Source of the DNA: Bryobacterales bacterium
GTDB lineage: Bacteria; Acidobacteriota; Terriglobia; Bryobacterales; Bryobacteraceae
Assembly (NCBI GenBank): GCA_019261985.1
Contig: JAFAQY010000008.1
Coordinates: 1-62,348 of the forward strand
Length of the DNA stretch: 62,348 nt
Direction of reading: 5' to 3'
Under the pieces are notes generated by a model, which was not told where the DNA came from, ran no database searches, and worked only from the letters and a program-made list of their open reading frames with translations. Each line of letters opens with the position of its first letter. Position 1 is the stretch's first letter. Below are positions 1-62,348 of the stretch, piece after piece. A program made the translations under genes and the position numbers.

Positions 1-111
1 AAGCCCAAATATATTGTTACGGAACCATGGGTCGGTTACCGGTTTATAGATCCCGCCGACGAGAATGGGATTCGCGCTCCTTCAGAGCCGGCGCAGCCGT
101 CACAACTCTAG
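1..111 (+). CDS. kdpE: C-terminal end of a KdpE/OmpR-type response regulator (partial, 5' end outside window)
   Basis: The first frame reads KPKYIVTEPWVGYRF followed by about 20 variable residues and a TAG stop at 109-111. The HPxYIxTExGxGYRF-type string is the final beta-hairpin of the winged-helix DNA-binding domain of OmpR-family regulators, and TEPWVGYRF is typical of KdpE, which controls the Kdp potassium ATPase with the sensor kinase KdpD. Only 36 codons are in the window, so the receiver domain and the kinase partner cannot be checked. An OmpR-family tail is secure; the KdpE assignment is an inference from the wording of the last strand. Confidence 0.75.
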   Translation, partial: KPKYIVTEPWVGYRFIDPADENGIRAPSEPAQPSQL

Positions 112-330
112 CTCGTCTTGAATCAGCATCTCTCGCGAAGTGAAAACCTGCCAAATCATCAGGCGGCCGATCTGCGCCCAAAAGCCTACGTAGCTGTTTT
201 TCTTCGTGATCTCGACTGAGCGGCGGAACAAATACATAATGTCCGCTGTTTGATCGTTCTTCGCGACACCATAAACGACGATCCGGTAATACTCGCCGTC
301 AGCTTCCAGAAATGCTTCCTCATTGCCCAA
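100..330 (-). CDS. Hypothetical protein, 76 aa, low confidence
   Basis: I do not recognise this product. The frame uses a TTG start and reads as ordinary protein sequence (EADGEYYRIVVYGVAKND), with a hydrophobic middle segment (VGFWAQIGRLMIWQVF) and an acidic end. The open frame continues upstream of the TTG without an ATG or GTG until a stop near 377, and that extension (DGKLLPCAARNAKLGN) also looks protein-like, so the true start may be absent or the gene may be a remnant. It overlaps the end of the kdpE-like gene tail to tail by 12 bases. No ribosome binding site is evident. Confidence 0.35.
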   Translation of the reverse strand: MGNEEAFLEADGEYYRIVVYGVAKNDQTADIMYLFRRSVEITKKNSYVGFWAQIGRLMIWQVFTSREMLIQDELEL

Positions 331-640
331 CTTGGCATTCCGCGCCGCGCACGGGAGGAGCTTCCCATCGTCAACATGTTCTCACGGCGGCCGAAGTCCC
401 CGTGGCCGTTCGGTTAAAGGCGGCTTTGGCAGTTCTCCACAGCATGGGAACACTACAGCCCGAGCCGATCGGCAAGATAGACCCTGAGGCGATAGAGTCC
501 GATTTGTCGGACGATTCGATTAGAATTTTGCCACTTTTTTCCCTAGGCCGATAAAGCATCGCCCTTGCAACTTATTGGAATTACGAATTCTACTGCGAGA
601 ACCACCCATCAGGACGGAGCAAACAGATAGGAGCAGCCCA
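331..640. other. Intergenic stretch without a supportable gene
   Basis: Short opposing frames cover this stretch, but none has a recognisable domain, a convincing start or an initiation site. A plus-strand frame ending at 554 (LKAALAVLHSMGTLQPEPIG) faintly resembles the end of a carboxymuconolactone-decarboxylase-type protein, too weakly to call. The last 15 bases hold the GGAG-type ribosome binding site of the next gene. Confidence 0.4.
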
Positions 641-1228
641 ATGCCCGGGATACGCCCTTGCGGCAACACAAACGGCAACGAGCAAACCGCTTGCAGGTCT
701 TGCGGGGCCGGATTTCCGATATGCGACCTATTCATCATGCGGAAGCCGGCTTCGCGACATGCAAGAGGCCGCTCAGTTCTGCACACGTCGTGCCGACGCC
801 TTGGTCGTGTCTTGCTCCACATAATCTTACGCCTGGGAATAGGAAGTCTGATCTATATCCTCTGGCGCACCCCAACGCTGAGAGTGTTCAGGTGGTTCGA
901 TACCTTGGGAATCACGTGGTGGATTTTACGCCTTCGGCAGTTTTTTGCTCCGTGTCGGGCGTTTGTTCCCGCGTGGGCATTATTCAGCTTGCCCGTGGCG
1001 CTCTGGATGTATGCCATGGTCGCCTGGTTTCAGATGGCGCTGTCGGGAAGTGACAGGCTGATCCGGTGGATTTGGCTGTCCATAGCCCTTACTTTGGGTG
1101 TTGGAAGTGAACTGGGCCAGTTGTGCCGCCTTGTTCCAGGGACGTTTGACGGAAGAGACGTTGCTTTCTACCTTGCTGGATGGATTGCGGCAATAGTTTG
1201 CACTCCGAAGAAGGAAATCCCAGAATGA
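641..1228 (+). CDS. VanZ-like membrane protein with a degenerate N-terminal zinc ribbon
   Basis: The start was chosen at the ATG preceded by GGAG at proper spacing; a longer frame from 575 lacks this. The 195-aa product opens with a zinc-ribbon-like string, CGNTN...ACRSCGAGF, which keeps three cysteines where a double CxxC ribbon would have four. Hydrophobic segments follow. The C-terminus (SELGQLCRLVPGTFDGRDVAFYLAG) matches the E-x-x-Q ... D signature of VanZ-like proteins, membrane proteins linked loosely to glycopeptide resistance but mostly of unknown role. Its TGA overlaps the next ATG (ATGA), so the two genes are probably co-translated. Family assignment is moderate; the function is unknown. 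Confidence 0.6.
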   Translation: MPGIRPCGNTNGNEQTACRSCGAGFPICDLFIMRKPASRHARGRSVLHTSCRRLGRVLLHIILRLGIGSLIYILWRTPTLRVFRWFDTLGITWWILRLRQFFAPCRAFVPAWALFSLPVALWMYAMVAWFQMALSGSDRLIRWIWLSIALTLGVGSELGQLCRLVPGTFDGRDVAFYLAGWIAAIVCTPKKEIPE

Positions 1229-2269
1229 AACCCAACCTCATCTGCCTATCGGGGCTTGTAATAATGCTCCTGTTGGCTGGCGGGAGCGATGACACGGGAA
1301 CGAGCGTGCGCCCGGCATCTTCGCCTACCGCTCCATCCCTGGAATCACCGCATGAAAAGCGCCTTGCCGACCTGCGCAAAAAACGAGAGGACCTGGGATT
1401 GAGGGTGGCCATGGCGCGTGAGGATGCGCGGCTCGTTGTTGGTGAGGTTAGGAAGCTGAGCTTGGAACCATTCCCAGATCCCGACGAGCGCAGATTTCTG
1501 ATGGTCAAAATGGACGAAGAGGAAAAGCGCATTGCCGAACTGGAGCCAGAGCTAAAGCTCATCGACGCTGAAATTCAAAAGGAAGAGCAAAACCAACTCA
1601 CAGAGAACACATCACTAGCGGACGCCTCCAGAGAACCTACGACGCCACAAACGTTAAACGCAGATGAAATCCGGAGATTAACGAAGCAGCGGCAATACGA
1701 CTCCGAGCTTATCGCGGCGGTGAATGGCATCTTAAGCGGCTCGTCTGCCCCCGATCGCGCTGAAATTTATTGCGGCTTCACTGTTGACCAAACGGAGGCC
1801 CTCGCTGGTCCTGACCACCGCGACACACAGGTTCAGGACTTCGATCACCGCGCAAGAATCGAGAACTGCAAGGCAGCAGTGCTGATCGGCTACCAAGGCA
1901 TGCCTAGCCCCGAAGAGTTTCGTTCAAAGGCTGACAAGGCTCAAGAGGATCTAAGAGAGATTGACGCAAAGCTTGGTTCGCAATATTCTCTATCGTCGTC
2001 TCCGGTTGGATCCCCAGCAAGAGACTACCTCAAAAGTGGCTACGCGAAAAGGCAGGGGCGACCCTGACGGGGCCATCGCGGATTTCACCAGAGCCATCGA
2101 ACTCAGACCGGATTATGCTGAAGCCTACTACTTTCGCGGCCTTGCAAAGCGGGCGAAAGGCGATAAAGACGGGGCCGTTGCGGATTTCATGAAAGCCATC
2201 GGGCTTAAGCCGGACTATGCGGAGGCCAAGGCGCAGCTGAGGACTGTTGCTGGCAATCCTGCGCGGTAG
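1225..2269 (+). pseudogene. Secreted coiled-coil/TPR protein interrupted by a one-base frameshift
   Basis: The first frame (1225-2067) has a signal-like start (MKPNLICLSGLVIMLLLAGG), a charged coiled coil at about residues 45-115, and ends in SGYAKRQGRP-stop. A second frame ending at 2269 carries GDPDGAIADFTRAIELRP and GDKDGAVADFMKAIGLKP, two clear TPR units. If one G is removed from the GGGG run at 2055-2058 the frames join as SGYAKRQGDPDGAIADF, exactly the expected TPR repeat, giving a protein of 347 aa. The signal region resembles a lipoprotein leader but has no lipobox Cys. TPRs bind protein partners; the specific role is unknown. The frameshift could be a real mutation or a homopolymer error. 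Confidence 0.7.
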
Positions 2270-2463
2270 GCTAGTGGCCTTTGCGCGCGGCAACAGTGGC
2301 GGCGGAAGCCTTCTTCGCGCGATCGGCGCGTTAATGGCGGCAAAAGGCGATCGCAGCAATCACCCTACACCCAATCACCGAAAATTCGGAGGTGGTCCCT
2401 GTGAAAGTCCCTGTAGTCGGCGGGTCCCATCCAATTCAGTAACTCACAACTTATTGAAGGAAT

Positions 2464-2539
2464 TGGTGGGCCCTGTAGGATTTGAACCTACGACCAACGG
2501 ATTATGAGTCCGCTGCACTAACCGCTGTGCTAAGGGCCC
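2464..2539 (-). tRNA. tRNA-Ile(CAT), lysidine-type minor isoleucine tRNA
   Basis: The reverse strand folds into a full cloverleaf with a 7-bp acceptor stem GGGCCCT/AGGGCCC, discriminator A and an encoded CCA. The anticodon loop is CTCATAA, so the anticodon is CAT. The body (CTTAGC, GGTTAG, GACTCATAATC, TGGTC) closely matches the bacterial minor tRNA-Ile in which C34 is converted to lysidine by TilS so that it reads AUA. An elongator or initiator Met tRNA would have a different D arm and anticodon stem. It is 76 nt long. Confidence 0.9.
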
Positions 2540-2642
2540 GTGTTAGCTGCTTCGCTCGTCCAACATAGTAACAAAGACAGGCCAACCCTCAAATCTGCCT
2601 GCGGCGGAGCGGAAGTAAGGTCAGTCGGGCGGGGTAGGAAGG

Positions 2643-2665
2643 CGGGCGGACTTATCGTCCGCCCG
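2643..2665. terminator. Strong GC hairpin downstream of the small Lys-rich gene
   Basis: CGGGCGGAC at 2643-2651 pairs perfectly with GTCCGCCCG at 2657-2665 around a TTATC loop, giving nine base pairs. It lies just past the stop of the minus-strand gene at 2682 and upstream of the tRNA-Ile gene. No T-run follows on the minus strand, so it may slow polymerase or protect a 3' end rather than act as a classical intrinsic terminator. Confidence 0.45.
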
Positions 2666-2681
2666 TGCTCAACTGTATTAA

Positions 2682-2849
2682 CTAATAATTAGTATCAGAT
2701 CTGTCCTTCTTCGGCTGTTCTTTCTTCTTCTTCTTGTTATTTTTCTTCTTCTTGCCGTCTTCTTGCTTTGGCAAGTCCTGGGCAAGCGCTGTGACGGCGA
2801 CGCCGGCGATTAGGGTTAAGCCAAGCATCGCTGTAATCACTCTCTTCAT
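2682..2849 (-). CDS. Small secreted lysine-rich protein, 55 aa
   Basis: A 55-codon frame opens with a good ribosome binding site (GAGAGGA about 9 nt upstream) and a textbook signal peptide, MKRVITAMLGLTLIAGVAVT then ALAQ, with predicted cleavage after Ala-Gln or at AQ-D. The mature peptide is only about 30 residues and is dominated by lysine runs (KKKKNNKKKKKEQPKK) with a short polar tail. I know of no enzymatic role; a highly basic exported peptide could bind anionic envelope polymers, but that is speculation. The gene stands alone between a strong hairpin and the decayed patch to its right. Confidence 0.65.
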   Translation of the reverse strand: MKRVITAMLGLTLIAGVAVTALAQDLPKQEDGKKKKNNKKKKKEQPKKDRSDTNY

Positions 2850-2983
2850 TTCGTGTGTTTCCTCTCTGGCGTGGGAAATGGTTGTACGACTCGTTCATCA
2901 TAACAGGGGTGGCGGGTCCGACTTTCTGGATCATTTGTATTCAGGCGATGTCGGACCGTTTATATGGCGACGGGGTTAACGGC

Positions 2984-3120
2984 CTACTGCAGAGCGAACA
3001 TATTCAACGTATCTGTCGCGACAATGGCGACGTACTCTTTGCCGTTCTTTCCCACATACACCGTCGGAATCGCGTTGCCGTTCCGTCCCATTTTGTAGAT
3101 CCCATAGCTTCCTGCCGGTC
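2984..3120 (-). pseudogene. Duplicated 3' end of a PQQ dehydrogenase gene
   Basis: The reverse strand encodes GRKLWD, then after a one-base shift MGRNGNAIPTVYVGKNGKEY and VAIVATDTLNMFALQ-stop. This is nearly the same as the C-terminus of the intact dehydrogenase at 4024-5940 (GRELWDYKMERNGNANPMVY ... DTLNVFALQ). Similarity runs a few bases past the stop into the flank and ends abruptly near 3120. An extra T after the WD codons breaks the frame. It is a non-functional segment left by a duplication or recombination between dehydrogenase paralogues, followed 10 bases later by a degenerate tRNA. Confidence 0.8.
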
Positions 3121-3130
3121 GGGGAGATTC

Positions 3131-3203
3131 GTGGCCCTGTAGGATTCGAACCGCCGACCAACGGATTGTGAGTCCGATTCACGAACCGCTGTGCTAAGTG
3201 CCC
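3131..3203 (-). pseudogene. Decayed copy of the tRNA-Ile(CAT) gene
   Basis: The reverse strand aligns base for base with the tRNA at 2464-2539 apart from roughly nine substitutions and a lost base near the 3' end. The anticodon loop now reads CTCACAA. The T-stem has two adjacent mismatches, the acceptor stem has an A-G mismatch and the CCA end is disrupted, so a functional tRNA is unlikely. Its position beside an integrase remnant suggests a tRNA duplicate produced at an integration site. Confidence 0.75.
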
Positions 3204-3277
3204 AAGTAGTGAACTTGTGGGCGAGCTACGAGCGTCCGCAACTCCGCCAAAACTGGCGACTGTGCCGACCTTCGTAA

Positions 3278-3529
3278 CTATGTCTTCCTCTCGACACTCC
3301 TCCGCCCTCGGCTGTTTCCGAGCTTTTCGAATGCGCGCTCAGCGGCTTCCTGCGACGGATGTGTACTCTTGGCTGACTTAATCGAGCTGTGTCCGGCAAT
3401 TTTCATAATCGTGAACGCCTCCACTCTCGCGTCGCCGAGTCTCGTCAGCGTCGTGTGTCTGACGCCGTGCAGCCCGAATTCGCTTCGAAGCGCTCTCGGT
3501 GGGAACCCTCGTACCGCTAAGCTCGGCAA
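3278..3529 (-). pseudogene. Tyrosine recombinase (phage-type integrase) C-terminal remnant
   Basis: The 83-residue frame holds the last part of a tyrosine recombinase catalytic domain: LHGVRHTTLTRLGDARVEAF then IMKIAGHSS, which are the HxxR box and the GH box. The end reads AKSTHPSQEAAERAFEKL where the family usually has a catalytic Tyr (QRYVHP type), so the nucleophile is replaced by Ser. The N-terminal DNA-binding part and the first catalytic Arg are absent. Together with the degenerate tRNA to its left it marks an old integration at a tRNA gene. Confidence 0.75.
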
Positions 3530-3577
3530 TCCTCAATTAACCGTGAGAATTTTCTCTCATTCGAAACACTAATTTCC

Positions 3578-3991
3578 ATGCGACTACTATCGTTGTCTCT
3601 GGCTACATTGCTGCTCGCTGGTTCGGCGGGCGCAGGCGATTCTGGCAGTATTCCGTCCGGCGCGAAGATCTATGTCGATTCCATGGATGGCTTCGGTTCC
3701 TACGTCATCGCCGCACTCGGGAAAAAGAAGGTTCCCGTCGTCGTTGTGGTCGATAAAGAGAAAGCGGAATTTGTAATCGCTGGCAACCAGGAATCTCAGA
3801 AGGCTGGATGGGCCAAAATCCTGTTGACCCGTTCGGCGCAATCCACCGAAGAGGCAAGCATAAATGTGACCAATATTGCGACGGGTGAGATCGTATTTGC
3901 TTACAACGTGAACAAGGGCAGCGCCGTGCGCGGCAAGCAGAGCGCAGCCGAGGCGTGCGCGAAACACCTGAAGGATGCCGTCCGTCACTGA
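3578..3991 (+). CDS. Secreted protein of unknown function, 137 aa
   Basis: A clear signal peptide (MRLLSLSLATLLLAGSAGAG) precedes a compact alpha/beta-looking domain with strands such as GAKIYVDSMDGFGSYVIAAL and VPVVVVVDKEKAEFVIAG, and ends in a helix (AAEACAKHLKDAVRH). I do not recognise a named family. The alternation of strands and the closing helix suggest a small periplasmic domain of the sort found beside CsgG-like or stress-response proteins, which is inference only. It lies alone on the plus strand, converging on the PQQ dehydrogenase. No strong ribosome binding site is visible before the ATG. Confidence 0.75.
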   Translation: MRLLSLSLATLLLAGSAGAGDSGSIPSGAKIYVDSMDGFGSYVIAALGKKKVPVVVVVDKEKAEFVIAGNQESQKAGWAKILLTRSAQSTEEASINVTNIATGEIVFAYNVNKGSAVRGKQSAAEACAKHLKDAVRH

Positions 3992-4023
3992 TTTCCGAAC
4001 GAACGTCAAAACGAGGTTAAGAC

Positions 4024-5940
4024 CTACTGCAGCGCGAACACATTCAACGTATCTGTCGCCACAATGGCGACGTACTGTTTGCCGTTCTTTCCCGCATACA
4101 CCATCGGGTTCGCGTTCCCGTTCCGTTCCATTTTGTAGTCCCACAGCTCCCTGCCGGTCTTGGAATCGAACGCACGGAAACGTGCATCGTTGCTTGCTCC
4201 GATAAAGACGAGGCCGCCCGCCGTCACCGTCGGGCCTGCGCTCCCGGTACTGCCGGTGTCCTGTTTGCCTTCAGGCAGGCGATCCGTCAGCCCGAGGCGC
4301 ACCTCCCACGCAATATCGCCGGTATTTGCGTTGACGGCGAACAAGCGTCCCCATGGTGGTTTCTGGCACGGCATGCCTAGCGCGCTGAACCCGTTATACG
4401 GCCCAGGACCGTTAATGCTCCCGCGATCGTAAGGCTGCGGCGAGCCGTTTCCGCTGCCATAATTGCCGCCTTCGACCTTCTTTTCGATCCAGCCGCTCAA
4501 AGCCGAGTCGTGGGTCTGAACGTAGACATAGCCCGTAGTAGGATCCGCCGCTGTGCCGCCCCAATTCGGTCCGCCGTTGCCGGGAAATTGAAGCGTGCTT
4601 TTCGGCGGAGCGCCCGCTTCATGGAAAAGGAACGGTGTAAACGGTCCCGCGTTGTAAAAGCCCCCTGCTTTGTCCCATAGCTCCTGGCAGGCTTTCACAT
4701 GTTCGGCGGTCGTATCCTCCGCCGTGACCATATCTTCTTTCTTGAAGCTGGTGCGCGCCAGCGCCGGAGGCTTCAGCGGGAACGGCTGAGTGGGAGAATA
4801 CCACTCACCGGGAACATCGCCTTTGGGTACCGGACGCTCCTCGACGCCGAACACCGGTTTACCGTTGGTGCGATCAAGGATGAACATCCAGGCGCTCTTG
4901 CCGATTGCCGCCAGAGCTGGAACTTTGCGCCCGTTTCGGGTGATGTCGATCAGGCTCGGCGCGGGCGGCAGGTCGGTGTCCCACAGATCGTGGTGCACGA
5001 TTTGAAAATGCCATTTGTATTTACCTGTATCGGCATCCACCGCGACTACCGAATTGCCGTAGAGATTCGCGCCCGGCCGATCGCCGCCCCAATAATTTCC
5101 AGCCGGGCTTCCCAAAGGCATGTAGAGCAGGTTGCGGTCTTCATCCACGGTCAAATACCATCCCCAAACGTTAAGGCCCGCGCGCTTCTTCCATCCGTCA
5201 TCGAGCCACGTTTCATGCCCCGGCTCACCCGGTTGGGGAGTGGTTCTGAAGATCCACGACTTCGCTCCGGTGCGTGCGTCGAATGTCCGCAGATCGCCGG
5301 GCGGCCCATCCGTGCTCTCGCCGTTACTGATCCCCAGCACGATCAGGTTCTTGTAAACGTAGGGAGCGCCGCCCCAGTTCATCTCAATATCAACCGAGCC
5401 TTCCTTGCCGAAGCCGGGATCCACCTTGCCCGTGTTCGCATTTAGCGCCATCATGCTACGGCCGGCCGTAAAGAGAATTCGTGGAGGATTGTTCTGATCG
5501 CCAGGCCAGTAACCGACCGCGCGATTGCCCACCGCGGCGGAAGCGGTGTAAGACCAGATCTCTTTGCCGCTATCTGCTTCGAGCGCGAACACGCGGTTTC
5601 CGCCGGGAAAATACATTACTCCGTTCACGACGATAGGAGTGACCTCCGGCGACAGCCCTCCTGCGCCGCCGCCTTTGCCTTTACCCTTGCCGCCACCCTT
5701 CTCCGCATCTGGCGGGGCCGGAAGAGGAATGGGTTTGTAACTCCAGGCCAATTTCAAATTCGAGACATTCGCCGCGGTGATCTGCTTTAAAGGCGAGTAG
5801 CGCGTGCTCGCGAAATCGCGGCTATAAAGCGGCCAATCGCCCGCGGGGATCGGTTTAGGAGCCGTTCCCTTTTTTTCGTTCTGCGCAAAAACTGGGAGCG
5901 CGAGAGCGGCGAACAGGAGCATGATCCACATGAAGCGCAT
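4024..5940 (-). CDS. Periplasmic PQQ-dependent dehydrogenase (quinoprotein glucose/alcohol dehydrogenase family)
   Basis: The start at 5940 is set by a GAGGGAG site next to the ATG and a signal peptide (MRFMWIMLLFAALALPVFAQ). The 638-aa protein is an eight-bladed propeller: repeated tryptophan-docking strings such as ALEADSGKEIWSY, TFDARTGAKSWIF, VDADTGKYKWHFQ and SKTGRELWDYK are visible, with the QIVHHDLWDTDLPPAP segment typical of PQQ dehydrogenases. It would oxidise a sugar or alcohol in the periplasm using PQQ and calcium and feed the respiratory chain. No cytochrome c CxxCH motif is present, so electrons must pass to a separate carrier or quinone. The substrate cannot be fixed from sequence. 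A 137-bp duplicate of its 3' end lies at 2984-3120. Confidence 0.9.
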   Translation of the reverse strand: MRFMWIMLLFAALALPVFAQNEKKGTAPKPIPAGDWPLYSRDFASTRYSPLKQITAANVSNLKLAWSYKPIPLPAPPDAEKGGGKGKGKGGGAGGLSPEVTPIVVNGVMYFPGGNRVFALEADSGKEIWSYTASAAVGNRAVGYWPGDQNNPPRILFTAGRSMMALNANTGKVDPGFGKEGSVDIEMNWGGAPYVYKNLIVLGISNGESTDGPPGDLRTFDARTGAKSWIFRTTPQPGEPGHETWLDDGWKKRAGLNVWGWYLTVDEDRNLLYMPLGSPAGNYWGGDRPGANLYGNSVVAVDADTGKYKWHFQIVHHDLWDTDLPPAPSLIDITRNGRKVPALAAIGKSAWMFILDRTNGKPVFGVEERPVPKGDVPGEWYSPTQPFPLKPPALARTSFKKEDMVTAEDTTAEHVKACQELWDKAGGFYNAGPFTPFLFHEAGAPPKSTLQFPGNGGPNWGGTAADPTTGYVYVQTHDSALSGWIEKKVEGGNYGSGNGSPQPYDRGSINGPGPYNGFSALGMPCQKPPWGRLFAVNANTGDIAWEVRLGLTDRLPEGKQDTGSTGSAGPTVTAGGLVFIGASNDARFRAFDSKTGRELWDYKMERNGNANPMVYAGKNGKQYVAIVATDTLNVFALQ

Positions 5941-5961
5941 TTCTCCCTCGAAAAAAACGTG

Positions 5962-6300
5962 ATGAATAACCCCGTTCAGTATACAATGAACCTCATGAAT
6001 GACTGGGGTTACGCGCAGGCCCATCCTGACGAGGAATTCGCGAAACTGCATTTGTTTTCGATGAAGAAACGGCAGGACGGCGAAGACATCGAGTTCACGA
6101 TCACCGTGAAAGAATTCTACACCCCGAAAGATCCCGCGCTCAAATTCTTCGCCCAGGCGGATAAGCAGACCAACCAGAAAGTGCTGCCGTTTACTCCGAG
6201 CGGCTGGGGCATCACCTTGCTTGGCGCTCTCGAGGAGTGCGTGAAAGCGGTCAACCGCTTCCCCTATCACAAACCTGAATCCACGACTGTGGGCGCTTAG
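5962..6300 (+). CDS. Conserved-looking cytosolic protein of unknown function, 112 aa
   Basis: The protein has no signal peptide or membrane segment and reads as a compact soluble domain (DEEFAKLHLFSMKKRQDGED, ITVKEFYTPKDPALKFFAQA, TPSGWGITLLGALEECVKAV). I do not recognise the family. A GTG directly precedes the chosen ATG, and an internal ATG at 5986 is also possible. It is divergent from the dehydrogenase, whose start is only about 20 bp away, so the promoter of each gene must lie inside or very near the other. Confidence 0.7.
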   Translation: MNNPVQYTMNLMNDWGYAQAHPDEEFAKLHLFSMKKRQDGEDIEFTITVKEFYTPKDPALKFFAQADKQTNQKVLPFTPSGWGITLLGALEECVKAVNRFPYHKPESTTVGA

Positions 6301-6322
6301 CGCAAACGATCTCGCGCCGAAC

Positions 6323-7246
6323 TCACTTAGCCACCAGCGCACCCCAATGCACGCCCGCGCCGAACGCGGCGAAAACGATCGGTCCGGGCACGGGCGCCTG
6401 CTCGCTCCACTCCGCCGCCGCGATGAGCATGGAGGCCGAGGAAGTATTTCCGTAACGCGAAATATTCGAAAAAACACGCTCGGGAGCGACTCCCAGCGTT
6501 TTTCCCACCCTCACCAACAGATTCTGGTTGGCCTGATGAAGCAGAAAAACCGAAATATCGGTGGCGCTTATCTCCGCGCGTTCAAGTACTTCTTTAATCG
6601 CGGCCGGCATCTTACGCGTGGCCTGAAGAATTACGCTCAACCCATTCATATGTAAGGGAAAATTCCAATCGTAGGCCAAGTCCGTCGAAAACTGACCATC
6701 GCTGTGAAGAACGTGACCCATAATCTGCCACTTTCCCGGACGATCGCTGACCAGTGCTGCCCCAGCTCCGTCGCCGAAGAGCATCGCCGTGTTTGGATCA
6801 AGCGGATGGCGTTCGATAATCGCCGACATCTTCTCTGCTGCAACCACCAGAACGTTTCCGTAGGTTTCTGCTAAGCGCGATGCCAGCGCCAGCCCAAATA
6901 GGCTTCCCGCGCTAGCCATCGGAAGATCGATCGCGGGCGTCGTCCCTAAGCCAAGCCGGGCTGCAAGAGCAGCAGCGGGGGCAGGGAACCCGGGAGGAGC
7001 GCTCCCCGATGCAAGAACCACCAGCCCGATTTCCGAAGCGGACAAGCCCGCTCGCGCCATGCAAGCCAGTGCGGCTTCGGCTCCGAGATCAACAATGCTA
7101 GTGGTCGCCGTGGCCCATCGCCGCTCCCGAATTCCCGAGGCGTTCTCGATCCACTCCGGAGTGCAGCCCAGTCGCTCAGCCAGTTCGGAGTTTGTAACCA
7201 CTCGCTTCGGAACCCACGCGCCGAACGCGTGCAGGTACGGGTTCAT
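6323..7246 (-). CDS. KASIII (FabH-like) condensing enzyme homologue with catalytic Cys replaced by Ser
   Basis: The 307-aa product aligns along its length with beta-ketoacyl-ACP synthase III (GIRERR, FGDGAGAALVSD, HQAN, GNTSSASM). His237 and Asn267 of the catalytic triad are present, but the nucleophile position reads DLPMASAGSLFGL with Ser112 where FabH has Cys112 in AACAGF. Normal decarboxylative condensation through a cysteinyl thioester is therefore doubtful. Known Ser variants such as DpsC of daunorubicin synthesis act in starter-unit selection or acyl transfer. The gene overlaps the upstream ACP gene by four bases, so the two are surely co-expressed and the ACP is its likely partner. 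It may transfer an acyl group to an oxygen or nitrogen acceptor. Confidence 0.88.
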   Translation of the reverse strand: MNPYLHAFGAWVPKRVVTNSELAERLGCTPEWIENASGIRERRWATATTSIVDLGAEAALACMARAGLSASEIGLVVLASGSAPPGFPAPAAALAARLGLGTTPAIDLPMASAGSLFGLALASRLAETYGNVLVVAAEKMSAIIERHPLDPNTAMLFGDGAGAALVSDRPGKWQIMGHVLHSDGQFSTDLAYDWNFPLHMNGLSVILQATRKMPAAIKEVLERAEISATDISVFLLHQANQNLLVRVGKTLGVAPERVFSNISRYGNTSSASMLIAAAEWSEQAPVPGPIVFAAFGAGVHWGALVAK

Positions 7247-7473
7247 CTGGCCAGATAGGCCTCCATTCGCGATAAGGAATCGAACTTCCGCGGATTCAGG
7301 TCGGAATCCGGAATCTTAATCGTAAATTCCTCTTCGATCGCGCTCACCAAATCGGGAAGCATGAAGGAATCCAGCAGTCCGCTTTCGAACAGAGATTCGT
7401 CGGGATCTTGAGGGACACGCTTTTCCGCGACTTTTTCCACAACCGCGCGGAGGCGCTCACGAGTATCGGGCAT
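7243..7473 (-). CDS. Dedicated acyl carrier protein, 76 aa
   Basis: The size and pattern match an acyl carrier protein: a first helix (RERLRAVVEKVAEKRV), the attachment region SLFESGLLDSFMLPDLVSAI and the final FDSLSRMEAYLAR helix. Ser36 in the LDS motif is the probable phosphopantetheine site. It differs from the housekeeping ACP (GADSLDxVEL) and so looks like a pathway-specific carrier. The 3' end overlaps the KASIII-like gene by ATGA, and the glycosyltransferase gene ends 20 bp upstream. The trio suggests transfer of an acyl chain onto a glycolipid or similar product. Confidence 0.88.
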   Translation of the reverse strand: MPDTRERLRAVVEKVAEKRVPQDPDESLFESGLLDSFMLPDLVSAIEEEFTIKIPDSDLNPRKFDSLSRMEAYLAR

Positions 7474-7493
7474 TTGCTACTATCGTGCCACGA

Positions 7494-8228
7494 TCACCGG
7501 TATCGCCCGCGGAGGTGGTTCCACCGCACCGCCACAAGATCGCTGAAGCTGCGCGCGCCATGCAGCAAGCTGACTTTCGTGCCCTCCACGTTATTCCATC
7601 GCACCGGGACTTCCACGGTGCGCAGCCCGTGCATACGGCCGATATAGAGGTCTTCCACATCAAACCCGAAGCCATCGAGTTGCTGGCGAGAAAAAACAAC
7701 TTTGGCGGCATCGCTGCGATACAGCTTGAAACCGCACTGCGTATCTGCGAAGGGCAGCCCCGTCAACACGCGCATGACACGGTTAAAGAAAATCCCGGAT
7801 AGTTCGCGGGAGCGGCTTTGATGGACGCCGATAAGCGACCTGTCCAGCGCCCGGGAGCCAATCGCTATTACCGCGTTCTGCGCGCACGCAGCTTCCATGA
7901 GCTTCGAAAACTCCTGGATAGGCGCGGAAAGATCTGCGTCGGAAAACAAAATCCATTCGCCCCGCGCCTGCAGCATTCCGTGGCGGACCGAGTAGCCTTT
8001 GCCGCGATTGCCGGGATTGCGCAGCAGACGCACCCGCCGGTCCTGGCGCGTCATCTCCTCCACGATTTGCGCGGTATGGTCGCGCGATCCGTCGTCCACG
8101 ACGACGACCTCGGCATCCGGATACGAGCTGCCGTCAAGATAAGCCAAAATAGCAACCAACGAGGGGGGCAGCCTTTTCTCCTCGTTGTAGGCCGGAACTA
8201 CGATGGAAAGACTCGGGTGGGAGGTCAA
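7494..8228 (-). CDS. Family 2 glycosyltransferase, dolichyl-phosphate-glucose/mannose synthase-like
   Basis: The 244-aa GT-A protein has the opening SIVVPAYNEEKRLPPSL, the nucleotide-binding DDGS at residues 45-48 and the metal-binding DAD at 97-99, and the CGFKLYR and VPVRWNNVEG strings of polyprenyl-phosphate glycosyltransferases of the DPG-synthase type. Such enzymes move a sugar from a nucleotide donor to a polyprenyl phosphate on the inner face of the membrane. There is no C-terminal membrane anchor. It is the first gene of a three-gene minus-strand operon with the ACP and KASIII-like genes and is divergent from ruvB. Confidence 0.87.
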   Translation of the reverse strand: MTSHPSLSIVVPAYNEEKRLPPSLVAILAYLDGSSYPDAEVVVVDDGSRDHTAQIVEEMTRQDRRVRLLRNPGNRGKGYSVRHGMLQARGEWILFSDADLSAPIQEFSKLMEAACAQNAVIAIGSRALDRSLIGVHQSRSRELSGIFFNRVMRVLTGLPFADTQCGFKLYRSDAAKVVFSRQQLDGFGFDVEDLYIGRMHGLRTVEVPVRWNNVEGTKVSLLHGARSFSDLVAVRWNHLRGRYR

Positions 8229-8274
8229 AGGGATAATTATAGCGATCTCGCCCTTTGTGCCACACTAAGACTTC

Positions 8275-9300
8275 ATGCAGGAACGGGGTATCGTCTCGGC
8301 ATCGCTGCGCGAGGAGGAGCGGCAATTCGAATCCTCGCTTCGTCCGGCCCGGTTGGCCGATTTTGCGGGACAGCCGAAGGTGAAGGAAATTCTCGCTATC
8401 GCCATCGAGGCAGCCAAACGCCGCGGCGAAGCCATGGATCACGTGCTGCTGTACGGGCCTCCGGGACTAGGCAAAACGACTCTGGCCGGAATCATCGCCT
8501 CGGAACTGGGCGTGGGAATCCAGCAGACTTCCGGCCCGGTGCTGCAAAAGAAACTCGATTTGGTCGGCATTCTCAGCAATATTCAGGCGCGCGAAGTTTT
8601 TTTCATCGACGAAATTCACCGCCTGCTGGCCGATGTGGAGGAAATGATTTACTCCGCACTGGAGGATTTCCGTATGGATATCCTCATCGGCACGGGTCCC
8701 GGAGCGCGCACCATTGCGCTGGACATTAAGCGCTTCACGGCGATCGGCGCAACCACGCGCCAAGGGCTGATCAGCGCGCCGCTGCGCGGCCGCTTCGGTC
8801 TCGTATTGAGGCTCAATCATTACGATGTGGAAGAGCTCGCGCGCATCGTGCAGCGATCGGCGCGGCTGCTGGAAGTGGAGATCGATGCGGCAGGCGCGGA
8901 AGAAATCGCCCGACGCAGCCGGGGCACGCCGCGGATTGCCAATCGCCTTTTGCGCCGCGTCCGGGATTACGCGGAGGTTCGCGCGGCCGGGCACATAGAC
9001 ATCGAAGTGGCGCGCAAGGCGCTGGACCTGCTGGAAGTGGACCCCTTCGGCCTGGATGAGGTCGATCAGAAGATCATGCACACGCTGCTGGAAAAATATT
9101 CAGGCGGCCCGGTGGGCATCAATACGATTTCCGCTTCTATCGATGAAGAGGCGGATACGATCGAGGAGGTCTACGAGCCGTATCTGCTGCAACTCGGCTT
9201 TCTGGACCGCACTCCGCGCGGCCGCGTGGCGACCGATCGCGCGTTCGATTATTTTCAGATCCCGCGGCGCATGCGCAGCATCCAAAATACTCTGTTTTAA
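8275..9300 (+). CDS. ruvB: Holliday junction branch migration helicase RuvB
   Basis: Full-length (341 aa) and highly conserved: N-terminal LRPARLADFAGQ, Walker A GPPGLGKT at residues 61-68, Walker B VFFIDEIHRL near 108-117, the GTGPGARTI hairpin, and the winged-helix end (GGPVGINTIS, EPYLLQLGFLDRTPRGR). RuvB hexamers drive branch migration of Holliday junctions with RuvA, and RuvC cuts them. ruvA and ruvC are not in this window. The stop codon abuts the folK start directly, so the two are translated from one message. Confidence 0.97.
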   Translation: MQERGIVSASLREEERQFESSLRPARLADFAGQPKVKEILAIAIEAAKRRGEAMDHVLLYGPPGLGKTTLAGIIASELGVGIQQTSGPVLQKKLDLVGILSNIQAREVFFIDEIHRLLADVEEMIYSALEDFRMDILIGTGPGARTIALDIKRFTAIGATTRQGLISAPLRGRFGLVLRLNHYDVEELARIVQRSARLLEVEIDAAGAEEIARRSRGTPRIANRLLRRVRDYAEVRAAGHIDIEVARKALDLLEVDPFGLDEVDQKIMHTLLEKYSGGPVGINTISASIDEEADTIEEVYEPYLLQLGFLDRTPRGRVATDRAFDYFQIPRRMRSIQNTLF

Positions 9301-9777
9301 ATGAAGACCGTTTATCTGTCGCTGGGGTCAAATTCGGGCGATCGCGATGTTCTTCTGGCCCGCGCGCTGGAGCGGCTGGCTTCCGAGGACATGCGAGTGG
9401 TCCGCGCATCCGCGGTATATGAGACCGAGCCGCGGGACGTTCCCGATCAGCCGTGGTTTTTAAATCAGGTCATCGAGATCGAAACCAGCCTGTTTCCCAG
9501 GCAACTGCTCTCGCGTCTTCAAAAGATCGAACTCAGCTTGGGGAGGGTGCGCAATCAGTGGAAGGGTCCGCGCACGATCGATATTGACATTCTTTTGTAC
9601 GGCGATGCGATCGTTTCGATTCCGGAGCTGGAAATTCCCCACCCCCGCCTAACGGACCGCCGTTTCGTGCTGGAGCCGCTGGCCGAGCTCGCCCCGGAGT
9701 TGCGGCATCCAAGAACTCGCCAGAGCGTTCGCGAAATGCTTGCGGCGGTGATTAATCAGAAGGTCCACAGAGTGTGA
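9301..9777 (+). CDS. folK: 2-amino-4-hydroxy-6-hydroxymethyldihydropteridine pyrophosphokinase (HPPK)
   Basis: The 158-aa product begins with YLSLGSNSGDR and contains the HPPK signature KGPRTIDIDILLYGD followed by EIPHPRLTDRRFVLEPLAEL. It transfers pyrophosphate from ATP to 6-hydroxymethyl-7,8-dihydropterin in folate synthesis. The paired Asp residues of the DID motif bind magnesium. The ATG directly follows the ruvB TAA with no spacer. No other folate genes are adjacent. Confidence 0.95.
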   Translation: MKTVYLSLGSNSGDRDVLLARALERLASEDMRVVRASAVYETEPRDVPDQPWFLNQVIEIETSLFPRQLLSRLQKIELSLGRVRNQWKGPRTIDIDILLYGDAIVSIPELEIPHPRLTDRRFVLEPLAELAPELRHPRTRQSVREMLAAVINQKVHRV

Positions 9778-9805
9778 GCCGATTCCGGTTGCGCCGGCGC
9801 CGGAT

Positions 9806-10051
9806 GTGACAACATCGCCCGAAGGGCAAATAGTGCTTCCGAAGGTAATTCGGGAGCATCTGAATCTGAATGCCGGGTCCGAGGTTTCCATCGAATCCGG
9901 GGCGATTCGATTGAAGCGCTCTGAGCACGCCGATCCGAACTGGCGAAGCATGGAAGGTATGGCCCGCGGGGGCGAGAGTCTTACGCAGGCTCTAACGGAG
10001 GAAAGGGCCGCCGAAAACGCCCACGACGATGCGCGCGTCCAAGGTGATTGA
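9806..10051 (+). CDS. AbrB/SpoVT-type antitoxin, apparently orphan
   Basis: The N-terminus TTSPEGQIVLPKVIREHLNL with AGSEVSIESGAIRLKR is the swapped-hairpin AbrB DNA-binding fold used by VapB/MazE-like antitoxins. The C-terminal 40 residues (SMEGMARGGESLTQALTEER) would normally grip the toxin. A GTG start at 9806 is used; no good ribosome site is seen. A downstream frame beginning at 10029 (MRASKVIDD) overlaps the end but does not develop into a PIN-domain toxin, so the partner seems lost or eroded. Confidence 0.7.
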   Translation: MTTSPEGQIVLPKVIREHLNLNAGSEVSIESGAIRLKRSEHADPNWRSMEGMARGGESLTQALTEERAAENAHDDARVQGD

Positions 10052-10141
10052 CGATCAGAGCTGCGTGTGCCGTTGGTTTCAGCGCGGCATTTCGCGGTGT
10101 TTCCGAATGAGCCAGCACTCTAGCCAGTCGCCAAGCGGCCG

Positions 10142-10180
10142 GGCGGGCTGAAGCCCGCCGCAGCCTAAAGGCTGCCCCAC
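10142..10180 (-). repeat. Two-hairpin dispersed repeat, copy 1
   Basis: GGCGGGCT pairs with AGCCCGCC across a GA loop (10142-10159), and GCAGCCT with AGGCTGC across AA (10160-10175), followed by CCCAC. Read on the minus strand it is GTGGGGCAG-loop-CTGC then GGCGGG-loop-CCCGCC, the same architecture as the elements at 38583, 41888, 41956 and 47879. It lies in the 173-bp gap between the AbrB gene and the next minus-strand gene. Confidence 0.75.
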
Positions 10181-10224
10181 AAGGGTGTCATGACCCGCGA
10201 CCCGAAATCGGAAAGGTTCGTAAG

Positions 10225-11019
10225 CTACTTTCCCACCAAATGCGCCCCGTCCTTTTCATTCTCCAGGCACAGATAATCCAGCAGCTCCGTATCCGGAACG
10301 ATGTTATGCGTCACCTTCACCGTCCATGGCGCCGTGTAAGCTTTCGGGTCGTCCACCGTCACGTCTACCTCCATCTTTCCGAAATTCAGACGGTGAAATC
10401 GCTCGGTTAACTTCGCTGCGGCGGTCAGAGGACTCCCATTCCGGTCCAACCAGAGGCCGTCCTGCAGACCGTTGGTGTGCACAACAAGCGTGTCGGCTTC
10501 CCATCGGCCCACCGAATAGCCGTTAAACGACGGATTCGGATCTTCCGGCAGCGGACGGTCATCCGTCAAGATCTGCCGGTACGACACGTTGCGCTCGTTC
10601 AGGATCAGAATCAGCCCCGTCGCTTGCACGATTTTTCGAAACAGCCTTTCCGTGTGGCCCTTGACCGGACCGCCCGGGAGGCAATGCGAAGTCGGATCGT
10701 CCATGCCGTTGCGCGCCATTCTCTTTTTCACCAACTCGGCCGCCCACGGTTGATACGGAAGCCCGTCTTTCAAACCCCAACCGATATTGAAGAACTCCTG
10801 CGGCACGTTCATATCCGCGCACCCGAACGTCGCGCAAGGGCGATTGTCCTCCGGCTGCCAAATGCCGGAGAGATCCGGGTGGCCATCCGCCGCGCGCGGA
10901 GCGGGCGCTTGCAAATTCGGCTTGCCGCCGGTGGTTCGCGGAATTCCCGGGGTCGGATAATTCAACCATTGCGCGGGGAGAGCCGCCGCGCTGAGCACGA
11001 GAAGGACGGCGGGGCGCAT
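10225..11019 (-). CDS. Secreted acidobacterial protein of unknown function, 264 aa
   Basis: A signal peptide (MRPAVLLVLSAAALPA) is followed by WLNYPTPGIPRT and DGHPDLSGIW, strings that recur in large secreted paralogous families of Acidobacteria without known function. The rest is a beta-rich domain (VGRWEADTLVVHTNGL, LTERFHRLNFGKMEVDVTVD, YTAPWTVKVTHNIVPDTELL) related in style to the N-terminal part of the protein at 19016-20782, with the same DLSGIW/DLTGEW opening and WxxDTLVV/WDGNVLTV motifs. It starts 3 bp after the carboxymuconolactone-decarboxylase-like gene, so the two form an operon. Confidence 0.8.
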   Translation of the reverse strand: MRPAVLLVLSAAALPAQWLNYPTPGIPRTTGGKPNLQAPAPRAADGHPDLSGIWQPEDNRPCATFGCADMNVPQEFFNIGWGLKDGLPYQPWAAELVKKRMARNGMDDPTSHCLPGGPVKGHTERLFRKIVQATGLILILNERNVSYRQILTDDRPLPEDPNPSFNGYSVGRWEADTLVVHTNGLQDGLWLDRNGSPLTAAAKLTERFHRLNFGKMEVDVTVDDPKAYTAPWTVKVTHNIVPDTELLDYLCLENEKDGAHLVGK

Positions 11020-11022
11020 GCG

Positions 11023-11694
11023 CTACTTCAACGCCGTGAGCTCCGGCTTCACCCCTTCAGGTAGCGGATAGCGGTCGACATTCAACATCATCGCGACCAT
11101 CTGGTAATAACCCATCAACATCATTTGATCCGCGACGCCCTGCTCTCCTAAAACCTTCACCGCTTGCTGGAAGGTAGCATCGCTCACCTGCTTGGTGTTG
11201 AGCAGCTCCGATGCGAAGTTGTAAACCGCCGCTTCGTCTTCCGCCATCCCGGCCGGCCGCTTGCCCGCCACAATGGCATCGCAGATCATGGGGCTCAAGC
11301 CGGCCTGCAAGGCGGCGCGATGATGGGCCTGAAATTCGTACTGCGTGGTCCAGTAGCGCATCACGATCATAATTGCCATCTCGCGCAGCTTCGCAGCCAT
11401 TTGGGAGTGGAATCGCGCGTAGGCCCCAAATTTTTGAGCCAGGTCGCCCAGCTCCGGGCTGCGCAGCATCACATTGAACGGTCCGGCCATCGATCCGCGC
11501 TCGCCATAAAGAATGTTCTCGGTCATGGTCCTTTGCGCGGGAGTCATTTGATCGTACGCGAGCGGCTTGAAGCGGTCGCCAACCAGCTTTACTTCCTTGG
11601 GATTCGGCTTCGCTTTATTTGGGTTGGGCGGCGCCTGGGAAATCGCAATCGTTGCTAAGAACGCAGCCGCGGCAAACAGGATGGGCACTCGCAT
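11023..11694 (-). CDS. Exported carboxymuconolactone decarboxylase-family (AhpD-fold) protein
   Basis: Signal peptide MRVPILFAAAAFLATIAISQ precedes a helical domain with GPFNVMLRSPELGDLAQKFG, AKLREMAIMIVMRYW and YEFQAHHRAALQAGLSP, the recognisable CMD/AhpD pattern. The CxxC pair used by AhpD peroxidase proteins is absent; Glu and His residues of the QAHHRAAL segment remain. The family covers decarboxylases and peroxidase-like proteins, and export to the periplasm is unusual. An AGAGGAGG site fixes the start. It is the promoter-proximal gene of a pair with the downstream secreted protein; the substrate is unknown. Confidence 0.83.
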   Translation of the reverse strand: MRVPILFAAAAFLATIAISQAPPNPNKAKPNPKEVKLVGDRFKPLAYDQMTPAQRTMTENILYGERGSMAGPFNVMLRSPELGDLAQKFGAYARFHSQMAAKLREMAIMIVMRYWTTQYEFQAHHRAALQAGLSPMICDAIVAGKRPAGMAEDEAAVYNFASELLNTKQVSDATFQQAVKVLGEQGVADQMMLMGYYQMVAMMLNVDRYPLPEGVKPELTALK

Positions 11695-11729
11695 CGTTTT
11701 ACCTCCTCTGAATCATACGCCAGATTAGA

Positions 11730-12620
11730 ATGGTACGGTTGAACAACTTCTTACGGCGCGTCCGGCTGACGCTCGAAATGATCAAATTCGAGCACTCGGT
11801 ATTCGCGCTGCCGTTCGCGTTAACGGGCGCGCTTCTGGCATGGTGCGAGGAGGGGTTTTCCCGCGAAGGCTTCGCCTCCCGCATTGCCTGGATTATCATT
11901 GCCATGGTTGCGGCGCGCTCCGCGGCAATGTCGTTCAATCGCATTCTCGATGCCGAAATCGACTCCCGCAATCCGCGCACAAGCCAGCGTCATCTGCCGG
12001 CGGGCCTGCTCTCGAACCGGTTCGCGTGGGGCTTTATGATCTTCTGGGTCGCGATTTTCCTTGTCGCAGCCGCCGCATTGAATCCGCTCTGCCTCAAGCT
12101 GGCCCCGGTCGCGCTCGGAATCGTGTTTTTTTACTCTTATACGAAGCGATTTACCCTGCTTTCGCATCTGGTGCTCGGATTCTCTCTCGGCATCGCGCCT
12201 GCCGCAGCCTGGATCGCGATGCGAGGAACGCTCGATCCGCGCATTCTCTGGCTGACGGCCGCCGTTACTCTGTGGACTGCTGGTTTCGACGTCATTTACG
12301 CCTGCCAGGATTATCACTTCGATCTCAATACCGGACTGTTCAGCATTCCAAGGCGTTTCGGCATTGCTCGCGCCTTATGGGTATCACGCATGTTTCATCT
12401 CGGAATGATGATTTCCCTCCTGCTTCTGATGCGATCGTTCGATCTGGGCGGAATTGCGATCGCGGGAGTGGCGGCGGTCGGGGGGTTACTCATTTGGGAA
12501 CATTCGCTCGTCAAAGCGGATGATCTATCTCGCGTGAACGCCGCGTTTTTCACCATGAACGGCTATGTCAGCGTGATATTCTTTGTCTTTTGGGCAACCG
12601 ACATCCTCTTGCATATATAA
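11730..12620 (+). CDS. UbiA-family prenyltransferase, probable menaquinone-pathway member (MqnP-like)
   Basis: The 296-aa polytopic protein has both Asp-rich UbiA motifs: N70-RILD-AEID78 in loop 2 and the DVIYACQDYHFD loop later, which bind the magnesium-prenyl-diphosphate. The N-terminus (LEMIKFEHSVFALPFALTGA) is typical of the UbiA group used with futalosine genes. It would prenylate an aromatic acid in quinone synthesis at the membrane. It sits directly before mqnE with stop and start adjoining, which is the main reason for placing it in menaquinone rather than ubiquinone or heme A synthesis. Confidence 0.85.
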   Translation: MVRLNNFLRRVRLTLEMIKFEHSVFALPFALTGALLAWCEEGFSREGFASRIAWIIIAMVAARSAAMSFNRILDAEIDSRNPRTSQRHLPAGLLSNRFAWGFMIFWVAIFLVAAAALNPLCLKLAPVALGIVFFYSYTKRFTLLSHLVLGFSLGIAPAAAWIAMRGTLDPRILWLTAAVTLWTAGFDVIYACQDYHFDLNTGLFSIPRRFGIARALWVSRMFHLGMMISLLLLMRSFDLGGIAIAGVAAVGGLLIWEHSLVKADDLSRVNAAFFTMNGYVSVIFFVFWATDILLHI

Positions 12621-13739
12621 ATGACACCCGTATTTGAAGACGCCCGCCTGGAGCCGATTCGAGCCAAAGTGCAATCCGGCGAGCGGCTCACTTACGACGA
12701 CGGCATCGCCGTATACCGCTCCGCCGACGTGCTTGGCGTGGGCTGGCTGGCGAACCAGGTGCGCGAACGCCTGCACGGCAACCGCACGTTCTTCAACGTA
12801 AACCGCCATATCAATCCCACCGACGTTTGCGTCGCAAGCTGCAAGTTGTGCGCATTTGGGAAGAAGGCGCGGGATCCAAAAGCGTACACGATGTCGCTCG
12901 AGCAGGTGTGGGAACATGCCGGACGCGGTTGGAGTGAAGCAGTTACCGAGTTCCACATCGTCGGCGGACTTCACCCCGAATTGACACTCGATTGGTATTG
13001 TCAAATGCTGCGGGGCCTGAAGGAACGCTTTCCGCAAGTTCATTTGAAGGCGTTCACGATGGTTGAAATCGGCTATTTGGCGCAGCGATCGAAGCTAACG
13101 CCGCGGCAGGTGCTGGAGCGATTGAAAGATGCGGGCATGGACTCGATGCCCGGAGGCGGGGCGGAGATTTTCAACGAACGCGTCCGCCGCATCATTTGCG
13201 ACCACAAGATCACGGGTAATCAGTGGCTCGAAATCGCCGAAATCGCGCACGAGCTTGGCCTCCACTCGAACTGCACCATGCTCTACGGGCATATCGAGAA
13301 CGAAGAAGACCGCGTCGATCACCTGCTGCACTTGCGCGCGTTACAGGATAAGACCAGCGGTTTGGTCGCGTATATCCCGCTCGCGTTCCATCCGGACAAC
13401 ACGCCCCTGCATCACATCCCCAAGACCACCGGCTTCGCCGATATTCGCGAGATCGCCGTGTCGCGCCTGCTGCTCGACAACGTTCCGCACATCAAGGCTT
13501 ACTGGGTGATGATGACCCCGAAGATCGCCCAGATCGCCCAGCGCTTCGGCGCGGACGATATCGACGGCACGCTCGTCGAAGAGCGCATCTACCACGATGC
13601 CGGGGCCACGACGAGTCAAAACCTGCGACGGGGTGAGCTGGTGCGGTTGATCAAAGAAGCTGGGCGCGAGCCCGTCGAGCGCGATACGCTGTACCACCCC
13701 GTCGAACGCACCGAAAGTGCGTTCACCGTGCTGGTTTAA
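12621..13739 (+). CDS. mqnE: Aminodeoxyfutalosine synthase MqnE (radical SAM)
   Basis: The 372-aa protein has the radical-SAM cluster motif CVASCKLC (Cys70, 74, 77) and strings diagnostic of the MqnE/MqnC/CofH group, with HPDNTPLHHIPKTTGFADIR and LLLDNVPHIKAYWVMM pointing to MqnE. It joins S-adenosylmethionine-derived adenosyl to the 3-enolpyruvylbenzoate skeleton in the futalosine route to menaquinone. MqnC also belongs to this family, but the GGLHPE plus AYWVMM wording and the length favour MqnE. Other mqn genes are not in the window. Confidence 0.9.
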   Translation: MTPVFEDARLEPIRAKVQSGERLTYDDGIAVYRSADVLGVGWLANQVRERLHGNRTFFNVNRHINPTDVCVASCKLCAFGKKARDPKAYTMSLEQVWEHAGRGWSEAVTEFHIVGGLHPELTLDWYCQMLRGLKERFPQVHLKAFTMVEIGYLAQRSKLTPRQVLERLKDAGMDSMPGGGAEIFNERVRRIICDHKITGNQWLEIAEIAHELGLHSNCTMLYGHIENEEDRVDHLLHLRALQDKTSGLVAYIPLAFHPDNTPLHHIPKTTGFADIREIAVSRLLLDNVPHIKAYWVMMTPKIAQIAQRFGADDIDGTLVEERIYHDAGATTSQNLRRGELVRLIKEAGREPVERDTLYHPVERTESAFTVLV

Positions 13740-13798
13740 GCGGTTACACGCTGAACTAAACGAGGCGGAGCCTACGCCAAGCAACTGCGGGGGAGCCA

Positions 13799-16615
13799 TT
13801 ACTCGGTCCGCAGCGCGTCCAACGGAGAAGTCAAACTCGATCTAAAAGCCGGAACCAGGGATGCAATGAACACCGATGCCCCGAGCGCTAATACGGCTGC
13901 AAACACAACTGACGGATTGTAAGGGTTCATGCCGTAAAGCTGACTGCCGAGGAACCGCGCCGAGGCAAAACTCAAGGGCAAGCCGATCAACATCGCCCAG
14001 AGGATTTGAATGAGGGCTCCTCTAAGGACCAGCCAGATAACATCGCCCCGATCTGCGCCGAGCGCCATCCTCACGCCGATCTCGCCGGTCCGGCATCCGG
14101 CATTGTACGCTGTAACGCCGTAAAGCCCGATGGAAGCTAGCAGAAGAGAGAGTATTCCAAAGAAGGATGTGAGGCGCGCGATGAGCCGCGGCTGAGTGAA
14201 CTGGCCGGCTACCTGTTGGCGCAGAGTGCGAATCGAAATGACCGGCAAATTCGGATCCACAGAAGCCATGGCTTGGAGCACGGATGCAGCGGACACGCTG
14301 GCGCCTGGCCCACCCGCAATCACAATGTCGTGTAAGAAAAGTGCTCCCGCGCTCCGGGTGTAATCAGCTTGTGCCTCAGGCGTAAAGTACATCGGACCGG
14401 TCGGCTGATCGAGACCGCTAGTAAAGTACCGGGCGTCGCTGACCACTCCGACGATTTCGAAATAGGAGCTCAGTCTCGGTATGGGGCCGAAGTGCTTGCC
14501 AATGGGATCTTCGCTGCCGAAAAACTTTCGTGCGAATGCCTCATTCACCACGGCTACACTCCGCGAACCGGCCGTATCTTGCTCCGAGATGCCGCGGCCA
14601 CGTAGGGTAGGAGTCGCCACGACTTCAAAATATCCAGCCGTCACGCGATTCCAAGAAGAAAAGTTGTCATCCCTGGGACCGGGGGCGGGATGCCCGTCGA
14701 CCCAAACGCCCGAGGCCCAACCCCCGCCCGGCGGTGCGTACAAACCCAAGCCCACGGAGGAAACGCCGGGAATACTAGCGATCGTCTCGCGAATACGCCG
14801 GTATAGCAAGTGAAGTTGGTCAGTTCTGTAGCCGGCAAGCCTCGGATTGATGTTCGCCACAAGTCTGCGGTCCAACTCGAATCCGAAATCTTGATCCTCT
14901 ATCCGCTGCAAAGCGGCCGTGAGCAGTCCCGAGGCCGACAGCAGAACAAGCGAAAGCGCAGCCTGCAGTACTACAAGCATCTTTCTTGGGAGCGAACCCG
15001 CGCGAGCCGTGGACCGGCTCGCCCCCCGCAAGGCTTCGATAGGATCAACCCTCGCGGCCATCCATGCGGGAACAACGCCAAAGGCGACGCCGGTCAATAG
15101 CGATGCGATGAAGGCGAACAGCAGTACCGGCATGGAAGGCGACGCGCTGATGGATACACCGGCATGACCGGACAACGAGGGGAATGCGAGTTTCAAAATT
15201 AGGCCCGTGGCCGCGAACGCCACTGCGAGTCCCGCCGCGCCGCCGAGCAACGAGAGCAGGATGCTTTCGATAAGATTTCCCCGCACAACGCGGGTGACTC
15301 GAGCGCCAAGAGCCACGCTCAACGAAGTCTGCCGGCGCCGCTCCAGCCCGCGAATCATCATCAGATTCGCTATGTTGGCGCAGACGACCAGCAACACTAG
15401 TCCGGAGGCGATCATAAGAATTTGGAGCCAACGCTGGTATAGTTCGCGCATAGTCGTGATGCCGGCTCCCCCCGGGCTAAGGTAGAGCGTCTGCTCCGGA
15501 AATCTCGCGCGGTCGTTCGCGCTCATCTCGTTCCAGTGCGCCAGCAGCCACTGCTTCAAATTGACGCGCATTTCCGCTTCAAGCGCTTGCGGATTCGCGC
15601 CGGGCTGGATGCGGCCGATAAGTTCGAGCCAGTGTTGGAAGGGTAGGTTAAGATCCGCTTCCACGTCTACGTACGGCTCCGTATTCAAAGGCAGAAAGAA
15701 ATCGGGCGCAGGATTGCGTAAGCTGTCGCCGAAGAAGCCCGGCGGAGCAATTCCGACGATCGTAAACGGCTTGTCATCGAGGTTGAATATGGCGCCAATG
15801 ACCGATGGATCCGATCCGTAGCGCTCCTGCCAAAGCCGGTAAGTCATCACCGCGACGGGTGAAGCATTCGACTGATCGTCGCCGGGCGTCAGCATTCGCC
15901 CCTTGTAAGCGCCCACGCCGAACATTTTGAAATAATTGCCGGACACGAATTCGCCCGGATAGCTTTGGGCGGCATCCGACCGGCCTGAACGGCGGACGCC
16001 CAGGATCGGCGTTGAATCTTGGAATGCCGCCAACTCGGCAAAGCCCTCGGTATTGTCTCGGAGGTATTTGTAGAGATCGTAGGAAACAATACTCCACTCG
16101 TCTTTTTGGTTGAAGCCGTTAAAGTAGCAGCAATGCGATTTCTTCCCCAGCCGGTACAATTCGGCAGGATTCACCACCGGCAGGGATTTCAGCAAAACTG
16201 CATGCACCAAAGTGAAAATCGAGGTCGTCGCGCCGATGCCCAGCGCTAGTGTCACGACGATCGCGATGGTGAACACCGGGGCCATTCGCAAACGCCGCAG
16301 CGCATGGCGCGTGTCTTGGATGAGCGATTCCAATTGCGGCAAGCCTCTTTGGTCCCGATACATTTCCTTAATTGGCTCCAAGCCGCCGAATTTCAACGCT
16401 GCCTGACGCCGCGCTTCTGTGGGCGCCAATCCGGAACGAATGTTTTCAGCCGTCTGAAGAGCCAGATGTCCTTCGATCTCAACCCGCAGCCGCTCCTCAG
16501 CCTGTCGCGCTGTCGCCCAAGGGGCAAGAGAGGAAGCGAGCCGTCTCAAGAATCGCCGGAGCAGCGCATAGCCCAATCGAGCCATTGTGCGCGGTTCGAA
16601 AAAAGAGAGTCTCAT
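13799..16615 (-). CDS. ADOP-family ABC transporter permease (MacB/FtsX-like), 938 aa
   Basis: The start at 16615 overlaps the PadR stop by ATGA; a longer frame from 16762 would run inside padR. The N-terminus (RQAEERLRVEIEGHLALQTAENIRSGLAPTEA is the typical leader, read here around residues 30-65) precedes QDTRHALRRLRMAPVFTIAI and a transmembrane helix, a large periplasmic MacB-PCD domain, two FtsX cores each with three to four helices (LVLLVVCANIANLMMIRGLE; VRMALGADRGDVIWLVLRGA). This is the duplicated Acidobacterial ADOP architecture. Such permeases work with a MacB-type ATPase in mechanotransmission or efflux; no ATPase gene is adjacent. Expression is presumably under the preceding PadR. 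Confidence 0.92.
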   Translation of the reverse strand: MRLSFFEPRTMARLGYALLRRFLRRLASSLAPWATARQAEERLRVEIEGHLALQTAENIRSGLAPTEARRQAALKFGGLEPIKEMYRDQRGLPQLESLIQDTRHALRRLRMAPVFTIAIVVTLALGIGATTSIFTLVHAVLLKSLPVVNPAELYRLGKKSHCCYFNGFNQKDEWSIVSYDLYKYLRDNTEGFAELAAFQDSTPILGVRRSGRSDAAQSYPGEFVSGNYFKMFGVGAYKGRMLTPGDDQSNASPVAVMTYRLWQERYGSDPSVIGAIFNLDDKPFTIVGIAPPGFFGDSLRNPAPDFFLPLNTEPYVDVEADLNLPFQHWLELIGRIQPGANPQALEAEMRVNLKQWLLAHWNEMSANDRARFPEQTLYLSPGGAGITTMRELYQRWLQILMIASGLVLLVVCANIANLMMIRGLERRRQTSLSVALGARVTRVVRGNLIESILLSLLGGAAGLAVAFAATGLILKLAFPSLSGHAGVSISASPSMPVLLFAFIASLLTGVAFGVVPAWMAARVDPIEALRGASRSTARAGSLPRKMLVVLQAALSLVLLSASGLLTAALQRIEDQDFGFELDRRLVANINPRLAGYRTDQLHLLYRRIRETIASIPGVSSVGLGLYAPPGGGWASGVWVDGHPAPGPRDDNFSSWNRVTAGYFEVVATPTLRGRGISEQDTAGSRSVAVVNEAFARKFFGSEDPIGKHFGPIPRLSSYFEIVGVVSDARYFTSGLDQPTGPMYFTPEAQADYTRSAGALFLHDIVIAGGPGASVSAASVLQAMASVDPNLPVISIRTLRQQVAGQFTQPRLIARLTSFFGILSLLLASIGLYGVTAYNAGCRTGEIGVRMALGADRGDVIWLVLRGALIQILWAMLIGLPLSFASARFLGSQLYGMNPYNPSVVFAAVLALGASVFIASLVPAFRSSLTSPLDALRTE

Positions 16616-16956
16616 TTCAAATCCTGTGCTTTTATGGCAAAAAATCGCGCGATTATCTCCGCCGTCTGCTGCCAACTTTGGGCCTCGGCGTCGAGTTGTT
16701 TCCGGCCCGCGCGCGTTAGCCGGTAGAAGCGCGCCCTGCGATTGTTCTCGGATACGCCCCACTCAGAGGCGAGCGATCCCTCCTGCTCCAGTTTCAGAAG
16801 GACGGGGTAGAGCGTGCCCTGATTCACCGCGAGGAGATCTTCACTAATCTGCTCAATGCGGCGGGCGATCCCATAGCCGTGGAGAGGGCCTAGAACATCC
16901 AAGGTTTTAAGCACCATCAGGGCCAGCGTGCCCTGCCGAACATCGATTTCCTTCAT
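16612..16956 (-). CDS. PadR-family transcriptional regulator controlling the ADOP permease
   Basis: From MKEIDVRQGTLALMVLKTLD the 114-aa protein shows the winged helix of PadR regulators (LHGYGIARRIEQ, VNQGTLYPVLLKLEQEGSLA) and the dimerisation helix with RFYRLTRAGRKQL. Upstream in-frame codons to 17049 lack domain content, so the start at 16956 is preferred. PadR proteins usually repress their own operon and respond to small molecules. The stop overlaps the permease start, an arrangement repeated many times in acidobacterial genomes. Confidence 0.9.
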   Translation of the reverse strand: MKEIDVRQGTLALMVLKTLDVLGPLHGYGIARRIEQISEDLLAVNQGTLYPVLLKLEQEGSLASEWGVSENNRRARFYRLTRAGRKQLDAEAQSWQQTAEIIARFFAIKAQDLK

Positions 16957-17121
16957 ATCTCTACTTGGTTCCCCACAGGAAAGAATGTCACATCTCATTT
17001 GGGAAAGCAACAGGAATCTACGCAAAGCGCACTTGGGTCGTTCTAACAATCGGGCTCATCGGGCCGCGTGATGGAATGTCAGTCCGGAGTTTCACATTAA
17101 CCCTCTGGTAACATTTGTAGG

Positions 17122-18468
17122 ATGCCGCGATGGTGCTATTTCGTAATCGCCGCGTTTGTTTCGCTCGGCTGCGCATTTGCGCACGACATTCCTAACGACG
17201 TAACCGTCCAGGCGTTTCTCAAGCCCGAGGGTAACCGGGTCCACCTGCTTGTGCGCGTGCCCATGAAGGCCATGCGCGATGTCGAGTTCCCCGAACGCCC
17301 GCCCGGGTTTTTAGATTTTGACCGCCTCGACCGCGTGCTTCAGGACGCAGCTACGCTTTGGGTCTCCGATTGGATCCAACTTTACGAGAACGATGCGCTG
17401 CTGCCGAAGCCGCAGGTAATCGCAACGCGCGCTTCTCTAGAATCCGACAAATCGTTCCTTTCATATGACCAGGCAGCCGCTCACCTGACCGGGCCGAAGC
17501 TTACGAATGCGACGACGGTTGTCTGGAACCAGATTTTCCTGGATGTCTGGTTCGATTATCCGATCCATTCGGATCAGTCCAACTTTTCTATTCACCCCGC
17601 CCTCGACCGCCTCGGTGTCAGAGTCGTCACTGTGCTCCGGTTTCTTCCCCTGGCGCCGAATGGCGCGGAGCGCCCGATTCGAGCCTTCGACTTCAGCGGC
17701 GATCCGGGCCTCGTCAGACTCGATCCGCGCTGGTATCAAGCCGCCGCCCGGTTCGTGCAAGGCGGTTTCTTTCACATCCTCAGCGGCACGGACCACCTGC
17801 TGTTCCTATTCGCGCTGGTGATTCCCTATCGCAAATTCCGCGCTTTAATCCCGATCGTGACTGCGTTCACGGTTGCCCACTCGATCACGCTGATCGCTTC
17901 AGCCTATGATCTCGCGCCGAGCGTCTTGTGGTTTCCTCCGTTGATCGAAACCCTGATCGCCGCCTCAATCGTTTATATGGCGCTTGAGAACATCACCGGA
18001 ACCAGCACTGTCCACCGCCGCTGGATCATCGCCTTCGGCTTTGGCCTGGTCCACGGTTTCGGATTCTCGTTCGCGCTCAGGGAAACTTTGCAATTTGCCG
18101 GCTCGCATCTGCTTACTTCGCTGCTGTCTTTCAATGTCGGCGTAGAGTTGGGCCAATTGCTTGTATTGTTGGTTCTAATTCCCGTAATCGACCTTTTATT
18201 CCGCTACACCGTCGCAGAACGGATGGGAACGATCATCTTGTCGGCCTTTGTAGCCCACACCGGCTGGCATTGGATGCTCGACCGCGGAGACAAACTGATC
18301 CAATACCGCTTCGAGTGGCCCGAGTTCAACGCGACGTTTGTGGTCAGCCTGCTGCACTGGCTGATGGCAATCATCGCTCTGGCGGGGCTGGTCTGGTTTG
18401 TGTCCGCTGTGCTTAGAGGCCGCGATGCCTCAGCGGACGGGTGGGTCGAAAGAGCCGATCGAGAATAG
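17122..18468 (+). CDS. HupE/UreJ-family membrane protein with an exported N-terminal domain
   Basis: The 448-aa protein has a signal peptide (MPRWCYFVIAAFVSLGCAFA, cleaved near HDIP), about 200 residues of exported domain, and then a HupE/UreJ-type membrane region beginning GGFFHILSGTDHLLFLFALV with GLVHGFGFSFAL. The conserved His and Asp residues in the membrane part suggest a metal channel role; HupE and UreJ are nickel or cobalt permeases in hydrogenase or urease clusters, but no such cluster is nearby. Metal transport is thus a family-level guess. It converges with the flavin reductase gene and overlaps its end by 39 bases. Confidence 0.83.
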   Translation: MPRWCYFVIAAFVSLGCAFAHDIPNDVTVQAFLKPEGNRVHLLVRVPMKAMRDVEFPERPPGFLDFDRLDRVLQDAATLWVSDWIQLYENDALLPKPQVIATRASLESDKSFLSYDQAAAHLTGPKLTNATTVVWNQIFLDVWFDYPIHSDQSNFSIHPALDRLGVRVVTVLRFLPLAPNGAERPIRAFDFSGDPGLVRLDPRWYQAAARFVQGGFFHILSGTDHLLFLFALVIPYRKFRALIPIVTAFTVAHSITLIASAYDLAPSVLWFPPLIETLIAASIVYMALENITGTSTVHRRWIIAFGFGLVHGFGFSFALRETLQFAGSHLLTSLLSFNVGVELGQLLVLLVLIPVIDLLFRYTVAERMGTIILSAFVAHTGWHWMLDRGDKLIQYRFEWPEFNATFVVSLLHWLMAIIALAGLVWFVSAVLRGRDASADGWVERADRE

Positions 18469-18999
18469 CGAATAATCGTCCTGGGCATACGGAACGGGCT
18501 GGCCCTTTTCTCCGGCGATATGCCTGTACTGGCCGCCGTAAAACAACAGCGGCCGCTCGTCATTCCATTCAAAATGCTCCACGCGGCTGATATACAACGT
18601 GTGGTCGCCCGCGCGATGCGCGTCCTCCACTCGCGCGATGAAGTAGGCGGCGGCGCCTTCAAGCAGCGGGACTCCGTCGCGCGAGATGAAGCGGATATGC
18701 AAATCCGGCGCAATCCGCCCTGCGAAATGGTTGCTGAGCGCGTCTTGATTCTGCGCGAGCACGCTTATGCCGAATCGCCCCACGCCGGGCAAGACCCGGT
18801 GCATGAACGACCGGTTGTCGAGCGACACCAGGATCAGCGGCGGATCGAGCGAAACGGAAACGAACGAATTCACAGTCATCCCGTGCGGCCGGCCATCGTG
18901 ATGGACCGTGAGCACGGTGATACCACTCGCAAAACGGCCCAGCGCGTGGCGGAACCCGCGCGTGTCGAATACGGGCTGTGCATTGGTGGTATGCTCCAT
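18430..18999 (-). CDS. Flavin reductase-like FMN-binding protein
   Basis: The protein contains the flavin reductase core RHALGRFASGITVLTVHHDG, HGMTVNSFVSVSLDPPLILV and FGISVLAQNQDALSNHFAG with the closing GDHTLYISRVE strand. It would reduce free FMN or act as the reductase of a two-component monooxygenase, though no oxygenase gene is next to it. The ATG at 18999 and an upstream ATG at 19017 are both possible; neither has a good ribosome site. It is divergent from the gene starting at 19016, 16 bp away, and its 3' end overlaps the HupE-like gene. Confidence 0.86.
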   Translation of the reverse strand: MEHTTNAQPVFDTRGFRHALGRFASGITVLTVHHDGRPHGMTVNSFVSVSLDPPLILVSLDNRSFMHRVLPGVGRFGISVLAQNQDALSNHFAGRIAPDLHIRFISRDGVPLLEGAAAYFIARVEDAHRAGDHTLYISRVEHFEWNDERPLLFYGGQYRHIAGEKGQPVPYAQDDYSLFSIGSFDPPVR

Positions 19000-19015
19000 T
19001 CGGATGGATTCTAGC

Positions 19016-20782
19016 ATGAAGGTCTGTTTTTCCCTGGCGACTGCCCTTGCGCTCGCCGGCCCGGTTTTTGCCCAGATCGATCTCACGGGCGAATGGAACC
19101 CTCGCTTTCATGAGGACCAGCCCGAGCGCATTCCCGGGCCAGAAATCGGCGATTATCTTGGGCTGCCCATCAGCGATGCGGCCCGTATGCGCGGCGATAT
19201 CTGGGATGCATCGCTTCTCACCATGCCGGAGCACCAATGTAAACCGCATCCATCGGACTATGGCATTCGCGGTCCCGCCAATCTGCGGATTTGGAAGGAA
19301 GTCGATCATGACACGCAGCAGGTGATCGCGTATCGCACGCATATCTCCTGGATGGCGCCCGAGCGGACGATCTGGATGGATGGCCGCCCACATCCGCCCG
19401 AATACGCCGCGCATACATGGCAAGGCTTCTCCACGGGCAAATGGGACGGAAACGTCCTGACGGTAACAACCACGCATTTGAAGATCGGCTGGATCCGCCG
19501 CAATGGAATTCCGCGCAGCGATCGCGCGACGGTAACGGAGCACTTCATCCGTCACGACGATCACTTGACAGTGGTCACGATTGTCAACGATCCGGTCTAC
19601 CTGACGGAACCATTCCTTCGGAGCACCGATTTTATTTTGGATTTAAATCAGCAGATCGATCCTTACCCGTGCGAATCGGTGGAAGAAATTGTGCGTGATA
19701 AAGGCGTGGTGCCGCATCATCTTCCCGGCACGAACGCTTTCCTCGAAGAATTCCCGAATCGGTTTAAGCTTCCGGTATTGGCCACGCGCGGCGGAGCGGG
19801 AACCATGTATCCGGAATATGAGGCAGCCATTCACAGCCCCGCGCAGCACAAAGTGGAAGAGCAGACCGGCGCCCCCCGGAGCGCGCCGGCGGCCAACCTG
19901 GATACCGAAGACATTCTGGTCCTGCCGGTGCAGGGCGGCGTGTACATGCTGCTCGGTCCCGGCGGCAACTCGACCGTGCAAGTAGGCAAGGACGGCGTGG
20001 TTGTGGTCGATTCGCAATATGGCCGCGCGTCGGACAAATTGCTAGCGGAGATCAAGAAGCTCTCCGACAAGCCGATCCGCTACGTGCTGAACACGAGCGC
20101 CGATGAGGCGCATACCGGCGGCAACGAAGCACTGTCAAAAGCAGGGGCGACGATTACCGGGGGCAACGTGGCCGCCGCAAGCGCGGGATGGGGCGCAACG
20201 ATTCTGGCGCACGAAGCAGTTCTCGACCGCATGAGCACGGCAACCGGAAAGGCGGCATTGCCTTCCGGCAACTGGCCCATGGATATTTATCGCGGCGATC
20301 AGAAAGACCTGTACGTGAACGGCGAAGCCATCCAGTTATTCCATCAACCGGCGGCGCACTCCGACGGCGATAGCATCGTCTTCTTCCGCAAATCCGACGT
20401 GCTGGCGACCGGAGATATCTTCACTCCCGGAAGCTATCCCGTTATCCATGTGGATCGCGGCGGCAGCATTAACGGCGTGGTCGACGCTCTTAACCGCATT
20501 TTGGACGTCACCGTCCCCGCAGAGAAACAAGAGGGCGGAACGATGGTCATACCCGGCCACGGCCGGCTGTGCGATGAAGCCGATGTGGTCGAGTACCGCG
20601 ATATGGTGACGATTATCCGTGATCGCATCCGTGACATGATCAAAAAGGGCATGACACTCGAACAAGTCAAAGCCGCCAAGCCCACGCGCGATTTTGACCC
20701 GGTCTACGGCTCCGCAACTGGACCATGGACGACGGATCTGTTCGTAGAAGCGGCCTATCGGAGCCTTTCTTTAAAGAAGTAA
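19016..20782 (+). CDS. Secreted fusion: DLTGEW-type domain plus degenerate metallo-beta-lactamase-fold domain
   Basis: After a signal peptide (MKVCFSLATALALAGPVFAQ) residues 21-230 form the beta-rich DLTGEW domain also seen in secreted proteins of this phylum. Residues from about 300 match the metallo-beta-lactamase fold (TVQVGKDGVVVVDSQ, AHTGGNEALSKAGA, FHQPAAHSDGDSIVFF, GDIF, MVIPGHG). The metal motif HxHxDH reads S361-A-D363-E-A365-H366, so three of four ligands are changed, while His448, Asp467 and His515 stay. A hydrolase needing two metals is unlikely; a single-metal or binding role is possible. The start has GGATGGA upstream. It is 588 aa. Confidence 0.85.
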   Translation: MKVCFSLATALALAGPVFAQIDLTGEWNPRFHEDQPERIPGPEIGDYLGLPISDAARMRGDIWDASLLTMPEHQCKPHPSDYGIRGPANLRIWKEVDHDTQQVIAYRTHISWMAPERTIWMDGRPHPPEYAAHTWQGFSTGKWDGNVLTVTTTHLKIGWIRRNGIPRSDRATVTEHFIRHDDHLTVVTIVNDPVYLTEPFLRSTDFILDLNQQIDPYPCESVEEIVRDKGVVPHHLPGTNAFLEEFPNRFKLPVLATRGGAGTMYPEYEAAIHSPAQHKVEEQTGAPRSAPAANLDTEDILVLPVQGGVYMLLGPGGNSTVQVGKDGVVVVDSQYGRASDKLLAEIKKLSDKPIRYVLNTSADEAHTGGNEALSKAGATITGGNVAAASAGWGATILAHEAVLDRMSTATGKAALPSGNWPMDIYRGDQKDLYVNGEAIQLFHQPAAHSDGDSIVFFRKSDVLATGDIFTPGSYPVIHVDRGGSINGVVDALNRILDVTVPAEKQEGGTMVIPGHGRLCDEADVVEYRDMVTIIRDRIRDMIKKGMTLEQVKAAKPTRDFDPVYGSATGPWTTDLFVEAAYRSLSLKK

Positions 20783-20932
20783 TTTCGGCTGATCGGGTCC
20801 GCCCGAACTGCTTACGCGAACCATTCCGGCATACCCGCCGTGGCGGTGCGGATAACTCGCCACCTTTTTTGACAATAAGCGTTCCGGCGGCGCGCGTCCT
20901 CCGGTCTATCTCGTCAGAGGAGGAATGTTCAA

Positions 20933-22036
20933 ATGAAATCGCTCATGGGCGGCATCTTATCCGCCGCCGCAGTGTTGTTTTTGTTCGGAGGAGGTCAAGT
21001 TTGTGCCGCCGCGCCTTCCTTTATCGGACCACTGAACACAATCAAGGAGCTGGCATCTACAGTGCCGGCGAACGGAGACGTGAACCCGTATGGTGTTGCC
21101 ATCGTGCCGGTCACCACCGGCCGATTGGTGGCGAATCACATTCTGGTCAGCAATTTCAACAACGCGGATAACTTTCAGGGGACGGGAACCACCATTGTCG
21201 AGATATCGCCGGGTGGCGCCGGTCCGGCACTTTTCGCGCAGATCAACCCGAATTCGTTGCCGGGACCGTGCCCGGGCGGGGTCGGCTTGACCACTGCCCT
21301 AGTCGTTCTTCGGTCTGGTTGGGTGATTGTCGGAAGCCTTCCGACGACGAATGGAACCATAGACACTTCCGGCGCAGGTTGCCTTTTGGTGCTCAATAGC
21401 TCCGGCAAAGTGGTCGAGACCATTTTCGGGGAAGATATCAATGGCCCCTGGGACATGACCGCGTTCGATAAGGGGACCACCGCAACGCTTTTCGTCACCA
21501 ATGTACTGAACAGGACCAAGGAGGCCAACGGAGGAATCGTAACGGCCGGGACGGTGCTACGAATTAATCTCTCTATACCGCCGAATGGCAAGCCAATCGT
21601 CACGAGCAAGCTGATCATCGGATCGGATTTCAGCGAACGGTCCGATCCTAACGCGCTCGTCATCGGACCAACAGGCTTGGGGCTAGGCCCAAACGGCACT
21701 CTATTCGTGGCCGACACTTTAAATAATCGGATCGCGGCGATTCCCGACGCGCTCACGCGGAACAGCACCGCGGGAACCGGGATCACCATCTCCGGAGGAG
21801 GCGCATTGAATGGACCTCTTGGATTGGCGATCGCCCCCAATGGCGACATCGTCACCGTAAACGGCGGGGACGGCAACATGGTGGAAACGACGCCCTCCGG
21901 GATGCAGGTCGCGGTAAAACCGGTGGACATCACAGGAACCGGAGCGGGCACGCTGTTTGGGTTGGCGATATCGCCGGATCCACGGGCAGTCTACTTCGTC
22001 AACGATGCAACCAATACACTGGACATCCTGAAGTAA
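20933..22036 (+). CDS. Secreted beta-propeller (NHL-like) protein, 367 aa
   Basis: A strong AGAGGAGG site precedes the ATG. The signal peptide (MKSLMGGILSAAAVLFLFGG) leads into repeated propeller units: NPYGVAIVPVTTGRLVANHI, GPTGLGLGPNGTLFVADTLN, GPLGLAIAPNGDIVTVNGGD and LFGLAISPDPRAVYFVNDA, the G-L-A-x-x-PxG-x-hydrophobic-D pattern of NHL or SMP-30-like propellers. No catalytic residues stand out. It could be an extracellular binding protein or a lactonase relative. It converges with treY, three bases away. Confidence 0.82.
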   Translation: MKSLMGGILSAAAVLFLFGGGQVCAAAPSFIGPLNTIKELASTVPANGDVNPYGVAIVPVTTGRLVANHILVSNFNNADNFQGTGTTIVEISPGGAGPALFAQINPNSLPGPCPGGVGLTTALVVLRSGWVIVGSLPTTNGTIDTSGAGCLLVLNSSGKVVETIFGEDINGPWDMTAFDKGTTATLFVTNVLNRTKEANGGIVTAGTVLRINLSIPPNGKPIVTSKLIIGSDFSERSDPNALVIGPTGLGLGPNGTLFVADTLNNRIAAIPDALTRNSTAGTGITISGGGALNGPLGLAIAPNGDIVTVNGGDGNMVETTPSGMQVAVKPVDITGTGAGTLFGLAISPDPRAVYFVNDATNTLDILK

Positions 22037-22039
22037 GGT

Positions 22040-24784
22040 TCAAGTCACGTGCTTTGCGCTCAGGACCGCGACGGGCAGATCGCGAAACGCGATTTCTGCT
22101 GGAATTTGCGAATCTGTAACGCACACAGCCGCACCGGTGATCGCGTCGAGTAACTCCGATCCCGCAATACCGGAGGGGAGGGTGATCGCGGTCCCCTCCC
22201 AATCCGGATCTGCTTCCCTGCGGGCCGGAAATCGCGCTGTCAGCACTATCAGCATTTTCTCTTCGTAATGGCGCGCGAAAGCGCAGATACGATCCGCCTT
22301 CGGGCCCTCGGCAACCAGCGGCTCATACGATCCTTGGGCAAAAAGCTCCGGCTCCACTGCTCGCAAGCAAAGCAGGGCGCGCACGATCAGCAGCTTGATC
22401 GAGCCATCGCGCCAGCCGCTCGACAAATCCCCCAGCGCGGCGCCATCCAGACGTTCCAGCAAGCGGATGCGATGTTCGTAATCTACCGCGCCGCGGTTGT
22501 CCGGATCCACCAGACTCAAATTCCAAAGCTCCGAGCCTTGATAAATATCGGGAACCGCGGGAACCGTTAGCTTGAGCGCGGTTTGGACCAGGCTGTTCTG
22601 AACCCCAAGCCGCGAGATGCGCTCGGCAAAGGGGAGAAAAAGCGAAAAAAAAGCATCCGATGTCTTTGTATCCAGCGCCAGATCGACGAACGCGCGTACC
22701 GCGTCCTCATAACTCTGGTTGGGAGCCACCCAATTCGAATGGGTCTTCGCCTCTCGAACGCTCTTAATCATGGCGGATTTCAGGCGTTCGACGTAGGGCT
22801 GCAATAACTCTGGATTCAGCTCGCTCAGCCCCCATAGTTCCGGAGGCCAAGACCCCAGCAGCATTTGATAGAACATGTATTCGTCGTTCGGGTCGGGCGG
22901 CCCGGTGCCTTCGATATCTCCTCGGCGGGCGCGTAAAATCCGGCTCCAGCCTCGCGCCTGTCCAGCCCACTCCTGAGGGATCTCCGATAGAACTGCCAGC
23001 CGCGCACGCGTATCTTCGCCGCGTTTTGTATCGTGCGTCGACGTAGTCACCATCGCATGCGGCCACCGTTTGGCGCGTTGCGCTTTGTGGAATTGCGCGA
23101 TACTTACGCCGAATTGATCCGGGTCGCCGCCGACTTCATTCAAAGCGATGAACCGGTTGTAGCGATAGAAGGCGGTGTCTTCCAGGCCTTTCGCCATCAC
23201 CGGCCCGCTATACTGCTGTGCCTTCATAGCGCAGCGAAGCACGTCGTGCCGGCTTACCTTACGGCGCTCTTTACTCGCCAGGTCGCCTGAGAGTAAGTCA
23301 TACACGAAATCGAAAACGCTCGGATCGAGCTCGGATTCATCTGTACGCGCCTGCGTAACGGCCCAATCCAAAAACCGGCGGTCCTCGTCCGTGGGCGCGC
23401 CGTTCATATCCACATAGGTGCGATATACGGGAAAACACGCGATCACTTCGCGAATCGCTCTCCGGAGCACGTTGTAAGTGAAATCAGCCGTGCAGGGGTC
23501 TTGTCGCGCCACGGCGACGGCCTCGTGCGCCAGCATGTCCAGCTCGCTCTCCATTTCGTTGCGCATAATGCGGAGCTTGGACTGACGCACGACTTCCGCG
23601 AAATGCTCTCGCCTGCCGGTGAAGTCCACGTACAAGCGTGTAAATTCGTCCTCGCCGGCCGGATCGATTAATAGCCCCAGCACGAGGTTGGCGAACGAAT
23701 ATCCGGTGGTCCCGTCCACGTCCCAATTCTCGGGAAGATTCTCGAAGCGTGCGAGAATTTTCTCCACCACCAGGTAAAAGGGCTCGGACGTCACATCAGC
23801 GTTGCGGAGGCGCTGCAAGTATTCCGCGGGGTTCAATAAACCATCGATATGATCGATCCGCAAACCATCCAGCGTTCCATCGGCGAGGAACTGGAACACC
23901 AGGGAATGGACATGCTCGAAAACAGCCGGCAGTTCCATCCGCAGCCCGGCGAGCTCATTAATGTTGAAAAAGCGCCGGTAATTGATCTCGTCGCCGGCTA
24001 CGCGGAAGTACGCGGCCCGCCAGTGCTGGTCGCGGATCAAATTATCCAGACGGGTCCAGCTTTCCTCTTGCCCGGGTGCGCCATTGAACCTGGCCAGCGC
24101 GATCGCAATTGCGTTTCGAACTTCGGCGTCGTTCTGCGAGGCCTGCGCAAGCTCGCGTTTCAATTCGCCCGCGCGCCGGCCGGCTTGAGGCCTCCATTCC
24201 GGCAAGTGAGCGAACTCGTCTCCCAGGCGCTCCATCTCGGGATGCGCCGAGCCAAGTATCCGATCATAATGCAGGGGATTAACCGGCAGCTTATGCGTAC
24301 GGTACGCCCAAACTGCGAACGATCCATGCTCCGCATCGAATTCGAGCGCCAGCTTGCCCGAGTAAAGCTCCTCGCCATACTGCCCGCCGAGGTATGGAAG
24401 CAGCAGCTTGTCGTTTCGCCATTGAATGTCGAACCATCCCGCGTACGCCGAGTCCGGTCCCCATTCGAGAACATCCAGCCACCACGGATTGTCAGCGCCG
24501 CCCACGCCCATGTGATTCGGCACGAAGTCGAGTATCTGCCGCAAGCCATTCTCGCGAAACGCCGCGACCATCGCATCGAAATCTTTGGGCGTGCCGAGCT
24601 CCGGATTCAGCGCATGATGATCCACAATGTCATAGCCATGCGTGCTGCCGGGCCGCGCTTTGAGCCAGGGCGAAGCGTACACATGGCTGATACCCAGGCG
24701 CGCGAGATACGGCGCGATCCGCGCCGCGTCTTTGAAAGTGAAATCTTTATGGAACTGCAGGCGGTAGGTAGCGCGCGGAATCAT
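22040..24784 (-). CDS. treY: Maltooligosyltrehalose synthase TreY
   Basis: The start MIPRATYRLQFHKDFTFKDA is the family opening and overlaps the treZ stop by ATGA. The 914-aa GH13 protein has YLARLGISHVYASPWLKARP, DFVPNHMGVGG, GLRIDHIDGLLNP with the nucleophile Asp, and the TSTHDTKRGEDTRARL box specific to TreY, plus LTVPAVPDIYQGSELW. TreY converts the reducing-end alpha-1,4 bond of malto-oligosaccharides to alpha,alpha-1,1, and TreZ then frees trehalose. It is the last gene of treX-treZ-treY. Confidence 0.95.
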   Translation of the reverse strand: MIPRATYRLQFHKDFTFKDAARIAPYLARLGISHVYASPWLKARPGSTHGYDIVDHHALNPELGTPKDFDAMVAAFRENGLRQILDFVPNHMGVGGADNPWWLDVLEWGPDSAYAGWFDIQWRNDKLLLPYLGGQYGEELYSGKLALEFDAEHGSFAVWAYRTHKLPVNPLHYDRILGSAHPEMERLGDEFAHLPEWRPQAGRRAGELKRELAQASQNDAEVRNAIAIALARFNGAPGQEESWTRLDNLIRDQHWRAAYFRVAGDEINYRRFFNINELAGLRMELPAVFEHVHSLVFQFLADGTLDGLRIDHIDGLLNPAEYLQRLRNADVTSEPFYLVVEKILARFENLPENWDVDGTTGYSFANLVLGLLIDPAGEDEFTRLYVDFTGRREHFAEVVRQSKLRIMRNEMESELDMLAHEAVAVARQDPCTADFTYNVLRRAIREVIACFPVYRTYVDMNGAPTDEDRRFLDWAVTQARTDESELDPSVFDFVYDLLSGDLASKERRKVSRHDVLRCAMKAQQYSGPVMAKGLEDTAFYRYNRFIALNEVGGDPDQFGVSIAQFHKAQRAKRWPHAMVTTSTHDTKRGEDTRARLAVLSEIPQEWAGQARGWSRILRARRGDIEGTGPPDPNDEYMFYQMLLGSWPPELWGLSELNPELLQPYVERLKSAMIKSVREAKTHSNWVAPNQSYEDAVRAFVDLALDTKTSDAFFSLFLPFAERISRLGVQNSLVQTALKLTVPAVPDIYQGSELWNLSLVDPDNRGAVDYEHRIRLLERLDGAALGDLSSGWRDGSIKLLIVRALLCLRAVEPELFAQGSYEPLVAEGPKADRICAFARHYEEKMLIVLTARFPARREADPDWEGTAITLPSGIAGSELLDAITGAAVCVTDSQIPAEIAFRDLPVAVLSAKHVT

Positions 24785-26580
24785 CGGCGGCCCTCGCCGG
24801 CGCGCGGCTCGGTCTTCCACCATGCGACTGTCCAGGGCGAGAAACCTTGTTCGCTCACAGATCCCTCCAGCCAAATTGGCGAAACAGGCGCCCGCGGAAA
24901 TCCGCTGGCCGGCGCGCCCGAAAGATTCGCCGCCAGAACCAGATCGTCCGACCCCGCCCGCCAGCGGACCACGACTGCTCCCGGTCCCACCGCTTCGTAA
25001 TCTCCGCCGCGGCGCACTTCTTTAAGCAGCGGCAGAATCGATTTTCGGCAGCTCAGAATCCCCTTGTACCATTCCAGCCACTCGCGGTTATCGGGCTCAT
25101 TGAACCGGGACCACAGTTTCGCGGCTGCAAACGTCGATTCCGCTTGTGGATCCGGTATATGTTTCCGTCGCTCGGGGTCCTGGAACTCCGGAAATTTGGC
25201 AAACTCCTGACGGCGTCCCTCCGCCACGCGATGCGCTAACTCAGGTCCGAAATCGCTAAAGAACGGAAACGGCGAACGGGATCCCCATTCTTCCCCCATA
25301 AACATCATCGGGATCTGCGGAAGCAGCAGATACACCGCGGCCGCAGCTCGTATCGCTTCGCAAGGGGCGAGCGTCATTATGCGCTCGCCGAAAGCGCGGT
25401 TGCCGATCTGATCGTGGTTCTGAAGAAAGGCGATGAACGCATCCGGAGGAAGCTGCCGGGAAGGCTCCCCGCGCGCCGAGCCCCGATACTTCATCACCTC
25501 GCCCTGAAATGCAAACCCTTCGGCGAGCGCGCGGCCGAGCTTCTGCGTGTCTCCGAGGTAGTCGGCATAGTAGCCATGCCCCTCGCCCGTCACTGCCGTG
25601 TGCAGAACGTGATGCACGTCATCGTTCCATTGCGCGGTGTACAGAGTTGTACATCCTCCGGCGTCCCGCTCGAGGAATCTGGATTGATTTTCCTCGTTTT
25701 CGAGAATCAGGTGAACATGCCGATCTGGGAAACAACTCCGGACATGCTGCGCGAGGTCTTCCAAAATGTGCACGGGGCTGTCGTCTTTTATTGCATGGAC
25801 GGCATCCAGCCGCAAGCCGTCGACCTGGAAATCGCGAAGCCAGTAAAGCGCGTTCTGAATGAAAAATTCCCGTACGGCAAGGCTCTCCGGGCCATCGAAG
25901 TTTATGGCCGGCCCCCATGGCGTCGTGTGGCGATCCGTGAAAAACTGCGGCGCATACAGGTGAAGGTAGTTGCCTTCCGGCCCGAAATGGTTGTATACGA
26001 CATCGAGGATTACCATAATTTGCCGCGCGTGAGCCGCTTCGACAAACAGGCGGAAGTCCTCGGGGCGGCCATAGGTCGAATCTGTCGCGTAGGGAAGAAC
26101 GCCGTCATACCCCCAGTTCCAACGCCCTGGAAAATCTCCGATGGGCATGAGTTCCACCGCGGTGATTCCAACATCGCGCAAGCGATCCAGCCGTTTGGCC
26201 GCGGCGTGAAACGTGCCCTCGGCTGTGAACGCGCCGACATGCAATTCGTATAGCACGGCTTCGTGCCACGGTCTGCCCAGCCATGCGGCATCGTTTATCG
26301 ACGCAGGATCGACCACCTCGCTTGGGCCGTGCACATTTTCAGGCTGATAACGCGACGCCGGATCGGGCACGCGCATTCCGTTGGGCAGCAGAAACTGATA
26401 TCGCGAGCCCGGGCCAGCGGACGGCGCGATCAATTCGTGCCAGCCGCCATCCAGCGCTTCCATCCGAAGCGGCTCTGCCTGGTCGAGTAAACACAGCTCG
26501 AGGGATTCGCATGCCGGCGCCCACAAACGGAAGCGGACGCTTCCGTCGGCCCGTATCTCGGTTCCGTGTGGGTTTCGCAT
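24781..26580 (-). CDS. treZ: Maltooligosyltrehalose trehalohydrolase TreZ
   Basis: From MRNPHGTEIRADGSVRFRLW the 599-aa protein has an N-terminal carbohydrate-binding fold (CBM48-like) and a GH13 catalytic barrel with ILDVVYNHFGPEGNYLHLYA, GLRLDAVHAI (nucleophile Asp), LILENEENQSRFL (acid/base Glu) and FLQNHDQIGNRAFGERI. LYTAQWNDDVHHVLH is typical of TreZ. It cleaves trehalose from maltooligosyl trehalose. The upstream in-frame extension to 26655 looks unlike protein. The 3' end overlaps treY by ATGA. Confidence 0.95.
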   Translation of the reverse strand: MRNPHGTEIRADGSVRFRLWAPACESLELCLLDQAEPLRMEALDGGWHELIAPSAGPGSRYQFLLPNGMRVPDPASRYQPENVHGPSEVVDPASINDAAWLGRPWHEAVLYELHVGAFTAEGTFHAAAKRLDRLRDVGITAVELMPIGDFPGRWNWGYDGVLPYATDSTYGRPEDFRLFVEAAHARQIMVILDVVYNHFGPEGNYLHLYAPQFFTDRHTTPWGPAINFDGPESLAVREFFIQNALYWLRDFQVDGLRLDAVHAIKDDSPVHILEDLAQHVRSCFPDRHVHLILENEENQSRFLERDAGGCTTLYTAQWNDDVHHVLHTAVTGEGHGYYADYLGDTQKLGRALAEGFAFQGEVMKYRGSARGEPSRQLPPDAFIAFLQNHDQIGNRAFGERIMTLAPCEAIRAAAAVYLLLPQIPMMFMGEEWGSRSPFPFFSDFGPELAHRVAEGRRQEFAKFPEFQDPERRKHIPDPQAESTFAAAKLWSRFNEPDNREWLEWYKGILSCRKSILPLLKEVRRGGDYEAVGPGAVVVRWRAGSDDLVLAANLSGAPASGFPRAPVSPIWLEGSVSEQGFSPWTVAWWKTEPRAGEGRR

Positions 26581-26601
26581 GCGGTTAGAAGCATCGCAGG
26601 C

Positions 26602-26656
26602 GGCCGGTTTGTGCCGCCACCGCGTGTGGCGCAGACCCAAAAACGCAGGCGGCAAA
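26602..26656. repeat. Interrupted inverted repeat in the treX-treZ gap
   Basis: TGCCGCC at 26612-26618 pairs with GGCGGCA at 26648-26654, with flanking GTTTG/AAAC matches once two bases are allowed to bulge, and GCCAC-CGCGT-GTGGC forms a smaller hairpin inside it. This structured RNA would lie between treX and treZ on the operon message. It could adjust relative expression, or be a worn mobile hairpin element. Confidence 0.4.
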
Positions 26657-26703
26657 CACGGTTGGTCTGCCGCACCTCAAGGACCGCATCCCGGCGCCTG
26701 GGA

Positions 26704-28833
26704 TCATTCGGCTCCAACCTTGCTGAACTGAAACAGCACCAGCGAATGGCCCTCCGCTGCGTAGTTCGTGCCGGGCTTCAAGGGCGGGGAAGGTTGCATT
26801 TCGCCAAGATTCGTGTCCAGAAGCCGCAGCCAATTTCCCCTGCCCGCGGTCGGCAGCGTAAAATCCGTACGGCCAGGGCAGCCATTAAAAACGATCAGCA
26901 AGGTTGCCTTCTGTCCGCGCTGAGGGATTCCGTTCATGATGTGCGCGCGCCCATCCAGCAGCATCCCAAAACAGCGCATGGCGGCGTCATGCCAGTGTTT
27001 TTCCTGCATGGGATAACCACGCGGGTGAATCCAGGTGACGTCGCGGATGCTGCGGCCGACGCGTTCGCCGGTCAAAAAGGTGTTGCGGCGCAAAATCGGA
27101 TGCTTGTGCCGCAGTTCGGCTAAATCGCGCACGAACTGCAGGAGCTTTCCGTTCTTTGCGCGCAGGTTCCAATCTACCCAACTGATTTCGTTGTCCTGGC
27201 AATACGCATTGTTATTTCCATTTTGCGTTCGCGCGAACTCGTCGCCGGCGAGCAGCATCGGCGTTCCTTGGGCGAGCAAAAGAGTCGCCAGCAGATTCCG
27301 CATCTGCCGTTGCCGCAGCTCGAGGATCGCCGGATCCTCCGTAGGACCCTCCACCCCGCAGTTCCACGAGTGGTTGTCGGCGGTTCCATCCTGATTGTTT
27401 TCGCCATTGGCTTGGTTATGCCGTTCGTTGTAGCTGACCGAGTCATACAATGTGAATCCGTCATGAGAGGTGACGAAGTTCACCGAAGCCCACGGCCGCC
27501 GGCCTTCGTGATTGAACTGCTCAGCCGAGGCGCACAGCCGCGGAACCAGGTTTGATATTGTCGTTTGGCATCTCCAAAAATCGCGGACCGCATCCCGGAA
27601 TTTGTCGTTCCATTCCGCCCAACCAGGCGGGAATCCGCCCACTTGATACCCATTCGGCCCAAGGTCCCAGGGCTCGGCGATCAGCTTGATTTTGGCGAGC
27701 ACCGGATCCTGGCTGCACGTTTTGAAGAAGCCGCTCCAATGATTGAAGCCATTTTCATCGCGCGCGAGCGTTGTTGCGAGATCGAAACGGAAACCGTCGA
27801 CGCGAGTTTCCTGCACCCAGTAGCGCAGACTATCCATCACCATCTGCACAACGAAGGGATGATGCAAATTCACCGCATTGCCGGTGCCGCTGTAGTTGAG
27901 GTAAAAGCGCTGTTGGTCGGGAACAAGACGATAATAGTTCGCATTATCGATGCCTTTGAACGAGAGCGTTGGGCCGAGTTCATTGCCCTCGGCCGTGTGG
28001 TTGTAAACAACATCCAAAATTACTTCCAGGCCCGCTTCGTGGAAGCGCTCGACCATTTCCTTGAATTCACGCAGGACTGCCTCCGGCGCCACCGCGTAAC
28101 GTTGGTCCGGCGCGAAGAAGCCGATCGTGTCGTAACCCCAGAAATTGCAGAGGCCGCGCTCCATGAGATGGTGGGCGCTAACGAATGACTGGACCGGCAG
28201 TAACTCCACCGAAGTGACGCCCAGAGACCGAATGTATTGAATCACCTCCTTCGTCGCCAGTCCGCGATATTTGCCGCGAAGGCGTCCGGGAACGTCGGGA
28301 TGCAGCTTTGTATAGCCGCCCACATGCAATTCATAGAGCAGCGTATCGTCCCATGGCACACGGTGGAAGTTTTGGGGATGAACGGCGCCGGATGGCCGAT
28401 CGGCCACCAGGCATTTGGGCATGAAGGGCGCGCTGTCCCGATCGTCGAATGTAAGATCGTCGCCGGACTCCATGCGGTATCCGAACAAGGCGGGATCCCA
28501 CTTGAAAGCCCCGATATGGGCGCGAGCATAGGGATCCAGAAGCAGCTTGTTCGGATTAAAACGGTGACCGCTTTCGGGTTCGTAAGGTCCGGTCACGCGC
28601 AAGCCGTAGTGCGTGCCCGGAGGGATCTCCACGAAGCAGCCATGCCAGACTAAATCCGTGTATTCGGGAAGCGCGATGCGGTCAATTTCCCGTTCTCCGG
28701 CGTTATCGAACAGGCAGACCTCTACCTTGGTCGCGTTGGCCGAAAAAACGGCAAAGTTCGTCCCTTCGCCATCCCAGGAGGAACCCAACGGATGCGGTGA
28801 TCCTTCTTTGACACGGATTTTAGTCGCAGTCAT
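26704..28833 (-). CDS. treX: Glycogen/maltodextrin debranching enzyme TreX (GlgX type)
   Basis: The 709-aa GH13 isoamylase-type protein opens with HPLGSSWDGEGTNFAVFSAN and includes EVILDVVYNHTAEGNELGPT, GFRFDLATTLARDENGF with the nucleophile Asp, AEPWDLGPNGYQVGGFPPGW with the acid/base Glu, and FVTSHDGFTLYDSVSYNERH. It hydrolyses alpha-1,6 branches of glycogen and supplies linear maltodextrin to TreY and TreZ. It is the first gene of the trehalose operon. No promoter motif is obvious in the 47 bp before the next gene. Confidence 0.94.
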   Translation of the reverse strand: MTATKIRVKEGSPHPLGSSWDGEGTNFAVFSANATKVEVCLFDNAGEREIDRIALPEYTDLVWHGCFVEIPPGTHYGLRVTGPYEPESGHRFNPNKLLLDPYARAHIGAFKWDPALFGYRMESGDDLTFDDRDSAPFMPKCLVADRPSGAVHPQNFHRVPWDDTLLYELHVGGYTKLHPDVPGRLRGKYRGLATKEVIQYIRSLGVTSVELLPVQSFVSAHHLMERGLCNFWGYDTIGFFAPDQRYAVAPEAVLREFKEMVERFHEAGLEVILDVVYNHTAEGNELGPTLSFKGIDNANYYRLVPDQQRFYLNYSGTGNAVNLHHPFVVQMVMDSLRYWVQETRVDGFRFDLATTLARDENGFNHWSGFFKTCSQDPVLAKIKLIAEPWDLGPNGYQVGGFPPGWAEWNDKFRDAVRDFWRCQTTISNLVPRLCASAEQFNHEGRRPWASVNFVTSHDGFTLYDSVSYNERHNQANGENNQDGTADNHSWNCGVEGPTEDPAILELRQRQMRNLLATLLLAQGTPMLLAGDEFARTQNGNNNAYCQDNEISWVDWNLRAKNGKLLQFVRDLAELRHKHPILRRNTFLTGERVGRSIRDVTWIHPRGYPMQEKHWHDAAMRCFGMLLDGRAHIMNGIPQRGQKATLLIVFNGCPGRTDFTLPTAGRGNWLRLLDTNLGEMQPSPPLKPGTNYAAEGHSLVLFQFSKVGAE

Positions 28834-28880
28834 CTACTCAAGATAACTGCAAGGGACAGTTTTGTTTTGTAACGAATTGA

Positions 28881-29093
28881 TCAGGCAGGGGTGTGCGACG
28901 CCTCCTTGTGCCGTCTGCGCGCGATCAGTTCCTGCTGTGCCCGGAACCAGTCCTCCTGGGGAGAACCGTCCGGACATCCGCGTTGTTGCCAATATGAGTA
29001 CGCTAGCGGCGCGATATCCGCGTCCGCGAAGAGTTCAGTGTGTCTGGTTTGCTCGTAGTTGGGAACGAGAAGAGCTTGCGCTTTGCTTGACAT
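28881..29093 (-). CDS. DUF2934 protein, 70 aa
   Basis: The region IAPLAYSYWQQRGCPDGSPQ followed by EDWFRAQQELIARR is the DUF2934 signature (Ax-A-Y-xx-W-xx-R-G-x-P-x-G-x-x-x-x-D-W-xx-A), a small helical domain of unknown function common in Acidobacteria and Proteobacteria. A GGAG site eight bases upstream supports the start at 29093 over a longer frame. It lies upstream of treX in the same orientation, 47 bp away, and could be transcribed with the trehalose genes. Confidence 0.8.
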   Translation of the reverse strand: MSSKAQALLVPNYEQTRHTELFADADIAPLAYSYWQQRGCPDGSPQEDWFRAQQELIARRRHKEASHTPA

Positions 29094-29233
29094 CTTAGTC
29101 TCCAGAAGGTCAGATTCAGAGTTGCATTTTGACCGGCTCGGACCCACGCGAATGGGTTGGGCATAAGATCGTCTAGCATTAGATCTATCTTGCGGTGGTC
29201 GCGTTACACGTTTCTAAATTTGTGCCTGTGCGC

Positions 29234-30144
29234 CTAATCCGGCGTCGGCGTACGTTCCGCGCGATCGATCACAAGCATTTCCACCGGCACTTTGCCGGGC
29301 ACGAGCTTCAATCCGAGCTGCGACTGCACCGCGTCAAACAGATCGGGCGCGGGATCGGAGGCATTCGCCGGAGCGTCCGGGGCCGTGGGAACGGGCGACT
29401 GAGGGCGCGGGACGTATTCCAAATGAAAGTCGTAAACTCCGTTGAGGCCGGTTTGGTCTTTCACGGGCGCGCCTGCATGCAAGCCCAAGAAATACGCGAT
29501 CTGCGGCATCCGCTCATTTAAGACCGTTGCCCGGTTCCGGCCATTAACCGTTATCGTTGCCTCGATTGTGGCTCCGGGCGGATAAATTGGATTACCCGGC
29601 CGCGGAGCCGGGAAGCTGTTTGCATCCGTGATCATCAATTCATTCGATGGGCCGTCCGCCCTGGCTTGCACATTCGCCCGGGGCGCTTCGCGCGCCGAAG
29701 ATTCCCTGAGTTTCGGACCATTCCTTGCCACTTGTAGCAAGTATCCCGAAACCTCTTTAGTTTCGCGGTGCACGGCCAAGTTGAAGCGTTCCACAAGCAG
29801 ATGCTGGAGCATCAATCTAAAATCGCCTAAGGTCTGCCGCTCGGGATGATAGCCACAATGTTATAGCCGCTACTGCGAACCCAGTCGGGTGCGGAGATCC
29901 GGTCGACGGGGATGTCGTACGCAATTTGGATCGCGCGAATAAGCCTGATATTGGTCCATGTGATCCGTCCTGGATCGTGATTTCCGCGATTGAACGGGCC
30001 AGGCGGAAGGGGTCCGCCGTCCATCGAGCCTGTTACGGCTCCCGTTGGCGCAGGCTTTACAGAGGCAACTTCAAACGCGACGGGAGTGGATTGTGCGATG
30101 GCAAACGTTGCCGCAATCACCCCAAGCACCAAAGATCTTTTCAT
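29234..30144 (-). pseudogene. TIGR03435-family secreted protein interrupted by a frameshift
   Basis: The first frame starts at 30144 with a signal peptide (MKRSLVLGVIAATFAIAQ) and TPVAFEVASVKPAP, the family hallmark, and stops after VAIIPSGRP near 29827. The next frame continues ERQTLGDFRLMLQHLLVERF, FNLAVHRETKEVSGYLLQVA, VKDQTGLNGVYDFHLEY and AVQSQLGLKLVPGKVPVEML through VIDRAERTPTPD, completing the family profile. One missing base between about 29830 and 29860 restores a single protein of roughly 300 aa. TIGR03435 proteins are exported, of unknown function and expanded in soil acidobacteria. Confidence 0.82.
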
Positions 30145-30290
30145 GCGGAGGCCTTGTCCAGACAGAATACCCTAAGCCGCCCTATTACGCCAATTCTGAA
30201 TTCAATGTGGCTGCGGGAATGCTTTTCGCCACTCTAAATCATGCCCTCCCGGAAACATTTGCTATCCTGAAACCGGGTGAGTTTACGCCT

Positions 30291-31499
30291 ATGAATCGTC
30301 GTTTCCAGGTTGCTGTTGTCGGCTTCTCAGCCGGGATCGTTGGTCTTCTGCTGTTCGGAGCCGAGTACGGCCGCAGCGCTCCTCCGGACGGTCCTTACAC
30401 ACATCTCGGCGTTTACAGCGAGGTGCTGTCGCACATTCAGACGCAGTACGTCGAGGACCCCGACATCAAGGCGGTCACACTCGGCGCTATTAATGGAATG
30501 CTCGAAGCGCTCGACCCGTTCGCCAGCTATCTGAACGCCGATCAATATAAGCAGTATATGGCCGCAAAGCAATCCCCGAAGGCGGATGTGGGCTTGGTGC
30601 TTTCGAAGCGCGCCGGGTATATGACCGTGGTTGACGCAATCCCCGGTTCACCCGCCGCGAAAGCCGGTTTGGCGAGCTACGACGTGATCGAATCAATTAA
30701 TAATGTTGCCACACGCGATATGCCGCTGGCATTTGCCGAAATCCTGCTCCAAGGCGAGCCTGGGACATCTCTCGAAATGAGCGTGCTGCGCTCGACGAAG
30801 CCCGATCCACAAAAAGTAGTGCTGGTCCGTACTAAGGTGGACTATCCTCCGGTAGCGTCGAGGTTAGTAACGGATCAGGGCTCGGAGCCGCAGGGTCTGA
30901 TCGCGACCACAACGCTGGATGCCGCGCGCGTTCGCGAGATTTCTCAAGATGTGGTGAATTTGGAAAAGCAGGGCGCCAAGCGCATCGTTCTGGATGTGCG
31001 CCACTGCTCGACGGGCGCGCCGGAAGAGGGGATCGCGCTGGCAAATCTGTTTATGGATAAGGGCCTGATCGGATACACGCAAGGCCAGAAGGTCAGCCGC
31101 CAGGATTTCCAGGCGTCGCCATCCAAACAGGTAACGAAACGGCCCTTGGTCGTATTGACGGACCGGGCGACTGCGGACGCGTGCGAGGTTGCGGCAGCCG
31201 CTCTGCTGGATTCAAAGCGCGCTCAAGTGGTCGGCGAGCGGACGTTCGGCGATGCGGCGATCCGTAAGGCTGTCACCATGGACGATGGCAGCGCGGTGAT
31301 TCTTTCAGTAGCCAAGTATTACTCGCCATCCGGCAAAGCGATTCAGGATACCGGCGTGGCTCCATCCGTCCCGCAAGCGGAGAGCGAAGCTCAAGCCGAG
31401 GACGACAACGTGGCGCCCGATCTCCAGGATGCCGCCCCCGTGAAGCAAGGTCCTGACCTGATTTTGAAGAAGGGCCTGGACCTCCCGCCGGAGCAATAG
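30291..31499 (+). CDS. S41 (CtpA/Prc-like) protein lacking the catalytic Ser and Lys
   Basis: From MNRRFQVAVVGFSAGIVGLL the 402-aa protein has a signal anchor, an N-terminal helical segment (VYSEVLSHIQTQYVEDPDIK), a PDZ domain at about 95-180 and the S41 core. In Prc/CtpA the nucleophile lies in SASASE and the base Lys 25 residues later in TFGKGT. Here these read T-A-D296-A-C-E and TFGD321AA, so the Ser is Asp and the Lys is Asp. The rest of the fold (VVGERTFG, AVILSVAKYYSPSGKAI) is intact. It is probably a non-proteolytic periplasmic binder or adaptor. A longer frame to 30045 lacks support. Confidence 0.85.
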   Translation: MNRRFQVAVVGFSAGIVGLLLFGAEYGRSAPPDGPYTHLGVYSEVLSHIQTQYVEDPDIKAVTLGAINGMLEALDPFASYLNADQYKQYMAAKQSPKADVGLVLSKRAGYMTVVDAIPGSPAAKAGLASYDVIESINNVATRDMPLAFAEILLQGEPGTSLEMSVLRSTKPDPQKVVLVRTKVDYPPVASRLVTDQGSEPQGLIATTTLDAARVREISQDVVNLEKQGAKRIVLDVRHCSTGAPEEGIALANLFMDKGLIGYTQGQKVSRQDFQASPSKQVTKRPLVVLTDRATADACEVAAAALLDSKRAQVVGERTFGDAAIRKAVTMDDGSAVILSVAKYYSPSGKAIQDTGVAPSVPQAESEAQAEDDNVAPDLQDAAPVKQGPDLILKKGLDLPPEQ

Positions 31500-31511
31500 A
31501 AACGACCAAAT

Positions 31512-31820
31512 ATGCCTTTGTACGAGTATCGGTGCTCGAAGTGCGACACCGTCTTTGAAGTGCTTCAAAAATTCTCGGATGCCCCGCTAACCACGCACGA
31601 AAGTTGCGGAGGCGCGCTGGAACGCTTGATTTCCGCGCCCGGATTCCAGTTCAAGGGTAGCGGCTGGTACGTCACCGACTACAAGGGTTCCGGCGCCAAA
31701 ACGGAAACCAAGGCGGCGGACGGCGATAAAAAGGCCGACACGAAGACCGACTCCAAACCGGCGTCGACCGAAAGCAAGACCGAGTCGAAGCCCGCGGAAA
31801 CCGCGAAAAAGAGCGAGTAA
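31512..31820 (+). CDS. FmdB-family zinc ribbon protein
   Basis: The start MPLYEYRCSKCDTVFEVLQK is the FmdB/putative regulatory zinc-ribbon signature, with CSKC and a single later Cys in the SCGGALERL segment, which stands where a second CxxC would be. About 50 residues of low-complexity Lys/Thr/Asp/Glu repeats (KTDSKPASTESKTESKPAET) form the tail. Members are suspected regulators of amide or formamide metabolism but functions are largely unproven. The gene starts 12 bp after the S41-like gene and is probably co-transcribed. Confidence 0.85.
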   Translation: MPLYEYRCSKCDTVFEVLQKFSDAPLTTHESCGGALERLISAPGFQFKGSGWYVTDYKGSGAKTETKAADGDKKADTKTDSKPASTESKTESKPAETAKKSE

Positions 31821-31887
31821 AAGGAGTCAGCGTTCAGCGTCAAACAAGCTGATGGCTGATCGCGGACTGCTGATAGCTAGCGGCGCT

Positions 31888-32259
31888 TTACCGCAAGTGA
31901 AACGCCAGCCAGACCAGCAGTCCGGCAGCGCCGGGCAGAATAATCTCCGCCCAGTTCCTTTTCAGATATCGGAACAACCGCATAGAAATGGGCGGCGGAA
32001 GCGCTTTTGATTGTGCGTTCGGCGCGAGCGTAGATGCTAGACGGGAGCGCAACCCGGATGGAAATCCGCTCAGCGCGCGCCGAATCTCTTCGCGCCCGCG
32101 GCGGTCGGCGATAAGGATGGTCGCGGAGTTGAATCCATTAGTCGAATGCTCGAGCTCCTTTCGAAGTTGCGGCGGCACGTCCTGCACGGAACGGTAAACT
32201 CTCGTCTTCGCGCCCTTGGCGATAAAGATCGTGGAGGTCTTAACAGTTACACGCTGCAT
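31888..32259 (-). CDS. Hypothetical protein with one C-terminal membrane helix, 123 aa
   Basis: I do not recognise this protein. It begins with beta-rich sequence (RVTVKTSTIFIAKGAKTRVY), continues through a charged region with ADRRGREEIRRALSGFPSGL, and ends in a hydrophobic helix (IILPGAAGLLVWLAFHL) that would anchor it with a large N-terminal cytosolic part. It starts 3 bp after the LysR gene in the same direction and is likely expressed with it. Confidence 0.65.
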   Translation of the reverse strand: MQRVTVKTSTIFIAKGAKTRVYRSVQDVPPQLRKELEHSTNGFNSATILIADRRGREEIRRALSGFPSGLRSRLASTLAPNAQSKALPPPISMRLFRYLKRNWAEIILPGAAGLLVWLAFHLR

Positions 32260-32262
32260 TCT

Positions 32263-33183
32263 TCACATCTCCGCCGCCGGACGCGACGACAGGCGGGTTC
32301 CGCCAAACGCATTCTCCAGCACCACTTCAATAAATCCCAAAGCCGCCTTGGATAGCGCCTTGTCCCTTCTATAGATTAAACCAATCGTCCGCAGCATAGG
32401 ATCAGGCCCAAGCGAAATTGCGGCGAGCCTTTTCGCGGCCACCTCTTCGCGGCAGTGCGATTCGGCGACGAAGCTCACGCCGAGGCCCGCGAGAACGAAG
32501 CGCTTCATCATCTCCGTCGAATCCAGCTCCATGGAGATGCTGATTTGATCCTCCACCAGCTCCATCCAGGCATTCAGCCGGCTCCGGGTAGTGCCGCTCT
32601 TCGGCAGGAGCAGAGGCTCCCCCACCAGATCCGCGGCGAGAATGTGTTTCTTGTTGGCGAGCGGGTGCCCGGCCGGAACAATCGCCTGGATTTCGTCGGA
32701 ATGGATCTTGACGATTTGCAGGCGCTTCTCCTTTACAGGCAACTGCGTGATGCCGAAATCGGCCTGATTGTCGACCACCGCTTCCACCACGCGGGATCCG
32801 TAAGAACGGTCGACGTGCACCTGGACGTTTGGAAAAAGCTTTTTAAATTCTGAGAACACGCGTGGCAGGACGTAAATACATGTAGCTTCATTGGCGGCCA
32901 TCAGAAGCTCGCCTCGCGGGATTCTTTCCAGCTCGTTGATGCTGTCTTGCGCCCTGCGGCGCAAGTCTAAAATCTGTTCGGCGTAATCCGCGAAGATGCG
33001 GCCGGCGGGTGTAAGCGCAATTTTGGTGCCGAGCCGCTCGAATAGCGGCGCGTTGAGGTCCTGCTCCAGTTGCCGCACCTGCGCGCTAACGGCTGGCTGC
33101 GTCCTGAAGCAAGATTGAGCCGCCTTGGAGAAACTCTTCAGGCGAACGATCTCGAGGAAAGTGTGAAGCTGGTCGAGATCCAT
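32263..33183 (-). CDS. LysR-family transcriptional regulator
   Basis: The 306-aa protein has the LysR helix-turn-helix at residues 1-60 (LHTFLEIVRLKSFSKAAQSC, TQPAVSAQVRQLEQDLNAPL) and a periplasmic-binding-like effector domain (LLMAANEATCIYVLPRVFSE, FVAESHCREEVAAKRLAAIS). It resembles the CysB/CbbR type, but the effector and targets are not deducible. It is divergent from waaF, with a 126-bp gap that should contain both promoters and its own operator. Confidence 0.92.
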   Translation of the reverse strand: MDLDQLHTFLEIVRLKSFSKAAQSCFRTQPAVSAQVRQLEQDLNAPLFERLGTKIALTPAGRIFADYAEQILDLRRRAQDSINELERIPRGELLMAANEATCIYVLPRVFSEFKKLFPNVQVHVDRSYGSRVVEAVVDNQADFGITQLPVKEKRLQIVKIHSDEIQAIVPAGHPLANKKHILAADLVGEPLLLPKSGTTRSRLNAWMELVEDQISISMELDSTEMMKRFVLAGLGVSFVAESHCREEVAAKRLAAISLGPDPMLRTIGLIYRRDKALSKAALGFIEVVLENAFGGTRLSSRPAAEM

Positions 33184-33309
33184 GCGTGTCTACGGAGACC
33201 TTATTCTATTTAGGATCGCACCTTTTTTTCAGCGTTGCTGGATTTAGCCGCGCTTTCCCCGAAGCCAAGGCAAAAGCTAGCTCCAACCCGCCTCACGATA
33301 ACCTAAGTT

Positions 33310-34326
33310 TTGGCTTATCGACGCATTCTCGTTCGCGCTACGAACTGGGTGGGTGATGCAGTTATGTCTCTGCCCGCTTTGCGCGCTTTGCGCCGCACTT
33401 TCCCCGGGGCTAAGATATCTATTCTGGCGAAGCCCTGGGTCGCGGAGCTCTATGGACGCGAACCGTTTTGCGACGACCTGATTCCTTACACTGCCGCCGA
33501 TCCGCCGGCGAAATGGGCTGCGGCACGGGCGCTCTGTTCGCGCGAGTTCGATTGCGCGATCCTCCTGCAAAACGCCTTTGAAGCGGCCGCGGTTACGTTC
33601 GCTGCGCGAATTCCGGAGCGTATCGGCTACGCCCGCGATGGCCGCGGATTTCTGTTGACGCGCTCGGTCCCCGTGCCGCGATTGGGGGAAATTCCGCCGC
33701 ATGAGCGCTTTTACTACTTAGAGCTTTTGCGGCGCGCCGGGATTATTGACTCCTTTCGTGAGGACGACGCGATTCGGCTGGATGGGGCTGCGGCGGCAAA
33801 ACAGGCCGGAATCGAAAGACTCCGCGCGCTTGGCTGGCAGCAGCCCGTGATCGGCCTGAGCCCGGGAGCGGCTTACGGATCCGCAAAACGCTGGTTGCCG
33901 GAACGGTTCGCGGAAGCCGCGAACCGCGTGGCCGCCGAACTGGGCGCGGCGGTGGTGATCTTCGGATCGAAGGACGAACGGGAGTTGTGCGCGAGAGTGG
34001 CTTCCGCCATCGCGGCGCCCGTCAAGAATTTCGCGGGGGAGACGCCGCTCGGGGAGTTCATCGAACTCGCCGCGGGTTGCGATGTGTATCTCACCAACGA
34101 TTCCGGCGCGATGCACATCGCGTCCGCTCTCGGCGTGCCCACGGTCGCGATCTTCGGCGCAACGAACGACGCCACCACCGGCCCAACCGGATGTCTTGCC
34201 CGAGTCGTGCGCGAGCCCGTGGAATGCAGTCCGTGCCTGAAACGCGAATGCCCCATCGACCACCGCTGCATGACCCGCGTAACGGCTGAAAAAGTAGCGC
34301 GCGTGGCTCTGGAACTGCTGAAATAG
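33310..34326 (+). CDS. waaF: ADP-heptose:LPS heptosyltransferase II
   Basis: The 338-aa GT9 enzyme opens with ILVRATNWVGDAVMSLPALR and has GLSPGAAYGSAKRWLPERFA, CDVYLTNDSGAMHIASALGV and ECSPCLKRECPIDHRCM, all typical of WaaF. It adds the second heptose to the lipopolysaccharide inner core at the inner membrane face. The start is TTG with a weak upstream site. It begins the core-sugar cluster with an HldE-like gene and waaC. Confidence 0.93.
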   Translation: MAYRRILVRATNWVGDAVMSLPALRALRRTFPGAKISILAKPWVAELYGREPFCDDLIPYTAADPPAKWAAARALCSREFDCAILLQNAFEAAAVTFAARIPERIGYARDGRGFLLTRSVPVPRLGEIPPHERFYYLELLRRAGIIDSFREDDAIRLDGAAAAKQAGIERLRALGWQQPVIGLSPGAAYGSAKRWLPERFAEAANRVAAELGAAVVIFGSKDERELCARVASAIAAPVKNFAGETPLGEFIELAAGCDVYLTNDSGAMHIASALGVPTVAIFGATNDATTGPTGCLARVVREPVECSPCLKRECPIDHRCMTRVTAEKVARVALELLK

Positions 34327-34335
34327 AAAGTAATC

Positions 34336-34686
34336 GTGGATACTCGGACCAAGATAGTTCCCTGTTCGGAAGCGCTTCGCATTGCCGCCGCGGGCGCGAC
34401 TGTCGTCACCGGTTACTTCGATCCCATGGTGGCTTTCCACGCCGATCGTCTCCAGGAGCTGAAGAAGCCCGGCGCGCCGTTGCTGGTGGTGATTGCCGAT
34501 CCTGCAAACCCAATCCTCCCCACGCGCGCGAGAGCAGAGTTGGCCGCCGCGCTTAGGGTAGTCGATTATGTTGGCGAAGGCGCTTTCGACATCGAGCCGG
34601 ACTATTGTTTGGAACAGGAACACGAACGCCGTTTGGAAGAATTGGTTGCGGATGTCCATGCCCGGCAGCATGTACTCGGGTCATGA
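34336..34686 (+). CDS. Degenerate HldE/RfaE nucleotidyltransferase-like protein
   Basis: The 116-aa product reads like a worn cytidylyltransferase: VVTGYFDPMVAFHADRLQEL resembles the nucleotide-binding GCFDILHxGH motif, but the second histidine and the glycine are gone, and LLVVIADPANPI and LAAALRVVDYVGEGAFDIEP follow the HldE C-domain order. The GTG start is 10 bp after waaF and the stop overlaps waaC by ATGA. HldE activates heptose phosphate for waaF and waaC, so the location fits, yet the mutated HxGH suggests a non-catalytic or altered protein. Confidence 0.75.
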   Translation: MDTRTKIVPCSEALRIAAAGATVVTGYFDPMVAFHADRLQELKKPGAPLLVVIADPANPILPTRARAELAAALRVVDYVGEGAFDIEPDYCLEQEHERRLEELVADVHARQHVLGS

Positions 34687-35651
34687 GCGATTTCCGTATC
34701 CTCGTGGTCCGGCTGAGCGCAATGGGCGACGTGATTCACACACTGCCCGCGGTCGCCAGCCTGAAGCATAGTTTCCCGCGCAGTTCTCTCTCCTGGGTCA
34801 TACGCCCGCAGTGGGCTCCGCTGCTTGAGGGTAATCCCTTTGTAGACCGTGTGATCGTCGCCGACCGCGGTCCCGGCGCGATGCTCACCGTCATTCGCAA
34901 CCTCCGGCAGGAGCGCTTCGACGTGGTCGTCGATTTCCAGGCGCTTCTGCAATCCGCGGTGGTCACCGCTGCTGTGCGATGCCAGAAAAAGGTCGGGCTG
35001 CACCGGTCGCAGGCACGCGAGAGGCTTGCGTCATTGGTTTATTCGACGGCGGTTCTTACGCGCTCGGATCACCGCGTGGAGCGAAACCTCGAATTGGCGG
35101 CCGCGGCCGGAGCCACGAATCTGCTGCGCGTTTTTCCGGCGCCGGAGGGGCGGCCCGAGGGCGACCTGCCGGATGGAGCCTTTGTCCTCGCGTCGCCGCT
35201 GGCCGGGTGGGGAGCGAAGCAGTGGCCGATGGAATACTACACGGATCTGGCGCGTGCTTTGGAGATTCCGCTGGTTTTGAACGGACCGCCCTCGGCCGAA
35301 GAAACGCTCCGGCGTGTCCGGGGAGTTCGAGTACATATCTCGGGCGTTGCGGGCTTGATCGACGCAACTCGGCGCGCGTCGGCGGTGGTGGGAGTGGATA
35401 GCGGGCCGCTGCATCTGGCGGCCGCATTGTCGAAGCCCGGCGTCGGGATCTATGGCCCGACCAATCCCGCTGTACATGGACCCTATGGCGGATCGATGCG
35501 CGTGCTGCGCGCGAGCGGCGCCGTTACCACCCTGAAGCGGCGCGATGCCGAAGACGCGAATATGCGTGCCGTTACTCCTCCGGTTGTTTTCGCAGAGTTG
35601 CAGGCGGCCCTGCGATGTCCCGTCAAAACCACAGCGGGTTCGCCCGCGTGA
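34683..35651 (+). CDS. waaC: LPS heptosyltransferase I
   Basis: From MSDFRILVVRLSAMGDVIHT the 322-aa GT9 protein matches WaaC (LPAVASLKHSFPRSSLSWVI, ASAVVGVDSGPLHLAAALSK, GIYGPTNPAVHGPYG). It adds the first heptose to Kdo of the lipid A-core. The start overlaps the HldE-like gene by ATGA and the stop overlaps the next start by GTGA. The paired waaF/waaC placement indicates heptose-containing inner core. Confidence 0.92.
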   Translation: MSDFRILVVRLSAMGDVIHTLPAVASLKHSFPRSSLSWVIRPQWAPLLEGNPFVDRVIVADRGPGAMLTVIRNLRQERFDVVVDFQALLQSAVVTAAVRCQKKVGLHRSQARERLASLVYSTAVLTRSDHRVERNLELAAAAGATNLLRVFPAPEGRPEGDLPDGAFVLASPLAGWGAKQWPMEYYTDLARALEIPLVLNGPPSAEETLRRVRGVRVHISGVAGLIDATRRASAVVGVDSGPLHLAAALSKPGVGIYGPTNPAVHGPYGGSMRVLRASGAVTTLKRRDAEDANMRAVTPPVVFAELQAALRCPVKTTAGSPA

Positions 35652-36193
35652 GCTTTTCAAAGCCTTACGCCGACGCCGTCGCAAAGCTTCGTGTATTTTG
35701 CGGATTTCTTATGGCGGCCGCCTTTGTGTGGTTTTCCGAGCCCACGGCCGCTTCGCTTGCGTTCGGCCTGCCGCTGGCGGCTGCCGGCTTGGCGTTGCGA
35801 GCCTGGGCCGCCGGACACCTTGAAAAAAATCTCTCGCTTACCGACAGCGGCCCGTACGCGCATGTGCGTAATCCGCTATATATCGGGACTCTCACGGTGT
35901 CGGCGGGCTTTGCAATTGCGGCGCGGCGCTGGGAGTTGGGGCTATTATTTGCCGCCATCTTCCTGCTGGTTTATCTGCCAGTGGTGGAGCTTGAAGAACA
36001 GCATTTAGCGCGTTTGTTTCCCGAGTTCAAAGAGTATGCGCGCCGCGTGCCCCGGTTGGCGCCTCGAATAAGCGGCTGGGGCCTGGGTGCCAAACCATTC
36101 CAGTTTTCTTTGTACCGCCGCAACCGCGAATACGAAGCATTGGCCGGGTTCCTGGCAGGCGTGGGCGTGCTTTTCTGGAAAGTGATTCGTTAG
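35648..36193 (+). CDS. Membrane methyltransferase of the isoprenylcysteine carboxyl methyltransferase-like family
   Basis: I prefer the GTG at 35648, which forms GTGA with the waaC stop, over a start at 35615. The 181-aa protein has several membrane helices and the ICMT/PEMT-type motif LSLTDSGPYAHVRNPLYIGT followed by VVELEEQHLARLFPEFKEYA, with RNPLY and EE as the SAM and catalytic region. It would methylate a membrane lipid or quinone-like compound; the substrate is unknown. It is the last gene of the LPS cluster and converges with the LuxR gene, overlapping by 4 bp. Confidence 0.83.
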   Translation: MSFSKPYADAVAKLRVFCGFLMAAAFVWFSEPTAASLAFGLPLAAAGLALRAWAAGHLEKNLSLTDSGPYAHVRNPLYIGTLTVSAGFAIAARRWELGLLFAAIFLLVYLPVVELEEQHLARLFPEFKEYARRVPRLAPRISGWGLGAKPFQFSLYRRNREYEALAGFLAGVGVLFWKVIR

Positions 36194-36729
36194 ATTTTCA
36201 CCAAGCCGAGCCTCACTCCGCGCATCACCGCTTCCGTTCGCGTACCCGCGCGCAGTTTTGCCAGGATCGAGTTCACATGGAATTTGGCTGTGTGCTCCGA
36301 AATCGAAAGCCGGTAAGCAATCATCTTATTGCTCAAACCCTCGGCGAGCATCTCCAACACATCCAGTTCGCGGCGCGTAAGCCGGTCAATCGTTCCGTCG
36401 TCATCCGGAGGAGCGGGAAAGGGTAAGAGTTCGCCCGCCGGGACAACGGTTAATCCCGCCGCCGCAGCTTGAATCGCGGCTGCGATCTGCTCTGCCGGTG
36501 CATCCCGCGGCAGCACCGCTCGAACTGCGCCACGCAAATTCCGCGCGGCAAGGTCGTCTCCGAGGAGCACAACGGGAACCTCAGATTCGACGGGGACGGC
36601 GCCGTCGCTGAGAATCACGTCGGCATCCTCCTCCCGCGCGCCAAGCTCGATGTCTGCGTAATGACCTAGCAGCGATTCCAAACCCGCGCGCGTTACGGCG
36701 GAACGGGCCGCAATATGGAGGCGGATCAA
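36190..36729 (-). CDS. LuxR-type regulator with a degenerate (pseudo-)receiver domain
   Basis: The 179-aa protein ends in a clear LuxR helix-turn-helix (LTRRELDVLEMLAEGLSNKM, AYRLSISEHTAKFHVNSILA). The N-terminal 110 residues follow the receiver order (IRLHIAARSAVTRAGLESLL, ADVILSDGAVP) but lack the acidic pair before the first helix, where DDH-type residues are replaced by ARS, and have Pro in place of the conserved Lys. An Asp in the phospho-acceptor position remains (D42). Phosphorylation control is therefore doubtful. Its start overlaps the stop of the protease gene, so it is the third gene of the operon. Confidence 0.85.
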   Translation of the reverse strand: MIRLHIAARSAVTRAGLESLLGHYADIELGAREEDADVILSDGAVPVESEVPVVLLGDDLAARNLRGAVRAVLPRDAPAEQIAAAIQAAAAGLTVVPAGELLPFPAPPDDDGTIDRLTRRELDVLEMLAEGLSNKMIAYRLSISEHTAKFHVNSILAKLRAGTRTEAVMRGVRLGLVKI

Positions 36730-37580
36730 GCCGCCTCCCGGCGGCTCGCCGGCAAAGCGATCGCCACCTCCCGCACGGCGAGCCTCTGCCCCCGCAGAAA
36801 GCCAAGCCGGAGGACATTTCCGGTCGCACCGTCAATCGCGTTTCCTAGATCCCTCGCAGACGCCAGTTTGGCGCCGTTCGCGGACACCAGCAGGTCTCCG
36901 CTCTTCAACGATGCATATTCCGCCGGGCTGTTCGATGTTACGTCGAGTACGAGCAGCGCCGATTCGCCAGGAGGGCTTGCAACCTGCCGCACTACTACCC
37001 CGAGCGATGGCCGCGCTCCCCGGCGCAGGAAATCTGCGACAGTGTCGCTCGGCACCGCCAATCCCAGGGCGCCGCCGCGGCTGCTGACCACCATCGTATT
37101 GATTCCAACGACGCGCCCTTCCGAATCGGCGAGCGGTCCTCCGGAATTACCGGGCGCCAGCCGGATCGCGGCCTGAACCCAGCGGCGGTCATCCCAACCG
37201 CGCACCGGCCCGCACGCGCGAATCGTTCCAGTGGTGAGCGCTCCCACAAACCCCAAAGGATTTCCGATTGCGATCACCGGCTCACCGGGCCGCAATGACG
37301 TAGAGTCACGCCACGCAGGCGCGGGAAGATTTCGGGCCTGAACTTTCAGGGTCGCCAAATCCCGCCGTGGATCACGTTCGGCAAGTTCTGCGGTGAGCGA
37401 AGTGCCATCCCACAATTCGACTACCGCCGAGCCGCTCACGACATGAGCATTGGTGACCACCGTTCCGTCAGCCGTCCAGATAACGCCCGAGCCACTGCCT
37501 TGAGCATTTCGCGCTTCGGTCAGGATTCTGACAGTTGAACGGCGAAGCTGTTCCGCAATTTCGCCGAACCGCCCCGGCAT
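36726..37580 (-). CDS. HtrA/DegP-like serine protease with PDZ domain, intact triad, no signal peptide
   Basis: The 284-aa protein has a trypsin-type HtrA fold: TNAHVV (His46), RRDLATL (Asp74) and APGNSGGPL (Ser146). A PDZ domain occupies residues 190-280 (LGVVVRQVASPPGESALLVL, AEYASLKSGDLLVSANG). No signal peptide or membrane segment is seen, so it may be cytosolic. It is flanked by a dead HtrA paralogue upstream (6 bp) and the LuxR-type regulator downstream. The triad suggests an active degradative or signal-sensing enzyme. Confidence 0.9.
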   Translation of the reverse strand: MPGRFGEIAEQLRRSTVRILTEARNAQGSGSGVIWTADGTVVTNAHVVSGSAVVELWDGTSLTAELAERDPRRDLATLKVQARNLPAPAWRDSTSLRPGEPVIAIGNPLGFVGALTTGTIRACGPVRGWDDRRWVQAAIRLAPGNSGGPLADSEGRVVGINTMVVSSRGGALGLAVPSDTVADFLRRGARPSLGVVVRQVASPPGESALLVLDVTSNSPAEYASLKSGDLLVSANGAKLASARDLGNAIDGATGNVLRLGFLRGQRLAVREVAIALPASRREAA

Positions 37581-37585
37581 ACTCG

Positions 37586-38491
37586 CTACCTCCTCGGGCG
37601 CTCGCCAATTGTGACGTCTAACTTCACGACCTCTCCGCCGCGCACGATTTTGACAGGCATTTTTTTCCCGATCGAATCGGAATCGAGCAATTCCTGTACT
37701 TTCTCGGGCCGTGCGACGGATTGTCCATTCAGTTCTATTAAAATGTCGCCGATCGACACCCCCGCGCGGCCTGCCGGCGCATCCGGATCGACGCTCATCG
37801 CCATCAGGCCCGTTGGTGAAGACAAACCCAGCTTAGTTGTGAGATGCTCCGGAAGAGCAATTGGTTGTAGGCCCGCGCCAAGGTAGCCGCGCGGAATGCG
37901 GCCGTGCATTATCAGCCTTTCGGAAATTCGCGCAATGGTCTCCGGCGGAATTGCGAACGCAGAGAACCGCGACAGCGCTTGCGTGGCGAAGCCGATGAAT
38001 TGGCCCGCGGCATTCACCACAGCTCCGCCCGCGGCCCCCGGCTGTAAATCGAGGGCCAAGCGGATAACGCGGTCGAGCCGCCCGCCGCGCCAGGTCTGGG
38101 AAGCGGGAGAAATACTTCCGATAACGCCGAGCGCCGCGATCGGACTGTCCTTCGACCGGCCAACGGCCAGCGCGATTTGGCCAGGGACAAGGCTCGCGGT
38201 CTCGGCTTTCGAAACGACGTGCACGTCAAGCGAAGCCGCGCGCAATACGGCGAGATCCGTGCCTGGATCGCGGCCGACCAGTTCGGCATTCACGGTTGTG
38301 CCGTTTGGAATGGTGATGCGGATATCTTCATCGCGGCGAATCGTGTGACACGCGGTGACGATAATGCCCGGGCTCCAGTGGACGCCGCTCGAATCGAAAC
38401 GCCGCCGCGCGTGAATAGCTACAACGGATTGAGCCGCTTTGCCGACGACGGACGCGAGCTCATCCGAGAAAGAAACAAGAGAGTTGGTCAA
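37586..38491 (-). CDS. Catalytically dead HtrA-like protease paralogue with PDZ domain
   Basis: An AGGAGG site (38500-38505) fixes a TTG start at 38491, giving 301 aa. His49 (TACHTI) and Asp79 (GTDLAVL) are kept, but the nucleophile motif GNSGGP reads QPGAAGGAVV, with Ala154 for Ser. The PDZ domain (RGYLGAGLQPIALPEHL, GRAGVSIGDILIELNGQSVA) is intact. No signal peptide is visible. It directly precedes the active HtrA paralogue (6 bp). The pair suggests a scaffold-protease or substrate-presentation partner, perhaps a heteromer. Confidence 0.88.
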   Translation of the reverse strand: MTNSLVSFSDELASVVGKAAQSVVAIHARRRFDSSGVHWSPGIIVTACHTIRRDEDIRITIPNGTTVNAELVGRDPGTDLAVLRAASLDVHVVSKAETASLVPGQIALAVGRSKDSPIAALGVIGSISPASQTWRGGRLDRVIRLALDLQPGAAGGAVVNAAGQFIGFATQALSRFSAFAIPPETIARISERLIMHGRIPRGYLGAGLQPIALPEHLTTKLGLSSPTGLMAMSVDPDAPAGRAGVSIGDILIELNGQSVARPEKVQELLDSDSIGKKMPVKIVRGGEVVKLDVTIGERPRR

Positions 38492-38582
38492 GAGTGCTGC
38501 CTCCTGACCTAAGCATGCATTCGCGGGGCAGGGAAGCGCATACCGAGAACGGGTGGGCCGGACCTGCCCGTTCGGGCGGGTC

Positions 38583-38623
38583 GTTGGGCAGGATGGTATC
38601 CTGCGCGCGATTGCCAATCGCGC
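38583..38623 (+). repeat. Two-hairpin dispersed repeat, copy 2
   Basis: GGCAGGAT-GGT-ATCCTGC at the left and GCGCGATT-GCC-AATCGCGC at the right form adjacent perfect stems. A further hairpin, ACCTGCCCG-TT-CGGGCGGGT with one wobble pair, lies just left near 38569-38588. The block occupies the gap between the dead-HtrA gene and the TPP enzyme. Confidence 0.75.
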
Positions 38624-38656
38624 TGGTTAACCTTAAACAACACCCGACCAGGCGGG

Positions 38657-40375
38657 CTAGCTCATCAAATGCGCAAGCCAGACGTCCAGCACCGCGGAGC
38701 GCCGTTCCTGACGAACCGCGTGCAGCGCTTCTTCGATGGCCGGATTTAAATCCGCGGGATTCTTCACCACGCGCGCGAATGCTCCGCCGGCTGCGGCGGC
38801 GATGCCGGAATAATCGGGCGGCGGATCGAACGCGATGCCAAGGTCGCCGGCTTTGCTGGCGAACCCATGCGGATGGACCGCGAGCGCGGAAAATCTCGGG
38901 GCGCGCCAGCCGCGGTTGTTGTAGATAACCTGCAGAAACGGAGCTTGGTACCTTCGGGCGATCCAGTGTACGGTCGAAGGCTGGCTGAACATGTACGAGC
39001 CATCGCCCGTGAGACTTACGACCGTTTTGTCCGGTGCCGCGAGCTTCATCCCGATCGCCGCCCCGCCGTTCCAGCCGAGCGAGCTCGCGCCGCTGGTGAA
39101 AAGCCGGAGCGGCTGCGTGGCGCCGACGTGGTTGTGAATTACAGAGTAGTTCGTTATTCCTTCGTTCAAAACAATTGTGTCGCGGTCAATATGTTTGCGG
39201 ATACAAGCGGTGAGGTACTCCGGTGTAATGGTTCCATCCTGAGGCTGCCGCTCACGTGTTGCGAGCTGAGCGTCGCGATCCCGGTGCACCCGGGAATAAT
39301 GCGCGTGCCGGTCCTGAACCAGCGCGGCATCGACGCCGGAACCCAGCCGATCGTGAATTTGACGGAGAGCCGTCGCGCAATCGGCTCTGAAAACCCGGCG
39401 CGCCGGAATGTACCACAGCGGCATCTGCTCTTTAATCGGATCGATATCGATATGGTAGATGCGAGCTTCGGGGCTCGGACCGTTTTTGGACGGAATCCAC
39501 GGAACGTCGCTATCCATTACCAGCACGAAATCCGCTTCAGCCAGGCATGGATTCTGAACGGGTTCATTGCCTTGAACGCCAATATACAGTTCATTGTCTG
39601 AAGGAAAATTCAAGTAATTCGCGACCGATTCGAGCACGGCCATTCCGGTGCAGCGGCACAGCCGCACCAGTTCTTCGACAGCTTGCGAATTGCGGCCCAA
39701 ATATGAAGTGACTACCAACGGACGACGGGCAGTCCGCAATTCATTCGCGAGCTCTTCCACGCCTGCCGCCGGGAGAGCGATCGGCTCGATCGGTTCGAAC
39801 AGAGCTGGATTCACTTCGATACGTGGGATTTCCTCCTCCATCACTTCACGAGGTCCCATCAGGTACGCCGGCCCCTTCGGGTCGCTATAGGCGAACTGCA
39901 AGGCGCGGTGCACCATCTGTTTAATGTTGCGACCGGTTCGCAGCTCGTTTTCGTATTTCATGTAGGGGCGGACGATCCCCCTTTGATCGAAGACATCCTG
40001 CAGCCAGTGAATGAACTCGTTGCGAGTTCCTCGCAACTCGCCTTCCTGCGTGTAGGGCGATGCTCCCGCGAAGATCAGCACGGGAATGCGGCAGCGCGAC
40101 ACATTATGAACCGCTCCCGCCAGCGATTGCGTGCCGCACTCGACGTGCACGATGACGGCTTGTGCCCGGCCTGTGAGTTGCGTGTAGCCTTGCGCACAGG
40201 CGAGCGCAACCATTTCATTCGGGCAGGTAATGACATTCGGCACCGCCGTGCCCTCGGCCTTGGCCTGCGCGATCGCTTCCAGGAGCGCCGGATGATCGCT
40301 GCCGAAATTCGAAAAAATATAAGAGACGCCCGCGTCTTGCAGGGCTTCTAGGAAAGCGGAACTGGTTGTGTACAT
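38657..40375 (-). CDS. Thiamine pyrophosphate-dependent enzyme, acetolactate synthase-like
   Basis: The 572-aa protein has the three-domain fold of TPP enzymes: N-terminal PYR domain with the catalytic Glu in TCPNEMVALACAQGY, a middle domain, and the PP domain with GDGSYMFSQPSTVHWIARRY to NN (GDG-x28-NN TPP motif). It resembles acetolactate synthase and related carboligases or decarboxylases but lacks ALS-specific neighbours such as ilvN or ilvC, so the substrate is open. The gene is monocistronic or leads into the tannase gene only 3 bp downstream of its start. Confidence 0.88.
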   Translation of the reverse strand: MYTTSSAFLEALQDAGVSYIFSNFGSDHPALLEAIAQAKAEGTAVPNVITCPNEMVALACAQGYTQLTGRAQAVIVHVECGTQSLAGAVHNVSRCRIPVLIFAGASPYTQEGELRGTRNEFIHWLQDVFDQRGIVRPYMKYENELRTGRNIKQMVHRALQFAYSDPKGPAYLMGPREVMEEEIPRIEVNPALFEPIEPIALPAAGVEELANELRTARRPLVVTSYLGRNSQAVEELVRLCRCTGMAVLESVANYLNFPSDNELYIGVQGNEPVQNPCLAEADFVLVMDSDVPWIPSKNGPSPEARIYHIDIDPIKEQMPLWYIPARRVFRADCATALRQIHDRLGSGVDAALVQDRHAHYSRVHRDRDAQLATRERQPQDGTITPEYLTACIRKHIDRDTIVLNEGITNYSVIHNHVGATQPLRLFTSGASSLGWNGGAAIGMKLAAPDKTVVSLTGDGSYMFSQPSTVHWIARRYQAPFLQVIYNNRGWRAPRFSALAVHPHGFASKAGDLGIAFDPPPDYSGIAAAAGGAFARVVKNPADLNPAIEEALHAVRQERRSAVLDVWLAHLMS

Positions 40376-40378
40376 GCT

Positions 40379-41875
40379 CTATTGCAGCTTACACGAGAAG
40401 TTCGCGGCCTCATCCGTGTTGCCCGAGCCGTTGTAAACCGCCGTTTGCGGATACGGGCACAGCGGACGCGTGCGGTCCAAAGTGAATCGCGTCACTCGCG
40501 ATGCTGCAATGCGTTCCGGAGCTTTGCCTTTTTCCACCCACGCGCTCAGGGCCCCCACCGCATCGAAGGTGTCAGTGCCTCCGCCGCGGCAATGACCCAT
40601 GCCGGGAACCATGAAGAGCCGTATGGACTCGGCAGCTTTCCGCTCGCCACCGGCGCCCTCGACCACATTCTCAAAATAGTTAACGCTATTCCGCGGAGCG
40701 ATTCCCGGATCGGCCCAGCCGTGATACATGATCAGCTTGCCACCGTGCCCGAAAAACGGCTTAAGATTCGCGTCGGTGGAGTTCATCATAGCGGCGGCGT
40801 TTTTATCCGCTGCGGCCATATCGCGATCCGGATCGAACGTCATGTAGTTCCAGCTCGGATCTTTGAAGACGATGAACTTATATGTTTCCTCGGCCAGCGA
40901 CATCGGCTTTGAGCCGCCGAGAGTGGCCCAGCCCAATTCGCTGCCGCGTTCCAGGCCCGGGAACAGCGGCCTTCCAGTTTTCGCGCTAACCGGGCCGCTA
41001 TATATCTTTCGCGCAGCTTCCACCTGCTGAGGAGTCAAGCAATTCGAAGTGTCCGCGCCCGCGCAAGCAAGTTCTTTCGGATCGAAATGGCAGCGGGTGG
41101 GATCTTCGAGGATGCCATCCTTTACCCCATCCAGCGCATCGCACGCCTTCAGCACGGCATCGTTCAGCAGCCGGTACTTTTGGGGCGGAATATATGATCC
41201 CTCCTCTTTGTGCAGCACCTGATTCACCCATACCTGCTGCCCTTGCAGATGCGTGACGTAATTGGCGGGCGCGCCCGCGATTATTCCGTCGTAATCGCCC
41301 GGATAGCGCTGCGCTTCGGCCATCGCTTGCCGCCCACCCGTCGAGCAGCCATTCCAATACGAATGCGCCGCCACGCGGCCATAATACGCGGCCACAATCG
41401 CCTTCGCCGCAGTCGTCGTTTCATGCACTGCGCGATAGGCGAAATCGGTCAGCTTTTCGGGATGGCCGAGGATGAAATCGGCATTGTTGCCAGTGTGCCC
41501 TGTGTCCGTGCTCGCGGTTGCATAACCTGCGGCAAGAGCGGTCGCCATTGCGGGGTACGAAATCGTGCCCGCCCAGGCTCCGTTGCCAACCGATTGCAGC
41601 GAGTTGTTCCATCCGCTCGACGGCAGCCACACCTCGATCTTGATATCCGAGTCGCTCGAAGGCTTGAGCGTCGCTGCGACCCGGCAGAATGCAGGGAGAT
41701 TCGCGTACGCGGTCCCCACTCCCTTGCCGTTGCCCGCGGGCGGTTTGAACTGCCCGGCATCCACGGATTGCGCCAAATCGATTGTGGCATTGGGCAAAGA
41801 TAACGACGTGAGGGTTTCACAACTAGCCCCAAACGCCGGCAGTGTTGCGACTATCAAAGCAATGTAGCGAAACAT
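40379..41875 (-). CDS. Tannase/feruloyl esterase-family secreted hydrolase 1
   Basis: A signal peptide (MFRYIALIVATLPAFGASC) precedes a 498-aa alpha/beta hydrolase. The nucleophile elbow is YWNGCSTGGRQAMAEAQRYP with Ser in G-C-S-T-G-G, and the histidine lies in VPGMGHCRGGGTDTF; the Cys next to Ser and the Cys after His fit the CS-D-HC disulfide of the family. It would cleave esters of gallic or hydroxycinnamic acids in plant polyphenols. It shares a layout with the paralogue at 42001-43530, 125 bp upstream of it on the same strand, and precedes the TPP gene. Confidence 0.9.
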   Translation of the reverse strand: MFRYIALIVATLPAFGASCETLTSLSLPNATIDLAQSVDAGQFKPPAGNGKGVGTAYANLPAFCRVAATLKPSSDSDIKIEVWLPSSGWNNSLQSVGNGAWAGTISYPAMATALAAGYATASTDTGHTGNNADFILGHPEKLTDFAYRAVHETTTAAKAIVAAYYGRVAAHSYWNGCSTGGRQAMAEAQRYPGDYDGIIAGAPANYVTHLQGQQVWVNQVLHKEEGSYIPPQKYRLLNDAVLKACDALDGVKDGILEDPTRCHFDPKELACAGADTSNCLTPQQVEAARKIYSGPVSAKTGRPLFPGLERGSELGWATLGGSKPMSLAEETYKFIVFKDPSWNYMTFDPDRDMAAADKNAAAMMNSTDANLKPFFGHGGKLIMYHGWADPGIAPRNSVNYFENVVEGAGGERKAAESIRLFMVPGMGHCRGGGTDTFDAVGALSAWVEKGKAPERIAASRVTRFTLDRTRPLCPYPQTAVYNGSGNTDEAANFSCKLQ

Positions 41876-41887
41876 GTAGAAATTTTA

Positions 41888-41996
41888 GTGGGGCAGGATG
41901 CTATCCTGCGGCGGGTCGCCAGCCCGCCTGCCGACGTTTTCACCAGCCCCGAACAGCGCGATTGGCAATCGCGCGCAGGTTGGCAACCTGCCCGAC
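41888..41996. repeat. Two-hairpin dispersed repeats, copies 3 and 4 in inverted arrangement
   Basis: Copy 3 (41888-41928, plus) is GTGGGGCAGGAT-GCT-ATCCTGC then GCGGG-loop-CCCGCC. Copy 4 (41956-41996, minus) has GCGCGATT-GGC-AATCGCGC and GCAGGTT-GGC-AACCTGC, followed by CCGAC. They point toward one another with a 27-base spacer and fill nearly the whole 125-bp gap between the two tannase genes. Confidence 0.8.
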
Positions 41997-42000
41997 CTTT

Positions 42001-43530
42001 CTACCGCGCCTTGCAGGAAAAGTTCCCCGCGTCATCGGTGCTGCCGGTTCCGTTGTAGACCGCCACCTGCGGATACGGGCACAGCGGGCGCGTGCGATCG
42101 GTCTGGCCATTGCGGACGCGCGAAGCAAGGATCTTATCAGGCGCCTGCTTCGATTCCACCCACTGCTCCAGAGCGGTCAGCATATCGAACGTGCTGGTGC
42201 CATCGCCGCCGCCGCAGTGTTGCATGCCGGGTACCATAAACAGCCGGTAGCTTCCGCTGACCTTGCCGGCGCCGCCCATTTTTTCGAGCACGCTCTTGTA
42301 GTAATCCACGCTCGAGCCGGGGGCGATCTGCGGGTCGGCCCAACCGTGGTACTGGATGATCTTTCCGTTGTGTCCCAAGTATTTCGACAAATCCGGATTC
42401 ATGGCGTCCAGATCGGCGCTTTCCTTTCGGGTTAAGGCGATGTCGCTGTCCCAGTTCATCGTCTTGTAATCCCAATCGGGATTCTTAAAGACGACGTACT
42501 TGAACAGATCGGTTGCGAGTCCGAAAGGCTGTTGGCCGGCCATCGTGTTCCAACCCATCTCGCTACCCGGTTCGAAGCCCGGGAATTCCACGTGTTTGGT
42601 GCGCGAATTCGTGACGGGCGTGTACATGCGGCGGACAGATTCCACTTGAGCCGCAGTCAAGCAGTCCGGTCCATCCGCGCCCTTGCACTCGATCGATTTC
42701 GGGTCGAATTTGCAATGGGTCGGATCTTCCAGCACGCCGTCTTTCACTCCATCCTGCGCATCGCAGGCCGCGAGCACCGCGTTGTGGACCGCCTGAAACT
42801 TCGATTGGATAGCACTCTCTTCATCCTTGTGCACCTGTTGCGCGATCCACACGGCCTGCAAAGAGCGCCCGGCAAAGTTAACGGCCGGAGCGCCGGCGAC
42901 GATTCCGTCGAAATCATCGGGATAACGCTGCGCCTCGTCCAGTCCTTGGCGGCCGCCCTGGGAGCAACCGTTCCAGTAGGAGTATTTGGGGGCCTCGCCG
43001 TAAAAAGCGGCTGTGATCGCCTTGCCCTTCACCGCCATCTCATGTACGGCCCGATAACCATAGTCGACCAGCTTCTCGGGATGGCCGAGCGCAAAACTGG
43101 CGCTGCCGCCTTCGTGGCCCGTGTCCGTCATAGCGGCTGCGTAGCCGAGTTTAACGCCGGTTGCGAGCGTTGCCGGCGTAATAGCGCCAGACCAGCCGCC
43201 ATTACCGTTAGCTTCAAATTTGTGATTCCAGCCTGACGCGGGCATCCACAGTTCGATCTTGATATCGGAATCGGGGGTGGGTTTTACTGTAAACGCGACA
43301 CGGCAAAACGCAGGGACATCGTTGAACGAAGCCGCTTTGCCCTTTCCGCTCGCTGCTCCAGCGGAAAATGTCCCGGCCGCCACCGACTGCGCGGTTGTAA
43401 TAGTCGTGTTCGGCAGCGACAGTGAAGCGAGGCCTTCACACGTGGCCGCCGCGGCGACGCCGGTAATTCCCAGGGAACCCGCCAATAAAGCAACTGCTCT
43501 CATCGTTGAAATTATGCGCATCACGCACAC
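42001..43530 (-). CDS. Tannase/feruloyl esterase-family secreted hydrolase 2
   Basis: The 509-aa protein has an N-terminal signal segment (ISTMRAVALLAGSLGITGVA) and the same key motifs: YWNGCSQGGRQGLDEAQRYP (Ser in GCSQGG), the acidic residue region around QYHGWADPQIAPG and the histidine in VPGMQHCGGGDGTST with its flanking Cys. Sequence similarity with hydrolase 1 is close throughout (for example SGWNHKFEANGNGGWSG versus SGWNNSLQSVGNGAWAG), so they arose by tandem duplication. The substrate difference is unknown. Confidence 0.9.
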   Translation of the reverse strand: MCVMRIISTMRAVALLAGSLGITGVAAAATCEGLASLSLPNTTITTAQSVAAGTFSAGAASGKGKAASFNDVPAFCRVAFTVKPTPDSDIKIELWMPASGWNHKFEANGNGGWSGAITPATLATGVKLGYAAAMTDTGHEGGSASFALGHPEKLVDYGYRAVHEMAVKGKAITAAFYGEAPKYSYWNGCSQGGRQGLDEAQRYPDDFDGIVAGAPAVNFAGRSLQAVWIAQQVHKDEESAIQSKFQAVHNAVLAACDAQDGVKDGVLEDPTHCKFDPKSIECKGADGPDCLTAAQVESVRRMYTPVTNSRTKHVEFPGFEPGSEMGWNTMAGQQPFGLATDLFKYVVFKNPDWDYKTMNWDSDIALTRKESADLDAMNPDLSKYLGHNGKIIQYHGWADPQIAPGSSVDYYKSVLEKMGGAGKVSGSYRLFMVPGMQHCGGGDGTSTFDMLTALEQWVESKQAPDKILASRVRNGQTDRTRPLCPYPQVAVYNGTGSTDDAGNFSCKAR

Positions 43531-43620
43531 TCCCTCTCGGTCCGAACCACTGGCCGATCAGGCTGAGCATATCAAAACGGCGTGCAAGTTTCAGCGCACA
43601 GCGGCCGCGGGGGCTTCGGC

Positions 43621-44340
43621 CTACTTACGTACTTGCGCGGTCACCACGAAATGCTTTCCCCGCGCAAAACGAATGCCGGTAAAGCCGCACCGCTCGAGCG
43701 CGCGCCGCATGCCCCGCTCGGTTTGGAACGATTCCTGTTTTCCTTTTAACGGGAATTGCCTCTGGAATAAGTGAAACGCAAGGCTGTTTAAAAAAATATA
43801 GGCGAACCAGAGCTTGCCTTTCAAGTTACTGTGCCGAGCGTGTCTCCACGGCACCTGGAAAGGATGGAGCGCCAGCCATACGCTCCCCTCCGGCTTGAGA
43901 ACGCGCCTGATTTCCTTAAGCGCCGTTAAGATGCGCGTATAAGGCAACGCCACGCGCGCGAAGACGAAATCGAACTGGTGATTGCGAAAAGGCAAAGCCT
44001 CCGCGACTGCGTTTGCTAAGGCGATCCGGCTGCTGAACGATTTCGCTGTTTTGAGCGCATCAAGATCGATATCGATACCGAACGACACTCTATCCGGATA
44101 GGCTGCGATTAAAGATTGCCCAGCCCCGCATCCGACATCCAACACCTTCTGTGCCTGAGGCAGGCGAGGCGGCAAAATGTGCCTTGGATCGTTTGGATCA
44201 AGGGCGATCTTCAGCTCGTCGAGGTGGTAATTGTCCACGCGCTGAGTTCCCCCCTGTTGGGATTTCTGCTCGAGATCCTGGATTTGCATTCGGACCCCGG
44301 TTAGATGAGATTCGCGGCCGAAGGTTTCATTTTTCGGCAT
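43621..44340 (-). CDS. Class I SAM-dependent methyltransferase
   Basis: The 239-aa protein has the Rossmann SAM motif KVLDVGCGAGQSLIAAYPD (motif I), the acidic end of strand 2 (GIDIDLDALK) and motif FDFVFARVALPYTRILTALK with EIRRVLKPEGSVWLALHPF (post II/III), as in small-molecule methyltransferases of the UbiE/ubiquinone type. An ATG at 44289 could be the start instead. Its gene is divergent from the PQQ sugar dehydrogenase, with 46 bp between. Substrate unknown. Confidence 0.85.
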   Translation of the reverse strand: MPKNETFGRESHLTGVRMQIQDLEQKSQQGGTQRVDNYHLDELKIALDPNDPRHILPPRLPQAQKVLDVGCGAGQSLIAAYPDRVSFGIDIDLDALKTAKSFSSRIALANAVAEALPFRNHQFDFVFARVALPYTRILTALKEIRRVLKPEGSVWLALHPFQVPWRHARHSNLKGKLWFAYIFLNSLAFHLFQRQFPLKGKQESFQTERGMRRALERCGFTGIRFARGKHFVVTAQVRK

Positions 44341-44386
44341 CGCCGTTTGGAATATAATTGCGCCGAGGCGGCTGGAGAAGATCCAA

Positions 44387-45655
44387 ATGAAATTTCACCC
44401 ACTCAGCTCGATCGTAAGTGTATTGTCATTCGCCGTAACGTTGAATATATTCGCTCAGCAACCGGTAGCACCGGGCAGGGGAGGAGGAAAAGCGCCGACC
44501 GCTCCGCCGCCAATCAACTGGCCTTCGCCGCCGCTTCCGGATGGCCCCATTGTTCTCGATACCGCCATCCAGCGCCAAGTCCGCCTCTTCGTAACGAAAG
44601 GTTTAAATCAGCCCTGGAGCATGGCATTTCTTCCCGACGGGGCGATTCTTGTAACCGAGCGGCCCGGGCGTTTGCGAATCGTCCGAAATGGCGTGCTTGA
44701 TCCGAATCCCGTGGCCGGTGTACCGGAAGTGCGGGCGCAGGGTCTCGCCGGGCTGATGGACCTGGCCCTTCATCCACGGTTCACCGAAAACAAGCTGATT
44801 TATTTTACGTATCACAAGCCTGCTGGCGGCGGAGGACCGGGCAACAGTGCTGGCGTGATTACGCTCGCTCGCGGGCGTTGGGATGGCGGCGGACTAACAG
44901 AGGTCCGCGACATTTTCTCTGCGATTCCGAACGCCAACGCATCGCGAATTATCTTCGGGCGAGATGGAATGATCTACATGAGCGTCGGGGTCGGCGATCC
45001 CCCCGCGGCCGCGCGGGCGCAGGACCCTAATGATCTCGCAGGCAAGGTGCTGCGGCTGCGCGATGACGGCACTGTGCCTCCCGACAATCCTTTTGTGGGC
45101 CGCGCCGGGTACCGGCCGGAAATTTACACGCTTGGGCATCGCAATCCGTTGGGCTTGGCTGTGCATCCCGAGACCGGCTCGATTTGGGAATGCGAGGATG
45201 GTCCGAACGGCGGAGATGAGATTAATATTTTGCAGCCGGGAAAGAACTACGGCTGGCCTGTTGTCAGCTTTGGGCGATTCTATCTCGGGCCGCGCGTTTC
45301 CGAAAACCCGTGGCACGAAGGTATGGAGTTGCCCACCGTTTACTGGGTGCCCGCAATCGCGATTTCCGGCATGACGTTCTACACGGGCGACAAATTTCCC
45401 AATTGGAAAAACCACGTATTCGTCGGCGGGATGCGGCAGGGCGAAGTTCCCCGGTCCGGACATCTTGAGCGAATCGACTTCAACGACAAGTGGGAGGAGC
45501 TGCACCGCGAATCTATGCTCCGCGAGCTGCAGAACCGTATCCGCGACGTGCGTCAGGGTCCGGACGGCTACTTGTACCTATTGACGGCGGAAAACGACGG
45601 CGCGCTGATCCGCATGGAGCCGTACAACGCAACGGCGCAGCAGGGGGAGCGCTAA
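44387..45655 (+). CDS. Periplasmic PQQ-dependent sugar dehydrogenase (soluble, YliI/GdhB-like)
   Basis: A signal peptide (MKFHPLSSIVSVLSFAVTLN) is followed by a Pro/Gly-rich linker and a six-bladed propeller: GLNQPWSMAFLPDGAILVTE, RPGRLRIVRNG, LAGLMDLALHPRF, YTLGHRNPLGLAVHPETGSI and WECEDGPNGGDEINILQPG. These are the aldose dehydrogenase signatures. It would oxidise aldoses to lactones at the periplasm using PQQ. The TAA is followed after five bases by the TTG of the TIR-like gene, so the two appear to be an operon. Confidence 0.93.
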   Translation: MKFHPLSSIVSVLSFAVTLNIFAQQPVAPGRGGGKAPTAPPPINWPSPPLPDGPIVLDTAIQRQVRLFVTKGLNQPWSMAFLPDGAILVTERPGRLRIVRNGVLDPNPVAGVPEVRAQGLAGLMDLALHPRFTENKLIYFTYHKPAGGGGPGNSAGVITLARGRWDGGGLTEVRDIFSAIPNANASRIIFGRDGMIYMSVGVGDPPAAARAQDPNDLAGKVLRLRDDGTVPPDNPFVGRAGYRPEIYTLGHRNPLGLAVHPETGSIWECEDGPNGGDEINILQPGKNYGWPVVSFGRFYLGPRVSENPWHEGMELPTVYWVPAIAISGMTFYTGDKFPNWKNHVFVGGMRQGEVPRSGHLERIDFNDKWEELHRESMLRELQNRIRDVRQGPDGYLYLLTAENDGALIRMEPYNATAQQGER

Positions 45656-45660
45656 CCGTT

Positions 45661-46800
45661 TTGTTCGAGTTGAAGAGCGAGCGCAGCGTGGTGATCTGCC
45701 ATGCGCGCGGGGACGCTGAATTGGCACACGACTTGGGGAGTTTTCTTGCGCGCAATTGTGCGGTGATTCTCGGATACGAGGAGATCGCCGCCGATTTGCT
45801 AAATTCCGTGGAACGCGCCACTTCGGCGGATGTAGTTTTAGCGGTCCTTTCGCCCGCTTCCGTGCCGCGCACGTGGAAGCGAGAGGAATGGGAGCCGGTA
45901 TTTTTTGATGCGCCTGAGGAATTCGGCACCAAGATCGCGTGCGTGCTCGCTGGAGAGTGCGATTTCCCGAAGCTGCTTCGCCGCAAGAATTTTTTCGATT
46001 GCAGCGCCGGATGCCTGGAAGGAATGCGCGCCGGGAAACGATGGCTGCTGGAGTCGGACGGGGATAAGGTCGTTCTTCCCAGCGGAATCACCGCCGCTGA
46101 GCTCCGGCCCGGCGAACTGGACCGGCTGCATCGGTCGGTGGGCGACCAGCCGGGAATCGAGCACGATGTTTCGCGCGAGGCTGCGCTCGCCTATGCGCGT
46201 GCGTCGACCCGCGATTTTGAAGGCGTGTTTTGGATCGATTGCCGCCAACGAACGCGTTGTGGAGTGCTAGGCGACACGGCCCACGCTCTTGGTGCCCGCA
46301 CGCCGGATACGATCGACCGGAATCGGAAGAGGTTATGCGATCTTTGCCTCGCTCACAGGGTTCTGTTGCTGTTCGCCGATTTAGATCCTACGGACCGCGA
46401 TCTCGTATGTTTCGGCGGCAAAGCTTCCGTCATCTTCACCAACGGTTGGGACAGACCAAGGAAATCTCTTGAGGAAATCACACGCCTATTTCATGCGTGG
46501 CCAAGTAATCTGGAAGCCTGCCTTGCGGCGCTCGGCGACGCTCAGGGGTACCTTTGGGAGACTCGCGGCAGCGCAGTGTTCGGCCCGGCTTTGGTTGCGC
46601 TTCTCAAGCATTTCGACCGGCTGGCCGAGGCGTATGAAGTCCTGACGATGCTAGCGGCCGCCGCGCGGGAACAGAATGACCCGTTTCGCGCCCACCAATT
46701 GGAATGGGAGCAAAGCTGGATTGCCGAACAGTGGGGGCATGCGGTGGAGTTCAATCCGCCGAGGCAGGAATCTGCGGTCGAGCAATTAAGCCTGTTTTGA
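45661..46800 (+). CDS. TIR-domain protein with a STAND/NB-ARC-like region lacking the P-loop
   Basis: A GGGGGAG site precedes a TTG start at 45661 (379 aa). Residues 1-110 look like a TIR domain: SVVICHARGDAELAHDLGSF, AADVVLAVLSPASVPRTWKR and EEWEPVFF, where Glu76 sits four residues after Trp72 as in catalytic TIRs. A middle region (VFWIDCRQRTRCGVLGDTAH, HRVLLLFADLDPTDRD, ASVIFTNG) follows the order of NB-ARC NTPases, but no GxxGxGKT P-loop is present. The C-terminus is helical. Such TIR-NTPase proteins often act in NAD-consuming immune or signalling systems; this one is in an operon with a sugar dehydrogenase, so the role is unclear. Confidence 0.7.
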   Translation: MFELKSERSVVICHARGDAELAHDLGSFLARNCAVILGYEEIAADLLNSVERATSADVVLAVLSPASVPRTWKREEWEPVFFDAPEEFGTKIACVLAGECDFPKLLRRKNFFDCSAGCLEGMRAGKRWLLESDGDKVVLPSGITAAELRPGELDRLHRSVGDQPGIEHDVSREAALAYARASTRDFEGVFWIDCRQRTRCGVLGDTAHALGARTPDTIDRNRKRLCDLCLAHRVLLLFADLDPTDRDLVCFGGKASVIFTNGWDRPRKSLEEITRLFHAWPSNLEACLAALGDAQGYLWETRGSAVFGPALVALLKHFDRLAEAYEVLTMLAAAAREQNDPFRAHQLEWEQSWIAEQWGHAVEFNPPRQESAVEQLSLF

Positions 46801-46808
46801 CTGGACCA

Positions 46809-47534
46809 TTAAGCGCTCGCTGCGTGTCTTCGCCGCCTAAACCAAGCGGCCAAGACGCCGATAGCAATTCCGCAAACAGCTCCTGTAAGAGCAAACGGCC
46901 GCCGGTTTGGTTTTTCCCGCACGCCCGGTTGCGCAGGTTGGGTAATTGCAACCCTGGCGCGCCCCGTAGCGAGTTCCGGATTGCGGAAGTTAGCTTCCAC
47001 AAACTGCATGGCCATATTGTTCGTGACGCGTTGGGCGATGACGGCGTCTGGGTAGGCGAACGACAGCCGGAACTCGCCGGTACGGAGGATCTCGGCCTGC
47101 GTGGCGCGCTCTGCCCGCTTGATTGCGCCCGCCATCGAGGCTTGCTGGCGCTCCTCTGGATAAAGATTGTAGGTACGGATGATTCGCTCCAAATAGTCCT
47201 TGTTGAGGGCGGTCCGGACAAACGTCGCCGTATGGTCCGCGTAATGTCCGGTGTCCGGCGTCTGATACACGAAAGTGACGCCAGATCTCCACAAGCGTGC
47301 AGGCATCGCAAAACTCACCACAATTGCGGCGAACCCGCCGGCGAGCGCGAATAGGGTTGCAATGCGAAGACTATTCCAGCGCAAAATCCGCATACTGATA
47401 CCTCCTTTCAGGATGTCGAGAACATCGGTCCAACGCGGCCGGATTTCTTCGAGCAACGCTTCGAACTCATCGCCGTAGCGATCGCGCCAGGAACGTGGGT
47501 ACAAACGGGCAGCCCAATCAATCATCCTTTTCAT
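46809..47534 (-). CDS. Membrane protein under PadR control, Wzz-like topology
   Basis: The 241-aa protein starts with MKRMIDWAARLYPRSWRDRY and GDEFEALLEEIRPRWTDVLD, an N-terminal helical region often found in acidobacterial proteins encoded next to PadR genes. Two membrane helices (IATLFALAGGFAAIVVSFAM and FALTGAVCGIAIGVLAAWF) flank a roughly 100-residue exported domain, the layout of polysaccharide-chain-length (Wzz-like) regulators. No further function can be proposed. Its ATG overlaps the end of the PadR gene (ATGA). Confidence 0.72.
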   Translation of the reverse strand: MKRMIDWAARLYPRSWRDRYGDEFEALLEEIRPRWTDVLDILKGGISMRILRWNSLRIATLFALAGGFAAIVVSFAMPARLWRSGVTFVYQTPDTGHYADHTATFVRTALNKDYLERIIRTYNLYPEERQQASMAGAIKRAERATQAEILRTGEFRLSFAYPDAVIAQRVTNNMAMQFVEANFRNPELATGRARVAITQPAQPGVREKPNRRPFALTGAVCGIAIGVLAAWFRRRRHAASA

Positions 47535-47818
47535 GCGTCTTCCAATCGCCTAAGCCCGATTTTTGCGACTTGAGACAGATTCCGGAGTTCGGTTTGGAGG
47601 TAGCGGCGTCCATCCGCCGTAAGGCGATACGGTTGGCGGCGATCGGCGGATTGAAGTGCTCGTATCCAGCCGCGCTCCTCGAGCCGCGTGATTGCCCCAT
47701 AGAGAGTTCCAGGGCCGAGGCGCACACCGGCGAGCGTTTGAATGTCTTCCATAATGGCGTAACCGTGTTTATCGCCTCCGGCGAGGCTGGCTAGAACTAG
47801 CAGGGTTGGGTCGGACAT
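47531..47818 (-). CDS. PadR-family transcriptional regulator, short form
   Basis: The 95-aa winged-helix protein reads LLVLASLAGGDKHGYAIMED, VRLGPGTLYGAITRLEERGW and PYRLTADGRRYLQTELR. This is the PadR core with a short dimerisation helix. It likely represses itself and the membrane protein translated from its stop overlap. A triple direct repeat within the 40 bp upstream (47826-47855) is the probable operator. Confidence 0.88.
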   Translation of the reverse strand: MSDPTLLVLASLAGGDKHGYAIMEDIQTLAGVRLGPGTLYGAITRLEERGWIRALQSADRRQPYRLTADGRRYLQTELRNLSQVAKIGLRRLEDA

Positions 47819-47825
47819 CGTTATT

Positions 47826-47855
47826 ACGTAGTACGTAGTATCGTATCACGTAGTA
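47826..47855. promoter_or_regulatory. Triple ACGTAGTA repeat, probable PadR operator
   Basis: ACGTAGTA occurs at 47826-47833, 47833-47840 (sharing one base) and 47848-47855, all within 40 bp upstream of the PadR start at 47818. Read on the minus strand the sites are TACTACGT. Repeated short sites close to the start codon are characteristic of an autoregulator binding near or over the promoter. Confidence 0.55.
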
Positions 47856-47878
47856 CTGGGGTATGCAATAGCCTGAAT

Positions 47879-47917
47879 GACGGACTGAAGTCTGCCGCAA
47901 GCTGTCGCCTGCCCCAC
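47879..47917 (-). repeat. Two-hairpin dispersed repeat, copy 5 (worn)
   Basis: On the minus strand the element reads GTGGGGCAG-GCGACAG-CTTGC then GGCAGA-CTTCAG-TCCGTC, matching the architecture of copies 1 and 3 with mismatches in the stems. It is in the gap between the PadR gene and the Old Yellow Enzyme gene. Confidence 0.65.
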
Positions 47918-47954
47918 CGGCCTTCCTGTTAATGGCACACTAATTACTTCGACC

Positions 47955-49049
47955 ATGCCTCATCTTTTCGACGAGCTTAAAATTCGCGGCGTGCGATTCC
48001 CGCACCGGCTCGCTGTATCGCCCATGTGCCAGTACTCATCCGAGGACGGTTACCCGAGCGAATGGCACTTGGTACACCTGGGCAGCCGGGCGGTTGGGGG
48101 AGCATCGCTGGTATTTACGGAAGCGGCCGCGGTTACGGCGGAGGGGAGGATCAGTCCGAAGGATCTCGGCATTTGGAGCGACGGCCACATCGAGGCGTTC
48201 GCCCGCATCACACGTTTTATCCACCAGCAGGGCAGCGTTTCGGGCATCCAGTTAGCGCACGCGGGACGAAAGGCCAGCACCTGGGCGCCGTGGGACGGGG
48301 CAGGCGCGGTTCCAAAATCGCAAGGCGGATGGACGCCGGTGGGTCCTAGCGCGATCTCGTTCGACGAATCGTATGCAAAGCCCCGGGAGCTTACGCAAGA
48401 AGAAATCTCCGGTGTCGTGCACTCGTTTGCGCAGGCCGCGCGGCGGGCGCTCGACGCCGGTTTCATGGTTGTCGAAATTCACGCGGCGCACGGCTATTTG
48501 CTGCAGGAGTTTCTTTCGCCGCTGAGCAACCGTCGCGACGACCGCTATGGCGGATCATTCGACAATCGCATTCGCCTGCTAGGTGAGACGGCCGCCGAAA
48601 TACGAAAGGTATGGCCGGACCGCCTGCCTCTGTTTGTGCGCATCTCGTCGACTGACTGGGCCGAGGGCGGATGGACAGTGGATGAATCCGTGGAACTGGC
48701 GCGGAGGCTCGGTCCGCTCGGTGTCGATTTGATCGATTGTTCATCGGGCGGAAATGCGCCCAATTTGAAGATTCCGCTTGCGCCGGGGTATCAAACTCCG
48801 TTCGCGGAACGGGTTCGGAAGGAAGCCGGTATCGCAACCGCCGCGGTGGGTATGATCACCGCGCCCGCACAAGCCGATCACATCGTCACAACCGAACAGG
48901 CCGATTTGGTATTGATCGCACGCGAGCTGCTGCGCGATCCATATTTTCCATTGCGGGCTGCGCGTGAATTAGGCCGGACTATTTCGTGGCCGACGCAATA
49001 TCTGCGCTCGGCGCCCGCGAATGCGCCCCGGCGAGAGCCGGTTGAATAG
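47955..49049 (+). CDS. NADH:flavin oxidoreductase, Old Yellow Enzyme family (YqjM-like)
   Basis: The 364-aa TIM-barrel protein has the OYE motifs HRLAVSPMCQYSSEDGYPSE (FMN loop with the YqjM-type Cys), HAGRKAS (His for substrate), EIHAAHGYLLQEFLSPLSNR and GGSFDNRIRLLGE, and closes with IARELLRDPYFPLRAARELG. It would reduce activated C=C bonds with NADPH or NADH. The neighbours on both sides face other functions, so its biological substrate is not indicated. Confidence 0.93.
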   Translation: MPHLFDELKIRGVRFPHRLAVSPMCQYSSEDGYPSEWHLVHLGSRAVGGASLVFTEAAAVTAEGRISPKDLGIWSDGHIEAFARITRFIHQQGSVSGIQLAHAGRKASTWAPWDGAGAVPKSQGGWTPVGPSAISFDESYAKPRELTQEEISGVVHSFAQAARRALDAGFMVVEIHAAHGYLLQEFLSPLSNRRDDRYGGSFDNRIRLLGETAAEIRKVWPDRLPLFVRISSTDWAEGGWTVDESVELARRLGPLGVDLIDCSSGGNAPNLKIPLAPGYQTPFAERVRKEAGIATAAVGMITAPAQADHIVTTEQADLVLIARELLRDPYFPLRAARELGRTISWPTQYLRSAPANAPRREPVE

Positions 49050-49072
49050 CGGCCAGGCGCGCGCGCAGTGAA

Positions 49073-49501
49073 TCAAGCAAGCGGATTCGTCCACCGCAAT
49101 CCAGGGAATCGCGCGAAATCTCGATCCGTCGTGTGTAGAACGCCCCCGCATTCCAGAGTAAGGGCTGCGATTTCGGCGTCCGGCACAAGCGGCCCCCTGA
49201 CTTGTCCTGCCATCAAAATCTGGGACAGCATGCTCCAATGCCCTTCTCCCGGGCCAAGCAATCTCACATTGGGTTGTTCGATCCACGACTGCACGATCTG
49301 AATCGCCTCCTCAACGGTAAACCTCCGGCCCTGCAAACGCGTATTGGTGACAATACGCAGAAATGCGAGGATCGTATTCCAAGGCAAGCCCACCAATACA
49401 CCGCCGGAAAACGTTTGCTCAATCCAAGCACGCGCCTTGACGTGGTGTGACGATGTCGAGTCGTACGCATACAGCAGGATATTCACATCGAGGACAATCA
49501 C
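49073..49501 (-). CDS. VapC-like PIN-domain toxin
   Basis: The 142-aa PIN protein has the first acidic motif VLDVNILLYAYD (Asp5), a central acidic EEAIQIV segment, and the later acidic pair PDAEIAAL and TTDRDF. Such toxins are magnesium-dependent ribonucleases that cut tRNA or rRNA. The start overlaps the end of the upstream antitoxin gene by ATGA, so the module is VapB then VapC. Confidence 0.88.
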   Translation of the reverse strand: MIVLDVNILLYAYDSTSSHHVKARAWIEQTFSGGVLVGLPWNTILAFLRIVTNTRLQGRRFTVEEAIQIVQSWIEQPNVRLLGPGEGHWSMLSQILMAGQVRGPLVPDAEIAALTLECGGVLHTTDRDFARFPGLRWTNPLA

Positions 49502-49740
49502 TTATGGGCCACGCCTTCCAGCGCCTCAAGGAGCTCTTCGACATTGTCGTAATTCAAGCCCGCGGGTAAACCTAAAGGGCGCGGCATCACCCTAAAAGGC
49601 TTGGTCTGCGGCTGACCGGAAGCGGCGAGCCCGAGGCGCAGGCACCGGTTGACTGCTTCTTTAAACGAATCGCCGGTGCGCCGAACCTCTTTTTGGAGAA
49701 GGCGGGCAACGTCATCATCTAGCGAGAGAGTAGTTCGCAC
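49498..49740 (-). CDS. VapB-like ribbon-helix-helix antitoxin
   Basis: The 80-aa protein begins RTTLSLDDDVARLLQKEVRR and GDSFKEAVNRCLRLGL, a ribbon-helix-helix DNA-binding dimer, followed by a disordered toxin-binding tail (KPFRVMPRPLGLPAGLNYDN). A GTG start is used. It should bind the VapC toxin and repress its own operon. A 10-bp palindrome CATCATGATG lies about 25 bases upstream and could be part of the operator. Confidence 0.85.
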   Translation of the reverse strand: MRTTLSLDDDVARLLQKEVRRTGDSFKEAVNRCLRLGLAASGQPQTKPFRVMPRPLGLPAGLNYDNVEELLEALEGVAHK

Positions 49741-49838
49741 GTCTTGATGTTACCATATTAAGCATCATGATGTCCGATACACCGAGGCGGCAGCTTTGCT
49801 AGACTCAGTGTAAGTTTTTCGTTCTTGGGAGGGGTCCT

Positions 49839-52800
49839 ATGCGCTCCGTTCTTCTATTAGTTTGTGTTTCCGTGGTCTGGGCGCAGGATACCGGACGCAT
49901 CACCGGGTCCGTCGTCGACCCGAGCGGCGCCGTAGTTCCGAAGGCTGCGATTAGCGTCATTCTTCACGGCGGCACGAATGCGGTCGCCACGACGCAGTCC
50001 AATTCGGCGGGCTTGTTCACAGTGGAGGAATTGAGGCCGCTCCTCTATGACCTCACCATCGACGCGCAGGGCTTCGATAAATACAAGCTCGAAAACGTGA
50101 AGGTGAATCCGTCCCGCGATACCGATCTTTCGGCCATCTCACTGCAAGTGGCAACCACCGCGACATCGGTCAGCGTTACTGCTACGGGAGCGGAAACGGT
50201 GCAGACGACTAGCACCGAAATCTCCACCACCGTTACCAACGAACAGATCTCGCGTCTTCCGGTCGGGGACCGCAACGTAGTCGCGTTCATCTCAACGCAG
50301 GCCGGCGTCGCGCCTACGCAATATGAAACTGTCATCAACGGGCAGCGCTCTTCGTTCAGCAACGTCACCCTCGATGGCATAAATATCCAGGACAACTACA
50401 TCCGTACGGGCGGGCTGGATTACCAACCCAATTTGCTGCTGCTGGATCAGGTGCAGGAATTCACCGTGGTTACCTCCAACCAGAGCTCGGCCGCAGCAGG
50501 TGGCGCATCCCAAGTGAACCTGTCCACTCCCTCCGGCACCGACGAGTTCCACGGCGACCTGTTATGGCATAACCGTAACAGCGCTCTGGCGGCGAACGAT
50601 TGGTTTAACAATCAGGATGGAGTTCATCCGCCGACGCTCAATTTGAATCAGGCCGGCGGCTCTTTGGGCGGGCCGATTAAGCGCGACAAGCTGTTTTTCT
50701 ATGTCAATTATGAGGCGTATCGTCTGCGGAACCAACTTGCACAGAATGCCACCATTCTGACGCAAAGCGCCCGCAACGGGATTTTCACGTATCGCGATAC
50801 TTCGGGAAGCATTCGCACCGCAAATATCCTGCAGATCGCCGGGCTGGCGCCCGATCCAGTGATGCAGCAGCAGTTGGCTCAGGTTCCCACGCCGGACAAG
50901 ATTAATAATTATCGCGTCGGCGATAGCCAGCCCGGGCAAATCTTAAATACGGCTGGATATTCGTATCTGGCTCGTAATAACGGTGACCGCGATAATGCGA
51001 CGGGCCGGTTGGATTATATTCTGTCCCCGCGCAATGCCCTGATGGCTACGTTCGCGTGGAATCGCAACACCGTGGATCGCCCGGATGTTGGCATCGGATA
51101 CGAGCCCGTTTCGCCGTTCCAAAACGACGATTCCAGAAAGTTCTTTTCCGTTGCCTGGCGGGCCAATCCGAAGCCGAATTTCACGAATGAGCTTCGCGCG
51201 GGATTCAACATGGCGCCGGGGATTTTCGGCTACAACGGCACATTGCCGCCATATTTGATCGGCGGAACGATCTACAACAGCCCCGAGCCGGCGGTGAATT
51301 CGTCAATACTCGCGCAAGGACGCGACACCCGCACGTGGTCGCATATGGATAACGCGACCTGGGTTAAAGGCCGGCATACCTTGAAATTCGGTTATCAGTT
51401 TCAGGGTGTGCACGTCCGAACGTATGACTATACCGGCGTGATCCCACAATACAACGTAGGCATTAGCTCGTCTGGCCAGAGCAACAATCTGCTGTATTCT
51501 TCGGATCTGTCGGGCATCAGATCTCTGGATCTCAATAATGCGAACCTTCTGCTGGCGTCGTTAGCAGGACTCCTAGACAATGCCAATGTCACTTACAACG
51601 TCACAACAAAAACATCGGGTTTTGTGCCAGGAGCACCTTATCTCCGCCACTTTATATATAACAATCTCGCGTTCTATGGCCAGGATGAATGGAAGGCGCG
51701 CCGGAACCTGACTGTCACCGCCGGTCTGCGGTGGGACTATTACACGCCCGTTAATGAAAAGGACTCTCTTGAGCTTCAACCGCAATTGGTAAATGGCGAT
51801 GCGCGCACGACGCTAGTTTCGAATGCCACACTTAACTTTACAGGTAACTCCGTCGGGCGGCCCTTCTACAATAAGGATCTAAACAACTTCGCACCCAACA
51901 TCGGACTAGCTTGGGACGTATTCGGGAACGGCAAGACCTCGGTACGAGCAGGCTATAGCATCGCTTACGTAACTGATGAGGCCATTTCAGTGACCGAGGT
52001 TTTCACGAATGGAAATCCAGGACTGTTTAGCCCCGTCTATCAATACGATCTTTCTGGCGTGATGAGCCAGAACCGGCCCGCACTTCCCGCACCTCCATTC
52101 AAGGTTCCACAAACTTTCGCCGACGCTTACGCGACGAACCCATCGGTGTATTTCGGACTGCTCGATCCAGGTCTCCGAACGCCCTATGTCCAGCAGTGGA
52201 GTTATTCCATGCAGCAGGAGATCAAAGGGACGATCGTCGAGGCGCGTTACGTCGGCAATCACGCTACCAAGATGTTGCGTGGTTTCGATTATAACCAGGA
52301 AGATATCCAATCCAATGGTTTCCTAAGCGATTTCATCAAGGCGCAAAAGAATGGTTACCTCGCATTGGCATCGACGAGGGGGACGTTTAATCCGGCTTAT
52401 AATCCGCTCATTCAAGGTAGCCAGCCTCTGCCAGTCTTCGCGAAGCTTTATAAAGGGGGACAACTGAACGACCCCACCTACCGCCAATTAATTCAACAGG
52501 GTGAGGCCGGTGAACTGGCCTACGAATACCAGCTCTATGGTCAGAACGGTTCGCTGAATTTTTTTCCGAATCCGAACGCTTTAGAGACCGACTTTGTAAC
52601 GAACTACAGCAACTCCACGTACAACTCGCTTCAGCTGGAGGTCAGGCACCGCTTTCAGAAAGGTTTGGAATTCCAGGCGAACTATGTATTTTCCAAATGG
52701 CTGAGCGATGCGGCCGGCACTGACCAATATCGTTATGAGCCGTTCCTGGATATCAACAATCCCGCGATCGGGCGGGCACGAAATCCCAACGACCTCACGC

Positions 52801-53411
52801 ACCAGTTCAAGGTCAATTACGCGTACGAGCTTCCGTTCGGAGAGGGACACCGGATCAACAAGGCCGGCTGGAACCGCTTATTGAGCGGGTGGATGACCAG
52901 CGGAAATCTCATGTGGATTTCCGGCAACCCGTTATCGATTTATTCGGGACGCGGAACGTTTCTTCGCGAAGCGTCATCGGGCACGAACGAAGCGGACACG
53001 AATCTTAATTTTCAGCAGCTCGCGAGCCTGATGCAGTTCCGCATGACGCCGACCGGGCCGTATTTTCTGCCTGCGTCCGCGATCGGTGCGGACGGGCGCG
53101 GCGTCGCGCCCGACGGCCAGCCTCCGTTCAGCGGCCAGCTTTTCTTTAACCCCGGACCCGGACAGGTGGGAACGCTACAAAAAAGAATGTTCACCGGCCC
53201 CAGGGTTTTCGCGATGGATGCGGCCCTTAGCAAGTCGACCAAATTCACCGAGCGTATAAGGGCCGAATTGCGTCTTGAAGCGCTGAATGTGTTCAATCAC
53301 CCGACCTTCGCCATCTTTGCGCAAAACATCAATTCGACGCAATTCGGACAAATCACCAACACGGCTATCGGGGCGCGGCAGTTGCAGCTTGGGTTGCGGG
53401 TGATGTTCTAA
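49839..53411 (+). CDS. TonB-dependent receptor, Oar-like, with N-terminal carboxypeptidase-regulatory domain
   Basis: After a signal peptide (MRSVLLLVCVSVVWAQ) residues 20-110 form the CarboxypepD_reg-like domain (GRITGSVVDPSGAVVPKAAI, TQSNSAGLFTVEELRPLLYD). A plug region follows (NEQISRLPVGDRNVVAFIST, GQRSSFSNVTLDGINIQDNY), then a long outer-membrane barrel ending in the aromatic terminus RQLQLGLRVMF. This 1190-aa layout is the large acidobacterial/Bacteroidetes-type receptor for polymers or peptides taken up by TonB energy. A GGGAGGGG site precedes the start. It leads into the secreted subtilase, suggesting a polymer-degradation locus. Confidence 0.92.
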   Translation: MRSVLLLVCVSVVWAQDTGRITGSVVDPSGAVVPKAAISVILHGGTNAVATTQSNSAGLFTVEELRPLLYDLTIDAQGFDKYKLENVKVNPSRDTDLSAISLQVATTATSVSVTATGAETVQTTSTEISTTVTNEQISRLPVGDRNVVAFISTQAGVAPTQYETVINGQRSSFSNVTLDGINIQDNYIRTGGLDYQPNLLLLDQVQEFTVVTSNQSSAAAGGASQVNLSTPSGTDEFHGDLLWHNRNSALAANDWFNNQDGVHPPTLNLNQAGGSLGGPIKRDKLFFYVNYEAYRLRNQLAQNATILTQSARNGIFTYRDTSGSIRTANILQIAGLAPDPVMQQQLAQVPTPDKINNYRVGDSQPGQILNTAGYSYLARNNGDRDNATGRLDYILSPRNALMATFAWNRNTVDRPDVGIGYEPVSPFQNDDSRKFFSVAWRANPKPNFTNELRAGFNMAPGIFGYNGTLPPYLIGGTIYNSPEPAVNSSILAQGRDTRTWSHMDNATWVKGRHTLKFGYQFQGVHVRTYDYTGVIPQYNVGISSSGQSNNLLYSSDLSGIRSLDLNNANLLLASLAGLLDNANVTYNVTTKTSGFVPGAPYLRHFIYNNLAFYGQDEWKARRNLTVTAGLRWDYYTPVNEKDSLELQPQLVNGDARTTLVSNATLNFTGNSVGRPFYNKDLNNFAPNIGLAWDVFGNGKTSVRAGYSIAYVTDEAISVTEVFTNGNPGLFSPVYQYDLSGVMSQNRPALPAPPFKVPQTFADAYATNPSVYFGLLDPGLRTPYVQQWSYSMQQEIKGTIVEARYVGNHATKMLRGFDYNQEDIQSNGFLSDFIKAQKNGYLALASTRGTFNPAYNPLIQGSQPLPVFAKLYKGGQLNDPTYRQLIQQGEAGELAYEYQLYGQNGSLNFFPNPNALETDFVTNYSNSTYNSLQLEVRHRFQKGLEFQANYVFSKWLSDAAGTDQYRYEPFLDINNPAIGRARNPNDLTHQFKVNYAYELPFGEGHRINKAGWNRLLSGWMTSGNLMWISGNPLSIYSGRGTFLREASSGTNEADTNLNFQQLASLMQFRMTPTGPYFLPASAIGADGRGVAPDGQPPFSGQLFFNPGPGQVGTLQKRMFTGPRVFAMDAALSKSTKFTERIRAELRLEALNVFNHPTFAIFAQNINSTQFGQITNTAIGARQLQLGLRVMF

Positions 53412-53585
53412 AAAAAAAACAGCGGATCCATCACGGCAGCCCCTGCCAGTTGGTTCACTGAGTGCGCCCAATCGCATCGCGTCCTGAACTTAGTTAAGAA
53501 ACTATAATGTGTATATCCATTCTCACACTGGCGCGTCCCTAAAGGTTACGGATTCCGCGTCCGATCCCCAAATAGGAAAGTTTAG

Positions 53586-56144
53586 ATGACGAAACATGTT
53601 TCGAGTCTGTTTCTATTATCGATGTTGGCAATAGTTGCCGGTGGTCTCCGAGCGCAACCGATTCCGGGCCGATACATCGTCGAGTTTGATTCCGATCCTT
53701 CCATAGTTTCCGTAGCCGCTTCGCCGCGAGTCCGGCTTGCCGATTCCGCTCCGCAAATGGCTGCGCGCCGAGCCCAGATTCAAGCGGAACACGCGGTACA
53801 AGCCGCCGCGATTGGCGGAATCGGAGGAACAGTTCTGCGCCGGTACGATACGGTCCTGAACGGAATGACCGTTCAAATTGCGGATCAGAACGTTGCACAA
53901 TTGCGCGCCCTTCCAGGAGTGCGCGCCGTGTATCCGGACAAGCTCTGGCATACGGTGCTGGATCAGGCGGTGAAGGTCCATCGGATTTCGGACACCTGGA
54001 CAACACTTGCGGGAGGGGCATCGAGTGCGGGCGCCGGCGTTCTCATCGGCATGCTCGATACCGGAATCGACCCCAGCCATCCTGGTTTTCAAAGCTTCTC
54101 CACGCCTGTTCCCGCGGGTTTTCCCATTGTTTCGAGCTCGGCAGAGATCGCGAACACGAATAACAAGATTATCGTTTCCCGAGACTATACCGGTTCCGGG
54201 GGTATGGATCTGGTGGGGCACGGCACGGGCACGGCGATGATCGCGGCGGGCTTGACCAGCACGCCTTCGGTGGACTGCGCGCATGTGGCCTTTTGCGCAA
54301 ATTCGTTCGATTTTCAACAAAATCCGGTTACCGGAGCTGCATCAGGCGCATGGCTTGGCAATTACAAGGTTTGCGACAACAGCGGCGGGTGCTCCACATC
54401 GAATTTCCTCTCCGCGCTTTCCGATGTGGTCAATGACGCGGCGGCACTGCAGAGCGCAACGGGAAGCCAAGATATTCGAGTCGTTGTGAACTATAGCGCG
54501 GGCGGACCAAGTCTATTCGCCTCGGATGAAAACGGCGCGGAGGCTAGAGCGATCCGCAACGCCGTCGCCGCGGGCATACTGGTCGTTGTCGCGGCGGGTA
54601 ACGATGGCACCGACCACAACGGCAGCCAGGCGTCGAGCACGATCTCGGATCCGGGTGTGGTCCCGGATGCGATTGCGGTCGGCGCGGTCGTTAATGAGAG
54701 GATCTTCGACTATTCCGTTTCCGTGCCGGGAACGGCGCCATTTGAAGCCGCAATCCCGGATACCACAAATGACACCAACAGTCCGGACCTCTCCGATCCG
54801 ATGCAGGCGCCTATGGTGGACGTCACGCAGATTGACGGCAACGGCCTCGCATGCGGCACATTACCCGCCGGAAGCCTCAGCGGCAAAATCGCTTTGGTCC
54901 AGCGTGGAACCTGCAGCTTCAATTCGAAGCTCGACAATGCCGCCTTAGCCGGAGCGGTCGCCGCGGTAATTTACAACAATGCCGGTGACGACCGGTTGAA
55001 CATGACCCTGAGTGACGCTTCTCTTCCAGCGCTTTTCGTCGGACAACAGGATGGCCAAACACTGCAGGGCCTCATCGGTTCCAATACAAGCGCGAATGTG
55101 CTATTGGACTTTGCGGGTCTGACCCCGTTCCCACTTGGCACTTCCGATATCGTTTCCACGTATTCGGCAGCCGGTCCAACCGCTAGCGGCAAAAGCAAGC
55201 CCGATGTGCTCGCGGTCGGCGGGGATTACATCGTGCTGGATTCCGCAGGCCTGGATGTTTGGAACGCGCAAGTGATTTCCGCGGATAGTACAGCGAACGA
55301 TGCCGCGAATCCGTATATCGTCGGTTCGGGAACCAGTTTTTCGGCTCCGTTTGTCAGCGCTGGAATCGCGATTTTAAAGGCCGCGCGGCCGGGATTGACC
55401 GCGCCGCAATACCGCTCGCTGGCGGTCAACAGCGCACCCCAGTTCACGTCTTTTATCGACGGGAGCCTTGGCAAGCCTGCCGTGGTGGGATCAGGCAAAC
55501 TCGACCTGCTCGGCGCGATGCAAAACAACTTGACGGCCGTGCCTTCGGTTCTCAATTTCCAGACTGGCGCGGGAACCGTAAATAACACACAGCAGATCGT
55601 TGTGACGAACATAGGCACGAGCCAGGACACGTTCTCGGTCACGGTGAACTCGATCGATGGAGCCATCAAACCGGTGGTCGACAAGAGCACGTTTTCAGTT
55701 GGCCCGGGCGCATCTCAGACGATAACCGTGACACTATCCGGGTCCGGCCTGACGGCCGGCGCTTACGACGGATATCTTTCGATAACCGGCACGCAGACGC
55801 AGGTCGCGACCCGCATCGGCTACTGGTTCGGCATCCCCGGATCGGCCGTCCAAAATATAAGCGTGTTGAATCAGAACCAGCTCAACGGGGGAGGCTCGCC
55901 GCTGGAAGGCGACCTCTATATTTACGTTCGGTACACGGATCAGGCGGGGTTGCCCATCGCGGGCGATCCCCCATCCGTCAGCGCTTTAGCGCCCCGTTCG
56001 AAAGTGCTAAGAATCGTTCCGATCGGCGACATCCCGGGGACGTATGAAGTCGATATCCAGCTCGGGCGCACGTCCAATACCTACGATGAATTCGATATCG
56101 CGGCCGGATCGGCCATGACACCCGTGTATATTCCGGTTTATTAG
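53586..56144 (+). CDS. Secreted S8 subtilisin-like protease with PA insert
   Basis: The 852-aa protein has a signal peptide, an I9 propeptide-like region up to about residue 120, and the S8 triad: Asp158 in IGMLDTGID, His212 in GHGTGTA and Ser584 in GTSFSAPF. AAGND at about 337-341 carries the oxyanion Asn. A PA (protease-associated) insertion lies near 400-500 (GSLSGKIALVQRGTCSFNSK). The C-terminal part has Ig-like/abnormal-spindle strands. An AGGAAA site precedes the ATG. Its end overlaps the convergent kinase gene by four bases. Confidence 0.92.
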   Translation: MTKHVSSLFLLSMLAIVAGGLRAQPIPGRYIVEFDSDPSIVSVAASPRVRLADSAPQMAARRAQIQAEHAVQAAAIGGIGGTVLRRYDTVLNGMTVQIADQNVAQLRALPGVRAVYPDKLWHTVLDQAVKVHRISDTWTTLAGGASSAGAGVLIGMLDTGIDPSHPGFQSFSTPVPAGFPIVSSSAEIANTNNKIIVSRDYTGSGGMDLVGHGTGTAMIAAGLTSTPSVDCAHVAFCANSFDFQQNPVTGAASGAWLGNYKVCDNSGGCSTSNFLSALSDVVNDAAALQSATGSQDIRVVVNYSAGGPSLFASDENGAEARAIRNAVAAGILVVVAAGNDGTDHNGSQASSTISDPGVVPDAIAVGAVVNERIFDYSVSVPGTAPFEAAIPDTTNDTNSPDLSDPMQAPMVDVTQIDGNGLACGTLPAGSLSGKIALVQRGTCSFNSKLDNAALAGAVAAVIYNNAGDDRLNMTLSDASLPALFVGQQDGQTLQGLIGSNTSANVLLDFAGLTPFPLGTSDIVSTYSAAGPTASGKSKPDVLAVGGDYIVLDSAGLDVWNAQVISADSTANDAANPYIVGSGTSFSAPFVSAGIAILKAARPGLTAPQYRSLAVNSAPQFTSFIDGSLGKPAVVGSGKLDLLGAMQNNLTAVPSVLNFQTGAGTVNNTQQIVVTNIGTSQDTFSVTVNSIDGAIKPVVDKSTFSVGPGASQTITVTLSGSGLTAGAYDGYLSITGTQTQVATRIGYWFGIPGSAVQNISVLNQNQLNGGGSPLEGDLYIYVRYTDQAGLPIAGDPPSVSALAPRSKVLRIVPIGDIPGTYEVDIQLGRTSNTYDEFDIAAGSAMTPVYIPVY

Positions 56145-58735
56145 GGCTGGTAGCGTGGATCGGCCCGCAATCCCGCCAGCGCCGGCTCGCGATTAATTTC
56201 CTGCAGCGGCTGGCCCAGCCGGATCGCAGATCTAATCGCGTCCAGCGCCAGTTCCCGCTGGCCGGCAAGTTCGTATGCCAGAGCAGCGTGCCATGCGACC
56301 GCCCGATCGCCCGGCGCTAGTTTTAGCGCCCGCCTGGTGTTGGGCACCGCTTCGCCGTAATTGCCGAGCCGCGCCTGGTAAAGCGCGACACGGCTCAACA
56401 CTTCGGCATCTTTCGAGTTAATGGCTAACTGCTGGTTGCCGAGTTTCAACGCGTTCTTATATGCGTCAAGCGCTTTTCCGGCGCCGTTTGGCGAGCAGGC
56501 ATAAACATCGCCGAGGTTAGCCCAAACCTGATCGTTTTTGGGGAGCATCTCGGAGGCTTTCTCCATCAGCGGGACCGCTTCAGGGCACCGGTCCAGAAAG
56601 TAGTAGACGGTACCCAAACTCGAATATGCCGAAGCCGTCGGCCGCAGGGCCAGCGACTTCTCGTAGCTTACTGCGGCGTTCTGATAATCGCCGCTCATCC
56701 AGTAAGCGCCTGCCAGATTCGTATATCCCGAGCTGTAATCCGGCGCAAGCGCGGTTACGCGCTGAAGCGTTGGCAGGGCGTCTTTATACCGGCCACGGCG
56801 GTAATAAAACAAACCGAGGTCCGTGGTGCCGGTGAGGTCGTTAGGACGTAGCTGCGCTGCCTTTTCAAAAGTCGACTGTGCCAGATCGAGCTTGCCCAGA
56901 TCTTCATAAGTGTGCCCGAGCTCGCTATAGGCGCTGGCATTAATCGGGTCCAATTCCAGCGCGTGCTGAAAGGATGCGACGGCTTCGTCTCGTTCGCCTG
57001 CGCCCTCCTGAATAATGCCGCGCGTAACGAAGACGGGCGCCAGCCGGTCGTTGATCGCTACCGCTTGATTCAAATTTGCTCGAGCGGATTCGACCCATTT
57101 TGTATCGCTGGTGGCGCGATATTTCTTCCAGTACGCTTCGCCCAGACCCGCGTATGCCAAAACGTATTTGGGATCCCGCGCCACCGCCCGCTCGAGCAGA
57201 TCGATAGCCCGGTCGAGATCGGAAACGCCGCGGCGCTGGAGATAACCTTGCGCCTGGAGATAAAGCTCGTAAGCTTCCGCCGTCTGTGTTTCACCTGCCG
57301 CGAGCATTTGCCGTTCCTTGCTGCCGAGTTCCAGTTCCAGCATTTCGGCAATGTCGTGAACCACCGACTGCTGCAAATCCGCCAGTTCGGACAACCGCTT
57401 CTGAAATGTGCGCGAGCTCAACTGACGCAAGCTATTCGCATCCACCAAACTTGCGGTGATGTGGATCTGCTCCGCATCGCGCTGAACACTTCCCGCGATC
57501 ACCAGGTTTGCTCCCAGCGTCCGCCTTGCGCCTTCGGCGCTCGCCAACTGTTCGCGCCGGACCTCGGTTGACGGCACCACCCAAAGCGATCCGTGAAATT
57601 GCTCCAGTTGGGTCAGGGCGCTGGAGAGTTCTTCCATAAGCCCGTCGCACAACGCTTGGTTTTCCGGCACGCGTCCGACATTCCGGAACGGCAGAACCGC
57701 GATTTTCTTCTCCGCGGGAACGTTATTCAATATTCGGGGCGCCATGTTCCAAAGCGCAAGCGCCAGCACCAGGAGTGCGCCCACGGCCGCCGCGCGCGCC
57801 ATCCTCTTCCGGTTCCAAAAGGAATGCCGTACCGCGGAGGGCTGCGCGACGGCGGGCAGCGCGCCAGTGGCGGTCGCCGCGGTCTCCCAATCTCGTGTAA
57901 GCTGCTGTAAATCGCGCAGCATGTCTTCCGCGCTTTGATATCGCGCGATGGGATCCTTTTCGAGCGCGTTTCTAACTATGCCGTCCAGGCCCGCCGGGAC
58001 ATTGGGTCGCTTCTCCGAGACAGAGGGTGTTGGCGATTTCAAGATCTCGAGCATGATCTCCATTTCGGAGGAGCCGTTGAACGGACGATCGCCGGCGAGC
58101 ATCTGATATAACACCACGCCGAAAGAAAAAATATCCGAGCGATGATCTGTCTGTTTCTCTTTGATCTGCTCCGGGGATAGATACGGAGCCGATCCCACGA
58201 TTGCGCCGGGCCGCGTGAAGACCTCCGGCGGCATCGTCCAGGTCTTTTCGCCGGCATCTCTTTTGTTCGCCTCGATGCGCGCGATTCCGAAATCCAGCAA
58301 TTTCACCAGTCCGGATTTCGTCACCATGATGTTCGACGGCTTGATATCGCGATGAACAATTCCGGCGGCGTGCGCGGCGACTAAGCCGGCCGCAATCTGC
58401 GTTGAGTAATGTAGTGCCTCCGATAAACCAACGCCCTTCGGCCCAATTAAAGTTGTGAGCGTTTCGCCCTGGATATATTCCATGGCGATGTAGTCAACCT
58501 CATCGACGGTTTCGATTCCGTATACGGTCACGATATTGGGGTGGTTCAACGCGGACGCGGCCTTCGCCTCCAAAATCAGTCGCGCACGCCGAGCTGAATT
58601 CCGGTCGCCGGCGGGGAGGGCCTTAAGGGCGACGGTGCGTCCGAGGCGGGTATCGCGGGCGCGATACACTACTCCCATCCCGCCTTCGCCGAGCTTCTCG
58701 AGGATCTCGTAGTGCGCAACGGTGCGGCCAATCAT
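56141..58735 (-). CDS. Ser/Thr protein kinase with transmembrane helix and C-terminal TPRs
   Basis: Residues 1-280 form a PknB-type kinase: VALK (Lys38), GIVHRDIKPSNI (HRD at 128-130) and LDFG (DFG at 148-150). A single membrane helix is near 312-332. The outer part has a TolB/cyclase-associated domain (SLWVVPSTEVRREQLASAEG, LVIAGSVQRDAEQIHITASL) and about ten TPR units (YAGLGEAYWKKY, AYSELGHTYEDLGKL, GYTNLAGAYWMSGDY). Such kinases sense envelope signals and phosphorylate cytosolic targets. Length 864 aa. The 3' end overlaps the S8 gene by 4 bp. Confidence 0.94.
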   Translation of the reverse strand: MIGRTVAHYEILEKLGEGGMGVVYRARDTRLGRTVALKALPAGDRNSARRARLILEAKAASALNHPNIVTVYGIETVDEVDYIAMEYIQGETLTTLIGPKGVGLSEALHYSTQIAAGLVAAHAAGIVHRDIKPSNIMVTKSGLVKLLDFGIARIEANKRDAGEKTWTMPPEVFTRPGAIVGSAPYLSPEQIKEKQTDHRSDIFSFGVVLYQMLAGDRPFNGSSEMEIMLEILKSPTPSVSEKRPNVPAGLDGIVRNALEKDPIARYQSAEDMLRDLQQLTRDWETAATATGALPAVAQPSAVRHSFWNRKRMARAAAVGALLVLALALWNMAPRILNNVPAEKKIAVLPFRNVGRVPENQALCDGLMEELSSALTQLEQFHGSLWVVPSTEVRREQLASAEGARRTLGANLVIAGSVQRDAEQIHITASLVDANSLRQLSSRTFQKRLSELADLQQSVVHDIAEMLELELGSKERQMLAAGETQTAEAYELYLQAQGYLQRRGVSDLDRAIDLLERAVARDPKYVLAYAGLGEAYWKKYRATSDTKWVESARANLNQAVAINDRLAPVFVTRGIIQEGAGERDEAVASFQHALELDPINASAYSELGHTYEDLGKLDLAQSTFEKAAQLRPNDLTGTTDLGLFYYRRGRYKDALPTLQRVTALAPDYSSGYTNLAGAYWMSGDYQNAAVSYEKSLALRPTASAYSSLGTVYYFLDRCPEAVPLMEKASEMLPKNDQVWANLGDVYACSPNGAGKALDAYKNALKLGNQQLAINSKDAEVLSRVALYQARLGNYGEAVPNTRRALKLAPGDRAVAWHAALAYELAGQRELALDAIRSAIRLGQPLQEINREPALAGLRADPRYQP

Positions 58736-58823
58736 AGAAGCACTGCAGACCGCCGGTGTCCGCGGTCTGCGATATTCCTTCGAAATGCCCAGCGCGCCAC
58801 ACAGCCTATGGAGCGGCGACTAT

Positions 58824-59198
58824 CTAATTGTCGACGATTATTTCGGGATCGTGTAGCGTTGCGCCGGGAGCCGTCGCGCTGGAGTATTTGTAATGGCAGC
58901 TTGCATCGCCCGGCTTGGCGCAGTGGACGGAAATGGTGCAAGTCTGGGGGCGCCCTCCTACAGTCCCGAATTCCTTGAGGCCGTTCTGGCATGGCGACTG
59001 CCGAAAAACCACATGCCACGATCCTGTGGTCACGCGCCGCCATCGGACTGCCTGGCCGTTAGTGACGTGTCGCTGCTGGTGCGCGGCTATGACCGTGCCC
59101 GTATCGTCGATCTGCACATCTACTGGAGCTTGACTCGAAGCGAGACCTCCTAAGAGCGCTGCAATTACCGGCACACCCAAACGGCGAAAATACCGCAA
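58824..59198 (-). CDS. Secreted small protein, cupredoxin-like topology
   Basis: A GGAGG site seven bases upstream points to a TTG at 59198, giving 124 aa; the longer frame from 59207 would begin inside that site. A signal segment (LGVPVIAALLGGLASSQ) is followed by a beta-rich domain with GQAVRWRRVTTGSWHVVF, FRQSPCQNGLKEF, CTISVHCAKPGDASCHYKYS and DPEIIVDN. The Cys pairs and strand order suggest a cupredoxin-like sandwich, but no convincing copper ligand set is visible. Function unknown. Confidence 0.68.
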   Translation of the reverse strand: MRYFRRLGVPVIAALLGGLASSQAPVDVQIDDTGTVIAAHQQRHVTNGQAVRWRRVTTGSWHVVFRQSPCQNGLKEFGTVGGRPQTCTISVHCAKPGDASCHYKYSSATAPGATLHDPEIIVDN

Positions 59199-59323
59199 AG
59201 CCAGCACCTCCGTGTTTATTTAAGGAATGGTTGAACGGTGTCTCAGTATACTGCATTTACCGTAAGCGCTGGAAAATGTCGCGGAGCCACCGACCGAGGG
59301 CGCGGCCCCGGTATCCGCAATAA

Positions 59324-60195
59324 CTAAGGCTTCGCTAGGAAGCCAAAGGTTTTGCCGCCAAGATTGTAGGTTCCGACGATTTCGCTAAGATCGCTTATGC
59401 CGAGCGGAGCGGTGGCGACAACACCAGGGTTGCCGGCAAACGAGGCATCCAGTCGAGTGAATTCCCCGTTGGCGAAGATAAACCCGTGCGTCGCCAGGCT
59501 GCTGTCCAAGTAGCTGCCAACGATCTCGCCCCTATTGTTTATTCCGACGGGATTCGTGCTTACTGCGCCGGGGAAATCGATGTGAGTGAAGGTAGATCTC
59601 TTTTTGAGGAAACCGTGTTGGGTCCCGCCGCTTATGCTGTAGGATCCGACAATCTCGCCTCGATCATTTATACCAAATGCTTGCGTACTGAAGGCGCCTG
59701 GAAAGGGAACATCGATTGAGGCGTACTGGTCTCGTTTACGGAGAAATCCGTGGAAATTCTGTGCTTTGTCCAGGTAGCGACCGACAATCTCATCACGGCT
59801 GTTAATTCCGCGAGCGAAGCTCAACACCGAGCCCCCTAAGTCAACGAAGGCGCCAGGAAAGTCAATGTTCGTAACTGCGTTTCCTTGCAGGGTAAAACTA
59901 TGACTCGGCGGCGCCACACGATTTCGCCCCGAACGTTAATCCCGCTTGGCCCGGTTAAGGTGGACCCGGGCAGATTGAAGACCGTGTATGCACCTTTTTC
60001 CAAGACAAACCCTTGCAGCGATGCCAGCGGGTCGGAGCCGGGCCTAAATTGTCCTACGATTACACCCAGATCGTTAATCCCTTGCGGGAAGGTTCCCGAC
60101 GCGCCTGGAAATTCCAGCGAGGTGAACGTATAGGATTCTCCGGCTAGAACCGGCCCCAATGCCAAAAGGAACAGCACCATACTTCTGCACGTCAT
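59324..60195 (-). pseudogene. Secreted HAF-repeat protein interrupted by a frameshift
   Basis: The start at 60195 is set by an AAGGAGG site; the first frame has a signal peptide (MTCRSMVLFLLALGPVLA) and repeats FPQGINDLGVIVGQFRPGSD and PSGINVRGEIV, then goes out of frame after GEIV near 59917. The next frame continues with HSFTLQGNAVTNIDFPGAF and four HAF-type units (GINDRGEIVGSYSISGGTQH, GINNRGEIVGSYLDSSLATH, GISDLSEIVGTYN). One missing base near 59917 reunites a protein of about 290 aa. HAF repeats form an extracellular propeller-like protein of unknown function. Confidence 0.82.
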
Positions 60196-60219
60196 GGGGG
60201 TTCCTCCTTGGCGGGCCAC

Positions 60220-60549
60220 TATATCACAAAATCAAGATAATCTTAGGCCAGCGCGAACGGGACAGCTTTCGGATTCGAGCCGTAGGGGATACGAAGCAGT
60301 TCGCACCCGTGCTCCAGGGCAGGCAGCACAGGCAGGCGTCGATGCAACCGTTCGCGTAATTCCGCGATCCTGGCGAGGATGTCGGAGCGGTGGTCCAGCG
60401 CGCCTCCGAACGCTTTGAAAGAGTCGCTGGCCGAGATGTTTTTCAGGCACTGCTCCGTGATAAACTCATCGGTGATGACCCAGCAAGCCTCCGTCTCGAA
60501 AACAGGCGCGCAAACGTGGCGGCCCCGTCCCGTAACGTATTGAAAAAAG
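60220..60549. other. Region without a clear gene before tRNA-Val
   Basis: Only short frames occur, and one (LRDKLIGDDPASLRLEN) runs into the tRNA and must be a shadow. The DNA may be a decayed coding remnant, but no family is recognisable. No repeats, hairpins or promoter motifs stand out. The tRNA gene follows immediately. Confidence 0.4.
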
Positions 60550-60626
60550 GGGCGCGTAGCTCAGTTGGTTAGAGCGCCTGCTTCACACGCAGGAGGTCAC
60601 AGGTTCGAGTCCTGTCGCGCCCACCA
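60550..60626 (+). tRNA. tRNA-Val(CAC)
   Basis: The DNA folds as a complete tRNA: 7-bp acceptor stem GGGCGCG/CGCGCCC, D arm GCTCAGTTGGTTAGAGC, anticodon arm with loop TTCACAC (anticodon CAC) and T arm ACAGG-TTCGAGT-CCTGT, with an encoded CCA (60624-60626). It is 77 nt long. An integrase tail lies 61 bp downstream, and a tRNA-like fragment is found at 62060-62085, so its 3' part is a likely integration site. Confidence 0.95.
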
Positions 60627-60687
60627 TATATTTCAATCAGATACAAGCATAGGGAAGAGTTGGAGCGAGTCGTTGTGACGTGAAGTT

Positions 60688-60957
60688 TCAATCCGCCTTC
60701 CTCGACTCGGGCTGGCTCATTGCCGAGGGGCCGCCCATCAGACCGCTTTCCAGTTTTTCCAGCACCGAGCACTTGGCGGCCATGCGCACGTGGCTGTAAT
60801 GTTCGAGCATCCGGCGCGACATGTGACCGGCGACGGCCATCAGCGTGGCGTCGGATGCGCCAGCCTCCGCCATTTCGGTGATGGCCTGGTGGCGGAGGTC
60901 ATGGAAGCGCAGGCCGCGGATCGGGGCGGTTAGGATTCCGTTGCATCGGGAGTACAA
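60688..60957 (-). pseudogene. Tyrosine recombinase C-terminal remnant beside tRNA-Val
   Basis: The frame contains GLRFHDLRHQAITEMAEAGA (HxxR box), LMAVAGHMSRRMLEHYSHVR (GH box and catalytic Tyr, HYSHV) and the C-terminal helix. It has the final catalytic half only; the N-terminal half and the first catalytic Arg region are absent. It sits next to the 3' end of the tRNA-Val gene, the usual target for such integrases. The 5' part runs into the end of the DUF433 gene, showing where a deletion joined them. Confidence 0.82.
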
Positions 60958-61174
60958 GCGTGTGCAGCGGGGCTAGCGAAATCATCTCCTCGCTCAGCGG
61001 CGGGTAGCCTTCAAGAATCTCCTGCGCGGTCGCTCCCTGAGCAAGCATGTCGGCAACCAGGTCAACAGGAATGCGCGTGCCTTTGAACACCGGTGTTCCG
61101 CGCATGATCTCCGGATCGCTGGTGACAAGCTCCCGTAACCGGGAGAGTGGTTCCGAATTCGGCGTGTTACTCAT
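60899..61174 (-). CDS. DUF433 antitoxin-like protein, possibly 3'-truncated
   Basis: From MSNTPNSEPLSRLRELVTSD the frame has the DUF433 core (EIMRGTPVFKGTRIPVDLVA, TAQEILEGYPPLSEEMISLA), a winged-helix-like domain in antitoxins. The last 20 residues (MQRNPNRPDPRPALP) do not resemble the usual ending, and they lie where the integrase remnant begins, so the natural C-terminus was probably lost at the junction. The start overlaps the upstream HTH gene by ATGA. It should be the third gene of the RelE-HTH-DUF433 group. Confidence 0.75.
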   Translation of the reverse strand: MSNTPNSEPLSRLRELVTSDPEIMRGTPVFKGTRIPVDLVADMLAQGATAQEILEGYPPLSEEMISLAPLHTLVLPMQRNPNRPDPRPALP

Positions 61175-61488
61175 TCGCTCGCTAACGCCCGGCGCACGAC
61201 AGCCGGCTCCTTTGCGATCACTGTCAAATAGGCTCGCGCCGCTGAATCGGGCTGCCGCCCGCCCTGTTCCCACTCCTGCAAGGCACGCTTGCTGATGCCA
61301 TACGCCCGCGCGAATTCAGCTTGCGACATCTTCACGCGCTTGCGGATCGCCCTGACGTCCACAGGTTTTGGCCACACCTGCTCCAGTTCTACCTTGCCGC
61401 GCCGGTGGGCCAGGACGAGCTTCATCCCTTCGAGCAGGTCTTCGCCGAATGTCGAAGCTTTCTTCTTCGCAGTTGCTTTCCTGGGCAT
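61171..61488 (-). CDS. HTH antitoxin (HigA/NadS-like), 105 aa
   Basis: The product has a basic N-terminus (MPRKATAKKKASTFGEDLLE), a linker, and a helix-turn-helix with VRAIRKRVKMSQAEFARAYG and SKRALQEWEQGGRQPDSAAR, the XRE/HigA-type motif. Such proteins bind the toxin of the preceding gene and repress the operon. It follows the RelE-like toxin gene by one base, the toxin-first order of HigBA systems. A 19-bp palindrome upstream of the operon (61841-61859) is its probable operator. Confidence 0.85.
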   Translation of the reverse strand: MPRKATAKKKASTFGEDLLEGMKLVLAHRRGKVELEQVWPKPVDVRAIRKRVKMSQAEFARAYGISKRALQEWEQGGRQPDSAARAYLTVIAKEPAVVRRALASE

Positions 61489-61489
61489 T

Positions 61490-61798
61490 CTATTGCGCTC
61501 CTTTCAGATGGGCCGCGATCTGTCGCAGTTGCTTCTTCTCATCAGCAGTCAGATCCGTTTTAACGTTCTTGGCGTACCATCGGATCAGGTAAACTCGCGC
61601 AGCGATCACCACGTACAGGTAAATGATCCGGGCGCCACCGCGTTTTCCTTTGCCCTTCGCCGCCCATCGCAGTTTCCGCACTCCGCCCGATCCCGGTATC
61701 ACGTCGCCCGCGCCGGGATGGTCGATTAGATAAACAACCAGCGCTTCAATACCATCGGTCGCGATCAATTCCGTAGCCTCGGCCTTGAACTTCGGCAT
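61490..61798 (-). CDS. RelE/HigB-like toxin, 102 aa
   Basis: The 102-aa protein has the RelE-fold sequence: GVRKLRWAAKGKGKRGGARI with IYLYVVIAARVYLIRWYAKN and VKTDLTADEKKQLRQIAAHL, matching HigB2/RelE toxins that cleave mRNA on the ribosome. Basic residues (K and R of the GKGKRGGAR segment) and Tyr are retained. The toxin comes first, followed by the HTH antitoxin one base later. The 9-bp inverted-repeat operator lies 43 bp upstream. Confidence 0.87.
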   Translation of the reverse strand: MPKFKAEATELIATDGIEALVVYLIDHPGAGDVIPGSGGVRKLRWAAKGKGKRGGARIIYLYVVIAARVYLIRWYAKNVKTDLTADEKKQLRQIAAHLKGAQ

Positions 61799-61840
61799 TG
61801 CAGGACCGTGATCTCGGGCGCATCGTCCACTACCATAAAG

Positions 61841-61859
61841 TATACCGCAATGCGGTATA
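61841..61859. promoter_or_regulatory. 19-bp palindrome, probable toxin-antitoxin operator
   Basis: TATACCGCA and TGCGGTATA form a perfect 9-bp inverted repeat around a single A, 43 bp upstream of the RelE-like toxin start. Palindromes of this size in this place are the usual binding sites of the HTH antitoxin, which autoregulates the operon. Confidence 0.72.
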
Positions 61860-62348
61860 ACCGATTTTGTGACCTGGAGTGTGACGTAACCTCACTCAAG
61901 AGTTAGCCAAATTGACTATTTTGCATCGTTGCTCGCTAGTTCGCAGCCGAGCTCATTGCAAACGCCAATGCATGCGAAACGTTTGAAGCACAAGGGCTTC
62001 GTCGGCACTCGCGATCATCGCCGCTCACTGCCTCACACACCACCGGCAAATTCAGACCCAGGAGGTCTTAAGTTCGAGTCCGGTGCAATTCGATCATTCC
62101 ATTCTCACCTTGCTCAAGAGGCACGCCGGCAGCTTCGCAGTCATTCCAATTGCCGCAGGTTTCGTGTGCAAATCGCATACCGGTGGAGCAAGGCTGTCAC
62201 ACCGACGAAGGTGTCGCTTTATGACACGGATTCTTCCTGGTCGTTATCTCACAGCCGTCCTTACCGCCACTTCCTAATCTCCCAATTTACCCGCATGAGA
62301 AACTGAAGGCTGTGGCAAGCCCCGCCAATGGCCTGAAGCGCTTGATTT
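61860..62348. other. Region without a supportable gene at the right end
   Basis: Beyond the operator palindrome I see only short unrelated frames and the tRNA fragment at 62060-62085. One plus frame ending at 62306 contains TPTKVSLYD, vaguely reminiscent of integrase-like text, but this is too weak to call. No start, ribosome site or domain was found. Confidence 0.4.
62060..62085 (+). repeat. tRNA 3'-end fragment, possible att-site remnant
   Basis: AGGAGGTCTTAAGTTCGAGT followed by CC at 62061-62082 matches bases 60591-60612 of the tRNA-Val gene at 19 of 22 positions, covering the variable loop, T stem and T loop. The acceptor-stem part is not kept. Such a partial copy lies where the distal attachment site of an element integrated into the tRNA would be expected, about 1.5 kb away. 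Confidence 0.55.

Follow-up and report, generated by a model that had tools for sequence, protein, structure and literature searches.

A recurrent cassette of HtrA-fold proteins and a pseudo-receiver LuxR regulator, usually located behind a predicted lux-box-like operator, points to a possible undescribed mode of gene switching in bacteria

The window, that is, the whole 62,348-nucleotide stretch of Bryobacterales DNA that was analysed, includes a cassette of three adjacent minus-strand ORFs, named htrX, htrY and luxR, whose products are here called X, Y and LuxR (Table 1). The htrX gene starts with a TTG codon preceded by AGGAGG, and its frame stays open to another TTG at 38617. Only 5 bp separate htrX from htrY, while htrY and luxR overlap by 4 bp (TTGA), the TTG start of luxR lying on the htrY stop. 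The original prediction had described this locus as an HtrA-fold protein without its nucleophile, an HtrA with an intact triad and a regulator with a degenerate receiver, and this observation was confirmed. The nucleophile position of X is occupied by Ala154 within LQPGAAGGA, which leaves His-Asp-Ala instead of the HtrA/DegP (S1C) triad, and Y has the complete triad with Ser146 in APGNSGGP. Both proteins match the Pfam families Trypsin_2 and PDZ_2. The X PDZ domain lies at approximately residues 198-296 with the carboxylate-loop motif RGYLGAG, and the AlphaFold2 model of X has a pLDDT of 94. The window LuxR matches GerE, and Pfam gave no Response_reg match at E<=0.1; in its receiver-like part the acidic pair is replaced by Ala8 and Arg9 and the Lys by Arg75, while the phospho-site Asp42 is kept. 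Its AlphaFold2 model (pLDDT 90, pTM 0.60) shows a receiver-like strand/helix layout, and the top Foldseek matches were ChrA, LiaR, VraR and NarL, with TM scores of about 0.40-0.47 across both domains.

Table 1. Genes and predicted regulatory features of the cassette in the window
Feature	Coordinates	Strand	Description
htrX	37586..38491	-	301 aa; HtrA fold; His49-Asp79-Ala154; the 'dead' HtrA of the original prediction
htrY	36726..37580	-	284 aa; HtrA fold; His46-Asp74-Ser146; PDZ; putatively the 'live' HtrA of the original prediction
luxR	36190..36729	-	179 aa; GerE/NarL-type regulator with pseudo-receiver
predicted operator ACCTGCCCGTTCGGGCGGGT	38562..38581	.	20-bp near-palindrome; 20.2 bits
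possible -10 TATGCG	38537..38542	-	19 nt past the site; weak; family-wide optimum 21 nt

A new finding of the present analysis is a 20-bp lux-box-like palindrome upstream of X, which we consider a predicted operator and which comparison of upstream regions shows to be conserved, with the pattern ACCTAGCC-RWWY-GGCTAGGT. In the window its centre precedes the htrX start by about 80 bp; the second-best site of the 62 kb scores 9.4 bits against 20.2, and the rest of the genome has no other exact match to the pattern. The site falls outside the interval covered by the original prediction. Upstream regions of 79 loci were used, 75 of which entered a de novo Gibbs run after near-duplicate removal; the best of four starts scored 922 (the others 727-803) versus 454-455 for shuffled sequences. 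Since the scoring matrix was derived from the very 79 regions that it scores (median 16.7 bits, 14/79 under 12 bits), the fair test is the one across phyla: the motif learned in Acidobacteriota was found in 33/42 regions of other phyla versus 1/230 controls, and that learned in other phyla in 29/37 regions of Acidobacteriota versus 1/207 controls. A -10-like signal is phased 21 nt downstream of the site, a phase reached by 0/500 jitters, although a loose -10 pattern at +21 fits only 28/71 promoters. Activators are expected to occupy a site overlapping the -35, and the spacing between the predicted site and the -10 is the layout expected of such a promoter. In the Chloroflexota/Myxococcota type the arrangement differs: luxR is found upstream of X at a distance of up to about 3 kb, mostly with no site before luxR itself. 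A wider regulon was considered and dropped because relaxed matches were above the reversed-pattern control in only 6/16 genomes, and modestly: with two mismatches the window's own genome had 94 matches versus 131 in the control, and with one mismatch the pattern exceeded the control in three of five relatives (10/6, 11/8 and 7/4; not 4/5 and 4/24) and in three of ten other genomes (7/2, 5/4 and 4/2).

The adjacency of the genes, which was predicted to extend beyond this genome, does so. All of the best 80 loci from a scan of public genomes, representing ten phyla by record title, include a relative of X, and luxR was found in 74 of them (70 uncut and 4 cut by contig ends); none was seen in the sequence covered for L103, L112 and L130, and L086, L093 and L097 are on contigs that stop within Y. 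The comparison shows that X, often Y, and a predicted pseudo-receiver LuxR co-occur in many lineages. Nodosilinea nodulosa PCC 7104 is an example of a culturable carrier. When Y adjoins luxR, the start of the latter is exactly at the last base before the Y stop in 42/44 loci, and the junction reads NTGA in 47/47 loci listed (58 NTGA rows minus ten rows from the relatives L038-L050 and one spurious L082 fragment). The same 44 Y copies end in Ala-Ala in 36 cases; this end, a candidate PDZ ligand or degron, is partly accounted for by the Shine-Dalgarno/NTGA overlap, and AA ends are also found on X proteins in coupled positions (L091, L111, L126). No conserved fourth gene was detected among the 80 loci, with no other neighbour family in more than 10/80; one larger neighbour cluster consisted of overlapping-frame translations and was disregarded. 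The next commonest real neighbour family, present in 10/80 loci, is ABC transporter-like by eye. A plasmid or phage home was rejected: X was found at E<=1e-35 in 1/72,556 plasmid records, a 974-kb replicon of Paraburkholderia sprentiae where it adjoins a 'response regulator transcription factor', and LuxR at E<=1e-20 was absent from the phage records searched.

The idea that the Ala at position 154 would be fixed across genomes did not hold. His-Asp-Ser is kept in 58/81 X proteins, with loss of Ser and/or His in 23/81, and therefore Ala154 was rejected as a fixed hallmark and 'active plus dead' is a recurrent state and not a rule; by the criterion set in the original prediction, homologues that mostly have an intact serine, the dead/live pairing fails as a definition of the cassette, while the idea of a system survives. 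The triad state changed 6 times on a quick tree. Sequencing error was also rejected as the source of Ala154, since the Ala is common to the window and L051-L053 and X proteins that have lost Ser or His are under purifying selection (Ka/Ks 0.085-0.17 in 9 pairs). Trypsin_2 and PDZ_2 were matched in 79/79 X, always in this order, which is also that of the window Y and of HtrA/DegP (S1C) proteins. In the PDZ carboxylate loop Gly205 is present in all 79, Leu204 in 74 and Tyr203 in 71; the catalytic Asp is likewise kept in 79/79, so the PDZ is not the sole part of X that is retained. L123 and L127 were left out of set A4, and L108 was left out of set A5.

The triad of Y is intact in 51/51 aligned copies, whereas its PDZ is missing in 11/51 and the PDZ_2 profile matched 38/51. 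The second HtrA of L078, the first of L100 and those of L098, L107 and L117 were left out of set A6 as presumed other HtrA paralogues; the last three are nevertheless counted among the 55 Y of the hydropathy comparison. Both window proteins score below the 416.2-bit cut-off of the Do family TIGR02037 (X 144.3, Y 182.7). As had been predicted, neither has an evident signal peptide: the Kyte-Doolittle peak of the first 22 residues revealed no hydrophobic N-terminal stretch, with maxima of 1.53 in 79 X and 1.17 in 55 Y, while five other Trypsin_2 proteins of the genome peak at 1.84-2.55, values taken from a different stretch, the first 110 residues of the open frame. By this measure X and Y lack the export signal or membrane anchor of the DegP/DegS type, and both look cytosolic.

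Putative active/inactive pairs are present in the window and in 16 other loci in which a broken X is accompanied by a Y gene, although of these 16 Y genes that of L051 carries a frameshift and that of L115 is masked by N. Six loci, L052, L091, L095, L110, L113 and L124, have a broken X without an adjacent Y and still keep luxR (cut by the contig end in L124), with upstream site scores of 15.4, 8.7, 21.1, 18.0, 19.9 and 8.4 bits, respectively; because of them cutting looks dispensable for the X and LuxR pair. Whole-genome searches with the Y profile found nothing near the window Y in the genomes of L052 (G020) and L091 (G028), with 181 and 152 bits versus 409. For L095, L110, L113 and L124 the best match was 175-194 bits, which is within the 162-217 bits that some Y genes of other phyla score with this profile, so a distant Y could be located elsewhere in these four genomes.

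The regulators of the family, like that of the window, lack residues of a response regulator: among 71 LuxR sequences the acidic pair and the Lys were each found in 0/71 and the Asp in 36/71, and Pfam matched GerE in 71/71 and Response_reg in 18/71. The acidic pair and Lys were both present in 15/26 other GerE regulators from three genomes. Because of these losses LuxR cannot, judging from its residues, use canonical phosphotransfer in any member seen, and to this extent the prediction of a regulator that is not switched by phosphate was borne out. The C-terminus of the window LuxR is GLVKI, and a C-terminal Phi-x-Phi was found in 84/85 LuxR sequences, including 13 from the relatives L038-L050, some of which are copies of other loci, versus 10/51 other regulators (11/52 before removal of L269, itself a cassette regulator). 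The tail may be simple ancestry, since some canonical relatives also carry it (e.g. L164, L165 and L173; 26 of 27 regulators gave a match in this control, L175 being the exception). Coevolution of the LuxR C-terminus with the X PDZ was dropped as a candidate, as the mutual information of X with C-terminal positions of LuxR showed no PDZ enrichment in 69 pairs, a weak test.

Taken at a probability of roughly 0.5, our main reading is that the cassette is a self-contained, autoregulated cytosolic regulatory module in which the PDZ of X, and not phosphate, sets LuxR activity. We infer that LuxR binds the palindrome, probably as a dimer, and that bound LuxR would activate X-Y-luxR in a positive feedback. 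As LuxR cannot be phosphorylated in the canonical way and the X PDZ is kept even without Ser or His, X most likely sets LuxR activity through protein contact. The X PDZ could hold LuxR, perhaps via its hydrophobic C-terminus, until LuxR is released by competition for the PDZ from C-termini exposed on damaged or cut cytosolic proteins; Y, together with X where it is intact, would degrade those damaged proteins and so close the loop. An X without nucleophile may stay as a sensor and might also activate Y as its partner, by analogy to MamO for MamE. The original prediction had left the signal as proteolysis or PDZ binding; the PDZ-binding variant is favoured by the retention of the X PDZ in 79/79, and the proteolysis variant is weakened by the six loci at which X is broken and no Y adjoins it.

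It is conceivable, if unlikely, that the HtrA proteins are output only, a cytosolic quality-control unit at a level set by LuxR, and that LuxR senses another cue, for instance its own abundance, redox or a small ligand. In favour of this, strong sites are rarely found outside the cassette, with no consistent excess elsewhere, so that LuxR may control nothing but the cassette, and the pseudo-receiver has diverged, with most of it deleted in L051-L053. However, this leaves unexplained why the X PDZ is retained amid triad loss in several lineages, and why there are loci of X and LuxR with a broken X, where there is no cassette protease to control. We also regard as improbable that proteolysis is the signal, with Y, or an intact X, cleaving or degrading LuxR or a hidden inhibitor as DegS does with RseA, and an inactive X only tuning Y. 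The invariably intact triad of Y and its tight coupling to luxR would fit such a role, the pseudoprotease MamO is described as activating MamE-dependent proteolysis (PMC4794232, abstract), and further HtrA-like matches, obtained with the Y profile in 14/14 genomes searched, could act in trans; on the other hand, luxR is kept at the six broken-X loci without adjacent Y, nothing near the window Y score was found in G020 and G028, and the cassette has no further conserved gene family next to it. That these are ordinary neighbours with a decaying HtrA duplicate and no system is very improbable and already contradicted: the cassette does erode, as Y is frameshifted in L039 and L051 and absent in L038 and L052, but order and upstream site are conserved across the ten phyla, triad-less X is under purifying selection, and the PDZ was kept through all the changes of triad state.

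We know of no described signalling by a bacterial HtrA in the cytosol, and no described HtrA and LuxR cassette was found in the open-licence PMC literature. That the cassette is present in many unrelated bacteria, usually behind a common 20-base site, hints at a mode of gene switching not yet described. More tentatively, and with somewhat less than even confidence, the module may represent a new cytosolic signalling class of about ten phyla, whose pseudo-receiver regulator is directly switched by a PDZ protein of HtrA fold, in many lineages a pseudoprotease, while the second HtrA does the cutting as a separable subunit and a lux-box-like operator keeps control within the cassette, making it a stand-alone proteostasis feedback device. 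The loci are also a natural experiment on HtrA: of the two partner proteins, one has lost catalysis and the other its PDZ in some loci, which speaks for separable functions in a cytosolic setting.

The DegS-RseA-sigmaE and AlgW-MucA pathways act in the periplasm by cleavage of a membrane anti-sigma factor and work through a sigma factor. The cassette resembles them in that a PDZ-bearing HtrA would read protein C-termini and lead to transcription, and differs in having neither an evident signal peptide nor a conserved fourth gene. Structures are available for DegS, AlgW and MucD. Like the cassette LuxR, pseudo-receiver response regulators are DNA-binding proteins with a receiver without DD and K, and a 2025 paper states in its abstract that the mechanisms of switching them in bacteria 'remain a mystery' (PMC12632262); its text has 0 mentions of HtrA, protease or PDZ. 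In the cassette, a pseudo-receiver regulator comes with genetic partners that recur, with a predicted operator and with dozens of homologous loci, and the question of how such regulators are switched therefore becomes directly testable. The lux box, given as ACCTGTAGGATCGTACAGGT in PMC4444344, is likewise a palindrome of 20 bp with the ends ACCT...AGGT and is recognised by a LuxR-type HTH, binding being predicted in the case of the cassette; the inner bases differ, and the lux box scores 7.8 bits versus the median of the upstream regions. The cassette LuxR differs from quorum LuxR in that Pfam found no autoinducer-binding domain in the window protein or among the 25 families listed for the LuxR sequences, and a receiver remnant is in its place. 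A likeness in composition is that of MamE and MamO, which act together as a putative protease of the HtrA type and a pseudoprotease of the HtrA fold whose active site is degenerate, such pseudoproteases having arisen independently in three taxa of magnetotactic bacteria (PMC4794232, abstract). That pair functions in magnetosome formation and metal binding, and the abstract names no transcription factor or operator; X of the cassette, unlike MamO, often keeps its triad, and keeps its PDZ.

The original prediction placed three genes in this region, and all of them were found there (coordinates in the table below). Alignment put His49, Asp79 and Ala154 at the catalytic positions of X (htrX, an HtrA-fold protein with PDZ) and His46, Asp74 and Ser146 at those of Y (htrY, a second HtrA), in agreement with the Ser to Ala change and the intact triad claimed for them. 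Pfam found the GerE domain of LuxR and detected no receiver domain in it at E≤0.1; as also predicted, the acidic pair and the lysine are absent, their positions being occupied by Ala8/Arg9 and Arg75, and the phospho position is still Asp42. Trypsin_2 matches seven proteins of this genome, X and Y among them. The other five have open frames of 390-561 amino acids and a hydrophobic N-terminal stretch that X and Y lack. We take the two ORFs beyond the TPP-dependent enzyme to resemble tannase/feruloyl esterase; none of these neighbours was found in the 13 relatives examined.

Coordinates of the cassette, its predicted operator and the adjoining genes in the window
Feature	Position	Strand	Remarks
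TPP-dependent enzyme and two further ORFs	38657-43530	minus	just upstream of the cassette; enzyme by Pfam
Predicted operator site	38562-38581		20.2 bits; second best site in the window 9.4
X	37586-38491	minus	TTG start, AGGAGG before the start
Y	36726-37580	minus	5 bp after X
LuxR	36190-36729	minus	start inside the end of Y (TTGA)

Orthologues of X occur at 13 loci among 60 relatives (E 1.2e-117 to 7.4e-39), and luxR adjoins these in 13/13. Y is missing beside X in three relatives (genomes G020, G006 and G028) and frameshifted in one (G019); a whole-genome Y-profile search found no Y orthologue in those three, the top scores being 181, 184 and 152 bits (window Y, 409) in frames of 414-517 amino acids. 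The X profile matched 99 of 200 genomes of the family at E≤1e-45, where most of the low-ranking matches occupy long open frames (about 350-740 amino acids) and are on that ground taken as mostly ordinary Do-type HtrA, and 12 of 396 genomes across the phylum at E≤1e-60, own genome counted; the distribution over the phylum is patchy. A scan of a species-genome collection matched at least 589 stretches, 559 of them confirmed relatives, and the best 80 loci among the confirmed relatives listed, which span further phyla, were compared. The 79 promoter regions (window among them) were assigned by record title, which may be off as MAGs are numerous, to Acidobacteriota (37), Chloroflexota (15), Cyanobacteriota (10), Gemmatimonadota (5), Pseudomonadota (4), Myxococcota (3), Vulcanimicrobiota (2), and Bipolaricaulota, Rokuibacteriota and Thermomicrobiota (1 each). 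Records without a MAG title include Cupriavidus necator UYPR2.512, Paraburkholderia humisilvae, Archangium violaceum and Nodosilinea nodulosa PCC 7104.

X-Y-luxR is the most frequent order in the best 80 loci, X-luxR and luxR...X being also present. luxR is found in 74/80, contig ends cutting 4 of those; in the other six the contig stops inside Y (loci L086, L093 and L097) or no luxR was seen in the stretch examined (L103, L112 and L130). Where Y adjoins luxR, luxR starts on the last base before the Y stop in 42/44 loci, and 36/44 of these Y proteins end in Ala-Ala, an end partly forced by the overlap with the Shine-Dalgarno and start codon, which may alternatively be ssrA-like.

De novo analysis of 75 regions 5' of X yielded a single 20-bp motif, the lux-box-like inverted repeat ACCTASCC-RWWY-GGSTAGGT; its score, the highest from four starts, was 922, and shuffled sequences reached 454-455. 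A symmetrised matrix reached 12 bits in 65/79 upstream regions versus 0/366 random segments of the same loci, but it was fitted to these 79 regions, and the fair test is to train on one set of phyla and score the other. At 12 bits this gave 33/42 versus 1/230 random segments and 3/210 shuffles and, in the other direction, 29/37 versus 1/207 and 0/185. Sites of at least 12.5 bits number 79 in 820 kb. The 250 bp upstream of X contain 67 of them; of the remaining 12, two are still in cassettes (L116, L118), either at a greater distance upstream of X or ahead of luxR. A second, weaker copy lies at 21-26 bp from the site in 23 loci, and where luxR comes first the site precedes X in 8/10 scored. At 21 nt past the last site there is a phased -10-like hexamer (a phasing equalled by 0/500 jitters), a loose -10 pattern at that distance being present in 28/71 promoters only; this layout is the one expected of an activator site overlapping the -35. 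The only exact pattern match in the own genome is the window site, and no regulon was seen, relaxed matches exceeding a reversed-pattern control in 6/16 genomes, modestly.

Beside the established co-occurrence, coupled order, upstream site and loss patterns, we propose that LuxR would bind the upstream site and activate the cassette, that X's PDZ would carry the signal, that ends of damaged proteins would compete with LuxR for this PDZ, and that Y would remove those proteins. We give this whole chain a probability of about 0.5. Neither the acidic pair nor the lysine is found in any of 71 aligned LuxR proteins (Asp present in 36; Pfam Response_reg in 18/71). By pattern search both occur in 15/26 other GerE-type regulators of three genomes, some of the remainder being, by eye, without any receiver. 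The case against canonical phosphorylation of LuxR is strong. The predicted structure (pLDDT 90), whose pTM of 0.60 leaves the arrangement of the domains uncertain, matches ChrA, LiaR, VraR and NarL. As a rival to the chain above, LuxR could sense a ligand, a reading we consider unlikely. The proposed PDZ signal may involve a hydrophobic tail, Phi-x-Phi-COOH, that ends 84/85 LuxR proteins and 11/52 other regulators of eleven genomes, or 10/51 without L269, taken out as the cassette regulator of Archangium. The tail is consistent with a PDZ ligand, not proof of one, because some canonical relatives carry it; a mutual-information test of the LuxR C-terminus versus X gave no signal, and the evidence that X and LuxR make contact is circumstantial. 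On Paraburkholderia sprentiae plasmid pl1WSM5005 (L247, 4010-5602) a pair is annotated 'S1C family serine protease' and 'response regulator transcription factor', and a phosphorelay GO term is attached, an annotation that is probably misleading if this regulator resembles its kin.

Ala154 proved not to be fixed in X homologues: 58/81 X have an intact triad, the others reading HDV (8), HDA (5), HDI, YDL and DDS (2 each), and HDD, ADI, EDG and EDA (1 each). A quick maximum-likelihood tree requires 6 triad state changes, starred branches forcing 4, a count that does not distinguish loss from regain. PDZ_2 and PDZ_6 were found in 79/79 X scanned, and X with a lost triad are under purifying selection (Ka/Ks 0.085-0.17, nine pairs). 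The Y triad is present in 51/51 aligned copies (at the 60 loci that have a Y entry, 55 HDS and 5 frameshifted, partial, cut or masked); Pfam finds PDZ_2 in 38/51, and 11/51 are without PDZ (5 changes, 2 forced). From these counts, X keeps its PDZ and may lose cutting, and Y keeps cutting and may lose its PDZ. A proteolytic switch, which would have the constant Y triad at hand, is a rival that we also consider unlikely: six loci with a broken X (L052, L091, L095, L110, L113, L124) have no adjacent Y and keep luxR, which in L124 is truncated where the contig stops. Their upstream sites are weak for L091 and L124 and strong for the other four, and a distant Y may exist elsewhere in the genome for L095, L110, L113 and L124. 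The predicted X structure (pLDDT 94) matches Deg1, MucD, DegS and AlgW. Residues 133-137 of X (TWRGG in the window), a loop ahead of the nucleophile with Gly136 in 79/79 and Trp134 in 58/79, form a possible contact surface.

The components of the cassette belong to known families, and no description of an HtrA and LuxR cassette was found in the open-licence literature. DegS signalling is periplasmic. This signalling and MamE/MamO, in which partner-dependent proteolysis is activated by a pseudoprotease (PMC4794232), are the nearest precedents for the cassette.
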